A DNA stretch of 64,000 bases from Thiobacillus thioparus DSM 505 (GTDB taxonomy: Bacteria > Pseudomonadota > Gammaproteobacteria > Burkholderiales > Thiobacillaceae). Position numbers and translations under genes: made by a program. Position 1 is the stretch's first letter. Each line of letters starts with the position of its first letter. This document shows positions 1 to 64,000 of this stretch, piece after piece. The DNA is taken from positions 1 to 64,000 of the forward strand of contig NZ_KB891328.1 of assembly GCF_000373385.1 (NCBI RefSeq), written 5' to 3'. The notes under the pieces were generated by a model. The model worked only from the letters and a program-made list of their open reading frames with translations. It was not told the DNA's origin and did no database searches.

Positions 1-83
1 AGTCGGCCCAAGATCGCAAGATCGACGGCACCCAGACAATCCGAATGCGGGGTCAAGACCCAAACCTTGATCCCCCCCCCTTT

Positions 84-198
84 GTCTGACGACCATAGCA
101 GAGTGGAACCACCCCTTCCCATCCCGAACAGGACGGTGAAACGCTCCCGCGCCAATGATAGTAGGCACCTCGCCTGTGAAAGTAGGTCATCGTCAGAC
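84..198 (+). rRNA. rrf: 5S ribosomal RNA
   Basis: The first nine bases (GTCTGACGA, 84-92) pair perfectly with the last nine (TCGTCAGAC, 190-198), forming helix I of 5S rRNA. The interior carries the conserved loop text CCCATCCCGAACAG and a CGCCAATGATAGTAG-type 3' half. The length of about 115 nt is normal. Bases 1-83 look like the 23S-5S spacer; no 23S 3' end is visible, so the rest of the rRNA operon lies to the left of the window. An intrinsic terminator follows at 233-263. Confidence 0.96.
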
Positions 199-232
199 TC
201 CTTATCCGTATCCCTCAGCCGAGGGATACAAC

Positions 233-263
233 AAAACCCCCTCAACTCTTGAGGGGGTTTTTT
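233..263 (+). terminator. Intrinsic terminator of the rRNA operon
   Basis: A 13-bp perfect stem (AAAACCCCCTCAA, 233-245, with TTGAGGGGGTTTT, 249-261) has a 3-nt loop and runs into six T residues. It sits 35 nt after the 5S gene and before birA, so it should end rRNA transcription. Confidence 0.93.
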
Positions 264-307
264 ATTGCACGGAAAATTGCGCAGGCAAGCCATGTAAAAT
301 TGCGAAG

Positions 308-1303
308 GTGCATACCCGACCTCACAAAGCACTGTTCCGGCTCCTGCGCTGCCTGTCCGATGGCCGTTTTCATTCGGGTCAGGCGTTGGCGGATGAATTC
401 GGACTGTCCCGCTCCAGCATCTTCAACATCCTCGCGCAGGCCGAGTCCATGGGGCTGAGCATTCATGCGGTCCGCGGACGCGGATATCGCATGCCCGAAC
501 CCGTGGAATGGCTGGATGACACGGTTGTCGTGCGTCACATGGGCACAGCGGCCAGTCACTATTCGATACATGTGCTGGATAGTGTCGACTCGACCAACAC
601 GGCCTTGATGGTCGCTGCCCTGGATGGCGCTGCAGATGGAACGTTGTTCTGTGCGGAGCATCAATATACCGGCAGAGGACGGCGTGGCCGCCTGTGGCAT
701 TCGGTCGTAGGGGGCAGCCTCACATTTTCGGTGTTGTGGCGTTTCGAGTCGGGCTTGCAGTCGCTGGCAGGCCTGAGCTTGGTCGTGGGACTCGCCATCG
801 CACGCGCAGTGAACCGCCATAGTCGCCACATGGCCCGATTGAAATGGCCCAACGATATCCTGGTGGACTATCGCAAACTGGCTGGGATACTGGTCGAAGT
901 ACAGGGTGACATGCACGGCGCCGCTTTCGCCGTGGTGGGTGTCGGCTTGAACGTCAGGCTTAACGAGACACAACGCGACGCGGTCGATCAGGCCGTGGTC
1001 GATCTGGCTGAAATGGAGGTGACGGTGGGACGCAATCAACTGCTGGCTGACTGTCTGCTGGAACTGCACGCGGCGTCGAGCGTATTTCGCCAACATGGCT
1101 TTGCGGCCTTGCGCGAGGATTGGCAGGCTTTGGATGCCTATGCCGGTAGGGCGGTCGCGCTGACGTTACCGGATTCGCGCAGTGTTCAGGGGGTGGCATG
1201 CGGGGTCGACGAAACCGGCGCCTTTCTGTTGCGTGATGCGCAATCGAACTTGAGCCCATACAGCGGCGGCGAAATCAGCCTGCGTCTGGATGGTGCGCGA
1301 TGA
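308..1303 (+). CDS. birA: Bifunctional biotin ligase / biotin operon repressor BirA
   Basis: BirA makes biotinyl-AMP and transfers biotin to acetyl-CoA carboxylase carrier protein; versions with an N-terminal helix-turn-helix also repress biotin genes. From the GTG at 308 the protein has 331 residues, close to E. coli BirA. Residues 5-60 form the winged helix (FHSGQALADEFGLSRSSIF), and the biotin-binding loop GRGRRGR is at about 122-128, followed by LKWPNDI. The open frame runs back to 155, but that ATG lies inside the 5S gene and before its terminator, so it cannot be the start; GTG 308 is the first reasonable codon after the terminator. The stop overlaps the coaX start (ATGA), implying translational coupling. 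Confidence 0.9.
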   Translation: MHTRPHKALFRLLRCLSDGRFHSGQALADEFGLSRSSIFNILAQAESMGLSIHAVRGRGYRMPEPVEWLDDTVVVRHMGTAASHYSIHVLDSVDSTNTALMVAALDGAADGTLFCAEHQYTGRGRRGRLWHSVVGGSLTFSVLWRFESGLQSLAGLSLVVGLAIARAVNRHSRHMARLKWPNDILVDYRKLAGILVEVQGDMHGAAFAVVGVGLNVRLNETQRDAVDQAVVDLAEMEVTVGRNQLLADCLLELHAASSVFRQHGFAALREDWQALDAYAGRAVALTLPDSRSVQGVACGVDETGAFLLRDAQSNLSPYSGGEISLRLDGAR

Positions 1304-2034
1304 GTGGACGCCGCATCTTGCTTGATGCCGGAAACACACGCCTCAAATGGGCGGTGGTGGAGGATGGACATTGGCATGCGACCGGCCGGAGCGATTATTC
1401 CGACTGGTCTGCTTTGACGGCCCAACTGAAAGCGGACACCCATTGTTTTGTCGCCAGCGTGGCAAGCCTTGAACACGAACGGCAACTCGCCGCGCTTCTG
1501 GAAGTGGCCGGGCTCACTCCGGCCTGGTTGAGAGCCGAGACCCGTTTCGGGGATGTGAAAAATACCTATTCGAATCCGCACCAGTTGGGTGCGGATCGCT
1601 GGATGGGATTGATCGCGGCTCGCCAGCGCACAGATGAGGCGGTACTGGTGGTGTCGGTCGGCACGGCAATGACCGTGGATGCGTTGTCGGTCGACGGAAC
1701 ATTCCTGGGCGGGGTGATCGTGCCCGGCGTCCATTTGATGCAGCAGGCATTGCGACAAGGTACCTCACGGATCGATGAGGTGGTGGGGGCCTGGCAGGCT
1801 TTTCCCAATGCCACCGCTCCCGCTGTGCAAAGCGGGATCGTGGCAGCGTTGTGCGGCGCCATTGCGCAACAGCATGCACGTCTGGCCGAAGTTGCCGGCA
1901 TGGTGCCACGCTGTCTGCTTACTGGAGGCGATGCCGAGAAGGTATTGTCACACCTGAGAATATCGGCTGAGCATGTACCTGAACTGGTGTTGGAGGGAAT
2001 CGACTGCGTCGCCCGAGGAACTGCCGCTTCATGA
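1300..2034 (+). CDS. coaX: Type III pantothenate kinase
   Basis: CoaX phosphorylates pantothenate, the first step of CoA synthesis, and does not show the CoA feedback inhibition of the type I enzyme. The 244-residue protein opens with the ASKHA phosphate loop LLDAGNTRLKW and has GADRWMGL (about 98-105) and the second phosphate motif VSVGTAMTVD. It overlaps birA and the next gene by four bases each (ATGA), so the three are almost certainly one operon, an order common in betaproteobacteria. Confidence 0.93.
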   Translation: MSGRRILLDAGNTRLKWAVVEDGHWHATGRSDYSDWSALTAQLKADTHCFVASVASLEHERQLAALLEVAGLTPAWLRAETRFGDVKNTYSNPHQLGADRWMGLIAARQRTDEAVLVVSVGTAMTVDALSVDGTFLGGVIVPGVHLMQQALRQGTSRIDEVVGAWQAFPNATAPAVQSGIVAALCGAIAQQHARLAEVAGMVPRCLLTGGDAEKVLSHLRISAEHVPELVLEGIDCVARGTAAS

Positions 2035-2681
2035 AATGGATAGTCTGGACATTATTGGTCGTCAATCTCGCGGTGGCCGGGTTCTTTATCGGAAGCGAAA
2101 ACTGGACGCAGGCGGATGCCGGTCAGACAGCGTCGCTGAACGTGAATCATCTCAGTCTGCGTAGTCAGTCAGCGCCTGTACCCGGGGACGATGCATCGCC
2201 TGCAGCCGCTACGCCTACCGCGTTATGCATGGAATGGCGGGGGTTGAATCGCGGGGAGTTCGTCCAAGTACGCCAGCAGCTCAAATCGTTGGCGGGCGAA
2301 CGCGTGATGTCGTTCACCGAAGTGCCGCTGAATACACGGCAGTGGGTGATCTTTCCGCCCTTGCCCAGTGCGGAATCGGCCGCGGCCAAATTGAGCGAGC
2401 TGACAGCTGCAGGATTGACGGACGCATTTGTGGTCAAGGATGGCGATTGGCGCAATGCCATTTCGCTCGGTCTGTATGCCGACGCCGATGCGGCGCAACG
2501 GCGCATCCTTGAAGTGGAAGGCAAGGGCGTACTTGGAACCCGTGTCGAGGTGCTGCCGCGCCAGGGAACGGACTTCTACTTTGTGATCCGTAGCGAAGAC
2601 CCGGATACGCTGAAGAGCCTGAGCGGAATCAAGCAGGCCTACCCGAACAGCCGGCAGTCCCGCGTGGCCTGCCCGTCATGA
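2031..2681 (+). CDS. SPOR-domain membrane protein
   Basis: The 216-residue protein has an N-terminal transmembrane anchor (residues 3-20), a short linker and a C-terminal region of about 75 residues with SPOR-like text ([19 protein letters not shown], then a final strand TDFYFVIR). SPOR domains bind denuded peptidoglycan glycan at division sites, so a periplasmic, cell-wall-facing role is likely but not proven. It is the last gene of the birA-coaX operon and its end overlaps the converging ubiA by six bases. No catalytic motif is visible. Confidence 0.75.
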
Positions 2682-3545
2682 GCCCCGCAGCAGGAAGTGG
2701 AGCGCGATGCCGCCGAACACCGCGGCACCGAACCAGGTGTTGTGCAGGAAGGCGCGGAAGCATTGCTTCGGTTCGCGCAGCCGGATCAGTTTCATGTGGT
2801 AAAGCGCGATCGCTGCAGCCACGGCCAGCCCGCCGTAGAACGCCATGCCCATCCCCCGCTGCCAGCCGACCCAGCCGAGCAGGCCCAGCGTCGCAACATA
2901 GCACAGCGCGATGGCGGCAAGATCGTATCGGCCGAAGGTGATGGCCGACGTTTTGATGCCGATCTTGAGATCGTCTTCGCGGTCGACCAGCGCATATTCG
3001 GTGTCGTAGGCAATCGCCCAAAAAACGTTGGCGCCCAGCAGGATCCAGGCCTCGCGCGGAACCTCGCCCCACAGCGCGGCGTAGCTCATCGGGATGCCGA
3101 AGCCGAACGCGATGCCGAGATAGGCCTGCGGAATCGCGAAGAAGCGTTTGGTGAAGGGGTAGCTGGCCGCCAGAAAGAGTGCGACCACGGACAGTTTCAA
3201 CACCAGCGTGTTGAGCGGCAGGATCAGAAGGAAAGCCAGCAGCGACAGGCCGGCCGCCAACAGCAGGGCTTCTTTGGGCGATACCTTGCCGGCCGCCAAT
3301 GGACGTTCACGGGTACGCGCCACGTGAGGGTCGAAATCGCGGTCGGCATAGTCGTTCATGACGCAGCCGGCCGAACGCATCAGCACGACGCCCATGACGA
3401 AAATCCACAGGATCAGCCAACTTGGGCTGCCGTTGCTGGCAAGCCATTGCGCCCACAGGGTGGGCCACATCAGCAGCAGGATGCCGATCGGCTTGTCGAG
3501 CCGCATCAATTTTTCGTAATGGGACAGGCGTTCGGTCAGGGTCAT
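2676..3545 (-). CDS. ubiA: 4-hydroxybenzoate octaprenyltransferase
   Basis: UbiA attaches the polyprenyl tail to 4-hydroxybenzoate in ubiquinone synthesis, in the inner membrane. The 289-residue protein has about eight hydrophobic segments and both Asp-rich prenyl-diphosphate motifs of the family: [19 protein letters not shown] (first) and [14 protein letters not shown] (second). The open frame extends 27 codons upstream, but ATG 3545 (MTLTERL) gives the family length and overlaps ubiC by four bases. With ubiC directly upstream, the two successive enzymes of the pathway are translationally coupled. Confidence 0.95.
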
Positions 3546-4123
3546 GGCGTGTCGATGGCCGGCAGAAAGACTTCGGTTACCAGGAGCGGATGGCGGTTGA
3601 GGCAGAAAACGGAACGGCGTGCCCACAAGCTGCTGGTCACTGCCTGCTGCTTGGCCGCAGCGCGATAGAGCGGGTGGTCGTTCCGCACGCGGCGATAGGC
3701 CAGGGGTTGGCGTTCGATGCGATGGTCGCTGAACAGGGCTTCGCCAAGCGAACGGCTACCGAGTCGAGTGATGCCGTTCCAGCCGCCGCGCAGGCCGGCG
3801 GACGGCAGCACGCTGTGGGCAAACACCACTGGCACGTCATTGCACAGCAACAGGACTTCGCGCACATAGACGCGGGTGCCAGGCGTTACGCCCAGAAGTG
3901 CGTATTCGTCCGCGTTGGCGCGCGCCAGCCTGGTCTCGAGCGGCACCACGCGAAACGATGTACAGCGTGATTTCAGGCGCCGGGTCAGCGAACCGTGGTC
4001 GCTGAGCCAGAAGCGTAGCGAGCGCGGGAGCGAAAATGGGTGGGCAAGCCAGCCCTGCCGGGAATCGAGCACGGCGAACCGTTCATCATGTGGAAAGTCG
4101 GCATTATGCCGCAGCGACGGCAT
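3542..4123 (-). CDS. ubiC: Chorismate pyruvate-lyase
   Basis: UbiC splits chorismate into pyruvate and 4-hydroxybenzoate, supplying the substrate of UbiA. The 193-residue protein fits the family: the N-terminal [13 protein letters not shown] motif (around 40-53), the central [21 protein letters not shown] core and a C-terminal PLYR. Its ATG (4123-4121) directly follows the recG stop with no gap, so it is at the distal end of a long minus-strand operon. Confidence 0.9.
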
Positions 4124-6160
4124 CTAGATCGACGTCAGTGCCTGCCGCTGGCCGATCCATCGCTCCATGTGGCGCGCAGCGATGTCGGGGTGGTGGGCGA
4201 GACAGCGTTGTGCCAGGTTGCGCGCGGCTTCCAGCAGCGCGATGTCGCGTTCCAGATCGGCGAAGCGCAGCATCGGCAGGCCGCTCTGGCGGTGTCCGAG
4301 CAACTCGCCTGGCCCGCGCAGCAGCAGGTCCTGGCGTGCGATTTCGAAGCCGTCGGTGAGCTCGAAGATCACCTTGAGCCGTGCCCGTGCCAGTTCCGAC
4401 AGCGGTGTCTCGTAGAGCAGCACGCACACCGACTCGCGGCTGCCGCGTCCGACGCGCCCGCGCAGCTGGTGCAGCTGCGCGAGCCCCATGCGTTCGGCGT
4501 GCTCGATCACCATTAGCGCGGCATTGGACACGTCGACGCCGACCTCGATGACGGTGGTCGCCACCAGCAGATCGATGGCGTGTGCCTGGAAAGCGGCCAT
4601 CACCGCCTGTTTTTCGTCCGGCTTCAGCCGCCCGTGTACCAGGCCGATGCGCAGTTCCGGCAACTGTTCCGTTAATGTTGCATAGGTATCCTGCGCAGTC
4701 TGCAATTGCAGCTTTTCCGACTCCTCGATCAGCGGGCACACCCAATAGGCCTGGCCGCCGGCGAGACAGGCTTCGCGCACGCGCGCCAAGACGTCGTCGC
4801 GGCGCGCGGCACCCACTAATTTTGTGACGATAGGCGTGCGGCCCGGTGGCAGTTCGTCGATCACCGAGACGTCGAGATCGGCAAAAAAGCTCATTGCCAG
4901 TGTGCGCGGGATTGGCGTCGCGCTCATCATTAACTGATGCGGTTCCGCACCCTTCTGCATCAGCGCCAGACGCTGACCGACGCCGAAACGGTGCTGTTCG
5001 TCGACTACTGCCACACCCAGTCGCTGGAAGCTGCCGGCTTCCTGGAACAGCGCGTGAGTGCCGAATGCAAGGTCGGCTTCGCCCGCAGCGATCGCCTGCC
5101 AGGCGGCATTGCGTTCGGCCTTGCGCTGGCTGCCCGAGACCCACGCGCAGCGCACGTCCAGTGCTGACAGAAGTGGCGCCAGCTTGCGGTAATGCTGTTC
5201 GGCGAGGATTTCGGTCGGTGCCATGAAAGCGGCCTGAAAGCCGTTTTCGATCGCCTGCAGGCAGGCGAGCGCCGCCACCACCGTCTTGCCGCTGCCGACG
5301 TCGCCCTGCAGCAGGCGCCGCATCGGGTGCGGTTGCGCCAGGTCGGTGCTGATCTCCTGCCAGGTACGTGCCTGCGCCGCGGTCAGTGCAAACGGTAATG
5401 CGCGGGTGAACGCGCTCGTCAGGTGCTGACGCGCAGGCAACGGTTGGGTCGGGCGCGAGGTGCGTTGCTGACGCGCGGTGGCCAGCGACAGCTGCTGCGC
5501 CAGCAGTTCGTCGAAGGCGAGCCGTTGCCAGGCCGGATGGCGGCGCGATTCCAGATCGCTCACCGCACATTCGAGCGGCGGCTGGTGCAGCAGGCGGATG
5601 CTGGCTTCCAGTTCCGGCAGATCAAGCTTTGCCAGCCAGTCGGCGGGGAGGGTGTCCGCGATCGGTGCCGCCAGTGCCCGCTCGACCAGCTTGCGCAGCG
5701 TGGCCTGCCCGAGGCCGGCGGTGGTGGGATAGACAGGCGTCAGTTGCGTCGGCAGGGGCGTGTCGTCGTCGGCCTTGGCAAAGCGCGGATGCACCATCTC
5801 CAGCCCTAGAAACCCGCCGCGCACCTCGCCGTTGAACCGGAAGCTTGCGCCCGGTTGAAACAGCTTGAGGTGGCTGGGATAGAAGTTCAGGAAGCGGATG
5901 CCGAGCACGCCGCCGGCGTCCTCCACGGTCACCGTCAGCATGCGGCGCGGCCGGTAGGCGACGCTGGCCTCGCGCACCACTGCCTGCACCTGCGCCGTTT
6001 CGCCCGGTAGCAGGTCGCGGATCGGCGTGATGCGGGTTTCGTCTTCCCAGCGCAACGGCAGGTGCAGTACCAGGTCGGCGTCGCGGGTGAGGCCCAGTTT
6101 GGCGAGTTTGGCTGCGAGTGCCGGACTGACCGGGAAGGAAAACGGCGACGCCGTCTTCAA
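4124..6160 (-). CDS. recG: ATP-dependent DNA helicase RecG
   Basis: RecG remodels stalled replication forks and branch-migrates Holliday junctions. The 678-residue protein has the N-terminal wedge/OB region (about 1-160), Walker A GDVGSGKTVVA, the DEQHRFGVGQR motif II region, SATPIPRTLAMS (motif III), and C-terminal motifs ATTVIEVGVDV and HQLRGRVGRG. The length is normal. It starts four bases after the ridA stop and is part of the yicC-gmk-rpoZ-spoT-ridA-recG-ubiC-ubiA strand. Confidence 0.97.
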   Translation of the reverse strand: MKTASPFSFPVSPALAAKLAKLGLTRDADLVLHLPLRWEDETRITPIRDLLPGETAQVQAVVREASVAYRPRRMLTVTVEDAGGVLGIRFLNFYPSHLKLFQPGASFRFNGEVRGGFLGLEMVHPRFAKADDDTPLPTQLTPVYPTTAGLGQATLRKLVERALAAPIADTLPADWLAKLDLPELEASIRLLHQPPLECAVSDLESRRHPAWQRLAFDELLAQQLSLATARQQRTSRPTQPLPARQHLTSAFTRALPFALTAAQARTWQEISTDLAQPHPMRRLLQGDVGSGKTVVAALACLQAIENGFQAAFMAPTEILAEQHYRKLAPLLSALDVRCAWVSGSQRKAERNAAWQAIAAGEADLAFGTHALFQEAGSFQRLGVAVVDEQHRFGVGQRLALMQKGAEPHQLMMSATPIPRTLAMSFFADLDVSVIDELPPGRTPIVTKLVGAARRDDVLARVREACLAGGQAYWVCPLIEESEKLQLQTAQDTYATLTEQLPELRIGLVHGRLKPDEKQAVMAAFQAHAIDLLVATTVIEVGVDVSNAALMVIEHAERMGLAQLHQLRGRVGRGSRESVCVLLYETPLSELARARLKVIFELTDGFEIARQDLLLRGPGELLGHRQSGLPMLRFADLERDIALLEAARNLAQRCLAHHPDIAARHMERWIGQRQALTSI

Positions 6161-6164
6161 ATGC

Positions 6165-6545
6165 CTAGTCCAGGGCCATCACGGCGTCGGCCTCGACCAG
6201 CGCACCACGCGGCAGCGCGGCCACGCCGACCGCGGCACGCGCCGGGTAGGGCTGACTGAAGTAGCCGGCCATGATCTCGTTGACCTTGGGGAAGTGGCCG
6301 AGGTCGGTAAGGAAGACGTTCAGCTTCACCACGTCGGCCAGCGAACCGCCTGCCGCAGTTGCAACGGCGGCCAGATTCTTGAACACCTGGTGGATTTGCG
6401 CCTCGATGCCGTCGACCAGCTGCATCGAGTGGGGGTCGAGGCCGATCTGGCCGGACATGTATACGGTGTGGTCGATCCGTACGGCCTGCGAGTAGGTTCC
6501 GATCGCGGCCGGCGCGTCGGCGGTCTGGATGATGCGTTTGTTCAT
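6165..6545 (-). CDS. ridA: RidA family reactive-intermediate deaminase
   Basis: RidA proteins hydrolyse reactive enamine/imine products of PLP enzymes such as threonine dehydratase. The 126-residue protein has [36 protein letters not shown] and [19 protein letters not shown], including the Arg of the PARAAV motif that binds substrate carboxylate. ATG 6545 gives the standard length; the longer open frame upstream is the shadow of spoT. The close spacing to spoT (20 bases) and recG supports co-transcription. Confidence 0.95.
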
Positions 6546-6565
6546 ACTGGATTCCTGGAGCCTGA

Positions 6566-8710
6566 TTATTGAGATTGCGCTGCGCGGCCGTCCTTCTTGC
6601 CCTTGATGCGGAAAATCCGCACCACGTCGGGCAGCACGCGCAGGCCGCGCATGACGCGTGCGAGGTGCATGCGGTTTTCCACCTGCACGGTGAAGAACAG
6701 CACGGTATAGGGGCTGCCGTCCTCTTCCTCCATCGCGACGTTGCCGATGTTGGAGCCGTGTTCGGCGATCGCGGCCGCGACCTTGGCCAGCACGCCGCGC
6801 TGGTTGCCGACGACGACCTTGATCGAGACGTCGAACATGTGGCCGGGTTCGGCTTCCCATTCGACATCCAGCCATTTGTCGGGGTCGGTGCGAAAGGCGC
6901 GGATTGACGGGCAGTCGTGGGTATGGATGATGAGACCGCGTTCCTTGTGGATGAAGCCGAGAATGGGGTCGCCGGGAATCGGGTGGCAGCATTGCGCCAG
7001 TTCGACTGCGATACCTTCGGTGCCGCGAATGCTGATGGCGTGAGGATGCGCCGGCTCGCCGGTTTTTTCGCCCTGCACGTGCAGCAGCTGGTGGGCGACC
7101 ACCAGTGGCAGTTTTCTGCCCAGCCCGATCCCGGCGAACAGTTCCTGCCGGTTTTGCAGGCCGTAGTCCTTGACCACACGCTCCCACACCGCCGGATCGG
7201 GCGCAGTCGCCTCCGGGTTGAGCGCGGCGATGGCGTGGTTGAGCAGACGCTCGCCCAGTGCTGCCGCCTCTTCCACGCGCGTGTTGCGCAGGTAGTTGCG
7301 GATGTGCGAGCGCGCCTTGCCGGTGACGACGAAATTGAGCCAGGCCGCATTGGGGCTGGCGTTGGCCGATGTGAGAATCTCGACGTGGTCGCCGTTCCTG
7401 AGCTGGGTCCGCAGGGGCATCAGCTCGTAATTGATCTTCACCGCGATGCAGTGTCGGCCGACGTCGGTATGCACGGCAAAGGCGAAGTCCACCGCCGTGG
7501 CGCCACGCGGCAGCGCCATGATCTTGCCCTTGGGGGTGAACACATAGACTTCGTCCGGAAACAAATCGACCTTGATGTGTTCGAGAAATTCGGGCGAATC
7601 GCCGTGATCCGCCTGGATGTCGAGCAGCGACTGCAACCAGCGATGGGTACGCGTCTGCACGTCGTTCAGCGCGGCATCAGCCGACTTGTACATCCAGTGC
7701 GAGGCGACGCCGGACTCGGCCAGACGGTTCATGTCGGTGGTGCGGATCTGGATTTCGATCGGGGTGCCGTTGGGGCCGAACAGGATGGAATGCAGCGACT
7801 GGTAGCCGTTGGCCTTGGGGATCGCGATGTAGTCCTTGAACTTGCCGGGGATCGGTTTGTACAGCGAATGCAGGGCGCCCAGCGCCAGGTAGCAGGTGGG
7901 CTGGTCGCGCACCACCACGCGAAAGCCGTAGATGTCGAACACCTCGGAGAAAGCCAGGTTCTTTTCCTGCATCTTGCGGTAGATGCTGTAGAGGTGTTTC
8001 TCGCGGCCGGTGATGGTGGCCTCGATCTTGCACTGCTCGAGCTTGTCCTGCAGCGCGATCTTGACCTTGTCGACCAGTTCGCGGCGGTTGCCGCGTGCCG
8101 CCTTCACTGCCTTGGACAGCACCTGGTAGCGGTTGGGGTGGCTGTAGCGGAAGCCGAGGTCTTCCAGTTCCTGGTAGACCGAGTGCAGCCCCAGCCGGTT
8201 GGCGATCGGCGCGTAGATCTCCAGCGTTTCGGTAGCGATGCGGCGGCGCTTTTCGGCCGGCATCGCGCCCATGGTGTGCATGTTGTGCAGGCGGTCGGCC
8301 AACTTGACCAGGATGACCCGCACGTCCTGCGCCATCGCCAGCAGCATCTTGCGGAAGTTCTCCGCCTGCGCGTGCTGCTCGGAGGCGAATGCGAGCTTGT
8401 CGAGCTTGGAGACCCCCTCGACCAGCAACGCGACCGGCTTGCCGAAGCGCGCCTCGATTTCGCTTGCCGTGGCCGGTGTGTCTTCGACCACGTCGTGGAG
8501 TAGCGCGGCGCACAGGGTCTGCGCGTCGAGATGCCAGCCGGCGAGGATGCCGGCGACGGCAAGCGGATGGGAGATGTAGGGTTCGCCGCTCTTGCGGAAT
8601 TGGCCTTCGTGGGCGCGGCGGCTGAATTCGTAGGCGTCTTCAATGGTGCCGACTTCGTCCGCCGGCAGGTAGGCCAGGGCCGGGCGCAGTGATTCGAACT
8701 CGTGCGTCAT
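6566..8710 (-). CDS. spoT: Bifunctional (p)ppGpp synthetase/hydrolase SpoT
   Basis: This enzyme makes and degrades the stringent alarmone. In order the 714-residue protein has an HD hydrolase domain with [10 protein letters not shown], a synthetase domain with [21 protein letters not shown] and ANGYQSLHS, a TGS domain ([23 protein letters not shown]) and a C-terminal ACT domain. Both catalytic halves look intact: the HD pair is in the HDVVEDTP motif and the synthetase retains the YQSLH region. ATG 8710 ([10 protein letters not shown]) is chosen because the longer frame to 8785 would run into rpoZ. It lies between rpoZ and ridA, the usual order. Confidence 0.95.
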
Positions 8711-8756
8711 CGACGGCGCGAGGCGTGCGTGCGCCGTCGATCGTTCTGGTGAGGGA

Positions 8757-8960
8757 TCAGGCGCGGCCCCGGTTGAGGATCTCACGACCGACCTTGCTCG
8801 CAGCGATTTCGCGCAATGCGGTGACGATGGGTTTGTCCTTCGACTCGACCATCGGTTGCGAGCCCTGCGCCAGCTGGCGTGCGCGATAGGTCACGGCGAG
8901 GGTCAACTCGAAGCGGTTGGGGAACATCTCGATGCAGTCATCAACGGTAATGCGGGCCAT
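8757..8960 (-). CDS. rpoZ: RNA polymerase omega subunit
   Basis: Omega helps assemble RNA polymerase and forms part of the ppGpp site. The 67-residue protein begins [19 protein letters not shown] and continues [11 protein letters not shown], the invariant N-terminal half of the family, with an EI-rich C-terminus. It sits between gmk and spoT, the conserved order. Confidence 0.96.
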
Positions 8961-8988
8961 ATGGATACTCCAGCTTCAGGGGTGGTAC

Positions 8989-9618
8989 TCAGATACGTCG
9001 GAATTCCTCGAACAGCGCGGTATGCCGCTTGAGCTGTCGCGCCGCTTCGAGGCGAATGCTGCGGGTGATCGCGACCAGGTCCTGCAGGGCATGGTCGAAG
9101 TCATCGTTCACGATTATATAGTCGAACGCATCGGCATGAGCGACGTCGTGGGCGGCGGCGGCCAAGCGGCGTTCGATCACCTCGTCGCTGTCCTGGCCGC
9201 GCCCGGCCAGACGGGTGCGCAGCGCATTGAACGACGGCGGCAGGATGAAAATCGACGCGGATTGCGGGAAATGCTGCCGCACCTGCTCGGCGCCCTGCCA
9301 GTCGATCTCCAGCAGAACGTCGCGGCCGGCGTTGAGATCGCGGCCGATGCTGCCTTTCGAGGTGCCATAGAAATTGCCGTATACCTCGGCGTGTTCGAGA
9401 AACTCGCCTTCGGCCAGCATGATTTCGAAGCGTTCATGGTTCACGAAGTGGTAGTCGCGGCCGTCGGTTTCGCCCGGTCGCGGGGGCCGGGTCGTGTAGG
9501 ACACCGACAGGCGGATGCCGGGGTCGGTTTTCAGCAGTGCCTTGACCAGACTGGTCTTGCCGGCACCTGACGGGGCGCTGACGATGTAAAGCACGCCTTC
9601 GCTGGAGAGAGGGGTCAT
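8989..9618 (-). CDS. gmk: Guanylate kinase
   Basis: Gmk phosphorylates GMP to GDP. The protein carries the P-loop [15 protein letters not shown], the GMP-binding [19 protein letters not shown] stretch and the lid region. Two starts are possible: ATG 9642 (217 residues, overlapping yicC by eight bases) and ATG 9618 (209 residues). The second is preferred because GGAAAA lies just upstream and family members start close to the P-loop strand. Confidence 0.94.
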
Positions 9619-9634
9619 GGCTGTTTTCCGGTTG

Positions 9635-10501
9635 TCATTCAATGTTCTGGATCTGCTCGCGCATCTGTTCGATCAGCACCTTGAGCTCGAGCGATACGCG
9701 CGAGGTTTCCACCGCGACCGATTTCGATCCCAGGGTATTGGCTTCACGATGCAGTTCCTGCATCAGGAAATCGAGCCGCTTGCCGACCGCACCGGCCTGA
9801 TTCAGCACGCGGCGAACCTCGGTAAAGTGGGTGGTGAGGCGCGAGCATTCCTCGTCGATATCGGCTTTCTGCGCCGCCAGCGCGACTTCCTGCGCCAGCC
9901 GTTCGTGGCCGGCCTCGCCCAGCGCCTCGCGCAGGCGTTCCGCCAGCTTGTCGCGCTGGGCGGCCGCCAGCGCGGGTAGCAGAGGCTGCAGGCCGGCCAC
10001 CTGCGCTTCGGCGGAAGCCAGGCGGTCGAGAATGTGCTGTTTCAGCTTGGCGCCTTCGCGCTGGCGGCTCTCCACCAGTTCGTCCAATGTGGCACGCATC
10101 CCCGCCAGTGCCGCTTCGTTCAGCGCTTCCTGGGACAGGGCGCCGGATTGCATGGCGCCAGGCCAGCGCAGGATCTCGTTGACGGAAAGCGGCGCGCTGC
10201 CGGGCAGGCGCTGCAGGACGTCCGTCTGCCAGTGCGCCAGTCGCTCAAGAATGTCCGGGTTTAGGCCGTTATCCAGCGAGGCGGCGGGAAGTATGGCGAG
10301 GCCGATGCGGCACTCCACCTTGCCACGCGCCATACGCTGCTGGATCAGTTCGCGCAGTTGCGGTTCCAGGGCACGGAATTCGTCGGCCAGGCGAAAATGC
10401 AGTTCCAGGTAGCGCTGGTTGACGCTGCGCAGGTCGATATTGACGCTGGCGTGGTCGAGATTGAGGCTGTGGGCGGCGAACCCGGTCATGCTGGTGGTCA
10501 T
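9635..10501 (-). CDS. YicC family endoribonuclease-like protein
   Basis: The 288-residue protein begins [17 protein letters not shown] and contains [20 protein letters not shown] and the C-terminal [18 protein letters not shown], both hallmarks of the YicC/YloC family. Members are associated with stationary-phase survival, and some act as endoribonucleases. It is the first gene of the long minus-strand operon and is followed by gmk. Confidence 0.92.
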
Positions 10502-10614
10502 GAAGGATGGTCAAATAAGTTATTGGGTGATTGAGAATGGTGCCGGCATGCAGCCGGTAGTGGATTTTGCCGGCTTTGCCAGCTAGAAATAGAAAAGATA
10601 ATAGACGTTCGATT

Positions 10615-11559
10615 ATGGCGACTCAACCCAATCAGGCGCTTCCCAACGGATACCGGCTCAACGAATACACCATCGTGCGCAAGATCGGCGGTGGGGGCTT
10701 CAGTATGGTCTATCTGGCGCGCGATGACGCCAACCAGTCGGTGGCGATCAAGGAATACCTGCCGGGCGCGCTGGTGCTGCGTACCGAAGGGTCGGTCATC
10801 GTCCAGGCCAACTCGACCGAAAACAACAACATCTTCCGCCACGGCATGAAGTGCTTCTTCGAGGAAGGCCGGGCGCTGGCGCTGATCGATCACCCCAATG
10901 TCGTGCGCGTGATCAACTTCTTCCGTGCCAACGACACCGTATACATGGTGATGCGCTTCGAGCGCGGCAAGACCTTGCAGCAGCACATCCAGGCCAATCG
11001 CGGTTCCATCCGCGAAAGCTTCATCCGCCGCGTGTTCGCGCAGTTGCTGAACGGCCTGCGCGAGGTGCATACGCATAAATTGCTGCATCTCGACATCAAA
11101 CCCTCCAATCTCTACATCCGTCTGGACGGCTCGCCGGTGTTGATCGACTTCGGCGCGGCGCGACAGACGCTGACCCAGGAGGAGAGCAAGCTGCAGCCGA
11201 TGTACACGCCGGGCTTCGCCGCCCCCGAGCAGTACCACAACCGCGAGCGGCTGGGGCCGTGGACCGATATCTACAGCGTCGGCGCCAGCCTGTATGCATG
11301 CCTGGCCGGCTATCCGCCGCAGGCAGCCGAGGCGCGGCTGCTCAACGACAAGCTGGTGCCGGCGACGGTGAACTGGCGCGGCGCCTATTCCGACCAGTTG
11401 CTGGAAACCGTCGATCAGTGCCTCAAGCTCAACTACATGGAGCGCCCGCAAAGCGTGTTCAGCCTGCAGAAAGTGCTGATGGACCGCAGCGCCATGACGC
11501 CGCCGCGGTCTTCGTTGCTTTCCAGCATCAAGCGTTCACTGAACCGCGAATTGTTCTAA
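10615..11559 (+). CDS. Serine/threonine protein kinase
   Basis: The 314-residue protein is a complete eukaryotic-type kinase with no extra domain or membrane segment. It has the glycine loop IGGGGFSMVYLAR, the ATP lysine in VAIKEY, the catalytic loop HLDIKPSN, DFGAARQ and the APEQY segment. The residue before the catalytic Asp is Leu instead of Arg, so it is a non-RD kinase and probably does not need activation-loop phosphorylation. The frame opens at 10567, but ATG 10615 begins a sensible N-terminus. A PP2C phosphatase follows 9 bases downstream, so kinase and phosphatase form a reversible pair. Its substrate is unknown. Confidence 0.9.
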   Translation: MATQPNQALPNGYRLNEYTIVRKIGGGGFSMVYLARDDANQSVAIKEYLPGALVLRTEGSVIVQANSTENNNIFRHGMKCFFEEGRALALIDHPNVVRVINFFRANDTVYMVMRFERGKTLQQHIQANRGSIRESFIRRVFAQLLNGLREVHTHKLLHLDIKPSNLYIRLDGSPVLIDFGAARQTLTQEESKLQPMYTPGFAAPEQYHNRERLGPWTDIYSVGASLYACLAGYPPQAAEARLLNDKLVPATVNWRGAYSDQLLETVDQCLKLNYMERPQSVFSLQKVLMDRSAMTPPRSSLLSSIKRSLNRELF

Positions 11560-11568
11560 AGTATCGCC

Positions 11569-12477
11569 ATGAAATTCACCATTTACCAGGCGTCGCGTCA
11601 GGGCGGGCGCAAGAACAACCAGGATCGGGTGGCGTATTCCTACAGCCGCGAGGCCCTGCTGATGGTGGTGGCCGACGGCATGGGCGGCCACATGCACGGC
11701 GAGATCGCCGCGCAGATCGCAGTGCAGACGCTAACCGATCAGTTCCAGAAAATGGCCAAGCCGCGCCTGGACGATCCGATGGCGTTCCTGGCCGACACCA
11801 CGACGCGTGCGCATTTCGCCATCAACGATTACGCGGTCGAGCAGGATCTGCTGGAAATTCCCCACACCACGGTCGTCGCCGCCGTGGTGCAGGACAACAT
11901 GGCCTATTGGGCGCACGTGGGCGATTCGCGCCTGTATCTGTTCAGCGACGGCAGCCTGATCGCGCGCACCGAGGACCACACGGCCGTCGCCCAGCTGGTG
12001 CGCGACGGCATCATCAGCGAGGAAGAGGCGGGCCATCACCCGGAGCGCAACAAGGTGTCCAATTGCCTGGGTGGCTACATGACGCCGCAAGTGGAATGCA
12101 GCGCGCCGATCCCGCTGCACGACGCCGACACCATGCTGCTGTGCACCGACGGCATCTGGGGCATGATCAACATCCCGGAAGTGTCAGCGCTGCTGCATGC
12201 CTACACGCTGGAAGACGCGGTGCGCCACCTGATGGATCACGCCGAATTTCGCGGCGGCGAGCACGGCGACAATCTCAGTCTCATCGCCATGACCTGGGGC
12301 GAGGCGCGCATGCCGAGCAAGGATTCCATTTCCACCCTGGCGCTGCCGGACGGCGGTGTCACCACCCAGATCAACGCGATGCGTCCGCTGCATGGCACGC
12401 CGGCCGTGTCGGACGACGAGATCGAGCGTGCCATCGCCGAAATCCAGCAGGCCATCCAGAAAATCTCCGCCAAATAA
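11569..12477 (+). CDS. PP2C-type serine/threonine phosphatase
   Basis: The 302-residue protein has the PP2C metal-binding motifs in order: VADGMGGHMHGEIAAQ (about 35-50), HVGDSRLYLF, CTDGIWGM and GEHGDNLSLIAM. These give the Asp residues for two divalent metals, so it should be active. The last 55 residues extend beyond the core and show no known domain. It follows the kinase gene with a 9-base gap and most likely reverses its action in the cytoplasm. Confidence 0.92.
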   Translation: MKFTIYQASRQGGRKNNQDRVAYSYSREALLMVVADGMGGHMHGEIAAQIAVQTLTDQFQKMAKPRLDDPMAFLADTTTRAHFAINDYAVEQDLLEIPHTTVVAAVVQDNMAYWAHVGDSRLYLFSDGSLIARTEDHTAVAQLVRDGIISEEEAGHHPERNKVSNCLGGYMTPQVECSAPIPLHDADTMLLCTDGIWGMINIPEVSALLHAYTLEDAVRHLMDHAEFRGGEHGDNLSLIAMTWGEARMPSKDSISTLALPDGGVTTQINAMRPLHGTPAVSDDEIERAIAEIQQAIQKISAK

Positions 12478-12566
12478 GTGGTCACTGCGGCGGCGGGCCG
12501 GCACCGGCAACACGCCCGGCAGGCTTGGCGCGGTAAAATCGCGTTTTCCATTTTGAACTGACCACC

Positions 12567-13295
12567 ATGTCCGATCCGACCCGTCCCAGCGGACGCGCGC
12601 CCGATGCGCTGCGCACGCTTTCGTTCACCCGCAAGTTCACCAAGCACGCCGAAGGCTCGGTGCTGGTCGCCATGGGCGATACCCGCGTGCTGTGCACTGC
12701 CAGTGTGCTCGACAAGATTCCGCCGCACAAGAAGGGCTGCGGCGAAGGCTGGGTGACGGCCGAATATGGCATGCTGCCGCGTTCCACCCACACCCGCAGC
12801 GACCGCGAGGCTGCACGGGGCAAACAGTCCGGCCGCACCCAGGAAATCCAGCGCCTGATCGGACGCAGTCTGCGTGCGGTGGTCGACCTGAAAAAACTCG
12901 GCGAGCGCACCCTGCACATCGACTGCGACGTGCTGCAGGCCGACGGTGGTACCCGCTGCGCCAGCATTTGCGGCGCCTATGTGGCGGTGGCCGACGCTAT
13001 CGCCGGCCTGCTCGCTGACGGCAAACTGGCCGAGACTCCGCTGACCGACAGCATCGCCGCCGTCTCGGTCGGCGTCTACCGGAGCCAACCGGTGCTCGAT
13101 CTGGATTATCTCGAAGACTCCGACTGTGACACCGACATGAACGTAGTGATGACCGGCAGCGGCGGCATCGTCGAGGTGCAGGGCACGGCCGAGGGCGCGC
13201 CGTTCTCCCGCGCCACGCTGGAGGCATTGCTCGATCTCGCCACCGCGGGCATTGGCCAGATCACCGTAGCCCAGCAGAAGGCGTTGGCATCATGA
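12567..13295 (+). CDS. rph: Ribonuclease PH
   Basis: RNase PH trims tRNA 3' ends by phosphorolysis. The 242-residue protein has [11 protein letters not shown], the [17 protein letters not shown] segment, [20 protein letters not shown] and [18 protein letters not shown], all family signatures, and is full length with no frameshift. A TAAAAT hexamer at 12534-12539 could be its -10 element. The stop overlaps rdgB by four bases. Confidence 0.97.
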
Positions 13296-13882
13296 GGAAA
13301 CTGGTCATCGCCTCGGGCAATCCGGGCAAGCTGCGCGAAATTGCGCGTATCCTCGAACCGCTCGCAATCGAAGCGGCGCCGCAGTCCGATTTTGGCGTCC
13401 CCGAATGCCCTGAGCCGCACGTCACGTTTATTGAAAACTGCCTGGCCAAGGCGCGCCATGCCAGCGCACACACCGGCCTGCCGGCGCTGGCGGACGATTC
13501 GGGCATCTGTGTCGAGGCGCTGAACGGTGCCCCCGGCGTGTATTCCGCACGCTATGCCGGCGAGCCGAAGTCCGATGCGCGCAACAACGAAAAGCTCATC
13601 GCCGCCCTGCAGGGGCAGCCCAACCGCTGCGCCCACTACTATTGCGTGATGGTGCTGGTGCGTTATGCTGACGACCCCGAGCCGCTCATTGCCGAGGGGC
13701 GCTGGCACGGCGAGATCATCGACACGCCGCGTGGCGAGAATGGCTTCGGCTACGACCCGTATTTCCTGCTGCCCCAGTTTGGGAAAACCGGTGCCGAACT
13801 CGGCGAAGACGAGAAAAACGCCATTTCGCATCGCGGCCAGGCCTTGCGCGAACTGGCCGACAAGCTGAAGCGGCTTGGCTGA
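13292..13882 (+). CDS. rdgB: dITP/XTP pyrophosphatase
   Basis: RdgB removes non-canonical purine triphosphates from the nucleotide pool. The 196-residue protein begins with the substrate motif [11 protein letters not shown], has [24 protein letters not shown] around residue 68, and GFGYDPYFL near 152. It overlaps rph at its start and hemW at its end, so the three genes are coupled. Confidence 0.96.
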
Positions 13883-15053
13883 AACCGTCATCCGCTTATT
13901 CAACGGCGGCCTGACAACCCAGCCGCCGCTGTCGCTCTACATCCACCTGCCGTGGTGCGTGAAGAAGTGCCCGTATTGCGACTTCAACTCGCACGCCGCG
14001 CAGACCCTTCCGGAAGCCGCCTACATCGACGCGTTGCTGCTCGACCTCGAACGCGCTCTGCCCGACATCTGGGGGCGAAAAATCCACACGGTGTTCTTCG
14101 GCGGCGGCACCCCCAGTCTGTTTTCTGCGGACGGGATCGACCGTATCCTCACCGGCGTGCGCGCTCTGACGCAATTGATGCCCGGTGCGGAAACCACCCT
14201 GGAAGCCAACCCCGGCACGGTGGAGGCCGACAAGTTCGCCGGTTTCCGCGAAGCGGGCGTGACGCGCGTCTCGCTCGGCATCCAGAGCTTCAACCCGCGT
14301 CATCTGCAGGCGCTCGGGCGCATTCACGACGACAGCGAAGCGCGCCGCGCGGCCGAACTCGCCGCCACGCATTTCGACACCTTCAATCTCGACCTGATGT
14401 TCGCCCTGCCGGGGCAGACGCTGGCCGAGGCGCTGGCCGACATCGATACCGCGCTCAGTTTCGAGCCGCCGCACCTGTCGGCCTACCACCTCACACTCGA
14501 ACCCAACACGCCGTTCGGCCATGCCGCACCGCCCAATCTGCCGGACGACGATCTCGCCGCCGACATGCAGATGGCTATCGAATCCAGGCTGAATGAAGCC
14601 GGCATGCAACATTACGAAACCTCGGCTTATGCGCGGCCGCATCATGCCAGTCGTCATAACCTGAACTACTGGCAGTTCGGTGATTACCTGGGTATCGGGG
14701 CCGGTGCGCACAGCAAGCTGTCGTTCCACGACCGCATCATTCGCCAGATGCGTACCAAGTATCCGCAGCAATACCTGAACGCCATCAAGGCGGGCACCCA
14801 TATCGCCGACGCTCGCACGCTTACGCGCGATGACCTGCCGTTCGAGTTCATGATGAACGCACTGCGCCTCAACGAGGGCGTGCCCGCCGCATTGTTCGAG
14901 GCGCGTACCGGGCTGCCGCTGATCGTCTGTGCGGCAGCTCTCGAACATGCGCGGGGCCGCGGGTTGCTGGAAACCGATGCAAGCCGTCTCAAGCCGACCT
15001 TGCAGGGGCAAAGGTTCCTGAACGATTTGCTGGCGTTGTTTCTGGCGGCGTAG
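13875..15053 (+). CDS. hemW: Radical SAM heme chaperone HemW
   Basis: HemW binds heme and delivers it to target proteins; it was long misnamed an oxygen-independent coproporphyrinogen oxidase. The 392-residue protein has YIHLPWCVKKCPYCDFNSH (CxxxCxxC for the 4Fe-4S cluster; the third Cys is followed by Asp-Phe, typical of HemW), FGGGTPSL and RVSLGIQSF. The likely start is TTG 13875, which overlaps the rdgB stop by eight bases. Confidence 0.93.
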   Translation: MAETVIRLFNGGLTTQPPLSLYIHLPWCVKKCPYCDFNSHAAQTLPEAAYIDALLLDLERALPDIWGRKIHTVFFGGGTPSLFSADGIDRILTGVRALTQLMPGAETTLEANPGTVEADKFAGFREAGVTRVSLGIQSFNPRHLQALGRIHDDSEARRAAELAATHFDTFNLDLMFALPGQTLAEALADIDTALSFEPPHLSAYHLTLEPNTPFGHAAPPNLPDDDLAADMQMAIESRLNEAGMQHYETSAYARPHHASRHNLNYWQFGDYLGIGAGAHSKLSFHDRIIRQMRTKYPQQYLNAIKAGTHIADARTLTRDDLPFEFMMNALRLNEGVPAALFEARTGLPLIVCAAALEHARGRGLLETDASRLKPTLQGQRFLNDLLALFLAA

Positions 15054-15074
15054 CGGCGGGCTTTCCCCTGTGGG

Positions 15075-17669
15075 TCAGGCGCTGGCGAGTTGATAACCGT
15101 TGCGGCCGGATTCCTTGACCGCGTACATCGCCGTGTCGGCGCGTTTCATCAGGTCGCGGGCGTTGTCTTCGCCGTTGACAGGATGGATGGCGATGCCGAT
15201 GCTCGTCTCGATGGCGATCCGGTGGGCGCCGATTTCGGCCGGGATGCGAAAGGATTCGATGATCTTCTCGGCCACCCGGGTGGCGTCTTCGGGGTGGTGG
15301 ATTTCGGTCAGGACGATGATGAATTCATCTCCACCCTGACGCGATACGATATCTCCTTTCCGCACGCAGTTGCTCAGCCTTGCGGCCACCACCTTGAGCA
15401 ACTGATCCCCAATGTCGTGCCCCAGGTTGTCGTTGACCTGCTTGAACCGGTCGAGATCCAGGAACATCACCGCAAGCGATCTGCCGTAGCGTTTCGCCTG
15501 GATGAGCGCCCAGTCGAGTTTCTCGAGCAGAAACCGGCGGTTGGGAAGATCCGTCAGCGTGTCGTAATAGGCCAGCTGTTGCAGTTGCTCCTGGATCCTC
15601 ATGCGCTCGGAGATGTCCCGGGACAAGACGATGAAGCGCCGGTCGGCAGGGCTGCCGCCCTGCTTTTTCGCGACGGAAAGCTCGAACCATTTCATGCCTT
15701 GCGGCAGATCGAGCGGCATGACCTTGCCGAAAGAACGGCCCCTGTCATCCGCTTCCCGAATCGAGTCCATTGCCACCCTGGCCGAATCGGGCGGGAGCAG
15801 CTCGGTGAGCGTCTTGCCAAGCAGCACCTCCTTGGGAGCAGCGAGCAGTTCCGGCGTTTGCGCCCATATGTTGAGGTAGCGGCCGTCCTGATCGACTTCA
15901 AACAACAGGTCCGGAATGGCATGAATGACGCCGTCGGTCAGTTCCAGCGCCTGTCTCAGGCGTTGCTCGGATTGCTTGCGTTCCGAGATGTCCTCGACTT
16001 GCGCGATGAAATGCAGGGGCTCGCCTTCGGCATCATGCAGCAGCGAGCCCGTGAGCTGGACCCACACGCTGTCGCCGTTCTTCCTGATGTAGCGTTTTTC
16101 CATCTTGTAGAACGGAATGTCGCCTGCAAGCAGTCGCCTCGCATTGTCGAGGTCGGGCCCGATGTCGTCCGGGTGGGTGATTTCCTGGAACGTCAGCTTT
16201 TCGAGCTCATCCTTTTCATAGCCGACAATCTTGCAAAGCGATTGATTGACCTCCAGGAAATGCCCTTCCAGGGAGACGGTTGCCAGACCTATGGGGGCGT
16301 GTTCCAGGATGTCCCGGATGTGCGCCTCGTTTTCCCTCAGCGCGCGCTCCATCTCCTTTCGCCGGGTGATGTCGCGCGACACGCCGCGATAACCGACCAG
16401 GTTTCCGGACGCATCCGTGAGAGGCAGCGCACTCGTCTCGACAATCACGATATGCCCGTCGCGATGGACCCGCTGGGTCTCGACCTGATCGAGCGGCGCG
16501 CGCAGTCCGGCAAATGACAAGATGCGCTCGCTCTGACTCTGCACCTCTTCCATGGGCATCAGGTCGAACGGCGTTTTTCCGATCAGTTCCTCCGGGCTGT
16601 AGCCAAAAAGCTCGCGGACCCTGGGGCTGACATAGGTGTAGTGAAAATTGGCGTCGGTTTCCCATATCCAGTCCACAGTGGTTTCCACCAGGTCGCGGAA
16701 TCGTTCTTCGCTTTCATGCAGTGCCTGCACCGCCCGTTTGCGTTCGGTGATGTCACGCAGGATGCTGTAATAAGTCTCCTTGCCATCCAGTTCGATGATG
16801 ATCGTGCTGATCTCCACGTGGATGATCGAACCGTTCTTGTGCACCTGGGCCGACTCATATGTGGCATGCCCTTCGCGCTTCACGCGCGCCAGTCGTTGCG
16901 CGATCTGGTCTGCGTGTTCCGGGGTGACGAATTCGGCCGCCCGCCGCCCCAGCATGTCCTCCTTGGCATACCCCAGGCGCCGGTGCGCGATGTGGTTGAG
17001 GTCGAGGATCCGGCCGCCTTTGGATAGCAGCATCTTGGAGTCTGTTCCCGCTTCGAACAGAAGCCGGAATTGCTCCTCGCTTCGTTTCAAGGCATCGGTC
17101 TGCTGCCTGCGTTCGAGCACGATGCCGACGATGGATGCGGCAATTTCCATCAGCCGCTGCTGGAATGGGGTGGGCATCCGGGTTTCGAAGCCACTCAGAG
17201 CGAAGGTGCCCACGGCTTGTCTCCCCTTGGAAAAAATCGGGATCGACCAGCAGGATTGCAGATTGAATTCCTCGGCCAGCGGTTTCAGCCCTTTCCATCT
17301 CGGATCGCTTAGCGTGTCTTCCACGTAGACGGGTTCCTGCCGATAGATGGCATTGCCGCAGGAACCGGATTCAGGGCCGGGGCGCAGGCCGTCGAGACGG
17401 GCAGCAATTTGCGGAGTCGCACTGGGCGCGGCATGGACATTGAGCACCCCTTTCTCGTCAAGCAGCATGATGGTGGCAATGGAACCCGGCACCATGCCTT
17501 CGCCCAGGCGACAAATCCGGTTGCAAATCTCCCCGTCGTCGACCCCAAGCGCCACTTCCTCGAGAATGGAACCCTGGAAGCGGATCAAGGCCTCCGCGTC
17601 GTCCTGATTGGAGAGGCGGAGGCCGGCATGGGGGGTATCAGGGACGTCTACGTCTTTGCTCAGTGCCAT
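15075..17669 (-). CDS. GAF-PAS4-GGDEF diguanylate cyclase
   Basis: The 864-residue protein is a cytoplasmic multisensor: a GAF domain (about 20-185), four PAS modules (about 200-320, 325-445, 450-570 and 575-700) and a C-terminal GGDEF domain. The active site reads RQGGDEFIIVL and the inhibitory I-site RxxD is present as RKGD five residues before GGDEF, so it should make c-di-GMP with product inhibition. No EAL domain or membrane segment is seen. The frame opens at 17702 with GTG, but ATG 17669 has AGAAGG eight bases upstream and is preferred. It converges with hemW. Confidence 0.93.
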   Translation of the reverse strand: MALSKDVDVPDTPHAGLRLSNQDDAEALIRFQGSILEEVALGVDDGEICNRICRLGEGMVPGSIATIMLLDEKGVLNVHAAPSATPQIAARLDGLRPGPESGSCGNAIYRQEPVYVEDTLSDPRWKGLKPLAEEFNLQSCWSIPIFSKGRQAVGTFALSGFETRMPTPFQQRLMEIAASIVGIVLERRQQTDALKRSEEQFRLLFEAGTDSKMLLSKGGRILDLNHIAHRRLGYAKEDMLGRRAAEFVTPEHADQIAQRLARVKREGHATYESAQVHKNGSIIHVEISTIIIELDGKETYYSILRDITERKRAVQALHESEERFRDLVETTVDWIWETDANFHYTYVSPRVRELFGYSPEELIGKTPFDLMPMEEVQSQSERILSFAGLRAPLDQVETQRVHRDGHIVIVETSALPLTDASGNLVGYRGVSRDITRRKEMERALRENEAHIRDILEHAPIGLATVSLEGHFLEVNQSLCKIVGYEKDELEKLTFQEITHPDDIGPDLDNARRLLAGDIPFYKMEKRYIRKNGDSVWVQLTGSLLHDAEGEPLHFIAQVEDISERKQSEQRLRQALELTDGVIHAIPDLLFEVDQDGRYLNIWAQTPELLAAPKEVLLGKTLTELLPPDSARVAMDSIREADDRGRSFGKVMPLDLPQGMKWFELSVAKKQGGSPADRRFIVLSRDISERMRIQEQLQQLAYYDTLTDLPNRRFLLEKLDWALIQAKRYGRSLAVMFLDLDRFKQVNDNLGHDIGDQLLKVVAARLSNCVRKGDIVSRQGGDEFIIVLTEIHHPEDATRVAEKIIESFRIPAEIGAHRIAIETSIGIAIHPVNGEDNARDLMKRADTAMYAVKESGRNGYQLASA

Positions 17670-17861
17670 GCGTCGAACCTTCTGAGAACTGTCTTGTGGC
17701 ACGTTTGTGACTGCACTATCAATGAGATTAGCCTACCCGGGCCGACTTGCATTCCTCCAAGGCATCCCGGTCGCTTTTCGGGCCCGCCGGTAACGTCCGG
17801 GCAACGGCCGGAATACGGCTGCCATGCCTGTCTCTGAGGAGGCAGGCCATGCCTTCGCTGT

Positions 17862-18584
17862 TCAGAACCGTTCATCGTCCCGTAAATAACGCCATTGCCC
17901 GGGCGGCAGCTTTCCCAACGGGATGCGGCCGAGGCGGATGCGTTTCATCGACAGCACCTTGAGACCGGCGGTTTCGCACATATGGGCAATCTGCCCCGGC
18001 AGGGCGCCTTTCAGTGCTACCCGCAAGCGGGTTTCGCTTTGCCAGCTGACCTTGATCGCGGAGGGCGCGCGGCCGTTGAAGGGGATGCCCCGGTTCAACC
18101 GCTTGAGCCCGTCGGGGGCCAGCTCGCCGGCGACTTCGACGATGACTTCGTGCTCCACGCTGGCGGCGTCGGCGGTCAGCTTGCGTACGATGCGCCAGTC
18201 CTGCGTGAAGACGACGAGGCCGCTGGCGTCCGTCTCCAGTGGAGCGCACAGGGTCAGTTGGGCGAAATGTTTTTTCAGCGGCCGGATACCGGAGGTATCC
18301 TCGGCCCACAAGGTGGTGGGCGTGAGCAGGTGCGCCGCGGGCGGGTCGCCTGCCGCCGCGTGATGGCCGGACGGTTGGTGCAGCAGCAGCGTGACGGGTT
18401 CGGCCTGCGTGAGATCGGCCCTGGGATCGATCTCGATGCGCTGTTCGGCGACGCGGAACTGCGGTTCCTCGACCACCACGCCGTCCACCCGCACCCAGCC
18501 GCCGGTAATGAAGAGTTCGGCTTCGCGGCGCGAGCAGCCGCGCAGTTCGGCGACACGTTTGGCGAGGCGGATGGAGTCGGTCAT
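17862..18584 (-). CDS. RsuA/RluF-like pseudouridine synthase homologue lacking the usual catalytic Asp
   Basis: The 240-residue protein has an N-terminal S4 RNA-binding domain (RLAKRVAELRGCSRREAELFI, about 5-60) and a C-terminal fold matching the RsuA/RluB/RluF group, ending in KRIRLGRIPLGKLPPGQWR, a strong family signature. The catalytic motif is usually GRLDxDTxGL; here the aligned stretch is PLETDASGL, so the catalytic Asp is Glu and the preceding Arg is Pro. It may be an rRNA-binding protein without pseudouridylation activity. ATG 18584 is chosen over 18647 by family length. Confidence 0.8.
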   Translation of the reverse strand: MTDSIRLAKRVAELRGCSRREAELFITGGWVRVDGVVVEEPQFRVAEQRIEIDPRADLTQAEPVTLLLHQPSGHHAAAGDPPAAHLLTPTTLWAEDTSGIRPLKKHFAQLTLCAPLETDASGLVVFTQDWRIVRKLTADAASVEHEVIVEVAGELAPDGLKRLNRGIPFNGRAPSAIKVSWQSETRLRVALKGALPGQIAHMCETAGLKVLSMKRIRLGRIPLGKLPPGQWRYLRDDERF

Positions 18585-18752
18585 GGCGGCAGGGTCGGAG
18601 AGAGGACGCGAGTTTACCGCCATGTCTGCGCCTTCGACAGCCGGCACAAGGCATCTACCCCGGCGCGGTTGTTATTGCCGCGCTGTGCAGGGTATGCTTT
18701 TGGGCCGCACAACCCGGTTGCCTAGCGCGATCGATCAAACTGGAGACGCCCG

Positions 18753-19541
18753 ATGAAAACCGCACTTGCCCTGTCATTGTTGTTTTTCACTTCATCCGCC
18801 CTTGCTGCCGTGATCGGCAAGGATGTCAGCTACAAGGCGGGCGACACCGTCATGAAAGGCTTCCTGGCGTATGACGATGCCGTCAAGGCCAAGCGTGCCG
18901 GCGTGCTGGTGGTGCCGGAATGGTGGGGTGCAAACGATTACGCGCGCAAGCGGGCGCGCATGCTTGCGACCGAAGGGTATGTGGCGCTGGTCGTCGACAT
19001 GTATGGCAATGGCCAGGTTGCCGACAATCCACAGGATGCCGGTGCGCTGGCCGGTAACGTCAACAAGAATCCGCCGCTGGCCCTGAGCCGTTTCCAGGCG
19101 GCGGAACACTTCCTCGCCAAGCAGCCCAATGTGAAGAAAGGCGAGATCGCCGCGCTGGGCTACTGCTTCGGCGGAGGCGTGGTACTCAACATGGTGCGGG
19201 TCGGCGAACCCCTGAAAGCGGCGATCACCTATCACGGCATCCTGGCGACCGACGTATCGGTGAAGCCGGGCAGCATCAAGACCAAACTGCGCATCTTCAC
19301 CGGCGAGGCCGATCCTCTCGTACCGCCCGAGCAGGTCGAGGCGTTCAGGGCGGAAATGGACAACGCCAAGGCCGACTACATGGTGGTGAGCTATCCGGGT
19401 GCCAAGCATACCTTCACCAACCGCGAGGCAGACAGCTATGCCGCGCAGTTCGGCCTGCCGTTGAAATACGATCCGGCGGCGGACAAGGATTCCTGGACGC
19501 GGACGCTTGAGTTCCTGCGGGCCACCCTCAACAATGACTGA
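18753..19541 (+). CDS. Secreted dienelactone hydrolase family protein
   Basis: The 262-residue protein has a clear signal peptide (MKTALALSLLFFTSSALAA) and an alpha/beta-hydrolase fold with the nucleophile motif GYCFGGGVVL (Cys in place of Ser, as in dienelactone hydrolase), FTGEADPLVPPEQ and PGAKHTF supplying Asp and His. It is probably a periplasmic hydrolase of unknown substrate; proteins of this type are often annotated only by fold. Its stop overlaps the folE start by eight bases. Confidence 0.88.
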   Translation: MKTALALSLLFFTSSALAAVIGKDVSYKAGDTVMKGFLAYDDAVKAKRAGVLVVPEWWGANDYARKRARMLATEGYVALVVDMYGNGQVADNPQDAGALAGNVNKNPPLALSRFQAAEHFLAKQPNVKKGEIAALGYCFGGGVVLNMVRVGEPLKAAITYHGILATDVSVKPGSIKTKLRIFTGEADPLVPPEQVEAFRAEMDNAKADYMVVSYPGAKHTFTNREADSYAAQFGLPLKYDPAADKDSWTRTLEFLRATLNND

Positions 19542-20181
19542 CGCCTGCGACCACGAGGACTGCCACGCGCCCCATGCCAGCGGCAGCCTCGGCATTCCGC
19601 AGGTTGGGGCATTCGACCCCGCGGCGTTCGAGCGTGCGGTGAACGACATGCTCGTCGCCTGCGGCGTGGCGCCGGATTCGGTGCACACCGGACGCACTGC
19701 CGAACGGGTACGCGAACTGTGGCAGAAACGCCTGCTGGGCGGTTACGCGATTTCGCCCGCCGAGGCGCTGGGCGAGGGCTTTGCCGACGAAGGCGACGAC
19801 ATGGTGGTGGTGCGCGGCATCGCGGTGCACGGCGTATGTCCGCATCATCTGGTGCCGTTTCGCGGGGTTGCGCACGTGGCCTATATCCCGGGCGGACGGC
19901 TGCACGGCTTCGGCCGCATTGCACGCATGGTCGACGCCATCGGCCATCGCTTCACCTATCAGGAATGGATGACGCGCGACATCGCCGAAGCGCTGGTGAC
20001 GCATGGCCGGGCCCAGGGCGCGGCGTGCATCGTCGAGGCCGAGCAGCTGTGTCTGTTGCTGGGCGAAGACCGGCGCGGCGATGAGCGCGTCGTCACGCAG
20101 GCCTTCAGCGGCAGCTTCCGCCACAGCGACCAGGAACGCAACGAGTTCCTGCGCGCCGTTGCGCAGCGGGAGTTGCGTTGA
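19534..20181 (+). CDS. folE: Divergent GTP cyclohydrolase I
   Basis: GTP cyclohydrolase I makes 7,8-dihydroneopterin triphosphate for folate and other pterins. The 215-residue protein keeps the zinc ligands: CPHH (Cys102, His105) and Cys173 in AEQLCLLL. It also has GVAHVAYIPGGRLHGFGRIARMVD and QEWMTRDIAEAL. It deviates from the classical family at CEHH (Glu to Pro) and at the MRGV segment (LLGEDRRG here), so it belongs to a divergent subgroup. ATG 19534 overlaps the hydrolase gene upstream and gives a sensible length. Confidence 0.82.
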   Translation: MTDACDHEDCHAPHASGSLGIPQVGAFDPAAFERAVNDMLVACGVAPDSVHTGRTAERVRELWQKRLLGGYAISPAEALGEGFADEGDDMVVVRGIAVHGVCPHHLVPFRGVAHVAYIPGGRLHGFGRIARMVDAIGHRFTYQEWMTRDIAEALVTHGRAQGAACIVEAEQLCLLLGEDRRGDERVVTQAFSGSFRHSDQERNEFLRAVAQRELR

Positions 20182-20393
20182 ACGATGGCGGGGCGACGGC
20201 GCCGCTGTTTTGAGCCTCTGTCGTGCAGAATCGGCTGGCTGGTCTGGTGCCGTTTATCGTATCGAACGCGGGGCACGGGGGTGTCGCCCGCTGCGCACGG
20301 ACGAGTGCTGGATGCAATGGCGCGTCGTGCCGAGGGCAAGATCGGCGAATGCCATAAGCTGGCATCCCCACCGTGCCGATTATTGATTCAGGC

Positions 20394-20421
20394 TTGACAC
20401 ATACCAACCGGTATGTATGAT
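20394..20421 (+). promoter_or_regulatory. Promoter overlapped by a perfect operator, upstream of tetR
   Basis: A -35 TTGACA (20394-20399) and a -10 TATGAT (20416-20421) are separated by 16 bases. The whole spacer is occupied by the perfect inverted repeat ACATACC-AACC-GGTATGT (20399-20416). The layout is typical of an autorepressed TetR gene, with the dimer blocking polymerase. The expected start of transcription, 6-7 bases past the -10, coincides with the ATG at 20428. Confidence 0.8.
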
Positions 20422-20427
20422 GCGGCC

Positions 20428-21033
20428 ATGAACGTGCATACCAAAGCCCCCGACCTCACCCGGCAAAAACTGCTGGAGGCTGCATTTGCCGAAATTCATC
20501 GCAACGGTTTCCAGGCTGCGTCTCTCACACAGATCCTGGCCGATACCGGGCTCACCAAGGGCGCCTTGTATCACCATTTCCCCGACAAGAAAGCGCTCGG
20601 TCTGGCGGTCATCGAAGAAGTCGTCCGGCCCGGACTGGCTGCGGTGATGTTCGCCCCGCTGGCAGACACACGGCAGCCGCTGGCCGCCCTGCAGGCGCTG
20701 CTGGCGACCAAGGCGGCCGAGGACGACCCGATGGTGGTGACGCTGGGGTGCCCGCTCAACAACCTGATGCAGGAGATGAGTCCGGTGGACGAGGGCTTTC
20801 GCCTGCAACTGAATGCCGTGTTCCGGGACTGGATCGGGGTGGTGGTGGCGGCGCTGGAGCGCGGCAAGGCGGCAGGCGAGGTGCGGCACGATGTGGACCC
20901 CGAAGCCACGGCCTTCTTCATCGTCTCGGCGTTGGAGGGATGCATCGGCATGAGCAAGAACACGCAATCCGTCACGGCGTTTCGCGGTTGCCTCGCGCAG
21001 CTCGGCCGCTATCTGGATACGCTGAAATGCTGA
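20428..21033 (+). CDS. TetR family transcriptional regulator
   Basis: The 201-residue protein has a standard N-terminal TetR helix-turn-helix (AAFAEIHRNGFQAASLTQIL, GLTKGALYHHFPDKKAL) and a C-terminal ligand domain of the AcuR/NemR-like type with a GCPLNNLMQEM segment. The frame opens at 20413, but that ATG is inside the operator; ATG 20428 fits the predicted transcript start, and no Shine-Dalgarno is present, which suggests a leaderless mRNA. It probably represses itself and the downstream methyltransferase and CMD genes. Confidence 0.9.
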   Translation: MNVHTKAPDLTRQKLLEAAFAEIHRNGFQAASLTQILADTGLTKGALYHHFPDKKALGLAVIEEVVRPGLAAVMFAPLADTRQPLAALQALLATKAAEDDPMVVTLGCPLNNLMQEMSPVDEGFRLQLNAVFRDWIGVVVAALERGKAAGEVRHDVDPEATAFFIVSALEGCIGMSKNTQSVTAFRGCLAQLGRYLDTLKC

Positions 21034-21067
21034 CGCCCGGGTACAAAATCTTGGTGAGGACTAGACG

Positions 21068-21118
21068 ATGAAATTCGACCTGAAATGGGCGCCACCCATA
21101 GCGGCTACACCTACCTGA
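21068..21118 (+). CDS. 16-codon ORF translationally coupled to the methyltransferase
   Basis: ATG 21068 has the best Shine-Dalgarno of the area (GGTGAGGA, 21053-21060, eight bases upstream). It opens a 16-codon frame (begins MKFDLKWAPP) whose TGA overlaps the ATG of the next gene as TGATG (21116-21120). Such a short coupled ORF would load ribosomes for reinitiation on the methyltransferase. The peptide itself resembles nothing known. It could also be the relic of a longer N-terminus lost by frameshift. Confidence 0.4.
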   Translation: MKFDLKWAPPIAATPT

Positions 21119-21594
21119 TGGCCAGTCGGAACCCCGCATTGCGCCCGCGTACCCTGATCCTGCCGCCCGCACCCTATGCGGTCGCCGTGCTGGGCGGCTG
21201 GTGGCTGGATCGCAACCAACTTTCGCTGCCACTGGACCTGGGCGCCGCAACGCGCCCGCTGGGCTGGCTTGCGGTCGGCCTGGGGCTGGCATTGTTCGTG
21301 TGGACGCTTTGGACCTTTGCGCGGCACCGCACCACGGTCAACCCCTATGGCGGGGCATCGGCCTTGTGCATGGGCGGGCCGTTCCGTTACAGCCGCAATC
21401 CGATCTATCTGGGCGACTGGTTCATCCTGGCCGGCGTGTCGCTTCTGCTGGGCACGGTCTGGCCGCTCGTGTTCGCGCCCCTGATCTGGATCACGATTCG
21501 CTTCGGCGTGATCCGGCACGAAGAAGCCCATCTCGAAGCGAAATTCGGCGATGTCTACCGGGACTACACAACCCGCGTCAGGCGTTGGATCTAA
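21118..21594 (+). CDS. Isoprenylcysteine carboxyl methyltransferase-like membrane protein
   Basis: The protein of 158 residues (169 if started at 21085) has about four hydrophobic segments and the C-terminal signature of the ICMT/PEMT family: FRYSRNPIYLGDW, then RHEEAHLEAKFGDVYRDYTTRVRRW. Bacterial members are SAM-dependent methyltransferases of mostly unknown substrate. ATG 21118 is favoured by its TGATG overlap with the short ORF upstream, which carries the only good ribosome-binding site. It lies in the tetR operon. Confidence 0.82.
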   Translation: MASRNPALRPRTLILPPAPYAVAVLGGWWLDRNQLSLPLDLGAATRPLGWLAVGLGLALFVWTLWTFARHRTTVNPYGGASALCMGGPFRYSRNPIYLGDWFILAGVSLLLGTVWPLVFAPLIWITIRFGVIRHEEAHLEAKFGDVYRDYTTRVRRWI

Positions 21595-21612
21595 CCGCAC
21601 CAGGAGTCTGTC

Positions 21613-22146
21613 ATGAGTATTCTGAGCACCGTCACACCCGAATCCGCAACCGGCGAAGTCGCCGAAATCTATGCCCAGATCCAGAACGCGTGGGGGCATG
21701 TTCCCACCGCCATCCAGGTGTTCAGTGCCAACCCCTTCCTGCTGAAGCACCAGTGGGAGTATTACGGCAACGTCATGCAGCATCCCACGTTGTCCATGCC
21801 GCTGACAGCCTGTATCCGGATGCTGGTGTCGCAGGCCGGCCATTGCACCTATTGCATCGACATGAATGCCGGCATGCTGATCAATGTGGCCGGCTGGACG
21901 CCGGACCAGGTCGCGGCCACGCGTGCCGACTTCAACGACAGCCCGCTGAGTGCCGCGGAGAAGACGCTGCTGGGCCTGGTGCTGAAAATGACGCGCGATT
22001 CCAGCAGCGTGACGTCTGCCGACCTGCAGGCCGCGCGCGACGCCGGCTGGTCCGACAGCGATATCCTGGATGCGGCGAACCATGGGGCACGCATGGTGGC
22101 GGGCGACATCCTCATCAACGGCTTCAAGGTCGAGCGCGACTTCTGA
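21613..22146 (+). CDS. Carboxymuconolactone decarboxylase family (AhpD-like) protein
   Basis: The 177-residue protein matches the all-helical CMD/AhpD fold. It has the redox pair CxxC with the following acid/amide site in HCTYCIDMNAGML (about 81-93), like peroxidase-related AhpD proteins. A good Shine-Dalgarno (CAGGAG) precedes the ATG. Being behind the tetR and methyltransferase genes suggests a detoxification or redox-stress unit controlled by the TetR protein (inference). Confidence 0.86.
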   Translation: MSILSTVTPESATGEVAEIYAQIQNAWGHVPTAIQVFSANPFLLKHQWEYYGNVMQHPTLSMPLTACIRMLVSQAGHCTYCIDMNAGMLINVAGWTPDQVAATRADFNDSPLSAAEKTLLGLVLKMTRDSSSVTSADLQAARDAGWSDSDILDAANHGARMVAGDILINGFKVERDF

Positions 22147-22237
22147 TCTGCCGAGCCGGGCCTGCCGCCCGGACTACAGCAAGACCCGGGCATGGCCGTT
22201 AACGATCGGTACGGACCATGCCCACAGGAGTCTTGCC

Positions 22238-22591
22238 ATGAACATTACCCTGCATGACAAATCGCTGGAGATCCGTCTCACCGCGGCGGCGCAAAAGGCG
22301 CTCGCACGGCGCGACCGGCCGCTGGTGGCCGAGATGGAACTGCTGTTTTCCTGTCTGCTGCGCAAGCGTGTGTACTTTGGCGAATCGCCGGAGCAGTCTA
22401 CCCCTGTCAACGATCGCCTCTCGGTGCGATTCAAGCCCATCATGACCCGGCGCTGCAGCGTGGCCGAAGGCGGCGCGGCGCCTCCATCCGAGCGGTTCCC
22501 GCTCGAAAATCCGCGTCCCTACGTGCCCAACTGGCTGGCGATCGACTACCGGCGGGGCCAGTGGGTCGGCGAATTCGGCTACGCCAGCTAA
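22238..22591 (+). CDS. Conserved hypothetical protein
   Basis: ATG 22238 follows a clean CAGGAG site eight bases upstream and gives 117 residues, which I do not recognise as a named family. The sequence is soluble, begins MNITLHDKSLEIRLTAAAQK, has a single Cys (SCLLRKRVYF) and ends in a YRRGQWVGEFGYAS-like aromatic tail. The codon use and the ribosome-binding site, which resembles that of the CMD gene (CAGGAGTCT), argue it is real. It may be the last gene of the tetR operon. Confidence 0.65.
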   Translation: MNITLHDKSLEIRLTAAAQKALARRDRPLVAEMELLFSCLLRKRVYFGESPEQSTPVNDRLSVRFKPIMTRRCSVAEGGAAPPSERFPLENPRPYVPNWLAIDYRRGQWVGEFGYAS

Positions 22592-22667
22592 CGGTTTTCC
22601 GCGGGCCTGCGGCGTCAGGTTGCGGAGACCGGCAGGAAACACCCTGGCCAGCGCCGGGCCCGTCACT

Positions 22668-22694
22668 TAAAGTTTGCGTGTCCCGGACCGATAC
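22668..22694 (+). promoter_or_regulatory. Predicted sigma-28 (FliA) promoter of the membrane diguanylate cyclase
   Basis: TAAAGTTT (22668-22675), an 11-base spacer and ACCGATAC (22687-22694) match the enterobacterial FliA consensus TAAAGTTT-N11-GCCGATAA at eight of eight and six of eight positions with exact spacing. Transcription would start near 22700, about 110 bases before the cyclase ATG. The gap 22592-22810 holds nothing else notable. Confidence 0.65.
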
Positions 22695-22810
22695 CGTTGT
22701 CTCAATATGAACTGCATATGCGCGTGACGCTTTCCAGATGATGTTCCGGCCAGACGAACAACCGATTGTTTGGGCTACAACGGGCCCAAGGCATACCCAG
22801 GCCCGCCGGT

Positions 22811-23911
22811 ATGAATAAGGTCGACGACGCTTCACCATCCGCCCACCTCGAATTGGCGCAATGCCACATCCGGGTATTCGTCGCGCTCCCCATCCTGATC
22901 GGCTGGTACCTGTTCTGGTATATGCAGGCACGCAGTACTGAGGCCAATACCGGCTTGGCAGGCTTGTGCGTGTTCTACGCCTTCGCGCTGGCGCATTGGG
23001 CCCACGTGAAACGCTATCCAGGCATCTATCCCCAGCGCCGGGTCGCGGCGATCGTGATGGACCAGCTGGGCTGCTTCATCGGAATGTTGCTTACCCGGGA
23101 ACTGGGGACGGTCATCGTCTTCTTGAATCTCTGGATATCCCTGGGCAACGGAATCCGCTTCGGCGTGAAATGGATGGCCTTGTCCGCCACTCTCGCCACC
23201 ACCGGCCTGATCGTCCTGAGCGTGGTGTCGGACTACTGGAGCCAGCGCCCCATCTGGATCATCAGCCTGGTATTGCTCAATGCGGCGATCCCGGCCTATG
23301 TGGCGAGTCTGATCCGCGGTTTTCACGACGGCCAGGCCAGGCTTGCCCAATACGCCGATCACATGGAGAGGATGGCCCTGAAGGATGGCCTGACCGGCTT
23401 GCCCAACCGTGCAGCACTGTTCGATGAATTCGAGAAGGCAAGCGCCCACGCCCGGCGTACGGGCTCGGCCATCGCCGTGCTCTACTTCGATCTGGACGGG
23501 TTCAAGCAGGTCAACGACAGGCTCGGGCATGCGCAGGGCGACATGCTGCTCAAGGAAGCGGCCAACTGCGCGAACGCCGTGCTGCGGGGCGAGGACGTTC
23601 TGGCCCGCCTGGGCGGGGATGAATTCGTCGTACTGCTGCGGGTCCATGATTCCGGCAAGCGGGCCCGCAGGGTCGCGGAGAGAATCCGGCAATCCATCGC
23701 CTCCATCGAGACGGTCGACGGCAATCCGGTCCATGTGACCGCCTCCGTCGGGATGGTGGTGGCGAGCGGCCTGGATGCGGATCGCCTGGGCGCCGAACGG
23801 ATCCTTCACGAGGCCGACCTCAATATGTATGCGGCCAAGAAGGACGGCAAGAACCAGATCGTGCTGACTACGCTGTCGAGCGAAATCAGGCTGGCTGCCC
23901 GGCGGGCCTAA
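22811..23911 (+). CDS. Membrane-bound diguanylate cyclase
   Basis: The 366-residue protein has six predicted membrane helices in its N-terminal half (about 20-180) followed by a short coiled linker (QARLAQYADHMERMA) and a complete GGDEF domain. The signature RLGGDEFVVLL is intact, and the I-site RxxD is present as RGED five residues before it. It should synthesise c-di-GMP in response to a membrane or lipid-borne signal. ATG 22811 (MNKVDDASP) is preferred over 22766. A sigma-28-like promoter lies upstream. Its last four bases overlap the converging tatD. Confidence 0.92.
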   Translation: MNKVDDASPSAHLELAQCHIRVFVALPILIGWYLFWYMQARSTEANTGLAGLCVFYAFALAHWAHVKRYPGIYPQRRVAAIVMDQLGCFIGMLLTRELGTVIVFLNLWISLGNGIRFGVKWMALSATLATTGLIVLSVVSDYWSQRPIWIISLVLLNAAIPAYVASLIRGFHDGQARLAQYADHMERMALKDGLTGLPNRAALFDEFEKASAHARRTGSAIAVLYFDLDGFKQVNDRLGHAQGDMLLKEAANCANAVLRGEDVLARLGGDEFVVLLRVHDSGKRARRVAERIRQSIASIETVDGNPVHVTASVGMVVASGLDADRLGAERILHEADLNMYAAKKDGKNQIVLTTLSSEIRLAARRA

Positions 23912-24687
23912 ACCGGGTCTTCCTCCAGGCCGAAGAGCGTCCGCGCGTTGCGGGTGGTGGCTCGGGCTACCGTCTCGATATCCAGCCCGCGCAGTTCGGC
24001 CAGGGTTTGCGCGATGCGCGGCAGCTCGCCAGGCGCATTGCGTCCGCGTCCGATCCATGCCGGCGGGATGTCGGGACTGTCGGTTTCCAGCACGATGGCG
24101 TCGAGCGGCAGGTTGACCGCCAGTCGCCGCAGGTTGTTGGCGCGAGGCCAGGTGAAGGCGCCGCCGAAGCCGAGCTTGAACCCCAGCTTGATGAATTCGT
24201 CCGCCTGCTGCGGGCTGCCATTGAAGGCGTGTGCGATGCCGCCGCGTACTTTGATCCTGCGCAAGTGCTTCAGCAGTTCGTCGTTGGCCTTGCGGCAGTG
24301 CAGCAGCACGGGCAGGTCGTAGTCACGTGCGATTTTCAGCTGTTCGATATAGAAGAACTCCTGCGTCGCATAGTCGAGGCCCCTGACAAATAAATCGAGC
24401 CCGATTTCGCCGATTGCCACCGGGCGCCGCGCCTCGATTTGCGTACGCAGATCGGCCAGGTGTTCCGGGCGGTGGACGCCGATGTACATGGGATGCAGCC
24501 CCCATGCCGGCAGGCAGCCAGGATAGCGCGCGCTGACGGCGTCCACCGCGGCGAAGTTGTCGCGGCTGACGGCCGGAACGACCTGGATGCCGACCCCGGC
24601 AGCAACGGCGCGCGCATACTCGGCGTCGCGATCGGCGTCGAATTCGGCCGCATCGAGATGGCAATGGGTGTCAATGAAAAACGGCAC
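23908..24687 (-). CDS. tatD: TatD family metal-dependent deoxyribonuclease
   Basis: TatD enzymes are 3'-5' DNases of the amidohydrolase fold. The protein has the metal motif FIDTHCHLDA at its N-terminus, GEIGLDLFVRG, LLHCRKANDELL and LETDSPDIPP. The frame opens at GTG 24720, but the first 11 codons would lie in the terminator of the gene upstream; GTG 24687 starts the protein at MPFFIDTHCHLD, as in the family, giving 259 residues. Which codon is used cannot be decided from sequence alone. Confidence 0.88.
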   Translation of the reverse strand: MPFFIDTHCHLDAAEFDADRDAEYARAVAAGVGIQVVPAVSRDNFAAVDAVSARYPGCLPAWGLHPMYIGVHRPEHLADLRTQIEARRPVAIGEIGLDLFVRGLDYATQEFFYIEQLKIARDYDLPVLLHCRKANDELLKHLRRIKVRGGIAHAFNGSPQQADEFIKLGFKLGFGGAFTWPRANNLRRLAVNLPLDAIVLETDSPDIPPAWIGRGRNAPGELPRIAQTLAELRGLDIETVARATTRNARTLFGLEEDPV

Positions 24688-24706
24688 CGTAACAGGTGCC
24701 GTTTTT
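24677..24706. terminator. Bidirectional intrinsic terminator inside the tatD 5' end
   Basis: A perfect 12-bp stem (AAAAACGGCACC, 24677-24688, with GGTGCCGTTTTT, 24695-24706) has a 6-base loop and five A/T on each side, so it can terminate in both directions. It directly follows the yccA-like gene on the minus strand. It overlaps the first codons of tatD, whose frame reads straight through it. Confidence 0.85.
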
Positions 24707-24722
24707 GCGAAGCCGTTCACGT

Positions 24723-25391
24723 TCAGTCGTTGTTGGCGAAGCCCAGCAGGCTCAGCAGGCTGGTGAAGAGGTTGAAGATGGCGACGAACAGCGTGACGGT
24801 TGCCATGATGTAGTTGGTTTCGCCGCCATGGATGATGTTGCTGGTCTCGTACAGGATGAGACCGGACATCAGCAGCACGAACATTGCGGATACCGCCAGC
24901 GACAGACCGGGCAGGTGGAAGAAGATCGCCCCCAGGCCGGCGAGGAAGGCAACCAGGATGCCGACCATGAGGAAGCCGCCCATGAAGCTGAAGTCCTTGC
25001 GGGTGGTCATCACGTAGGCTGACAGGGCAAGGAAGATCGCCGCGGTGCCGCCCATCGCCATCATCACGACCTGCGCGCCGTTCGGCATGGCCAGATAGGC
25101 GCTGAGGATGGGGCCGAGCGTGTAACCCATGAAGCCGGTAAGGCCGAACACGAAGGCGATGCCGAGTCCGCTGTCGCGGAACTTGGTGGTGAGGAACAGC
25201 AGGCCGTAGTAGCCGACCAACGTGAGGATGATGCCGGGATGCGGCAGGTTCAGCGCCATCGCCGCGCCTGCGGTTGCCGCGGAAAACGCCAGCGTCATCG
25301 CCAGCAGCATGTAGGTGTTCTTGACGACCTTGCTGGTGGCCGATACTGCAGCAGACTGGCTGCGATCCAGGGTAGTGACTTGCGGGTTCAT
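24723..25391 (-). CDS. Bax inhibitor-1 / YccA family membrane protein
   Basis: The 222-residue protein has seven hydrophobic segments and the BI-1 family end (LYETSNIIHGGETNYIMATVTLFVAIFNLF). YccA in E. coli modulates FtsH, and other members are calcium-leak channels; which applies here is unknown. The N-terminal 25 residues are soluble. It has its own terminator just downstream at 24677-24706. Confidence 0.93.
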   Translation of the reverse strand: MNPQVTTLDRSQSAAVSATSKVVKNTYMLLAMTLAFSAATAGAAMALNLPHPGIILTLVGYYGLLFLTTKFRDSGLGIAFVFGLTGFMGYTLGPILSAYLAMPNGAQVVMMAMGGTAAIFLALSAYVMTTRKDFSFMGGFLMVGILVAFLAGLGAIFFHLPGLSLAVSAMFVLLMSGLILYETSNIIHGGETNYIMATVTLFVAIFNLFTSLLSLLGFANND

Positions 25392-25542
25392 CTAAGCTCC
25401 TCTACGTATTTCGAAACAATGTACTCACTCTGAGTCGATCAGGCGGTACGAGTTCCCATGGACGGCCGGGACTTGGGTGCAGCATACCGCGATGCGGGAC
25501 GGGTGACCACCCATATGCGAGCGGGCAGGGCTTCAAAAGGCG

Positions 25543-26301
25543 TCATTCGCCCGGTTTCGCAGGGCGTTGAAGCAGATTCATCAACTCGACCGGCATCGGG
25601 AAGACGATGGTATTGGTCCTGTCGCCGGCGATGTTGGCGAGCGTCTGAAGATAACGCAGCTGCATCGCCTGCGGCTTGCCGGCGAGGATCTCGGCGGCGG
25701 CCAGCAGCTTTTCCGAGGCCTGCAATTCGCCTTCGGCATGGATCACCTTGGCGCGCCGCTCGCGCTCGGCCTCGGCCTGCTTGGCGATCGCGCGCACCAT
25801 CGACTCGTCGATGTCGACATGCTTGATCTCGACGTTGGACACCTTGATGCCCCAGGCGTCGGTCTGAGCGTCCAGCAGCTGCTGGAGATCCTGGTTGAGG
25901 CGTTCGCGCTCGGCCAGCATCTCGTCGAGCTCGTGCTTGCCCAGCACCGCGCGCAGCGTGGTCTGCGCCAGTTGGCTGGTGGCGTTGAGGAAATCCTCCA
26001 CTTGCAGAATGGCCCTGGCCGGATCGATGACGCGGAAATACACCACCGCATTGACCTTGACCGAGACGTTGTCGCGCGAGATCACGTCCTGGCTGGGCAC
26101 GTCGAACACGACGGTGCGCAGGTCCACCCGCACCATCTGCTGGATGCCGGGGAGGATGACCACCAGCCCCGGCCCTTTTACCTTCCAGAAGCGCCCAAGC
26201 ATGAACACCACGCCGCGCTCGTATTCGCGCAGGATGCGCAGGCTGGCGATCAACAGCACTACGACGGCAATTACGAGGGTGAGGCCGCTGATTTCAAACA
26301 T
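25543..26301 (-). CDS. Slipin (SPFH/stomatin-like) protein
   Basis: The 252-residue protein has one N-terminal membrane anchor (about 5-24) and a full SPFH domain: [40 protein letters not shown], and a coiled-coil [25 protein letters not shown]. Slipins scaffold membrane microdomains and are the usual substrate/partner of NfeD proteases. ATG 26301 overlaps the nfeD stop by eight bases, so the pair is co-translated. Confidence 0.94.
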
Positions 26302-27634
26302 GCTCTTCTCCTTGCCAGGGTTCGACATCGAGTACCAGGTCGTGGCGTGCGCGCACCCGAATCGTGCTGCCGCGCGGGATGGGGGTCTTGCTGCGTACAC
26401 GCCAGCGCTCGCTGTGTATGCGCGCCCAGCCTTCGTGTTCGAAGTCCTCCAGGGCGACCCCCGTCGCGCCTACCAGTTCCTCGGCGCCGGTCACCACCGG
26501 TCGCCGGCGCGCGCGCAGAGCCAGGCTTGCCACGAAGAAGCTGAACAGTGCGCTGGCCCCCGCCACCGGAACGATCAGCATCCATGGCAGTCCATAACCG
26601 GGCAGGTCGGTGTCGATCAGCATGACCGAACCAATGATGAAGGCAGCGATGCCGCCCAGTCCGAGTGCGCCGAAGCTGGGCACGAACGCCTCCGAAATCA
26701 TCAGCACGATGCCCAGCAGCATCAGCGCCAGCCCCGCATAGCTGATCGGCATGACCTGCATTGCAAACAGCCCGAGCAGCAGACAGATGCCGCCGACCAC
26801 GCCGGGGAACAGCATGCCGGGGCTGGCGAATTCGTAGATCAGCCCGTAGATGCCGAGCAGCATCAGGATGTAGGCAATACCGGGGTCGCCGATCACGGCC
26901 AGCAGGCGGCTGCGCCAGTCGGGCATGACGCGCTCGATCGTGGCGTGCATGGTGTCTAGGGTGACTGTCCGGTCGTTCAGCTTGATGCTGCGTCCGTTTA
27001 GTTGCCGCAGCAGGTCGTCCAGATCCGTTGCCACCACGTCGACTACCTTCAGCTTCAGCGCTTCCGACGCAGACAGGCTGACCGCTTCGCGCACGGCGCG
27101 CTCGGCCCACTCGGCATTGCGCCCGCGCAACTCGGCGAGGCTGCGGATGTAGGCCGCGGCATCATGCACCACCTTGCGCATCCTGGCATCGCCCGGCGGT
27201 GCGCCGGGTTTGTCGGATGTGGCGGGTTCGTTGCCGGCCGGCGCCAGCTCGAGCGGGGTCGCGGCACCCAGGTTGGTGCCGGGCGCCATCGCCGCGATGT
27301 GGCTGGCATAGAGGATATAGGTGCCTGCGCTGGCGGCGCGTGCCCCCTGGGGCGAGACATAGGTAGCCACGGGCACCGGCGAGGCGAGGATGGCCTTGAT
27401 GATGTCGCGCATCGAGGTGTCCAGCCCGCCCGGCGTGTCCAGTTCGATCACGACCAGTTGAACCTGGTCTTTGATCGCCTTGTCCAGGCCGCGCACCAGG
27501 TAGTCCGCGCTGGCCGGGCTGATCGCACCCTGTATCGTCAACACCTGCACGCTGGTGGCATTGGCGGTAAAAGGCAGCAGAACTAGAAATATACACAGCG
27601 CGAAGCGCATCAGAGTGTGAAGCGGGTTCATCAC
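26294..27634 (-). CDS. nfeD: NfeD-type membrane serine protease
   Basis: The 446-residue protein has a signal peptide (to about residue 27), a ClpP/SppA-like protease domain with [13 protein letters not shown] and the serine in [14 protein letters not shown], then four or five membrane helices (about 230-365) and a C-terminal OB-fold NfeD domain ([19 protein letters not shown], with [12 protein letters not shown]). This is the full-length form that cleaves stomatin-like proteins. It is directly upstream of, and overlaps, the slipin gene. Confidence 0.93.
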
Positions 27635-27722
27635 CCCACTGTAGACGTAATCCTGAAAGTCGTTGGTGCGGGCCGGCGTCGCACAGCCGCGGATTGAAGA
27701 GGCGGGTAGGATTTATTACGGG

Positions 27723-28886
27723 CTATGTCACGGGAACCGCGTCGGGATGCCAGCCCAGTAGGAGATACAGCGCGGCAAATCCCAGCACATAGGCCACGGG
27801 CACATGCCAGCCCTCGCGCAGCCAGGTGAGCGTGTTTTTTGCCTCGGGATACAGATTCGACATCGCTACGCCCGCGCTGGATCCGAACCAGATCATGGAG
27901 CCGCCGAAGCCGACCGCGAAGGCCAGCAGCCCCCAGTCATAGCCGCCCTGGTACAGGGCCAGCGCGGTGAGCGGAATATTGTCGAATACGGCGGAGACGA
28001 AGCCGAGGCCGAAGGTCGTGTGCGCCGACGGCAGCGGTAGCGCCTTCACCGGCATCAGGCTGGCAGACAACACCAGCGCAATCAGGAACAGCGCACCCTT
28101 CACCGACTTGCTTACTTCGCCCCAGGGCGTCGGGCGGATGAAGCCGCCAAGTACGATCGCCGCCCACACGCCGGCGGCAGGGAAATCCAGCCCGATATTG
28201 GCGGCGATCGCACCGCCGATGATGAGCGCGACGATCACCAGCTGGCCCCAGTCCAGCTGCAGGTCCGTGGGCGGATTCTTCATGACGGGGTGGTAGCGCT
28301 GCTGCGCCTTGGCCGCGACGATACCTGAGAAGGTCACGGCCACGATGGACGCGATGAAGGCGTCCGCCACATGGATCGCCGGCACGCCCGCGATCCACAT
28401 CATGGTCGTAGTGGTGTCGCCGACTACTGAGCCGGCGCCGCCGGCGTTGCTGGCGGCGACGATGCCCGCCAGATAGCCGACGCTGACCTTGTGCTTGTAG
28501 ACATGCCCCGCCACCACGCCGCCGATGATGGCCGCTGCGATGTTGTCGAGGAAGGTAGAAATGACCGCCACGAGCACCAGCAGCACGAAGCCGCCCTTCC
28601 AGTCGTCCGGCAGGAAGCGCGGCAGCCAGTCCGGCACCCGGGACAGCTCGAAATGCCGTGCCAGGATGGCGAAGCCCAGCAGCAGCCCCAGCAGGTTCAG
28701 CACCAGCCTTTCCTCGTGCAGGAAGTGGGCGATCAGGTCCATGTCCTGCGCCACCAGCCCCTTGTAGAGCGTGATGGCGACGAGGCCGGCCACTGCGACC
28801 TCGAGGTTGCGCGTGTGAAAGATTGCCACCCCCAGCAGGGTGAAGGCGAACAGGAAGAATTCGACGGGAATGTTCAGCAGCGGCAT
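27723..28886 (-). CDS. NhaD-like Na+/H+ antiporter
   Basis: The 387-residue protein has about ten membrane segments. It contains ISTFLDNIAAAIIGG and GGAGSVVGDTTTTMMWIAGVP, which match the NhaD family of ion transporters. It is somewhat shorter than most NhaD proteins; a citrate-transporter-type permease is the alternative. Its ATG lies seven bases after the stop of the CPA2 antiporter, so both are in one operon and would act on sodium and pH at the inner membrane. Confidence 0.78.
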   Translation of the reverse strand: MPLLNIPVEFFLFAFTLLGVAIFHTRNLEVAVAGLVAITLYKGLVAQDMDLIAHFLHEERLVLNLLGLLLGFAILARHFELSRVPDWLPRFLPDDWKGGFVLLVLVAVISTFLDNIAAAIIGGVVAGHVYKHKVSVGYLAGIVAASNAGGAGSVVGDTTTTMMWIAGVPAIHVADAFIASIVAVTFSGIVAAKAQQRYHPVMKNPPTDLQLDWGQLVIVALIIGGAIAANIGLDFPAAGVWAAIVLGGFIRPTPWGEVSKSVKGALFLIALVLSASLMPVKALPLPSAHTTFGLGFVSAVFDNIPLTALALYQGGYDWGLLAFAVGFGGSMIWFGSSAGVAMSNLYPEAKNTLTWLREGWHVPVAYVLGFAALYLLLGWHPDAVPVT

Positions 28887-28893
28887 GGCAAGG

Positions 28894-30120
28894 TCAGATA
28901 CGGGCAGGGCGGGAATAATAAGCCTTCAGGAGGAAGGGCGGGGCGACGGTGGTGAGCGCGATGACGATCAGCAGGGCGGCGTAGGTCTCGGCGTCGAGGA
29001 TGCCCTGGTTCAGGCCCAGTTGCGCGAAGATCAGGCCGACTTCGCCGCGCGGGATCATGGCCAGGCCGATGGCGATCTGGCGAAAGCGCGATTCGCGGAT
29101 GAAGAACCCGGCGGCAAGCTTGCCGAGGAACGCCACTACGATCAGCGCGCCGCCCAGTTGCCAGACGCGGGGCGAGCTCCAGTCCACCGTGTTGAGGTTG
29201 AGCGATACGCCGACCATCACGAAAAACAGCGGGGCGAAGGTGTGGATCAGCGGCCGCATCTGTTCTTCCAGCCGGTGAGCCAGTTGCGGGCTGGGGGTGA
29301 ACCAGCGGTCGAGCGCGGGCAGGCCGAAGCGGCTCATCACGTCGAAACGGAAGTGTTGCGACAGCGCGATGCCCGCGGCGAAGCCGCCCATGATGAGCGG
29401 CGCGCCGACCGCGTGTGCCAGCCAGGAAAACAGCAGGATCAGCGCCAGCGCCATGGTGATGAGTAGTCCCGGCGTGGCGGCGCACCGGTCGTAGTGGTCG
29501 ATGAGGCCGCCCGCCAGCTTGGCGACCAGCGGAGAGAGCAGCATGAACAGCACGATGTAGAGCGCGACGGTGCCGGTGGCGGCGAGCGAGACTTCCTGCT
29601 GCACCGCGAACTGGTAGAGGAAGGCCAGCGCCAGCACGCCGAGAATATCGTCCAGCACCGCCGCACCGATGACGATCTGCGCCTCGTCCGAATGGCGTTT
29701 GCCGAGGTCGTCGAGCACCCGCACGGTAATGCCGATGCTGGTTGCGGTAAGGGTGCCGCCGATGAAGAGTGCCACCAGATTGTCGAGACCGAAGCCCCAG
29801 CGGCAGACGGCATAGCCGAGCGCGAAGGGCAGGACGAAGCCGATGATCGCCACCACGATGGGCTTGATGCCGGACTTGGCCAGGCGGAACAGGTCGGTAT
29901 CCATGCCGACCTCGAACAGCAACAGGATGATGCCGATCTCTGCCAACAGCTTCATGGTGTCGTCGGGCGAGATCCAGCCCAGCAGCGATGGACCAATCAA
30001 CAGACCGGCCAGCAGTTCTCCGATCACCGACGGGATGCCGTGGCGTCCTGCGATCTCGGAAAACAGCCGCGCGGCGATCAGGATGACGGCGAGATATAGG
30101 AAGAATTGGTGGAGTTCCAT
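28894..30120 (-). CDS. CPA2 family cation/proton antiporter
   Basis: The 408-residue protein has twelve hydrophobic segments and typical CPA2/KefB sequence: AGLLIGPSLLG, LLLFEVGMDTDLFRL and the helix VIGAAVLDDILGVLALAF, where the two Asp are the ion-binding pair. There is no C-terminal TrkA-N regulatory domain, so it is a short CPA2 form rather than KefB/KefC. ATG 30120 gives a membrane helix directly after the start and is preferred to 30198. Confidence 0.9.
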   Translation of the reverse strand: MELHQFFLYLAVILIAARLFSEIAGRHGIPSVIGELLAGLLIGPSLLGWISPDDTMKLLAEIGIILLLFEVGMDTDLFRLAKSGIKPIVVAIIGFVLPFALGYAVCRWGFGLDNLVALFIGGTLTATSIGITVRVLDDLGKRHSDEAQIVIGAAVLDDILGVLALAFLYQFAVQQEVSLAATGTVALYIVLFMLLSPLVAKLAGGLIDHYDRCAATPGLLITMALALILLFSWLAHAVGAPLIMGGFAAGIALSQHFRFDVMSRFGLPALDRWFTPSPQLAHRLEEQMRPLIHTFAPLFFVMVGVSLNLNTVDWSSPRVWQLGGALIVVAFLGKLAAGFFIRESRFRQIAIGLAMIPRGEVGLIFAQLGLNQGILDAETYAALLIVIALTTVAPPFLLKAYYSRPARI

Positions 30121-30618
30121 GGGGATATCCTGTCGGCTAAGGGTTACAACTGGCGCCAGGTTTGTTGTTGTGGGGACGCAGGGCGACGCGCAGCACATTT
30201 ATCTTAACGTGCATGGCAGGTGAAGGGTGAATTGGGCTTGCACATGTAAATAATTTTGTGGAAATATAAAAAGACAGTTGCCTGCTGCCCGGTTTCTGGC
30301 CACGGGCGTCAGGCGACACGCGCATCATCCTGCAGCCCAGCCCGGTTTGCCGACAGCCGCGCCCCCGATCTTCCTTGCAGTTATCCGGTTCGAGTGTTCT
30401 CTGCCGATATGGCTGAATTCATCGATTTGGCCTGGGAAAAGAATACGTTGAAACACGACTGGAAAATTGTGGTGGCAGGCCGCCTGTTCACGTCCACCAC
30501 CTTGGGCGATACGGTCTTGCTTTTCAAACTGGATTACACGATCTAGCCTGAAGAGTCTCCGGTTGGCGTGAGCGCCAACAAAAACTATTGTGCAATATGT
30601 TTTATATGGGTGTTCAAC
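30121..30618. other. Intergenic region between the antiporter and sucrose operons
   Basis: This 498-base divergent gap holds the promoters of both operons. It includes an AT-rich stretch (30241-30270) unusual for the window. An ORF of 45 codons at 30409-30546 (begins MAEFIDLAWEK, ends in LLFKLDYTI) reads like protein but has no ribosome-binding site and no recognised relatives, so I do not call it a gene. Two inverted repeats lie just before the fructokinase start. Confidence 0.5.
30562..30597 (+). promoter_or_regulatory. Two inverted repeats upstream of the sucrose operon
   Basis: GTTGGCG-TGAG-CGCCAAC (30562-30579) is a perfect 7-bp repeat, and TATTG-TG-CAATA (30586-30597) a perfect 5-bp repeat eight bases further on. 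Both are 20-60 bases before the fructokinase ATG, where an operator would lie. No regulator gene is next to them, so the binding protein is unknown. Confidence 0.4.
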
Positions 30619-31584
30619 ATGACGACGCCGAATGATGCGATTGCGCCCCACGCCGCGGTCCAGTCGGACAACCAGACTGTGATTGCCTTTGGCGAAACCC
30701 TGGTCGACCAGTTTCGCGACCGAAACGTGCTGGGCGGCGCGCCATTCAACGTGGCGTGTCATCTCGGCGCGCTGGGCGCGCATCCGGTTCTGGTGACGCG
30801 AGCCGGCAAGGACGCGCTGGGCGACCAGCTGTTGCAGGCGATGAGCGAACGCGGCCTCGATCTGCGCGGCGTGCAGCGCGATCCATCGCGTCCGACCGGA
30901 CGCGTCAAGGTGACCGAAACTGCTCGCGGCCATGCGTTCGACATTCTGTCCGACCAGGCCTACGACCACATCCATGCCCGTCCGGCACGGATGGTAGGAC
31001 TGTCCTTACATCCGCAGATGGTCTACTTCGGCACACTATCGCAGCGAGGCGATTCGCGTCGCGCGTTGCGCGAATTGCTCGACACGGTGGACGCGTGCGC
31101 ATTTCTGGACGTCAATCTGCGCGATCCCTGGGTAGACGCCGATATCTTGCGCTGGTCGCTGCAGCACGCCCGTGTGGCCAAACTCAACGAGGACGAGTTG
31201 GATCGCATCGGCGATCTCTTCGCGCTCGACGGCGCCACGCCGCAGGCCCGGGCCGCCGTACTGCTGTCGGGCTTCGACCTGCAGCGGGTGGTGGTGACGC
31301 GCGGTTCGGCGGGCGCTTGGACGCTCGACGCGGCCGGGCGCATCGAATCGGTGGACGGGATGCCGCTGGATCAGATCGTCGACACCGTCGGGGCGGGTGA
31401 TGGATTTTCCGCCGTGCTCATGTTGGGCATGCTGCGGGGTTGGTCACTGGCCGACCAGCTGGCGCGCGCCGATGCCTTCGCCCGCGCCTTGTGCGGCATA
31501 CGTGGCGCGGTGCCGGCCTCGCAGGATTTCTACCGTCCGTTCATACGCGACTGGAAAATTCAAACGGAGGTGATGCGTGCGTGA
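30619..31584 (+). CDS. Fructokinase (PfkB family)
   Basis: The 321-residue protein has the PfkB N-terminal GETLVDQF and GGAPFNVACHLGALG and the C-terminal ATP motif DTVGAGDGFSAVLMLG with the catalytic Asp. In this operon the substrate should be fructose released by sucrose synthase, feeding it back to fructose-6-phosphate for sucrose-phosphate synthase. ATG 30619 (MTTPND) is preferred to 30568 by family length. The stop overlaps the next gene by eight bases. Confidence 0.9.
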   Translation: MTTPNDAIAPHAAVQSDNQTVIAFGETLVDQFRDRNVLGGAPFNVACHLGALGAHPVLVTRAGKDALGDQLLQAMSERGLDLRGVQRDPSRPTGRVKVTETARGHAFDILSDQAYDHIHARPARMVGLSLHPQMVYFGTLSQRGDSRRALRELLDTVDACAFLDVNLRDPWVDADILRWSLQHARVAKLNEDELDRIGDLFALDGATPQARAAVLLSGFDLQRVVVTRGSAGAWTLDAAGRIESVDGMPLDQIVDTVGAGDGFSAVLMLGMLRGWSLADQLARADAFARALCGIRGAVPASQDFYRPFIRDWKIQTEVMRA

Positions 31585-33739
31585 TCTGTATGTCCTGATG
31601 CTGAGCGTGCATGGGTTGATGCGCGGGCATGACCTGGAACTGGGGCGCGACGCCGATACCGGCGGCCAGACCCTGTACGTGATCGAGCTGGCGCGGGCGC
31701 TGGGGCGCCATCCCCGGATCGAACAGGTCGACGTGGTCACGCGCCTGGTCGACGATGCTGCGGTGTCGCCGGACTATGCCACGCCGGATGAAGCTCTGGG
31801 AGAGCGTGCGCGGCTGGTGCGACTGCCCTGCGGCCCGAGACGCTATCTGCGCAAGGAAAGCCTGTGGAACCACCTCGATCAGCTCGTCGACCGCACCCTC
31901 AGCTATCTGCGCCAGCAACCGCGACTGCCCGACGTCATCCACAGCCATTACGCCGACGCCGGCTACGTCGGCGTGCATCTGTCGCAGTTGCTGGGCGTCC
32001 CGCTGGTGCATACCGGACACTCGCTCGGGCGCTGCAAGCGCCAGCGCCTGCTCGACCATGGCCGCAAGGCGCAAGCGATCGACCGTCAGTTCAACTTCAG
32101 CCGCCGCATCACTGCGGAAGAGGAGGTGCTCGAACACGCCGCCCTGGTGGTCACCAGTACTACGCAGGAAAGCGGCGAGCAGTATGGGTTGTATGAAAAC
32201 CACCAGCCGGCACGGATGGCAGTGATTCCGCCCGGCACCGATACGTCGCGTTTCGCACCGCCCGGCCGCGAGCCGATTCCCTCGCATGTGCCGGCGCTGG
32301 TCGACCGTTTCTTCACGCAGCCGAAGAAACCGCTCATCCTCGCCATCTGCCGGCCCGAAATGCGCAAGAACCTGCAGCGGCTGGTAGCGGCTTATGGCGA
32401 ATCGCCCGAGTTGCGCGCCCGTGCCAATCTCGCCATCGTGGCCGGCAACCGTGACGACATCCGCAGCCTGGACGAGGCCCAGGCGGACGTGTTGCAGGAT
32501 TTGCTGCTCGACGTCGACCGCTACGATCTTTGGGGCTGCGTGGCGTTGCCCAAGCGGCATCAGCCGGACGATATCCCCGCGCTTTACCGGTTGGCGGCAC
32601 AACGCCGGGGTGTGTTCGTCAACCCGGCGTTGACCGAGCCCTTCGGCCTGACCCTGATCGAAGCGGCAGCGAGTGGCCTGCCGGTGGTCGCCACCCGAGA
32701 CGGCGGCCCGTCCGACATCATTGCGCATTGCGAAAACGGCGTGCTGGTCGATCCCCTCGACAGTACGGACATCGCGCGCGGCCTGCTCGAAATGGTGTCG
32801 GATACCCGTACCTGGCAGCGCTATGCGCGGCGTGGCATCAGCGGCGTGGCCCGTCACTACACCTGGGATGCCCATGTCGAGAAATACCTCAAGGCGGTCG
32901 ACCGGGTGATCCGCCGCAGCCGCAAACAGGTGCGGCGCGAACGCGCAGTTCACCGTCCGTCGGCCCGGCTCATGCCCTACGTGCGGCGCATGCTGGTGAG
33001 CGACATCGATAACACATTGCTGGGCGACCGTGCCGGCCTCGACGCCCTGATTCGCATACTCCGCACACAGCCGCGCGGCTTTGGTTTCGGCGTGGCGACC
33101 GGGCGTCACCTGTCGAGCGCGGTCGAGGTATTGCGGCAGTCGCGTGTCCCGCTGCCCGATGTGCTGATCACCGCGGTCGGCAGCGAAATCCATTACGGTC
33201 CCGAGATCCGCCCCGATAGCGGCTGGCGCCGCCACATCCAGCATCTGTGGCGGCGCGATGCCGTGGCTTCGCTGTTCACGGGCCTGCCTGGGCTGACACT
33301 GCAATCCGACGATCAGCAAAGCGATTTCAAACTGAGCTTCAACGCCGACCCGGACACGGCACCGACATTGCGCGAACTCAAGGCGCTGCTACGCCAGGCA
33401 GGGCTGCATGCCAACCTGATCCATTCGCACGACGTCTTCCTCGACGTGTTGCCGGTCCGCGCATCCAAGGGGCAGGCTATCCGCTATCTGGCCTATAAAT
33501 GGGGATTGCCGCTGCGCGCCTTCCTGGTGGCGGGCGACTCCGGCAACGATCTGGAAATGCTGGTCGGGGACACGCAGGCCGTGGTGGTGTCCAACCACAG
33601 TTCCGAACTGGAAAAGCTGCGCGGGCTGGAACAGATCTATTTCGCCGAAACGCCCAGTGCATCCGGCATTCTCGAAGGCATGGCGCATTACGGGTTTGCC
33701 TGCAACCCGGCGCCGACTTTACAGCAGGAGGCGGCATGA
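31577..33739 (+). CDS. Sucrose-phosphate synthase with C-terminal phosphatase domain
   Basis: The 720-residue protein is a fusion. Residues 1-460 form a GT-B glycosyltransferase ([45 protein letters not shown], and the nucleotide-sugar motif [20 protein letters not shown]). Residues about 470-700 form a HAD domain with [22 protein letters not shown] and [10 protein letters not shown], which are the DxDxT nucleophile and metal site of sucrose-phosphate phosphatase. Both activities look complete, so the enzyme may make sucrose from UDP-glucose and fructose-6-phosphate in one chain. It overlaps its neighbours on both sides. Confidence 0.92.
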
Positions 33740-36123
33740 TCGACGCATTGAAAACCTGGACGACGGATCACCGCGATCCGGTGGATGCCTTCCTGCGCCG
33801 CTGCTTTGCCGAGAACCGCGTCCTGCTGCTGCAAAGCGACCTGTGCCACGTGCTCGACACCCTGGCGACGGAATCCGCCAGTTCGCTCGACGGCACGCCG
33901 CTGCAACAGGCCGTGCGCCATTTCCAGGAAGGCGTGTTCCAGCATCCCTGGGCCTATTTTGCCTTGCGCGAAGGGGCCGGGCGCTGGCGTTACCTGCGCA
34001 TGCATCAGGAACAGCTGGTGCCGGAAAGCGTGTCGGTGAGCGAATTCCTCGCGTCCAAGGAACTGTTCGTGAAACCGCCGAACGACGGCGACAGCGTGCT
34101 GGAAATCGATTTTGAACCCTTTGGCCGCCATGTGCCGCGGCTGCAGGAAACGCGTTCGATCGGGCAGGGCGTGCTGCATCTCAACCGGCATCTGGCGAGC
34201 GCGATGTTCACCCGGCCCGAAGTGGGGCACGCCCGGATGCTGAATTTCCTGCGCATGCACTCGATCGACGGCCAGCAGCTGATGCTGGCGCCCCACCTCG
34301 GCGACGTGGCTGCCTTGCGTGCTGCCTTGCGTGCTGCCTTGCAACAGCTCGAAGCGCGCGACCCCGACACGCCGTGGACCGATCTGGCGGCCGTGCTCGG
34401 CCGTCTGGGATTCGAACCGGGCTGGGGCGCCACGGCGGCGCGGACGAGCGAAACCATGGGCCTGCTGGTCGACATTCTGGAGGCCCCATCGCCCACCGCG
34501 CTGGAAGCATTTCTGGCGCGCATCCCGATGATCTCGCGTCTGCTGATCCTGTCGCCGCATGGCTACTTTGGCCAGGACAACGTGCTGGGACGCCCCGACA
34601 CCGGCGGCCAGGTGGTCTACATCCTCGACCAGGTGCGCGCGCTCGAACACGAGATGCGCGACCGCATGGCGATCCAGGGCGTGCAGGTCGATCCGAAGAT
34701 CGTCGTCGTGACCCGTCTGATTCCCGAATCGGACGGCACCACCTGCAACATGCCGCTGGAAAAGATCCAGGGCACGGACCATGCCTGGATCGTGCGGGTA
34801 CCGTTCCATCATCCCAACGGCGAGATCGTGCGGCAATGGGTGTCGCGCTTCGAAATCTGGCCGTACCTGGAAGCCTTTTCGATCCATGTCGAACGCGAAG
34901 CGCTCGCGCAGCTCGGCGGACGCCCGGATCTCATCATCGGCAACTACTCCGACGGCAACCTGGTCGCCAGCCTGCTGTCGGAGCGCCTCGGCGTGACCCA
35001 ATGCAATATCGCCCATGCGCTGGAACAGACCAAGTACCTGCACTCGGCGCTGTACTGGGAAGCCAACGACGCGGCCTATCACTTTGCCTGCCAGTACACG
35101 GCGGACCTGATCGGCATGAATCACGCCGACTTCATCATCACCAGCACCTACCAGGAAATTGCCGGCACGGCGCACAGCATCGGGCAGTACGAAAGCTATC
35201 GCGCGTATACCCTGCCGGGGCTGTACCGCGTGGTCAACGGCATCGACCTGTTTGATCCCAAGTTCAACATCGTGTCGCCGGGTGCCGATGCCGACATCTA
35301 TTTCCCTTACACCGACACGTCGCGGCGCCTGCATTCGCTGATGCCCGAGATCGAGCGCCTGCTCTATGCATCCGACCCCGGGGTGCCGTATCGTGGCCAG
35401 TTCGCCGACCCCGACAAGCCCCTGATCTTCACCATGGCGCGGCTCGATCGCATCAAGAACCTGACCGGGCTGACCGAGTGGTTCGGCGCCTGCGAGCGCC
35501 TGGCCGAAGCCGCCAATCTGGTGGTGGTCGGCGGCTACATCGATGCGGCAGCCTCGACCGACGAGGAGGAGAAGGCCGAGATCGCGCGCATGCATGCGCT
35601 GATGGACCAGTACCGGCTGGATGGCCGGATGCGCTGGCTGGGCACCCGCCTCGACAAGAACCTGGCTGGCGAACTCTATCGCCATGTCGCCGACCGGCGC
35701 GGCGTATTCGTCCAGCCCGCATTGTTCGAAGCCTTCGGCCTCACCCTGATCGAGGCGATGGCCTCCGGCCTGCCAGTATTCGCCACGCGCTACGGCGGGC
35801 CGCTCGAGATCATCCAGCACGGCGTGTCGGGTTTCCATATCGACCCCAACGAGGGCGCGGCCGCTGCGGAGGCGATCGCCGATTTTCTGCAGCAATGTGC
35901 GGCCGATCCGACGCGCTGGCAGCGTATTTCAACCGGTTCCCTGGCGCGCGTGGCCGCCCGCTACACCTGGCAGTTGTACGCCGAACGCATGATGACGCTG
36001 TCGCGCATCTACGGTTTCTGGAAATTCGTCAGCAATCTGGAACGCGGGGAAGTCAGCCGCTATCTGCAACTGTTCCGCCATCTGCAGTTTCGGCCGTTGG
36101 CGCGCGCAGTAGGAAAGAACTGA
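33736..36123 (+). CDS. Sucrose synthase
   Basis: Sucrose synthase reversibly converts sucrose and a nucleoside diphosphate to fructose and nucleoside-diphosphate glucose. The 795-residue protein has the family's N-terminal regulatory half (about 1-260) and a GT-B domain with [67 protein letters not shown] and [28 protein letters not shown] 33736 follows GGAGGCGGC, a strong ribosome site, and overlaps the synthase stop by four bases (ATGA). A short tandem repeat lies in it at 34309. Betaproteobacteria such as Thiobacillus and Nitrosomonas carry this operon. Confidence 0.95.
34309..34341 (+). repeat. Three-copy 12-bp tandem repeat in the sucrose synthase gene
   Basis: The unit GCTGCCTTGCGT is repeated 2.75 times without mismatch and encodes [12 protein letters not shown] in a helix of the regulatory half. 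Such a repeat could gain or lose units in frame by slippage. Confidence 0.7.
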
Positions 36124-36128
36124 ATTTC

Positions 36129-37043
36129 ATGCCCACGGATTATCTGAGTACGGCAGTAGGCTATCTCGGGGAATGGCGCGAACTGGTCGTGACCGCCCTG
36201 CATGTCCTCCTTATCCTGGGGCTGTCATGGCTGGTCTTGTGCGTTGCGCGCAAGGCCGTGGCGCGGTTGCGACGGCACATGCAGCACGATGTCGACGACC
36301 CCGAGCGGATCAAGCGGCTCAATACGCTGGAGCAGGTGTTTCGCTACATCATCCTGGTGGTCGTCACCCTGGTCGCCGCCATGCTGGTCCTGAGCGAGGT
36401 CGGCATCTCGATCGCGCCCATCCTGGCCGCCGCCGGCGTGCTGGGCATCGCCATCGGCTTTGGCGCGCAAAGCCTGGTCAAGGATTATTTCACCGGCCTG
36501 TTCCTGCTGCTGGAAAACCAGATACGCCAGGGCGACGTGGTGGAAGTGGCCGGCAAGGGCGGGCTGGTCGAGGAGATGACCCTGCGCTACATCCGCCTGC
36601 GCGATTACGAGGGCAGCGTGCACTACATCCCGAATGGCCACGTCGATACCGTGACCAACCGCAGCCGCGGGTTCGCCTATGCCGTTATCGACGTCGGCGT
36701 CGCCTACCGCGAGAATGTCGACGAGGTTTATGACCTGATGCGCAAGGTGGCGGCCGGCTTGCGCGCCGATCCGATACTGGGCGGCAAGATTGTCGACGAC
36801 CTTGAAATTGCCGGTGTCGACCAATGGGGGGATTCGGCCGTCGTGATCCGCTGCCGCTTCAAGGTGATGCCGCTGGAGCAGTGGGGCGTGCGGCGCGAAT
36901 TCCTGTACCGGCTGAAAAAGGCGTTCGACGCTGCGGGTGTCGAGATTCCTTTCCCGCATCTCACCGTGTATGCCGGACAGAACAAGGACGGCAGTGCGCC
37001 GCCGCTGCGTCTGCTGCAGGAAGTGTCGGAGGCAACGTCCTGA
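36129..37043 (+). CDS. MscS family mechanosensitive channel
   Basis: The 304-residue protein has three membrane helices in the first 130 residues and the MscS pore helix GVLGIAIGFGAQSLVKDYFTG, followed by the beta domain (LLENQIRQGDVVEVAGKGGLVEEM) and the alpha-beta C-terminus. The channel releases solutes on hypoosmotic shock. ATG 36129 is only five bases past the sucrose synthase stop, so it is likely in the sucrose operon and would vent the solute the operon makes. Confidence 0.93.
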   Translation: MPTDYLSTAVGYLGEWRELVVTALHVLLILGLSWLVLCVARKAVARLRRHMQHDVDDPERIKRLNTLEQVFRYIILVVVTLVAAMLVLSEVGISIAPILAAAGVLGIAIGFGAQSLVKDYFTGLFLLLENQIRQGDVVEVAGKGGLVEEMTLRYIRLRDYEGSVHYIPNGHVDTVTNRSRGFAYAVIDVGVAYRENVDEVYDLMRKVAAGLRADPILGGKIVDDLEIAGVDQWGDSAVVIRCRFKVMPLEQWGVRREFLYRLKKAFDAAGVEIPFPHLTVYAGQNKDGSAPPLRLLQEVSEATS

Positions 37044-37071
37044 GGCGAAACGGGCCGCCGTGTGGTTTTGC

Positions 37072-37967
37072 CTAGCCGGTATGGCCTGCAATCAGCACGT
37101 CGCTGCTGGAATGCGCCAGCACGTGTTTGGTGACATTGCCGAGCAGCAGTTCCTCCATCACCGATTGCCCATGTTTGCCCATCACGATCAGGTCGGCATC
37201 CATCGTCTGCTCGTGTTCCAGAATGCGTAGCGTGGCGGTGCCGTGCACGAATTGACGTGTCAGCTGCCGGGCTGGCACCCGCAGCGTACCGATGAAAGCC
37301 TCCATCGCTTTCTGCGCGGTGTCGCGCGCCTGAATCCGGTATTCATGAATCTGCTGGTCATCGATTCCGGCGAACTGGAATGTGCTCTCCCATTCCGCCT
37401 CGAACGCATGCAGCAGCACGATGTCGGCGTCGGGCAGCCAGGCGTGGGCGACATGGATGGCAGCGGCAGCGTGATCGGAAAAATCGACAGGCGCAAGGAT
37501 GCGCCGATAAGGCGCCAGCGGGCGCCGCTTGACTGCCAGCAACGGGTGGCGGGATTTGCGCAGGACGCGTTCGGTAGTGGAGCCGAGCAGCATCTCCACC
37601 ACGAAATGTGTGCCCCGTGCGCCCATCACCAGCAGGTCGGCCTGGCGCGTCTCGACGAGGTCGACCAGGGCGGCGGGCGCGGAACCCTGTGCCACGACGG
37701 TGTCGATGCTGCAGGCAGGGTGCGCCGCCAGATGGGTTGCCAGTTCGTCCAGGGTTTTCCCCGCCTGGGCGAACAGCTGCGTTTCGAGGGTGACGGCTTC
37801 GCCGGGCAGCATTCGGCGCAGCGCGTCGAGCGCCGATCCGTTGACGATATGCGCGAGGATGAGACCGGCACCGGGATGCGTTTGCACAAGCTGTGCGGCA
37901 CGTTCCAGCGCATGGCGTGCGGGGGCGGAAAAGTCGGTGGGGCCAGCAGGGTACGGGCCTGGGTCAT
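37072..37967 (-). pseudogene. Tandem universal stress protein, frameshifted at codon 10
   Basis: Two UspA domains (together about 295 residues) are readable: DLLVMGARGTHFVVEMLLGST ends the first and DLIVMGKHGQSVMEELLLGN the second. The proper start is ATG 37967, with AAGGAG five bases upstream, reading MTQARTLLAP, but that frame derails. The rest (TDFSAPARHALERAAQL) is in the other frame, and the two join if one C is added to the C-run on the minus strand (G-run 37939-37942). It is either a one-base deletion, a slippage-prone switch or a sequencing error. Confidence 0.75.
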
Positions 37968-38122
37968 GGCGACTCCTTGGTAGGAAACGGTTTGTGATGG
38001 AAGCAATGCAGGCCGTGCAAGCAAGGTATCGGGGCCGGTCGTATGATCTTCGAGGCAAGCCGTTCCGCAAGCGTGAATCCTTCCTTCGCTTCCGGCAATG
38101 GTAGCCCATATTGCGCGGTGTG

Positions 38123-38214
38123 TCGGGCGATGCCCGATGTATCGACGATGGCAGGTAACCTGCATGTTACCCTTCGGCTGTAAGCGTCCTATGTCCTGCC
38201 GATTCGGTAGCAGG
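38123..38214. repeat. Cluster of palindromes between the stress gene and the exchanger
   Basis: The 353-base gap 37968-38320 has no gene. It contains TCGGGC-GAT-GCCCGA (38123-38137), GCAGGT-A-ACCTGC (38151-38163) overlapping GGTAAC-CTGCAT-GTTACC (38154-38171), and CCTGC with GCAGG (38195-38214). They could be operators for the divergent genes or folded RNA; the sequence does not decide. Nothing else is seen in the gap. Confidence 0.45.
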
Positions 38215-38320
38215 TATGTTGCGGCACGGGATATCCGGTATTGCCACGGCCCGTTACCGCTAGGCAATCGGAGTATTCGTTTCGAGGTGTCGCCAGACTC
38301 GAGGCTGCATCAAAAACGCT

Positions 38321-38884
38321 ATGCAGAAAATCGCATTCATCTGGGCTTCGCTGTTCGCCTGTCTCGCCGTGATCGACGTGGCGGGCGTCTGGCTTTCGCG
38401 CTATGGCGACATCATCGCCGAGCAGAGCGGGCTCAGCCGCGGCTGGGTGGGCCTGACCCAGCTGGCCACGGTCACTTCGCTGCCGAAACTGGTGACCGGC
38501 CTGTCTTCGGTTGCGGCGGTGGCAGCAGGCATCTGGCTGCCGTTCATCGCGAAGGATCTGGCTGCGGCCATGGCCTGGGAACAGCGTTTCGTGGGGACGC
38601 TGTTCGTTGCGGTCATCACCTCCGCGCCCGAGGTCGTGGTCGCGGTCGCTGCGTTACGCATCGGTGCGATCGATCTGGCCTGCCTGCCAGGCTCGCTGCT
38701 GGCCGATGTATCCCTCACCCACGCCGCCTCGGCCTTCTCCGCCATGATGGTGAGCGGACTGGCCGGGGTCGGGCTGGTGTTGCGGCCCGCCTCGCGCGTG
38801 TTCCACGCGGTCAGCTGGATCAGCCTGCTGTTGCTGGCCATTTATCTGTTGAACACGCTCTTCCTCTATTTGCATGGCGACTGA
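38321..38884 (+). CDS. Internally deleted Na+/Ca2+ exchanger (CaCA) homologue
   Basis: The 187-residue protein keeps parts of both CaCA alpha repeats: [29 protein letters not shown] (about 37-65) and [31 protein letters not shown]. Family members have about 320 residues, and the first repeat should continue into GDVLGSCVFN and then five helices, which are missing; the GSN motif after the second repeat is missing too. The first TSLPE has Lys for the ion-binding Glu. The reading frame is intact, but transport is doubtful. The end overlaps the P-type ATPase by 11 bases. Confidence 0.75.
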
Positions 38885-41516
38885 TCGCAGCAAACCGGTC
38901 CGGCACTGGCATTGCCTCGACAGCAAGGCTGTCGCCGCACATCTCGACAGCGACCTTGACACAGGATTGACTCCCGAAGCCGCCGCATCGCGGCTTGGCC
39001 TGGTAGGCCCCAACACCCTGCACGAGACCGGCCGCCGCCATCCGCTTGCCATGCTGGCGTCGCAGTTCACCGATTTCATGATTTTGGTGCTGATTGCCGC
39101 CGCGGTCATCGCCGGCGTCATCGGCGAGCCGCAGGATGCTATCGCTATCGTAGTCATCGTGTTCCTCAACGGCATCATCGGCTTCGTCCAGGAATACCGC
39201 GCCGAACGTGCCATGGCAGCGCTGAAGAAAATGGCCAGTCCGCAGGCTCGCGTGATCCGCGATGGGCGCCCTGCGCTGATTGATGCGACGGAACTGGTGC
39301 CCGGCGATCTGGTGGAACTGGAGGCCGGCAACATCCTGCCTGCCGACCTGCGCCTGACCGAATTGGCCTCGTTCAAGGTCGACGAGTCCGCGCTCACCGG
39401 CGAGTCGCAGCCGGTCGACAAACGACTCGTACCGCTGCATGAAACCGGGCTGCCGCTCGGCGATCGCCTCAATCTGGGGTACAAGGGCACGATCGCCACC
39501 TACGGCCGCGCCCGCGGTCTGGTGGTGGCCACCGGCATGCAGACCGAACTGGGGAAAATCGCCGCGTTGTTGTCTGGCGAATCCGGCAAGACGCCGCTGC
39601 AAAAACGCCTGGCACGTTTCGGCCAGCATCTGGCATGGGTGGTGCTGGCGATCTGCGCCATCATCTTCGTGGCCGGCTGGCTGCGCGGCGAAGCGCCGCT
39701 GACGATGCTGCTCACAGCCGTCAGCCTGGCGGTTGCCGCCATTCCGGAGGCGCTGCCGGCTGTGGTCACCATTTCGCTCGCGCTGGGGGCGGCGCGCATG
39801 GTCCGGCAGAACGCGCTGATCCGCCGGCTTCCCGCGGTGGAGACGCTCGGCTCGGTCACCTACATCTGCTCCGACAAGACCGGCACGCTGACGCAGAACC
39901 GTATGCAGGTCGATTGCATATGGGCCGCCGATGAAACCCGTCCTGGCCTGCTAGGTGACGACGCTGCACCCTGGCGCGAACTGGGCCTTGCGATGGCCCT
40001 GTGCAACGATGCCGTGGACGATGCCGACGGAAAGCTGAGCGGCGACCCCACCGAGACAGCGCTGCTCGAAGCCGCGCAGGCGGCTGGATTCAACCCTGGC
40101 GAGTTGCAGAGAACCTGGCCGCGACTGGCCGAGCTTCCCTTCGATTCCGAGCGCGCGCGCATGAGCACGCTGCATCGCGAGGGCGATACCGTACTCATGC
40201 TGGTGAAGGGCGCGCCCGAGCGCGTGCTGGCGCTGTGCGGCGATCAGCTGGGCGGAAACGGAACGACGGCCCTTGATCGGATCGCGCTGCACAACGAAGC
40301 CGAACAACTGGCTGCGCAGGGCCTGCGCGTACTGGCCTTCGCCCTGAAACGGCTGCCGCGCGTGCCGGATGCGCTCGACGCGGCCACGCTGGAAACCGAT
40401 CTCACTTTCATCGGACTGGCCGGCCTGATCGACCCGCCGCGACCGGAAGCGGCCGATGCGGTGGCCGCCTGCAAGGCCGCGGGCATCATCCCGGTGATGA
40501 TCACCGGCGACCATCCGGCCACCGCACGCGCCATTGCAAGCAGGCTCGGCATCGTCGGCGACGGTGGCAAGGTGCTCACCGGCAGCAAGCTGGCGCAGTT
40601 GTCGCTGGCGGAATTCGAGCGCGAGGTGGAATCGGTGCGGGTCTACGCGCGCATCAATCCGGAACAGAAGATCAAGATCGTGCAGGCGTTGCAGGACAAG
40701 GGCGAGTTCGTCGCCATGACCGGCGATGGCGTCAATGACGCACCGGCGCTCAAGCAGGCCGACATCGGCGTCGCCATGGGCAAGGGCGGCACCGACGTGG
40801 CGCGCGAGGCGGCCCACATGACGCTGCTGGACGACAACTTCGCCACCATCGTCCATGCGGTGAGCGAAGGGCGTCGCATCTTCGACAACATCCGCAAGTT
40901 CGTCAAATACACCATGACGAGCAACTCGGGCGAGATCTGGACCATCTTCCTCGCGCCCTTCCTCGGCCTGCCGATTCCGCTGCTGCCGATCCACATCCTG
41001 TGGATCAACCTCGTCACCGACGGCCTGCCGGGGCTGGCGCTCGCCAACGAGCGCGCCGAGCGCAACGTCATGCAACGGCCGCCGCGCCCGCCGAAGGAAA
41101 GCATCTTCGCGCATGGCATGTGGCAGCACATCCTGTGGGTGGGCCTGCTGATGGGCGGTGTGTCGCTGCTGACACAGGCGTGGGCGATCCATGTCGGCAC
41201 GGCGCACTGGCAGAGCATGGTGTTCACCGTGCTCACGCTGTCGCAGTTGGGCCATGTGCTGGCGATCCGGTCCGAGCGCGAATCGCTGTTTACCCAAGGC
41301 GTCCTGTCCAACGCGGCGCTGACCGGTGCCCTGCTGCTGACGCTCGCCCTGCAGATGGCCGTGCTCTATGTGCCCTGGCTCAATCCCATCTTCAAGACCG
41401 AGCCGCTGGGCCTGGGCGAGCTGGCCGCGTGCCTGGCCCTGTCATCGGTGGTGTTCGTCGGAGTGGAGATCGAGAAGGCGCTGGTGCGGCGTGGCTGGTT
41501 GTACGTCAGCCCGTAA
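38874..41516 (+). CDS. P-type cation-transporting ATPase (calcium-type P2)
   Basis: The 880-residue protein has the complete P-type set: [14 protein letters not shown] (actuator), the helix motif [16 protein letters not shown] (PEALP, as in SERCA/PMR1-type pumps), phosphorylation site [13 protein letters not shown], the KGAPERVL nucleotide site and [21 protein letters not shown]. There are ten membrane helices. It probably exports calcium, though the ion is inferred only from similarity. It overlaps the broken exchanger upstream, so a calcium-handling pair is likely. Confidence 0.92.
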
Positions 41517-41524
41517 TCCAGGGC

Positions 41525-41998
41525 TCAGAGTTCCGACAAGGGCTTTTGCGCGTATTGCGTGTTGACTTCGCCCATGTGCGCGATCAGCGTTGCCAGATCC
41601 TGATTGAGGCGGGACAAGGCTTCATCCGGCAACTGTCCCAGGGCGTGCGTCAGGATGCCGGTCAGCGGCTGCGGCGCCTTCCCCAGCGCTTTTTCCCCGG
41701 CATCGGTGAGATACAGGCGCACTACGCGCTGGTCCACACTATTGCGTTCGCGCCGGATCAATCCTGATTTCTCGATCTTGTCGAGCAGATTGCTGGCAGT
41801 AGAAGCATGGATCGACAAGGTCTGCGCCAGTTCGGACACCTTCATGCCGGGCGTCTGGCGCAGCGCGGCCATGGCCCATATCTGTGCTCCGCTGACGCCG
41901 CAGGCTTTTTCAACCGCCTGGAAATGCTGGCGCACGGCGCCGAAAATCACGCGGAACTGGCGCAGGGCTTCCCTGGCGGCGAGGGCGTTGGGGTTCAA
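41525..41998 (-). CDS. MarR family transcriptional regulator
   Basis: The 157-residue protein is a winged-helix MarR protein: QTPGMKVSELAQTLSIHASTASNLLDKIEKSGLIRRERN (recognition helix and turn), then the wing VDQRVVRLYLTDAGEKALG. No Cys pair or obvious ligand is visible. It converges with the ATPase gene and stands 45 bases after glnE on the same strand; its target is unknown. Confidence 0.93.
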   Translation of the reverse strand: MNPNALAAREALRQFRVIFGAVRQHFQAVEKACGVSGAQIWAMAALRQTPGMKVSELAQTLSIHASTASNLLDKIEKSGLIRRERNSVDQRVVRLYLTDAGEKALGKAPQPLTGILTHALGQLPDEALSRLNQDLATLIAHMGEVNTQYAQKPLSEL

Positions 41999-42043
41999 GA
42001 TACGATCTCCGGGTACGGAAAAATGATAATCATGGCAGGAATG

Positions 42044-44737
42044 TCAGGCGGCCGTATCCATGACCTGCGTCCATAAGGCGTTGACCGCATTGCGTACGCT
42101 TTCCAGTGCCTGGGGCGGCACGCGGGCGTATTCCGCCCCGCTGAGCTTGATCACATGCTGCTGGCGGCGCAATTCACGGTAGGCGTCGGCGGCGGCCTGG
42201 GCAAGGTCGGAGGGGAGCAGGCCGGCCGTTCCCGCACGCTGCAGCAACGCGATATTGCCGACGTTGTCGGCGAGCTCGGGGTGGCCGGCGCAATGCCGCA
42301 GCACCAGATACTGCACGCAGAATTCGACGTCGACGATGCCGCCGCGGTCGTGCTTGAGGTCGAACAGGTCGGTGTCGTTGACGTGGCCGGCGCGCATTTT
42401 CTCGCGCATGGACAGCACGTCCTCGCGCAGTTTGGCGGCATCGCGCGGGGCGCTCAGCACTTCGCGGCGCAGGGCCTCGAAGCTTGCGCCGATCGCCGCG
42501 TCGCCGCACACGAAACGGGCGCGCGTCAGCGCCTGGTGTTCCCACACCCAGGCGTGGTGCAACTGGTAGTCGCGGAAGGCCTCGGTCGAGCTGACCAGCA
42601 GGCCGGAGGCGCCGTCCGGGCGCAGGCGCAGGTCGGTTTCATACAGCATCCCGGTCGAAGTGAGCGTGCCGAGCCAGGTGTTGATGCGTTGCGCCAGCCG
42701 CGCGTAGATTTCCTGCGCGCGTTCGTCGGCGTCGTCATAGAGGAACACCAGGTCGAGGTCGGAGGCGTAGCCGAGTTCCTTGCCGCCGAGCTTGCCGTAG
42801 CCGACGATGGCGAAGCGCGGCGTGTCGCGGTGGCGCGTCTTCAGGCCGGCCCAGCAGCGTGCCAGGGTTTCGTTCAACAGTGTGTCGGCAAGATAGGAGA
42901 GGTGGTCGGACAGGGCTTCCAGCGTCAACCGTCCCGCCACATCCTGCGCAAGCAAGTGCAGCGTCTGCACCTGCTTGAAGCGGCGCAGCGCATCCATCTG
43001 CGCCTCGGTGTCGCCAGGGTGGGCATCCAGTTCCTCGTGCAGCTGGGCGGCGAGCTGCGTCCAGTCGGGCGTACTCATCAGGTGTTGCGGCGCGATCAGT
43101 TCGTCCAGCAGTTGCGGCTGCCGTGTGATCATCTGCGCGGCCCATGGGCTTGCCGCCAGCAGGCGTACCAGTTGGCGCAGCGCTGCGGGATATTCGGCCA
43201 GCAGCGCGAGATAGGTGGCGCGCCGGGAAACGGACTGGATGAGCGCGGCGAAGCGCTCCAGCGTGACCGCCGGGTCGGTCTGGCCGCCGATGACTTCGAG
43301 CGCAGGCGGCAGCAGTGCGTTGAGCCGGAGCTGCGTCGATTCGGGGAGGCGTGCGCCATGCTGACGCAAGGCGTCGAGCGTCGCCAGTACGCGCGGCGGG
43401 TCGTCATAGCCGGCGTTTTCCAGCAGCGCCTGGGTGGCGTCGGCGTCTGCGGTTCCACAGCACACGGCGGTCAGTGGATGGCTGTTCTGGTCGGTCTGCG
43501 GCGCGGCGAACACCTGCTCGAAATGGCGCGTGACTTTATTCCGATGGCGGTCGAGCGCTGTCAGCAGGGCTGCGTAATCGACAAAACCCATCGCTTCGGC
43601 GAGCATCGCCTGCGATTCGGCGTCGTCCGGCAACAGCTGGGTCTGCGCGTCGTCCAGGTACTGGATGCGGTGTTCCAGCCGGCGCAGGAAATCGTAGGCG
43701 GCGGCGAGTTCCTGCTGCGCGTCGGCAGTCATGAGGCCGGTTTTCACCAGCGCGTCCAGCACCACCAATGTCGGTTGCTGCTGCAGGGCGGCGATCTGGC
43801 CGCCGCGGATGAGCTGGAACACCTGCGCGGTGAATTCGATCTCGCGGATGCCGCCTGGCCCCAGCTTGACGTTGTGCGCCATCTCGCGGCGCGCGACTTC
43901 GCGGCGGATCTGCACGTGCAGGTCGCGGATCGCGGCGAAGGCGCCGAAATCGAGATATTTGCGGAACACGAAGGGGCGCACGATCTGCATCAGTTCGCCG
44001 TGTCGGGTCCCGGTGAGCGGACGCGCCTTGATCCAGGCGTAGCGTTCCCACGGCCGTCCCTGCGCGACCAGATAGTCCTCCAGCATCGCGTACCCCATCG
44101 CGAAGGGGCCGGATTCACCCCACGGGCGCAGCCGCAGGTCGACGCGGAAGACGTAGCCGTCAGCGGTGTTCTCCCCCAGCGCAGCGGCGAGCTTGCGCCC
44201 CAGGCGGATGAAGAATTCGTGGTTGGAAAGCGGACGGATCGAGGCGGACGGATCGTCGGCCGCCGTCTCGCCTTCCTCGGGATAGAGGTAGATGAGGTCG
44301 ATGTCCGACGACACGTTGAGTTCGCCGCCGCCGAGCTTGCCCATGCCGACCACGACCATCCGCTGTGGCGAACCGTTTTCGTCGCGCGGCTCGCCGTGGC
44401 GCGCGGCCAGTTCGGCGTGATGGAAGTTGAGCGCGGCGGCAATGCAAACCTCGGCCAGCGTACTGTAGGTGGCCATCACCTCGGCCAGATCGGCTTGACC
44501 CGCCAGATCGCGCGCGGTGACGATCAGCCATACCCGCTGGCGCAATTGCCGCACGCGCTGGTGCAGGGCGGCCTCGTCGGTACAGGCGGGCTCGGCGAGA
44601 AAGGCCTGCATGGCCGCCCGGCCGAAGGCCTGGCCCAGCTGGCCGGCCGCGGTTTCTGCCAGGTTCGGTTGCGCCGTCATCAGGCGACGGCCATAACGTG
44701 AACAGCGGGCAACGCGTTCAAGTGCGGGATGGCTCAT
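42044..44737 (-). CDS. glnE: Glutamine synthetase adenylyltransferase/deadenylylase
   Basis: GlnE adenylylates glutamine synthetase when nitrogen is ample and removes the group when scarce. The 897-residue protein has two nucleotidyltransferase domains, each with the GxSD/DxD signature: [20 protein letters not shown] in the N-terminal half and [21 protein letters not shown] in the C-terminal half, with the regulatory region between. ATG 44737 is used; ATG 44680 is possible. It is divergent from acsA with a 53-base gap. Confidence 0.96.
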
Positions 44738-44790
44738 GGCTTGGATTAGAATCTGGGGTTATCGCAACACTTTATCAGTGGAGAGACTGT

Positions 44791-46758
<1,968 letters not shown>

Positions 46759-46865
46759 ACGGGCGCCGGCCACCGCGTCGGCAGGGCCGGCCGGTTGCAG
46801 TCGCACAGCCTTGGCCTATTTTTTAATTAAGGATTTGTCCATTCGATTAACCTGAAAGGAATGTC

Positions 46866-47255
46866 ATGTCGCACTATCATGCAGTTGTCTGGCTCGATCA
46901 CAACGAGGCGCGTGTCATGCACGTCAGCCCGGACGATGTCGAGAAATCGGTGATCCATCCCGTCAACCCGCCGCGCCATCTGCAGCGCAAGCGTGGCTCG
47001 GTCAGCGGCAGCCGCCAGCCCGAGGACCAGCAGTACTACCACGATGTCGTGGAGGCCTTGAGCGGCGCCGCGGAAATCCTGATCGTCGGGCCGGGGCATG
47101 CCAAGCTCGAACTCATCAAGCACATCCATGCGCACGATCATGACGTCGTGCAAAAAGTTGTGGGAGTCGAAACCGTCGATCATCCCGGCGATGGCCAACT
47201 CGTGGCCTTTGCCCGCAAGTACTTTGTGGCAAAAGACAGGATGCTGTCGCAATAA
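46866..47255 (+). CDS. Small conserved protein of the bacterial eRF1/Pelota-like (translational machinery-associated) type
   Basis: The 129-residue protein starts MSHYHAVVWLDHNEARVM and contains SGAAEILIVGPGHAKLELIKHI and VVGVETVDHPGDGQLVAFARKYF. This matches the small proteins often annotated as translational-machinery proteins, thought to be related to the eRF1 domain 2-3 fold with a GPG-like segment. Its biochemical function is not known. A hairpin GCCCCC-GAAA-GGGGGC (47291-47306) without a good T-run follows and could end its transcript. Confidence 0.72.
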   Translation: MSHYHAVVWLDHNEARVMHVSPDDVEKSVIHPVNPPRHLQRKRGSVSGSRQPEDQQYYHDVVEALSGAAEILIVGPGHAKLELIKHIHAHDHDVVQKVVGVETVDHPGDGQLVAFARKYFVAKDRMLSQ

Positions 47256-47388
47256 GGCTGTCGGAAAGCTGTTTACTGCACCGTTACCGGGCCCCCGAAA
47301 GGGGGCTTCGTCGTTCATGGGCCAGGCTGTGGGTGACTGTTTTTCTCAACCGGCTGATAAATAGGGGAATTATTTTAGGCGCTCGTCC

Positions 47389-47415
47389 TAAAGTCTGCCG
47401 ATATTTCGTCGTTAC
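47389..47415 (+). promoter_or_regulatory. Weak candidate sigma-28-type promoter before the riboswitch
   Basis: TAAAGTCT (47389-47396), an 11-base spacer and GTCGTTAC (47408-47415) match TAAAGTTT-N11-GCCGATAA at seven and five of eight positions. The predicted start near 47422 fits the 5' end of the aptamer. No convincing sigma-70 promoter is seen instead, but the -10 match is weak. Confidence 0.3.
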
Positions 47416-47427
47416 TGTAGATAAGTC

Positions 47428-47515
47428 GTACAAGGGCAAACCCGTCGCGAGGCGGGGACGCAAAGCCTCCGGTCTGGTTCGGGCTGCATCCGGGTCAAGA
47501 TAGCGGGGCTGCCAG
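47428..47515 (+). promoter_or_regulatory. Cyclic di-GMP-I (GEMM-I) riboswitch
   Basis: The conserved aptamer core is complete: AAGGGCAAACC (47432-47442), a stem CCCGTC/GGCGGG closed by a GCGA GNRA tetraloop, GGGACGCAAAGCC (47455-47467), the CCGGTCT segment and the 3' ATAGCGGGGCTGCC. It closely parallels the Vibrio Vc2 aptamer. The base that distinguishes c-di-GMP aptamers from the cGAMP variant appears to be G (47435), so c-di-GMP is the expected ligand. About 60 bases separate it from the small secreted-peptide ORF, with no strong terminator between, which suggests control of translation or a weak alternative fold. Confidence 0.9.
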
Positions 47516-47577
47516 ATTTCAAGTTGATGGCATGCGGCGTTGCCCGATTCAGGTGCAGTGTTGAACCAGGAGGTCCT

Positions 47578-47796
47578 ATGTCGCATCAATGCCCGTTCCC
47601 CGTCCGCTCCACCGACAATCGCCGTTGCTACCGAACAGGCAGTGCACCGGGATTCGTCCTGTGCCTGGCTGTGGCGGCCGCCCTCTCATGCTATGCCGGA
47701 TTCAGCCATGCCGCGCCGATCCACGCACTCCAGGCGGGGGGTTCCGGCGCCGTACTCGCCCTCGGCCATCCGGCCGGCCCGATCGCCGGAGGCTGA
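47578..47796 (+). CDS. Small secreted peptide under riboswitch control
   Basis: ATG 47578 has a perfect AGGAGG site (47568-47573) and gives 72 residues. After a basic, Cys-containing N-region (about 1-25) comes a hydrophobic stretch FVLCLAVAAALSCYAGFSHAAP ending in an AxA-like signal-peptidase site, leaving about 25-30 mature residues, rich in Gly and Ala with two His (IHALQAGGSGAVLALGHP). I do not recognise the family. It is the only ORF between the riboswitch and an intrinsic terminator (47827), so the unit is monocistronic. Function is unknown; matrix, signal or surface peptide roles would fit c-di-GMP control. Confidence 0.75.
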   Translation: MSHQCPFPVRSTDNRRCYRTGSAPGFVLCLAVAAALSCYAGFSHAAPIHALQAGGSGAVLALGHPAGPIAGG

Positions 47797-47826
47797 CCGG
47801 GCCATACGCTTTGCTCTGCAGAAGCC

Positions 47827-47849
47827 AGCGCCCTTCGGGGCGCTTTTTT
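47827..47849 (+). terminator. Intrinsic terminator of the riboswitch peptide unit
   Basis: AGCGCCC (47827-47833) pairs with GGGCGCT (47838-47844) around a TTCG tetraloop, followed by six T. The T-run also supplies the stop codon of the converging FMN reductase. Confidence 0.9.
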
Positions 47850-48429
47850 ATGGCCGGTCTGCCGTGCGCGCGAGCGCCGTCGTGGTCTTCACCAGTTCCA
47901 CCACCAGCGTGTGCAGTCGTGCAGGCGATTTCAGCGCCCCGTTCTCAGGGTCGAATGCGGCGTCGGCGTGGGCCAGCGAGAACTGGCCGGGCAGCACCAG
48001 CACGCCCAGTGTATTGAGGACCTGGCGCAGGTGCGGCAGCATGCGCATGCCGCCGAAGGTGCCGGGCGTGGCAGCAAGGATGGCGGCGACCTTGTTCTGG
48101 TAGGGCACCAGGCCCGATTCGCCCTGCCATTCGCGCGACACCCAGTCGAGCGTGTTTTTCAGCAGCGGCGGCATCGAGCTGTTGTATTCCGGGCTGGCGA
48201 TCAGCAGGGCATCGTGTTCCTTGAACAAGGCCTTCAAGCGCTGTGCATTGTCTGGCAGGCCGTCGCGTTCCTCAAGGTCGCCGTTATAGAGCGGCAGCGG
48301 ATAATCGGCCAGGTCGATCAGGGTGACGTCGCCGCCCGCGGCACGGGTCGCGTCCACCGCAACCCGGATGAGTTTCCGGTTCCAGGACTCGCGGCGGATG
48401 CTGCCGGAAAAAGCGAGAATCTTGGGCAT
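47848..48429 (-). CDS. NADPH-dependent FMN reductase family protein
   Basis: The 193-residue flavodoxin-fold protein has the FMN phosphate loop SGSIRRESWNRKL and the family's IASPEYNSSMPPLLKNTLDWVSR segment. Members reduce quinones, azo dyes or chromate with NAD(P)H in vitro. ATG 48429 (MPKILAFSG) is chosen over 48447. It is next to pirin on the same strand and converges with the secreted peptide. Confidence 0.92.
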   Translation of the reverse strand: MPKILAFSGSIRRESWNRKLIRVAVDATRAAGGDVTLIDLADYPLPLYNGDLEERDGLPDNAQRLKALFKEHDALLIASPEYNSSMPPLLKNTLDWVSREWQGESGLVPYQNKVAAILAATPGTFGGMRMLPHLRQVLNTLGVLVLPGQFSLAHADAAFDPENGALKSPARLHTLVVELVKTTTALARTADRP

Positions 48430-48498
48430 GACATGTCCTTGCATCAAAAAGTGAGTGATTGTATCGGGGCCGGCCAGGTGGTCGAAGCCCCGAGGGGG

Positions 48499-49197
48499 TC
48501 AGGGAAGATCGAAGCTGATCAGTTCGCTGGGTTCCAGCGCCTCGATGTCGACCGCGGATTCGAAGCGGATCGCCACCGCATCCCCGGCTTCCAGCGGATA
48601 ACCCTGCACCTTGACCCGACCGGTTGCGATATGCAGCCAGGCTTGCCGCCCCGCCGCCACATTCAAGGTGACGCGATCGCCCGTCGCCAGCCGGCCTGCA
48701 TGAAGGGCAGCGTCCTGATGGATCGTCACCGAGCCGTCGCGGCCATCGTTCGAGGCGATCAGGCGGAGCTGGCCCTGCAGGCTTTCGGGGGCAAAGGCGA
48801 TCTGTTCGTAGCCCGGCTCCAGGCCGTAGGCGTCCGGCTCGATCCAGATTTGCAGCAGATGCACCGGTTCGCTGGCCGACGCGTTGTATTCGCTGTGGGC
48901 GATGCCGTGTCCGGCGCGCATGCGCTGCAATTCGCCGGGGCGGATCACGCCGCCGTTGCCGAGCGAGTCCTTGTGTTCGAGTGCGCCCGCCAAGACCCAG
49001 GTGACGATTTCCATGTCCTGGTGGCTGTGCGTCGGGAAACCCGCGCCGGGCGCGATGCGGTCGTCGTTGATCACGCGCAGCGGACCGAAGCCCATCCAGT
49101 TGGGATCGCGATAGTTCGAAAACGAGAAGGTGTGAAAGCTGTCGAGCCAGCCATGATTGGCGTGGCCGCGTTCGGATGATTTGCGTACGGTCAGCAT
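48499..49197 (-). CDS. Pirin-like bicupin protein
   Basis: The 232-residue protein is a typical bacterial pirin (YhhW type): RKSSERGHANHGWLDSFHTFSF, INDDRIAPGAGFPTHSHQDMEIVTWVL and GHGIAHSEYN, giving the His/Glu metal ligands of the first cupin. E. coli YhhW has quercetinase activity; the physiological role is open. It is divergent from a LysR gene with a 112-base gap, and that regulator is its likely controller. Confidence 0.93.
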   Translation of the reverse strand: MLTVRKSSERGHANHGWLDSFHTFSFSNYRDPNWMGFGPLRVINDDRIAPGAGFPTHSHQDMEIVTWVLAGALEHKDSLGNGGVIRPGELQRMRAGHGIAHSEYNASASEPVHLLQIWIEPDAYGLEPGYEQIAFAPESLQGQLRLIASNDGRDGSVTIHQDAALHAGRLATGDRVTLNVAAGRQAWLHIATGRVKVQGYPLEAGDAVAIRFESAVDIEALEPSELISFDLP

Positions 49198-49309
49198 GAT
49201 GCGCGCTCCTGTCAGTTGGGTTGATGTTCAGGCGATGGCGTGACTATAGGCGTGGTTTTCCGCGAGTAAAACCGGCACAATTCGATCAACTCATTCGAAT
49301 GGTTCGAAC

Positions 49310-50215
49310 ATGCCGCTGACCCTGGAGGCGCTGTCCATCCTCGACGCCATCGATCGCAAAGGTTCGTTCGCACGCGCGGCCGAGGAACTGGGACGGGCGC
49401 CGTCCTCGCTGACGTATGCCGTGCAGCAGATCGAGGCCGAGCTCGATGCGCTGCTGTTCGACCGTTCCGGCCATCGCGCGCGCTTCACGCCGGCGGGACG
49501 CCTCTTGCTGGAAGAAGGCCGGGCGCTGCTGGGTGCGGCCCATGCACTGGAGAACAAGACGCGGCAGGTGGCGGGCGGCTGGGAGCCGCAGTTCACCCTG
49601 GCGGTGGAAGGCATTCTCCCCGTCGCCCCGCTGCTGCCGGTGCTGGATGCGTTTTATCGCCAGGGCCGGTCGACCGAGATCAGGCTGCGCCACGAAGTGC
49701 TGGCAGGCAGCTGGGATGCGCTGGCATCCGGCTGTGCCGACCTGGCGATCGCGGGCGGCGATGCGCCTGCCGGCAGCGGCATCCGCAGCCGTCCGCTGGG
49801 CAGCATCGAATTCGTGTTCTGCGTGGCGCCGCAGCATCCGCTTGCGGGCCTCGGAAAACCGTTGACACAAACTGACATCGCGGCGCATCGCGCGGTGGTG
49901 ATCGCCGACACCGCGCGCAATCTGCCGCTGCGCAGCGCGGGCTGGCTGGCGCAGCAGTCGCGTCTGACCATGGCCGATCTGCCGGGCAAGCTGGCCGCCC
50001 AGCAGGCCGGGCTGGGCGTGGGCTCGCTGCCGCGCTGGCTGGCCGAGCGCGAGGTGGCGGCCGGCCGCCTGGTGCGTTGCGAGTGGGAGGGCGGCAATCC
50101 GCGCGAGACCCTGCATCTGGCCTGGCGCAGCGGCGAGGCCGGGCGGGCGCTCGACTGGTTCATGCGGGCGCTGGCGAAGCCCGAGGTATTCGCGGGAGTG
50201 GTCGATGCCGACTGA
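49310..50215 (+). CDS. LysR family transcriptional regulator
   Basis: The 301-residue protein has a LysR helix-turn-helix (LSILDAIDRKGSFARAAEELGRAPSSLTYAVQQIEAEL) and a substrate-binding domain. The divergent arrangement with pirin is the classic LysR pattern. The 3' end overlaps the hsp15 gene by 11 bases, which may couple the two. Confidence 0.92.
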   Translation: MPLTLEALSILDAIDRKGSFARAAEELGRAPSSLTYAVQQIEAELDALLFDRSGHRARFTPAGRLLLEEGRALLGAAHALENKTRQVAGGWEPQFTLAVEGILPVAPLLPVLDAFYRQGRSTEIRLRHEVLAGSWDALASGCADLAIAGGDAPAGSGIRSRPLGSIEFVFCVAPQHPLAGLGKPLTQTDIAAHRAVVIADTARNLPLRSAGWLAQQSRLTMADLPGKLAAQQAGLGVGSLPRWLAEREVAAGRLVRCEWEGGNPRETLHLAWRSGEAGRALDWFMRALAKPEVFAGVVDAD

Positions 50216-50603
50216 GAAGGTGCCGCTCGACAGGATGCGGCTCGACAAATGGCTGTGGGCCGCGCGTTTCTTCAAGACCCGCAGCCTGGCCACCCAGGCG
50301 ATCGACAACGGGCGGGTGAAATTGAACGGCGAGCGGGTCAAGCCCGCACGCGACGTCAAACCCGGCGACCGGCTGGATATCCATCTCGGCGAGATCGACT
50401 GGACGCTGACGGTTCGGGCGCTGGCCATGCAACGCGGCCCGGCGCCGGTGGCGCAGGCGCTGTACCAGGAGGACCCCGCCAGCCAGGCGCGCCGTCAGCA
50501 GCAGGCCAGCGACCGCAAGCTGGCGACCAATCCGGCCGCCACCATCAAGGGACGGCCCACCAAGCGCGACCGGCGGCAGATTCATCGTTTCACGGACGAA
50601 TGA
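50205..50603 (+). CDS. hslR: Hsp15-type S4 RNA-binding protein
   Basis: Hsp15 binds stalled 50S-nascent-chain complexes and helps rescue them. The 132-residue protein has an S4 domain at 10-70 (MRLDKWLWAARFFKTRSLATQAI, DNGRVKLNGERVKPARDVKPGD) and the basic C-terminal tail (KGRPTKRDRRQ) of the family. ATG 50205 gives the usual length. It overlaps the LysR gene and is followed by yhdP after 80 bases. Confidence 0.9.
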   Translation: MPTEKVPLDRMRLDKWLWAARFFKTRSLATQAIDNGRVKLNGERVKPARDVKPGDRLDIHLGEIDWTLTVRALAMQRGPAPVAQALYQEDPASQARRQQQASDRKLATNPAATIKGRPTKRDRRQIHRFTDE

Positions 50604-50683
50604 AACCCGGAATTTACCGGGATGTTGCCGCCGCAAAACACGGCTAAGCGCATAGAATCAGCGGGTCCGAGAACTGTATTTTT

Positions 50684-53600
50684 ATGACCGTTTCCCCCGC
50701 CTTGTCCCTGTTCCTGCGCCGCGCTTCGCGCTGGCTGGCAGCGCTGACGGCGCTGGCCGCCGTGGGCTTTGCAACGGCAGTGGCCTTGATGTTCTTCTGG
50801 GTGTTGCCGAATATTGCAGCGCATCGCGATACGGTCGCCGACCTCATGTCGCGTGCGCTGGGGCAGCGGGTGACGCTGGAAGAAGTGTCGGGCGTATGGC
50901 AGCAGGCACGCCCGGAATTCCGTCTGCACGGTGTGCGCCTGTACGACCGGCAAGGCCATCCGGCGCTCTACCTGCCTGAACTCGAAGCCGCATTTGCCTG
51001 GCGTTCGCTGCTGTTCCTGGAGCCGCGTTTCACGCGCATCGAACTGCAAGGTCTTGTACTCGGGGTGCGGCGTGCACGCGACGGCCATTTCTACGTTGGC
51101 GGCATCCCGATCAATCCGGCCGCACCCGACAGCGGATTTTCCAGCTGGCTGCTGCGGCAGGGACAGGTCCATGCCGGCAGCGCCACGCTCACCTGGATCG
51201 ACGAGGTCCGCGAAGCGCCGCCACTCACCCTGACGGCGGTCGACTTCACGCTGACCAATGTGCGCTGGGCGCATCGCCTGCAATTGCGCGCCATTCCCCC
51301 GGCCAGCCTGGCGCGGCCGGTACAGATCGTGGCGAAACTGCGCGCGCGCCAGGTGGACGATCTCAAGAGCTGGAACGGCACTGTTGATGCGAACGTGGCG
51401 GGCGTGTCATTTCCGCGCCTTGCCGCCTGGCTGGCGCTGCCGTACCAACCGCAACAGGGCCGGGGCGCGCTGAACATGCAGTTCGAAGTGGCGCGCGGTG
51501 CGCTGGCCGGCGTGACGGCCGGACTCGAACTGCATGACATCGAGGCGAAGCTGGGCGATGATCTGCCGCCGGTGCGGCTGGCACAGGTGCGCGGCCAAGC
51601 CCAGTGGCAGCACGGTCCCGACGGATATCGCGTGGCCTTCGACAAACTGCGCGTGGCACGCCCGGGTGCCGTCCTCGGTGCGCCGTTCAATGCGGGCCTG
51701 TCGTGGGGCGGCACGTCGCACGAAATCACGGCCCAGGCGTTCAGCCTGGGCGGCTGGCAATCGCTGCTGCCAAGCCTGCCGATGGATGCGGGCCTGCGCG
51801 CGCGTCTCCAAGCCCTGCAGCCGCAAGGCCGCTTCGACCTGTTGCGGTTTGGCTGGACCGGCGCGCAGCCAGGGCTGGACAATTTCAGCATGACGGCCCG
51901 TTTCAGCGGCCTGGGCGTGGCCGCGGTCGACAACCAGCCGGGCCTGTCCAATCTGAGCGGGCGCATCGAGGGCGATGCGCGCGCAGGCGTGTTCGAGATC
52001 GATTCGCAGCAGATGACGTTGGGACTGCCCGACCTCTTCCGCGAACCCTCGTTCGCGATCGACAGCGTGCATGCGCGCGGCAAGTGGCAAAAGACGCCAC
52101 ACGGCCGCCGCCTGACCTTGACCGACATGGCCTTCGCCAATCCGGACATGGCGGGGACGGCGAAGGGCTACTACGAACTGATCCCCGGCCAGCGCGGCCT
52201 CGTCGACCTGACGGTGCATCTGAGTCGTGCAGACGGTACGGCGGTGTACCGCTACCTGCCAAAGCACATCGGCGACCATACGGTCGAATGGGTGAAGCGG
52301 GGCGTCGTGGCCGGGCGTTCGGATGACGTGCAGTTGAACCTGAAAGGCGACCTGACGCATTTCCCCTTCGACTCGGGCGATGGCGTGTTCCGGGTCGACG
52401 CACAGGTGAAGGATGCGGTCATTGATTACGTGCCGGGCTGGCCGCGCATCGAAGGCATCCAGGGGCGGTTGCTGTTTCAGGGCCGGACCATGGAGGTCAC
52501 CTCCAGCCAGGCGCGGATATACGGCGTGGCCCTGGCGCCGGTGAAGGCCGTGATCCCGGACCTGCTGCATCACGACGAGCAATTGCACATCGATGGCCAG
52601 GCCAGCGGGCCGATCCAGGATTTCATCCGCTTTGCCAATACCAGTCCGGTCGGCGGGCGGTTGCACGGTTTCACGGCCGCACTGGACGGCAGCGGGCCGA
52701 TGAAACTCGCCCTGAGCCTGCAGGTGCCGCTCCGCCGCAGCCACGATACGACGCTGGTCGGCCGTTTGTCGTTTCTGGGCGATACGCTGTTGCCGCCGGG
52801 CCTGCCGCGGCTCGACCAGACGCGCGGCGATATCGATTTCACCGGGGACAGCCTGGCCGCCAAGAACATCACCGCGCAGTTTCTCGGCGGCCCGCTGCGC
52901 ATCGACACGCAAACCCGATCCGGCCAGGTCCAGATCCTGGCGCAGGGGCGCGCCACTGCAGCGGGCCTGACATCGTGGCTGGGCACGGCCTGGAAGGATC
53001 AGGTGTCGGGGCAGACAGCCTGGCGTGGGCAGATCGACCTGGAGCCGACGGGCGAGCGCGTTCGCATCGAGTCCGACCTGACGGGGTTGGGCAGCAGCCT
53101 GCCGGCGCCGCTGGAAAAAACGGCTGCGCAACCGCTGCCGCTGGTGGTGACCAGCCAGCCGCAAGCCAGCGGCCAATTGCGCGAGGTGCAGCTTGGCAGG
53201 ATCGTGGGGGCGGCCTGGCGCAGCACCGCCGAAGGACAATTCGACCGGGGCGAGATCCGCTTCGGCGGACGTGCCGTGATGCCCGGCGAGCCGGGACTGC
53301 GCCTGGCGGGCAGCGGACGCGGCCTGGATATTTCGGGCTGGATGGATCTGCTGCCCGGTGGCGAAAGTGGCGAATCCTTGTCGTTGTCGGCGATCGATCT
53401 GAGTTTCGACGCGCTCGACCTGATGGGGCGGCGTTACCAGGAGGTCCGCCTGCAGGGGCGCAATCGCGGCGGTTTGTTGCGCGCCCAGGTGAGCGGCGCC
53501 GGCCTGAACGGCGTACTGATCTACCGTCCGGCGGGCAATCAACCCGCGCGGGTCTCGGCGCAGTTCAGGCAGTTGACCATTCCGGCCCGGCTACCGGCTG

Positions 53601-54472
53601 GCGGGCCGGAAACCGGCAGCAACATGAAGGCGTCGGACTTCCCGGTGCTGGATCTGACGGTGGAGGATTTCCGTTTGCAGGACCATGCGCTGGGGCGGCT
53701 GGAAGCCATGGCGCACGGTACGCCGCAAGGGCTGGTGATCGACAATCTGCAACTGACGCACCCCGACAGCGTGTTCCGCATGAACGGCCTGTGGCGCGAC
53801 AGCGGCCCGGGCGAAACCCGAGCCGACCTGAGCCTGAACGTGTTCGATGCGGGCAAGATGCTGGCGCGCTTCGGTTATCCCGATACGCTCAAACGCGGGA
53901 CCGCGGAGATCCAGGGCAGCGCCACCTGGGAAGGCTCGCCGGCGGATTTCGCGCTGGCCACGCTGGCCGGACAGCTCGACTTCAAGGCCAAGGGCGGGCA
54001 GTTCCTCAAGATCGATCCCGGCGCCGGGAAACTGCTTGGCGTGCTGAGCCTGCAATCGCTGCCGCGCCGGCTGAACTTCGATTTCCGTGATATCTTCAAT
54101 GAAGGCTATGCCTTCGACGACATCGGCGCCACGCTGCGCATTGCGCGCGGCGTCGTCTACAGCGACGACTTCAAGATGCGCGGGCCGGCCGCCAAGGTCA
54201 ACATGTCCGGCCTGGCCGACCTCAACCAGGAAACCGTGCAGTTGCGGGTGAAAGTGATTCCGAAGCTGTCCGAAGGCGTGGCCGTGGCCGGTGCCCTGCT
54301 CGGCGGACCATTGGCCGGGGTGGGGGCGCTGGCCGCGCAGAAACTGCTGCGCGATCCGATCGAGGAAGTCATCAGCCAGGAATACATGGTGACCGGCGTG
54401 TGGCAGGCCCCCGATGTCCAGCGGCTGTCCAAAGCGAAGGCCAAACCTGATAATCAAGTGACCGAACCCTGA
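50684..54472 (+). CDS. YhdP family AsmA-like bridge protein
   Basis: The 1262-residue protein has one N-terminal membrane helix (about 14-40) and a very long periplasmic beta-rich region with the AsmA/DUF3971 C-terminal core (LLGVLSLQSLPRRLNFDF, GYAFDDIGATLRIARG, MSGLADLNQETVQLRVKVIP). YhdP is one of the proteins thought to carry phospholipids from inner to outer membrane. The length matches the family. The following nitrilase and tldD genes are its usual neighbours. Confidence 0.94.
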   Translation: MTVSPALSLFLRRASRWLAALTALAAVGFATAVALMFFWVLPNIAAHRDTVADLMSRALGQRVTLEEVSGVWQQARPEFRLHGVRLYDRQGHPALYLPELEAAFAWRSLLFLEPRFTRIELQGLVLGVRRARDGHFYVGGIPINPAAPDSGFSSWLLRQGQVHAGSATLTWIDEVREAPPLTLTAVDFTLTNVRWAHRLQLRAIPPASLARPVQIVAKLRARQVDDLKSWNGTVDANVAGVSFPRLAAWLALPYQPQQGRGALNMQFEVARGALAGVTAGLELHDIEAKLGDDLPPVRLAQVRGQAQWQHGPDGYRVAFDKLRVARPGAVLGAPFNAGLSWGGTSHEITAQAFSLGGWQSLLPSLPMDAGLRARLQALQPQGRFDLLRFGWTGAQPGLDNFSMTARFSGLGVAAVDNQPGLSNLSGRIEGDARAGVFEIDSQQMTLGLPDLFREPSFAIDSVHARGKWQKTPHGRRLTLTDMAFANPDMAGTAKGYYELIPGQRGLVDLTVHLSRADGTAVYRYLPKHIGDHTVEWVKRGVVAGRSDDVQLNLKGDLTHFPFDSGDGVFRVDAQVKDAVIDYVPGWPRIEGIQGRLLFQGRTMEVTSSQARIYGVALAPVKAVIPDLLHHDEQLHIDGQASGPIQDFIRFANTSPVGGRLHGFTAALDGSGPMKLALSLQVPLRRSHDTTLVGRLSFLGDTLLPPGLPRLDQTRGDIDFTGDSLAAKNITAQFLGGPLRIDTQTRSGQVQILAQGRATAAGLTSWLGTAWKDQVSGQTAWRGQIDLEPTGERVRIESDLTGLGSSLPAPLEKTAAQPLPLVVTSQPQASGQLREVQLGRIVGAAWRSTAEGQFDRGEIRFGGRAVMPGEPGLRLAGSGRGLDISGWMDLLPGGESGESLSLSAIDLSFDALDLMGRRYQEVRLQGRNRGGLLRAQVSGAGLNGVLIYRPAGNQPARVSAQFRQLTIPARLPAGGPETGSNMKASDFPVLDLTVEDFRLQDHALGRLEAMAHGTPQGLVIDNLQLTHPDSVFRMNGLWRDSGPGETRADLSLNVFDAGKMLARFGYPDTLKRGTAEIQGSATWEGSPADFALATLAGQLDFKAKGGQFLKIDPGAGKLLGVLSLQSLPRRLNFDFRDIFNEGYAFDDIGATLRIARGVVYSDDFKMRGPAAKVNMSGLADLNQETVQLRVKVIPKLSEGVAVAGALLGGPLAGVGALAAQKLLRDPIEEVISQEYMVTGVWQAPDVQRLSKAKAKPDNQVTEP

Positions 54473-54487
54473 TTGTGGAATCCGACC

Positions 54488-55453
54488 ATGCCAACAAAAA
54501 AACCCGTTAAAACCGCCGTTGCCCGCTCCCGTGGGGCGCAAGTCAAGAAGCCGGCCCCGCAGGCGGGCACCGTGCGCGTGGCGGCCATCCAGATGGCGTC
54601 GGGCCCGAATGTGCCTGCCAACCTGGCCGAAGCCGAACGTCTCATCGAGCTGGCAGTCGAGGCGGGCGCGCGCATGATCGTGCTGCCGGAGTTTTTCTGC
54701 ATCATGGGGATGAAGGACGCCGATGTGGTGAAGGTACGCGAGGTCGAAGGCCACGGCCCGATCCAGGCATTCCTCGCGCGCACGGCGAAGAAACACCATA
54801 TCTGGCTGATCGGCGGTTCGGTGCCGCTGGAGGCCAGCACGGCGAACAAGGTGCGCAACAGCTGCCTGGTGTACGACGAGCGTGGCAAGCTGGTGGCGCG
54901 CTACGACAAGATCCACCTGTTCGGCCTCGACCTCGGCAACGAGCACTACCAGGAAGCCAAGCTGATCGAGCCGGGCGACAAGGTCGTCGTCATCAACAGT
55001 CCGTTCGGCCGCATCGGCCTGTCGGTCTGCTACGACCTGCGCTTCCCCGAGCTGTATCGCGCCATGCCGGACGTCGACATCATCGTGGTGCCGTCGGCGT
55101 TCACCGCCACCACCGGCCGCGCGCACTTCGAGACCCTGATCCGCGCACGCGCGATCGAGAACCTCGCCTACGTGATCGCGCCGGCGCAGGGCGGCTACCA
55201 CCTGTCGGGCCGTGAAACCCACGGCGACAGCATGATCGTCGACCCGTGGGGCGTGGTGCTCGACCGTCTGCCGCGCGGTTCGGGCGTCGTCATCGCCAAC
55301 CTCAACCCGGCTTACCAGGCCAGTCTGCGCAAGAGCCTGCCCGCGCTCAAACACCGCTTCATCCAGTGTCAGCAAATCGAAGTCGATGTGGTGGAACGCC
55401 GGGTGCCGGCCAAGCGCGTGTCCCCGACCGGGGGCGAGACCGCCGTCAAATAA
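54488..55453 (+). CDS. Nitrilase-superfamily amidohydrolase
   Basis: The 321-residue protein has the Glu-Lys-Cys triad of the family: [15 protein letters not shown] and [10 protein letters not shown]. Together with the yhdP-tldD context it fits the carbon-nitrogen hydrolase group that includes deaminated-glutathione amidase. The first 25 residues are basic and form an extra N-terminal tail. ATG 54488 is used; the frame opens at 54473 and the next gene follows after 14 bases. Confidence 0.9.
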
Positions 55454-55467
55454 TTCAGGACATCGCC

Positions 55468-56940
55468 ATGAACCCAACCGACGCCTTCGTACCCCTCCAG
55501 ACCGCCGAGCAGCTGTTCCATTCCGCCGAGGCCACGCTGCTGACGCCGAACGGACTCGACGCCGACAAGCTCGCCCCGGTATTCGGACGCCTGCTGACGC
55601 ACGACGTCGACTACGCCGACCTGTATTTCCAGTACTCGCGTTCCGAAGGCTGGAGCCTGGAAGAAGGCCAGGTCAAATCCGGCAGCTTCAACATCGACCA
55701 GGGCGTCGGCGTGCGCGCAATCTCGGGCGAGAAGACCGCGTTCGCCTATTCCGACGACATCAGCCTCGATGCGCTCGGCGCCGCCGCCGATGCTACCCGT
55801 GCGATTGCGCGTGCTGGGCAGAACCGAAGCTTCGGCATGGTGCAGCGCGGCGAAGGCCGCGTGTTGTATAACGCCGTCGATCCGCTGGTCTCGCTGGCCG
55901 ACGCCGACAAGGTCGCACTGCTGGAGCGGCTGGAGAAGAAGGCGCGCGCCATGGATCCGCGCGTCATCCAGGTGATGGCGAGCCTCGCCTCCGAATACGA
56001 AGTCATCTTCATCGCGCGTTCAGACGGCCATCTGGCCGCCGACGTGCGCCCGCTGGTGCGCCTGTCGCTGCAGGTCATCGCCGAACAGGACGGCCGCCGC
56101 GAGCAGGGCTCCGGCGGCGGCGGCGGCCGCTTCGACTACAGCTACTTCACCGACGACATCCTCGAAAAATACGCGCGCCAGGCCGTGCACCAGGCCATGG
56201 TCAACCTCGACGCCCGCCCCGCGCCCGCCGGCAGCATGACCGTCGTCCTCGGCGCCGGCTGGCCCGGCATCCTGCTGCACGAAGCGATCGGTCATGGGTT
56301 GGAAGGCGACTTCAACCGCAAGGGCAGCTCGGCGTTCTCTGGTCGCATTGGTGAAAGAGTGGCCGCGCCAGGCGTCACGGTCATCGACGACGGCACCATC
56401 CCGCTACGCCGCGGTTCCTTGAACGTCGACGACGAAGGCAACCCGACCCAGCGCACCGTGTTGATCGAAGACGGCATCCTCACCGGCTACATGCAGGACA
56501 TGATGAACGCGAGATTGATGGGCATGCCGGTCACCGGCAACGCGCGACGCGAATCGTATGCGCACCTCACCATGCCGCGCATGACCAACACTCTCATGCT
56601 CGGCGGCGACAAGAATCCCCACGAAATCATCGCCTCCGTGAAGAACGGCCTCTACGCCGTCAACTTCGGCGGCGGCCAGGTCGACATCACCAGCGGCAAG
56701 TTCGTCTTCTCCGCCGCCGAGGCCTACATGATCGAGGACGGCAAGATCACCTACCCGGTGAAAGGCGCGACCTTGATCGGCAACGGGCCCGAGGTGCTGA
56801 CGCGTGTGAGCATGATCGGCAACGACATGGAGATGGATTCGGGCGTAGGGACCTGCGGCAAGGAAGGGCAGAGTGTGCCGGTCGGTGTGGGCCAGCCGAC
56901 GCTGCGGATCGATGGGTTGACGGTGGGTGGAACGGCGTAA
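55468..56940 (+). CDS. tldD: TldD metalloprotease
   Basis: TldD and its partner TldE form a zinc protease that processes microcin and degrades CcdA. The 490-residue protein has the HExxxH zinc motif in [13 protein letters not shown]. It also has [18 protein letters not shown] and the C-terminal [20 protein letters not shown]. It is complete; TldE is not in the window. It is the third gene of the yhdP-nitrilase-tldD run. Confidence 0.96.
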
Positions 56941-56945
56941 ACTCG

Positions 56946-57149
56946 ATGAGAATAAAAGCAATAGTGGAAGCAGATGTAATTGGTGCGACCTCGGTTGCAT
57001 TACTTCTGCTTGGTTTAATCGCTGGCTTTCTTTGGTTGTTCGGGCTAACTGGCGGGCGATACATGCTACCTTTGGTAGCCGGTGCTGCAGGGTTGGTTGT
57101 GTGGGGATGGTGGCAGTTAGTTAAAAAAACACTGAATGACGTGCCGTAA
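56946..57149 (+). CDS. Small two-helix membrane protein, AT-rich
   Basis: The 67-residue protein has two hydrophobic helices (IGATSVALLLLGLIAGFLWLF and YMLPLVAGAAGLVVWGWWQ) separated by a short GLTGGR loop. Its base composition is visibly lower in GC than the flanking genes, and its ATG stands five bases after tldD. I know no family for it. It could be a late arrival or an unconserved tail gene. Confidence 0.5.
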   Translation: MRIKAIVEADVIGATSVALLLLGLIAGFLWLFGLTGGRYMLPLVAGAAGLVVWGWWQLVKKTLNDVP

Positions 57150-57340
57150 CACAAACACGCAAAACGTCCCGTCATCACCATCCTGGTTTTGACTTTCCTC
57201 CCCTTACAGCCCCGCCGAAAGTTGAGCCTGCCGGGCGGATCAGCGGCGAAGGTGTTTGAGCCCTGCCCACAAAAAACAAGTTAAAAACAGCAAGGCGGGC
57301 GAGTTCTTCGCCGCCCGTCCGGCGGGTTCGGTTTTCGGGA

Positions 57341-57493
57341 ATTCGGGGATGTCGGGGGCGCCTTCTTTTGGTTACTTTTCGTGGCGAGACAAGAAAAGTG
57401 ACTAGCTGCCGGGCTACCCCCGGCCAAGGGTCAGTAGTCTTGCGAGGTCCCCGGCTACAGTTGACAGCCCTTCGACAAGCTCAGGGCGAAGGG
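57341..57493. repeat. Dispersed hairpin repeats between tldD and the c-di-GMP gene
   Basis: The 359-base gap 57150-57508 has no gene. It carries an imperfect hairpin (GTTACTTTTC, 57371-57380, with GAAAAGTGAC, 57393-57402) followed by a GC-rich CTGCCGGG patch. It also carries a second one, CCCTTCG (57468-57474) with CGAAGGG (57487-57493), around the CTTCGACAAGCTCAGGGCG text common as a dispersed element in GC-rich proteobacteria. Both resemble known intergenic repeat families, not genes. Confidence 0.6.
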
Positions 57494-57508
57494 TGCTGAA
57501 AGCTAGCC

Positions 57509-60500
57509 TCAGGCCAGCGTCGCCAACGCCCTCGGCTCCCCAATCAAATACCCCTGCACACAATCCACCCCCATCTCCGCCAGCTTGGCCAACGCCTCTT
57601 CGTTCTCGACAAATCCCGCCACCGTCTTGATCCCGAGGAAGCTGCCGGTTTCAAGAATCGAGCGCACCAGCGCCTCGTCGATCATGCTGGTGCCGATTTC
57701 GCGCACCAGCGCACGGTCGATCTTCAGGTAATCCAGCTTCATGCTCTTCAGGCTGGTGTAGGAGCTGTTGCCGGCGCCAAACTCATCGAGGGTGAAGCGG
57801 CAACCGTGGCGCTGCAATTGGCGCATGAATAACTGGGTCTGTGCGTGGCCTTCGACGGCGTCGGCCTCGCTGATCTCGAAGATGAGCTTGTTGCCAGGGA
57901 GGTCGCCGCGCGCCAGCTCGGCCTGCAGGTATTTCAGGAACAGCGGATTGGTGACCGATTGTCCGGACAGGTTGATCGACAGGCCGCCGATCCGGGCGAG
58001 TGCGTCGCTGTGGGCACGCATCCACTGCAGGACATGACGCACCACCCAGCGGTCGATCTCGGTGATGCGTTGCAGGCGTTCGGCCACGGCGATCAGGTCG
58101 CGCGTGGCGATGCTGCGTTCGCCTTCTGCGGTGGGATGTAACAGTACTTCGTAATACAGCGGGGTCCGCGCGGCATCGGCCGCGGCGGCCACCGGCTGGC
58201 AATTGAGGCTGAGCTGGTTGTTGGCGAGGATGGCGGTCAGCTCGTGTGCCCATTCGGCCAGCGCCAGCACACCGCTCTCGTCCGCTTCGCTGTCGTATTG
58301 GACGACGGACACGTCAGACTCGCGCGCGCGCGCGCAGGCGGCATTGGCGTTGTCGTAGTAGATCTCGGGAGTGATGCAGTCGCGCGCCCAGGCTAGACCA
58401 GCCGCAGGTTGCACGCGGTAGCGGGTGCCGTTGATTTCCAGGGGGTGGGCGGTCAGGGCGTGCAGCAGGGCTTCGGTCTGCGCCTGGGCCGAGGCCTGAC
58501 CGGCCGCCTCGATCCAGAACGCAATGCCGGATTCGCCGGAGCGTGCAAGCAGCGCATTGGGCGACAACAGCGTGGGCATGATCTGGGCGTAATCGCGCAG
58601 GATGGGCGTGCGGATCTCGACGCCGGCGGTTTCGCCCGTGGGTTTGCTGATGTCGAACTGGATCACGCCGATGGCGTAGCCGCTGTCGGCCGTCTGGCTG
58701 CGCAGCCAGTTGCGGCGGATGGAACGGAAGAAGCTCTTGCGATTGGCGAGTCCGGTGGCGGGATCGTGGGATGCCTGCCACAGCAGGTCGCGCTGCATTT
58801 TCTGGATCATTGCGCTGTAGGAACGATCCATCAATGGCAATTCCAGATCCTCGGTCCACTGCGCTTCGCCGTCTTCCAGAGACTGCAGCAGATCCTGGCG
58901 CTTGAGGTCGAGCTTCTTGATGCCGCGGTAATTGGCGAAGACATACACCGGCGGCTGGTCGCCGATCCAGATCAGGTTGAGCGGGGCGTCGAGCGACTTG
59001 AACTGCAGCCAGTCGCCGACGCGCAGGCGTTCGGCCAGGTTGTCCTGCGCCTCGGAGAGCGGCTCGCTGGCCGCGTCGTCAAGGCGTGCGGCGACCGAAG
59101 TGCGCTGATGTTGCGATTTGCCTTCGTCGAACAGCGCGGTCGCGAGCTGATCGACGATGCGGTCCTGGGCGAATTTGTCGGCGCATACCTGAGTCAGGGC
59201 CTGGTCGATTTGCTGCAGCAGGGTTTGAATCTGGGCGGTCGTGGGCGGCTCGGTCTGGTCCGTACCCAGCCAGGTACACAGCTGCTGCAACACCTGCCAG
59301 GCCTCGCGCGCTTCGTCGCTGTCGATGCCGTGGCGCATCTCGGCGATCAGCAGTACATTGCGCCAGCCGCCGTTCAGCAGTTCGATGACGGCATTCGGCA
59401 CCGCCCGCTCGTTCTCCAGCCGCTTCAGCAGATCGCGCAGGATGCGCTGCTTGATGACCTCGGCGCGCTGGCGGCCTTCGCACATTTCCTGCAGGCGGAA
59501 CACGCGCGCGGCACGCTCATGCAGCAGCGGCTTGACCACGCGTTCCAACTGGGTGCGCGCTTCCTCGAACACCCCCGGATTCTTGTCGGCCTCGGCGTTG
59601 ATGCGATCGGTCCAACGGCTCATCAGCCGTAGCAGACGCGCGTCCGTAATCTTGCCGTCGTCGCCGGCCACCATGCTGATGCGGTCGAGGGTGTTCAGTA
59701 CCTTGTGTGCCGGGTGGGCAGGCGAGGCGAGGAATTCCGGATCGGCCATCGCCAGCTTGATGAGGCTGGTTTCCAGTTGCTGGAAAAACGGCCGCATGCC
59801 TTCGCTGACCGATTTCTCGGCATGCATGGTGTCGAACAGCGCGCCGAACATGTCGACCGAGCGCTGCATTTCATGGGTGACGGCCGGCGGCAGGGCGCCG
59901 GCGGCGGCCAGACGCTGCAGTACCGGAGAGTGGGCGATGCCGGGTGTGCCGGGCATCATGGCCTGGCCGGCCGCGCCGCCGCCCGCGGCCGCTGGCATTC
60001 CCTGCGGTTGCGGGGCATAACCTGGCATGGCACCGCCTGCGGCGGGGGTGCCCGTTGCGCCCGTAGGGGGCGCGGAGCCAGGCGCGGTCGGCTGGCCGCG
60101 GAAAAAGTCCAGCAACGAGCCGGCCAGACGATTGAGTGTGCCGCGCGGTTGAATGGAAGGCGGCGATGCCAGGCCTTCAGGCTGCGCGAGGGCCGACGCG
60201 TCGGCGCTGACCGGGGCGGCGTGCTGCGGCGACACGGCAGGTTTATGGCGCTCGACCTCGGCCTGCGAAACGGGCAACAGGGCCAGCAGTTCGGCATACA
60301 ACGGCGCCAGCAACTCGGTCAACACGTCGCGCAGCGTGGCGTAGGCGACCTGGCGTGCCTTGGCCAGCACCGGCACGTCCTGCAATGCGCCACGGTAGGC
60401 ATGGCCGATGACCGCCGGGCCGAAGGGGTTGTTGTTGTGATCGCAGGCGAAACCGAACAGCTGGCCGATACGAGGCTCGATGTCCGAAAGCTGTTCGCGG

Positions 60501-61255
60501 AACTGTTCTTCCAGCTTGTTGGCCTCGCTTGAGGTGGCAAGCCAGTCTTCGAAATCCAGTTCGTCGACCAGCGCCAATCCGCCGTCCATGGTGTCGCGGG
60601 TAGCCTGGGTCTGGACCGGCCGCGCCTGTTTAAGCGCATCGAGCACGCCTTGCACAAAACGGGTCTGCACGGCCGGGCCGTGATTGGCGAATTCATGTAC
60701 GGCGCTCAGCAGGCCGCTGTGTTCGGCAATGCCGGATGCCTGTACGGCCGCGGCGCTCAGTTTGTCGCCCAGTACACGCATGATCTGGTCGTGCACCTGG
60801 AACAGGGTCTCGCTCAGCAGGGTGGTACTGGCTTCGCGCAGATGAGGGTATGCAGCGGAGGTCGGCAAGGCAGCCAGTTTTTGCCGGTGTCCTGCCATGC
60901 GCAGCCTTTGCAGTGCACGCAGCGCGTCGACCGGCTGGCGGGCAAACGCAACCCCGACCCCGAGCGGGCTCAGGCGCTTGAGTTGTGCAGGCACGCGGAA
61001 GGTCTGGGTCGTACTGATCGACACCGGGGTGAAGACGATTTCCACCGCGGCATCGGCGCGCTTGGCCAGCGCAGTGATCGCCGCTTCCGGGTTGGTGAAC
61101 TTGAGAAACAGGCCGCCCTGGCAGAAATCGCGAATCTCGCAGGCGATTTCCGTGTATCCCGGTTGCGTGATAATGGCGGCCTGTGAGACTTGGAAGCGCC
61201 GGTCGCGCCGCAATTCCTGCCCGGTATGTTGGTTATCTGTCGCGTTAGCCATCAT
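57509..61255 (-). CDS. PilZ-DUF1631-GGDEF-EAL protein with degenerate catalytic sites
   Basis: The 1248-residue protein has an N-terminal PilZ-like region (RRDRRF as RxxxR, and RDFCQGGLF), a long DUF1631 region (about 140-830) with a Gly/Ala/Pro-rich linker (about 385-450), a GGDEF-like domain (near 850-1000) and an EAL-like domain (about 1005-1245). The GGDEF signature is replaced by ARSGESG and the EAL motif is EVL (YYEVLLHP), with LDEFGAG in place of DDFGTG. It therefore looks like a c-di-GMP receptor or regulator, comparable to FimX, not a cyclase or esterase. ATG 61255 is preferred to GTG 61261. It is divergent from aroG. Confidence 0.85.
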   Translation of the reverse strand: MMANATDNQHTGQELRRDRRFQVSQAAIITQPGYTEIACEIRDFCQGGLFLKFTNPEAAITALAKRADAAVEIVFTPVSISTTQTFRVPAQLKRLSPLGVGVAFARQPVDALRALQRLRMAGHRQKLAALPTSAAYPHLREASTTLLSETLFQVHDQIMRVLGDKLSAAAVQASGIAEHSGLLSAVHEFANHGPAVQTRFVQGVLDALKQARPVQTQATRDTMDGGLALVDELDFEDWLATSSEANKLEEQFREQLSDIEPRIGQLFGFACDHNNNPFGPAVIGHAYRGALQDVPVLAKARQVAYATLRDVLTELLAPLYAELLALLPVSQAEVERHKPAVSPQHAAPVSADASALAQPEGLASPPSIQPRGTLNRLAGSLLDFFRGQPTAPGSAPPTGATGTPAAGGAMPGYAPQPQGMPAAAGGGAAGQAMMPGTPGIAHSPVLQRLAAAGALPPAVTHEMQRSVDMFGALFDTMHAEKSVSEGMRPFFQQLETSLIKLAMADPEFLASPAHPAHKVLNTLDRISMVAGDDGKITDARLLRLMSRWTDRINAEADKNPGVFEEARTQLERVVKPLLHERAARVFRLQEMCEGRQRAEVIKQRILRDLLKRLENERAVPNAVIELLNGGWRNVLLIAEMRHGIDSDEAREAWQVLQQLCTWLGTDQTEPPTTAQIQTLLQQIDQALTQVCADKFAQDRIVDQLATALFDEGKSQHQRTSVAARLDDAASEPLSEAQDNLAERLRVGDWLQFKSLDAPLNLIWIGDQPPVYVFANYRGIKKLDLKRQDLLQSLEDGEAQWTEDLELPLMDRSYSAMIQKMQRDLLWQASHDPATGLANRKSFFRSIRRNWLRSQTADSGYAIGVIQFDISKPTGETAGVEIRTPILRDYAQIMPTLLSPNALLARSGESGIAFWIEAAGQASAQAQTEALLHALTAHPLEINGTRYRVQPAAGLAWARDCITPEIYYDNANAACARARESDVSVVQYDSEADESGVLALAEWAHELTAILANNQLSLNCQPVAAAADAARTPLYYEVLLHPTAEGERSIATRDLIAVAERLQRITEIDRWVVRHVLQWMRAHSDALARIGGLSINLSGQSVTNPLFLKYLQAELARGDLPGNKLIFEISEADAVEGHAQTQLFMRQLQRHGCRFTLDEFGAGNSSYTSLKSMKLDYLKIDRALVREIGTSMIDEALVRSILETGSFLGIKTVAGFVENEEALAKLAEMGVDCVQGYLIGEPRALATLA

Positions 61256-61322
61256 TTCCACACTTTCCCTTGGTTTTTCCCCATTTGCTCAATACTAACG
61301 GCCCGGCCGGGCTGGAAGGCAC

Positions 61323-61352
61323 TTGGCGGACTCCGCCTGATTTTGGTAGACT
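61323..61352 (+). promoter_or_regulatory. Probable aroG promoter with overlapping palindrome
   Basis: TTGGCG (61323-61328), an 18-base spacer and TAGACT (61347-61352) make a usable sigma-70 promoter. A perfect GGCGG-ACT-CCGCC repeat (61325-61337) straddles the -35 element and could be an operator. Transcription would start about 70 bases before the leader ORF. Confidence 0.5.
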
Positions 61353-61430
61353 CCCATGCATGAATTGTGCCGCAAAGTTCTTTTTTTAGCCGCTTTTATC
61401 CCACGCCGCAGGCGGTCGGGAGGCGCTGAG

Positions 61431-61520
61431 ATGAGCAGCAACGCCTTGACGAAACCGCCAGCCCGCTGGCGGTTTTTTTGTTTAAGCCGCCGCGATCGAA
61501 GCACACCAACCGGAGCCTGA
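61431..61520 (+). CDS. Putative leader peptide of aroG
   Basis: ATG 61431 has GGGAGG (61418-61423) seven bases upstream and opens a 29-codon frame beginning MSSNALTKPPARWRFFC, ending two bases before the aroG ATG. A Trp codon (61467) and two Phe codons (61473, 61476) lie inside the terminator hairpin. This is what a ribosome-mediated attenuator for aromatic amino acids would look like. A longer in-frame start at ATG 61356 is possible. The peptide resembles nothing known. Confidence 0.5.
   Translation: MSSNALTKPPARWRFFCLSRRDRSTPTGA
61452..61479 (+). terminator. Intrinsic terminator/attenuator ahead of aroG
   Basis: AAACCGCCAG (61452-61461) pairs perfectly with CTGGCGGTTT (61466-61475) across a CCCG loop and runs into seven T. 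There is no plus-strand gene upstream to terminate, since the neighbour is divergent, so its place in the aroG leader implies attenuation. Its CCGCC arm could alternatively pair with GGCGG at 61411-61415. Confidence 0.75.
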
Positions 61521-61522
61521 AC

Positions 61523-62599
61523 ATGTCTGCCACCCGAACCGACGATACCCGCATCGAGCAAAGCGGCGAACTGCTCGCCCCGATGCAGGTCATGCGCGAA
61601 CTGCGCGCCAACGAAACCGTGCTGGCCCACGTGGCCCATGCGCGCAGTGCCATCCATGATGTGCTGCGTGGGGCGGACGACCGCATGTTCATCGTCGTCG
61701 GCCCCTGTTCCATCCATGATCCGGCCGCCGCACTCGATTATGCGCGCAAGCTGAAGCCGCTGGCCGACGAGCTGGCACACGATCTCATCATCGTGATGCG
61801 CGTGTACTTCGAGAAGCCGCGCACCACCGTGGGCTGGAAGGGACTGATCAACGACCCGCATCTGGACGAAAGCTTCGACATCAACGAGGGCCTGCGGCTG
61901 GCGCGCAAGCTGCTGCTGGACGTCAACGAGATCGGTCTGCCGTGTGCGACCGAATTCCTCGACCTGATTTCGCCGCAGTACATCGCCGATCTGGTGAGCT
62001 GGGGGGCTATCGGCGCACGCACCACCGAATCGCAGTCGCACCGTCAGTTGGCGTCCGGATTGTCGTGCCCGGTCGGCTTCAAGAACGGCACCGACGGCAG
62101 CCTGCGCATTGCGGTCGATGCGATCAAGGCGGCGGCCGCGCGCCACCATTTCATTTCCATCACCAAGTCGGGCCATGTCGGCGTGTTCAGCACCTCCGGC
62201 AACGAGGATACGCACGTGATCCTGCGCGGCGGCAAGACGCCCAATTACGATGCGGCCAGCGTCCATCTGGCGTGCGGTGAGCTGGCGTCGGCGGGCTTGC
62301 GCCAGCAGTTGATGATCGATTTCTCGCACGCCAATTCGAGCAAGCAGTTCCAGCGCCAGATGGACGTCGGGGCCGACGTGGCGGCCCAGGTGGCCGGCGG
62401 CGACAACCGCATCATCGGCGCGATGATCGAAAGCCACCTGAACGCGGGGCGTCAGGATCTGGTCGTCGGCCAGCCGCTGGAATACGCCAAGTCGATCACC
62501 GACGCCTGCATCGGCTGGGACGACACCGTGCCATTGCTGAGGATGCTGGCCGACGCGGTGAAAAAACGCCGGCTGACCGTGCCGGCGGATGAGGAATAG
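61523..62599 (+). CDS. aroG: 3-deoxy-7-phosphoheptulonate synthase (AroG type)
   Basis: DAHP synthase joins PEP and erythrose-4-phosphate, the entry to aromatic amino acids and to the chorismate used by ubiC in this window. The 358-residue protein has FIVVGPCSIHDPAAALDYA, MRVYFEKPRTTVGWKGLINDP, TEFLDLISPQYIADLVSWGAIGARTTESQ and ILRGGKTPNY, all of the type I alpha family. ATG 61523 is used because it begins two bases after the leader ORF and gives the family length. Confidence 0.97.
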   Translation: MSATRTDDTRIEQSGELLAPMQVMRELRANETVLAHVAHARSAIHDVLRGADDRMFIVVGPCSIHDPAAALDYARKLKPLADELAHDLIIVMRVYFEKPRTTVGWKGLINDPHLDESFDINEGLRLARKLLLDVNEIGLPCATEFLDLISPQYIADLVSWGAIGARTTESQSHRQLASGLSCPVGFKNGTDGSLRIAVDAIKAAAARHHFISITKSGHVGVFSTSGNEDTHVILRGGKTPNYDAASVHLACGELASAGLRQQLMIDFSHANSSKQFQRQMDVGADVAAQVAGGDNRIIGAMIESHLNAGRQDLVVGQPLEYAKSITDACIGWDDTVPLLRMLADAVKKRRLTVPADEE

Positions 62600-62622
62600 C
62601 CGCGCTTCGGGTTAAAATGCGC

Positions 62623-62723
62623 GTGGCGGGCCTCCCCGCATGGCTAAGTTGTGAATCGGGTCAGGTCCGGAAGGAAGCAGCCACAGCGACCGATGCCAGT
62701 GCCGGGGTTCTGGCTCGCCACCC
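62623..62723 (+). ncRNA. ffs: 4.5S signal recognition particle RNA
   Basis: The strictly conserved domain IV text GTCAGGTCCGGAAGGAAGCA (62660-62679) is present with its paired flank CAGCGACCGATGCCAG. The outer strands GTGGCGGGCC (62623) and GGCTCGCCAC (62712-62721) pair, one pair being G-U. A TAAAAT at 62613-62618 fits as -10 element. The RNA binds Ffh and targets membrane proteins. dnaX is downstream, a common neighbour. Confidence 0.96.
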
Positions 62724-63027
62724 CATTACTTCTGCCTGTTTTCGTCCAGGGTGCAGGCAGAATGAACAGACTCCTGGTTTTATCGCCGATCGCAAGTTTG
62801 CGGCTGGCACCCTCCAGCAGGGCAGCCAACGGAATGGCGGTCGAGTTCGGGTTTCCTTTGGTATTCCGCTTGCAGACCAAGGCGAACAGCGGCTCGCTGC
62901 CCTATGGGGGAGGTCGCCATCGGCGCACACTTCCTCTTTCCAGCAAATCCGCTTTGCCTATCTGTTTTAAGCACTGAAAGATTTGTCTGGCCGGGCAGGG
63001 GGGTGCCGCTCTGATAAAATCGGCACG
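62724..63027. other. Intergenic region between ffs and dnaX
   Basis: This 304-base gap has several overlapping open frames, none with a ribosome site, conserved motif or plausible length, so I call no gene. A TAAAAT hexamer (63015-63020) lies eight bases before the dnaX ATG and may be its -10 element. No hairpin terminator for ffs is evident. Confidence 0.4.
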
Positions 63028-64000
63028 ATGACTGACCTGTTCGGCGAATCTTCCCAACCAGCCTTGGCTCTGGCCCGTAAATGGCGTCCGCGCGCGTTTG
63101 CCGACCTCAAAGGCCAGGAGCATGTCGTGCAGGCCCTGTCGAATGCGCTGACGCAAGGCCGGCTGCATCATGCCTACCTGCTGACCGGCACGCGCGGCGT
63201 TGGCAAGACCACGCTGGCACGCATTCTCGCCAAATGTCTCAACTGCGAAACCGGCGTCACGGCCACGCCGTGCGGCGTGTGCTCGGCCTGTACGCAGATT
63301 GACGCCGGACGCTTCGTCGACCTGCTCGAGCTCGACGCGGCGTCGAACACCGGCGTCGACAACATGCGCGAGGTGCTCGACAACGCGCAGTACGCGCCGA
63401 CGGTGGGGCGCTACAAGGTCTACATCATCGACGAAGTGCACATGCTGTCGAAGCCGGCGTTCAACTCCATGCTGAAGACGCTGGAAGAACCGCCCGCGCA
63501 TGTGAAGTTCATCCTCGCCACCACCGACCCGCAGAAGATTCCGGTGACGGTTTTGAGCCGCTGCCTGCAGTTCAACCTGAAGCCGATGCCGCCCGCCCTG
63601 GTGGCGCAGCATCTGGGCGAAGTGCTGGAGCAGGAGAATGTGACGGCCGAACCGGCAGCGCTGAACCTGCTGGCGCGCGCCGCAGCCGGCAGCATGCGCG
63701 ATGCCTTGTCGCTCACCGACCAGGCGATTGCCTACGGCGGCGGCAAGGTCGAGGCGGCCGCGGTCGAAGCCATGCTCGGTACGGTGCGGCGCGATTATCT
63801 GTTCGACCTGCTCGACGCCCTGGCGGCGCGCAACGGCGATGCGCTACTGGACCAGGCGCGGCAACTGGCCGAGCGCGGCATCGCCTTCGACGCCACCTTG
63901 CAGGACTTTGGCAACCTGCTGACCCAGCTGGCCCTGTTGCTGCACGCGCCGGGCGCGGTGGAAAGCAGTCTGGATGCCGAGCGCATGCAGACGTGTGCCG
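63028..64000 (+). CDS. dnaX: DNA polymerase III gamma/tau subunit (partial)
   Basis: The clamp-loader ATPase is cut by the window end after 324 codons. It opens MTDLFGESSQPALALARKWR, has Walker A LLTGTRGVGKTTLARI, the zinc-binding Cys cluster (CLNCETG, PCGVCSAC), the sensor/Walker B VYIIDEVHMLS and the SRC motif TVLSRCLQF. The C-terminal tau part is outside the window. A -10-like element eight bases before the ATG suggests a very short leader. Confidence 0.95.
   Translation, partial: MTDLFGESSQPALALARKWRPRAFADLKGQEHVVQALSNALTQGRLHHAYLLTGTRGVGKTTLARILAKCLNCETGVTATPCGVCSACTQIDAGRFVDLLELDAASNTGVDNMREVLDNAQYAPTVGRYKVYIIDEVHMLSKPAFNSMLKTLEEPPAHVKFILATTDPQKIPVTVLSRCLQFNLKPMPPALVAQHLGEVLEQENVTAEPAALNLLARAAAGSMRDALSLTDQAIAYGGGKVEAAAVEAMLGTVRRDYLFDLLDALAARNGDALLDQARQLAERGIAFDATLQDFGNLLTQLALLLHAPGAVESSLDAERMQTCA

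Follow-up and report, generated by a model that had tools for sequence, protein, structure and literature searches.

In Clostridioides difficile, the excerpted text of one study (PMC11477304) places the secreted protease PPEP-1/ZmpI under a class-I c-di-GMP riboswitch and small hypothetical proteins of 58 aa under riboswitches of the same class, and a table in it has five lone small proteins behind class-I c-di-GMP switches. Since both are reported there, at least in these excerpts, neither the intact arrangement described below nor a small riboswitch target is unheard of. An initial sequence-only reading of the present locus had called a lone small target unusual; the five C. difficile proteins are a precedent for it (PMC11477304, same excerpts). 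Among the matches listed from the open-licence literature, none was a paper on this locus or arrangement.

The locus lies in a contig of Thiobacillus thioparus DSM 505, and "the window" below means the whole 64,000-nucleotide stretch that was analysed. The gene order is acetate-CoA ligase (acs), a 129-aa gene, the slot of interest, an FMN reductase family gene, pirin and lysR; at some of the loci compared, the flanks of the slot were only partly found or fetched. The ORF in the slot is probably a deletion relict of a protease gene, one that is translated and whose leader is kept by selection. The features are as follows.

46866-47255, + strand: conserved 129-aa gene of the slot (no Pfam match)
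47426..47517, + strand: class-I c-di-GMP riboswitch aptamer (RF03167, 62.6 bits; RF01051, 64.3 bits)
47518..47567, + strand: linker from aptamer to ribosome-binding site, a possible expression platform (predicted fold)
47568..47573, + strand: AGGAGG Shine-Dalgarno site (sequence)
47578..47718, + strand: 47-codon leader with a conserved n-region and a signal-peptide-like hydrophobic stretch, a homologue of a secreted S8 protease's leader (profile A1 match, omega)
47719..47796, + strand: 25-codon unconserved tail and stop codon, read earlier as the mature peptide (omega, codon variation)
47827..47849, + strand: rho-independent terminator, probably from the deleted protease gene (hairpin and T run)
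47848-48447, - strand: FMN reductase family gene, next after the ORF (family name tested by search)

The architecture first read from the letters is complete: the AGGAGG site, a single ORF of 72 codons and a stop (47578-47796), the start resembling a signal peptide and the terminator are all present. The start looks like a signal peptide as read from the sequence, with a basic stretch, the hydrophobic stretch FVLCLAVAAALSCYAGF and then SHA-A. The ORF is indeed monocistronic, as had been claimed, because the adjoining FMN reductase gene (47848-48447) is on the opposite strand, and the unit of riboswitch, ORF and terminator is short (~420 bases). The terminator hairpin has 7 pairs (47827-47844) followed by a T run; the interval 47200-47900 holds two terminator-like sites vs 0.6 (sd 0.8) in shuffles, the second at 47310-47337, and a consensus scan of its + strand found no sigma-70-type promoter. 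The 129-aa gene (46866-47255) is without a Pfam match, and its NCBIfam match to pelota is sub-threshold at 18.6 bits (cut-off 177.65). The window also contains a 5S rRNA gene (85-198) and a bacterial small SRP RNA gene (62625-62722).

The GEMM-I aptamer previously placed at 47428-47515 is real. Its ends lie at most 2 bases from those of the match to RF03167 (c-di-GMP-I-GGC) at 47426-47517 (+), which scores 62.6 bits in a cmscan of the whole window (gathering score 59, E 2.1e-12). The covariance-model search proposed along with it, against RF01051 (c-di-GMP-I), returned 64.3 bits at 47425-47516, above the cut-off of 35. No other Rfam family reaches its own cut-off at the aptamer/ORF unit. The ligand-contact blocks GGGC, CGCAAAG and GCC have the expected letters, and G15-G17, A43 and C93-C94 (numbering of the aligned window piece) do not vary in any of the 15 aptamer rows; these we take, in identity and numbering, to be the ligand-contact bases (G, A, C) of c-di-GMP-I. 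RF03167 has the consensus GACGCGAAG vs GACGCAAAG in the window, with A in place of G, and all 15 aligned aptamer rows (window included) have this A. The position is presumably the ligand-stacking base of the Vc2 structure, and the name GGC would refer, going by the RF03167 consensus, to a G instead of an A at the central contact. A ligand-altered "GGC" variant is ruled out, as the distinguishing G is absent despite the score above cut-off, and because that base is A the window aptamer reads as an ordinary c-di-GMP-I aptamer. The leader ORF is presumably controlled by c-di-GMP. The genome has one further credible copy in total, a second class-I c-di-GMP aptamer at contig 1:386540 (L050:2540-2631; 56.1 bits to RF03167, 50.5 to RF01051) upstream of a DUF1631 protein (PF07793, 1.1e-149); three additional matches in the genome search with RF03167 all score below 18 bits.

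The 72-aa protein was searched against 60 related genomes (E up to 0.1). Matches were found in 35 of them, those beyond the genus being weak (E of at least 0.0026). The strong matches in G007, G010, G011, G017, G026 and G030 cover the first 49-58 residues only, and their frames continue to 572-663 residues. The G017 copy contains Peptidase_S8 (1e-52), a Fervidolysin_NPro-like prodomain and Ig-like domains (Big_7 and Big_13); the remaining protease copies align with it at 65-87%, and complete slot proteases have 605-617 residues. Both the protease form and the short form occupy one and the same slot, from the acs side to the FMN reductase side. The window leader matches the leader profile A1 at E 8.9e-31, partly by construction since it is row 1 of that profile; independently of the profile, the best 14 non-self matches listed show 56-93% identity over 47-72 residues. 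Judged by this homology, the first ~47 residues of the ORF represent the leader of a secreted protease of the subtilisin family, ~600 residues long. The "unrecognised" micropeptide is to that extent recognised, its N-terminus being a protease leader that has the same slot and aptamer in 13/56 congeners. The 72-aa product itself has no Pfam match at E up to 0.01, so no S8 catalytic domain, and no S8 domain was found in the window's genome at E up to 0.001. In congeners the start codon, the ribosome site and the leader all recur, with a purine-rich, mostly AGGAG-like site upstream of the leader in the related loci shown. The conservation expected for the ORF start is borne out by these elements and fails for the tail, which differs between lineages; the homology search recovers the ORF's leader behind the same aptamer, in 13/56 genomes as that of the secreted protease.

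Profile A1 was then run on 56 genomes of the genus Thiobacillus (E up to 0.01) and matched in 37, of which 34 have the match in the slot after removal of three off-slot matches. A protease follows in 13/56 (G007, G010, G011, G017, G023, G026, G030, G035, G061, G070, G071, G073 and G077), and a search with the mature protease (E up to 1e-30) returned the same 13; in G023 and G026 the contig ends within the gene, and in G035 A1 misses the leader of the protease itself, which has diverged too far, and matched a second, short copy instead. In 4/56 (G003, G012, G014 and G021) the protease is broken and fragments of it remain. The leader with a short tail only, as in the window's genome, was found in 17/56 (G000, G005, G008, G015, G016, G020, G028, G029, G031, G032, G034, G060, G062, G069, G075, G076 and G078); 16 of these 17 keep the leader frame open to its end, the exception being G031 with a stop at codon 44, and in G076 the A1 match begins only at position 8. 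With the gathering score of either RF03167 or RF01051 as the limit, an aptamer is present at 13/13 protease loci, 4/4 broken loci and 12/17 leader-only loci, and at that score it is absent from G020, G032, G029, G069 and G031. In 22 genomes the slot is without a leader, and the FMN-reductase side was fetched for 18 of them (G001, G004, G018 and G027 were left out). The 129-aa gene lies at most 120 bases from the FMN reductase in 10/18, a PEP-CTERM-like motif lies in the slot in 3/18 (G006, G013 and G024), and 5/18 (G002, G064, G065, G066 and G079) are uninformative or cut. The leader is dispensable, because it is missing from the slot in these other genomes.

Of the three off-slot matches, the one in G024 (G024:C1, E 0.0075, positions 7-27) lies elsewhere than the slot and was discarded as chance. 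The other two, G019:C34 (L084) and G033:C77 (L085), have a leader of the type MPRQxEFPV..NRDCYRSGPSP.. heading a distinct, unrelated protein of ~280 aa. No aptamer was found near these proteins. For the G019 protein, Pfam and NCBIfam give nothing at E up to 1; compared directly with the window leader, it shows 49% over 45 aa (E 5.6e-7). Across 399 genomes of the order, A1 matched in five, including the window's own and one congener. Outside the genus, G364 (L112), from another family of the order, carries a leader-protease, the protease recognised by eye, with its own aptamer at 64.5 bits; the unit is therefore older than the genus or has moved. The matches in G277 (E 3.4e-5, weak, within a 235-aa frame of other make-up) and G100 (weak, 13 profile positions only) were taken as chance.

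Comparison of the two forms in the slot indicates how the short one arose. Their frames part directly after the leader; all 16 leader-only frames shown end before any GWAKGRLLVAPR-like prodomain motif, and the tails that follow the 47-residue leader are 11-37 residues long and differ between lineages in sequence and length. A GC hairpin and T run of the window type lies soon 3' of the protease stop at 8 of the 10 complete protease loci shown, G070 and G077 also having TGCTCTGCAG ahead of the hairpin in common with the window. In G010, G030, G061 and G073 the hairpin belongs to the protease gene, because the FMN reductase is 0.9-1.5 kb from it; G007 has a different hairpin after the protease, and G071 has none in the stretch shown. 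Hairpins of this type are common, so the likeness counts as support and no more; on it the window terminator is probably that of the deleted protease gene. A tree of flanking genes (47 genomes, quick method, 9/47 rows under half filled) requires 10 or more changes between intact and non-intact protease, 8 of them forced by starred branches; the protease label on it is barely more clustered than chance (86/500 shuffles as low). In the leader tree, leader-only rows are interspersed with protease rows and form no single group, with 16 of its 32 inner branches open. Repeated loss of the protease is the simplest reading, and at some loci the protease may have been gained by transfer. The ancestral unit would have been a c-di-GMP-I riboswitch and a secreted subtilisin-family protease with leader, prodomain, S8 domain and Ig-like domains. 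By slot comparison, the common ancestor of the window's clade would have lost the coding region by deletion, from about the prodomain through the end. The upstream region, the aptamer and the ribosome site would have stayed, together with the 47-residue leader, a short tail and, probably, the terminator.

Codon models were fitted with free branch lengths and kappa fixed at 2.9, to leaders that are short (47 codons). In the four species of the window's clade (G000, G005, G016 and G060) the leader has omega 0.076 (LRT 14.0, p 1.8e-4) and the tail 0.60, which is not different from 1 (p 0.26). The varying leader codons are 2 amino-acid-changing and 7 silent of 47, and those of the tail 12 amino-acid-changing and 5 silent of 25; with 7/9 varying leader codons silent, the constraint on the leader is on its amino acids. 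The truncation predates the split of the four species, because they have the 25-codon tail and its stop in common. A second group, G008 and G028, has its own shared tail of 15 codons under mild constraint (omega 0.20, p 0.046) and a leader omega of 0.092 (LRT 14.5, p 1.4e-4). For comparison, omega is 0.02-0.06 in flanking genes, and in the leaders of two pairs with an intact protease it is 0.05 and 0.12. The leader of the broken pair G012/G021 is near 0 (LRT 4.7, few changes), that of G030_T/G061_T 0.31 (LRT 3.5) and that of G003 vs G007 0.60 (LRT 0.7), 1 not being rejected in these last two. A fit with branch lengths tied to the nucleotide tree (omega 0.055, 2dlnL 59.7) was set aside as over-optimistic because its lengths derive from the same data. 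The leader appears to be selected as a protein in two truncated groups, the window's included, and not demonstrably in all; some other shortened copies look relaxed. In these fits selection is on the leader and not on the "Gly/Ala-rich mature peptide": the active peptide of about 25-30 residues proposed earlier falls in the tail, which is near neutral in the window's clade (omega 0.60) and unconserved between lineages.

The likeliest alternative is that the ORF is a decaying, functionless pseudogene of the protease, its leader conserved in appearance only because the loss was recent. Broken intermediates exist, the leader too is lost in some genomes, the window's clade has a near-neutral tail, the aptamer is below gathering score at 5/17 leader-only loci, and omega 1 is not rejected for the leaders of G003 vs G007 and of G030_T/G061_T. 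A dead remnant is nevertheless unlikely: omega of 0.08-0.09 rejects 1 in two groups whose truncation is older than their split, silent changes have built up in the leader while the tail next to it altered its amino acid at 12/25 codons in the first group, and the frame stays open through 16/17 leader-only leaders. It is very improbable that the ORF is a micropeptide gene in its own right, with a secreted mature part of ~25 residues that acts as a signal, surface or matrix peptide. Protease and short gene occur together in G030, G061 and G035, so the two are compatible, and the G008/G028 tail is mildly constrained; but tails vary between lineages and are near neutral in the window's clade, some (G069 and G030_T) resemble the protease's linker by eye, and the leader tree (half of whose inner branches are open) mixes leader-only rows with protease rows, for which reasons a separate micropeptide family was disfavoured. 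These second short leader ORFs lie downstream of the intact protease in the same slot in G030 (L055), G061 (L072) and G035 (L058); in G030 and G035 a PEP-CTERM protein stands between the two, and the G035 second copy has its own aptamer. That the riboswitch-ORF-terminator transcript is itself the product, a small RNA with an incidental ORF, is hardly credible: the short monocistronic unit with aptamer and terminator would suit it, but the leader evolves as protein-coding sequence, in which silent changes are tolerated and amino-acid changes are not, and no further Rfam family reaches cut-off there.

Under the preferred reading of a translated protease relict, purifying selection would maintain the leader, going by the statistics in two species groups that share a truncation, in which case the product most likely works through the leader. 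This product would be a basic, Cys/Pro-containing n-region with a signal sequence that inserts into the membrane, its synthesis permitted by the riboswitch; the peptide would be targeted to the membrane and either stay there or be cut by signal peptidase. We tentatively suggest that the leader, free-standing after repeated protease loss, with its conserved Cys/Pro/Arg n-region and membrane segment, is a c-di-GMP-dependent membrane or signalling peptide in which the tail is irrelevant, a proposal that we hold to be possible rather than probable. That the leader also stands at the head of the ~280-residue protein of G019 and G033 is consistent with a transferable functional module. As for the switch, the predicted fold of the window pairs AGGAGG with the aptamer's GCCUCC (z -1.59, 10/200 shuffles fold as well). 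This ribosome-site/aptamer pairing is predicted in 4/4 members of the window's clade (0.75-1.00 vs 0.20-0.37 with shuffled aptamers) and does not exceed 0.18 in any of the remaining 20 of the 24 loci folded; with the aptamer locked, the ribosome site is predicted to be merely 0.33-0.39 free. A conserved expression platform was rejected, the pairing being confined to the window's clade among the 24 folded loci, and because of the low values in 20/24 no common switching mechanism can be claimed. For the window's clade only, our guess from these folds is a translational ON switch, in which c-di-GMP binding might free the ribosome site.

On the preferred reading, what the genus offers is a series from intact riboswitch-protease through broken protease and leader-only gene to empty slot, and not a new micropeptide. 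If the leader does work without its enzyme, this would be a natural case of a signal sequence turned into its own gene with built-in c-di-GMP control. There is also a warning in it: a signal peptide with a short tail behind a riboswitch may be a truncation product, and catalogues of small ORFs should therefore check the syntenic slot in relatives.

Compared with riboswitches of the RF01051 and RF03167 families, the window element is alike in that both models match above cut-off and that it lies upstream of the gene of a putatively exported product; it differs in that its target is a leader-only relict. In enterococci, peptide pheromones are cut from lipoprotein signal peptides. They would be the model if the signal peptide itself, and not the mature part, is active here; neither a receptor nor a lipobox was seen here, however, and a pheromone-like release is an analogy only. 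The 58-aa proteins of C. difficile resemble the window ORF, as they are described in the excerpts cited at the outset, in being small riboswitch targets without a conserved domain; the likeness drawn is one of description, and an origin from a protease leader is shown for the Thiobacillus locus alone. The nearest parallel to the intact relatives in the same excerpts is PPEP-1/ZmpI, since they too have a class-I switch before a secreted protease, but PPEP-1 is a metalloprotease, whereas that of the relatives here is an S8 subtilase, whose enzyme part is gone in the window.
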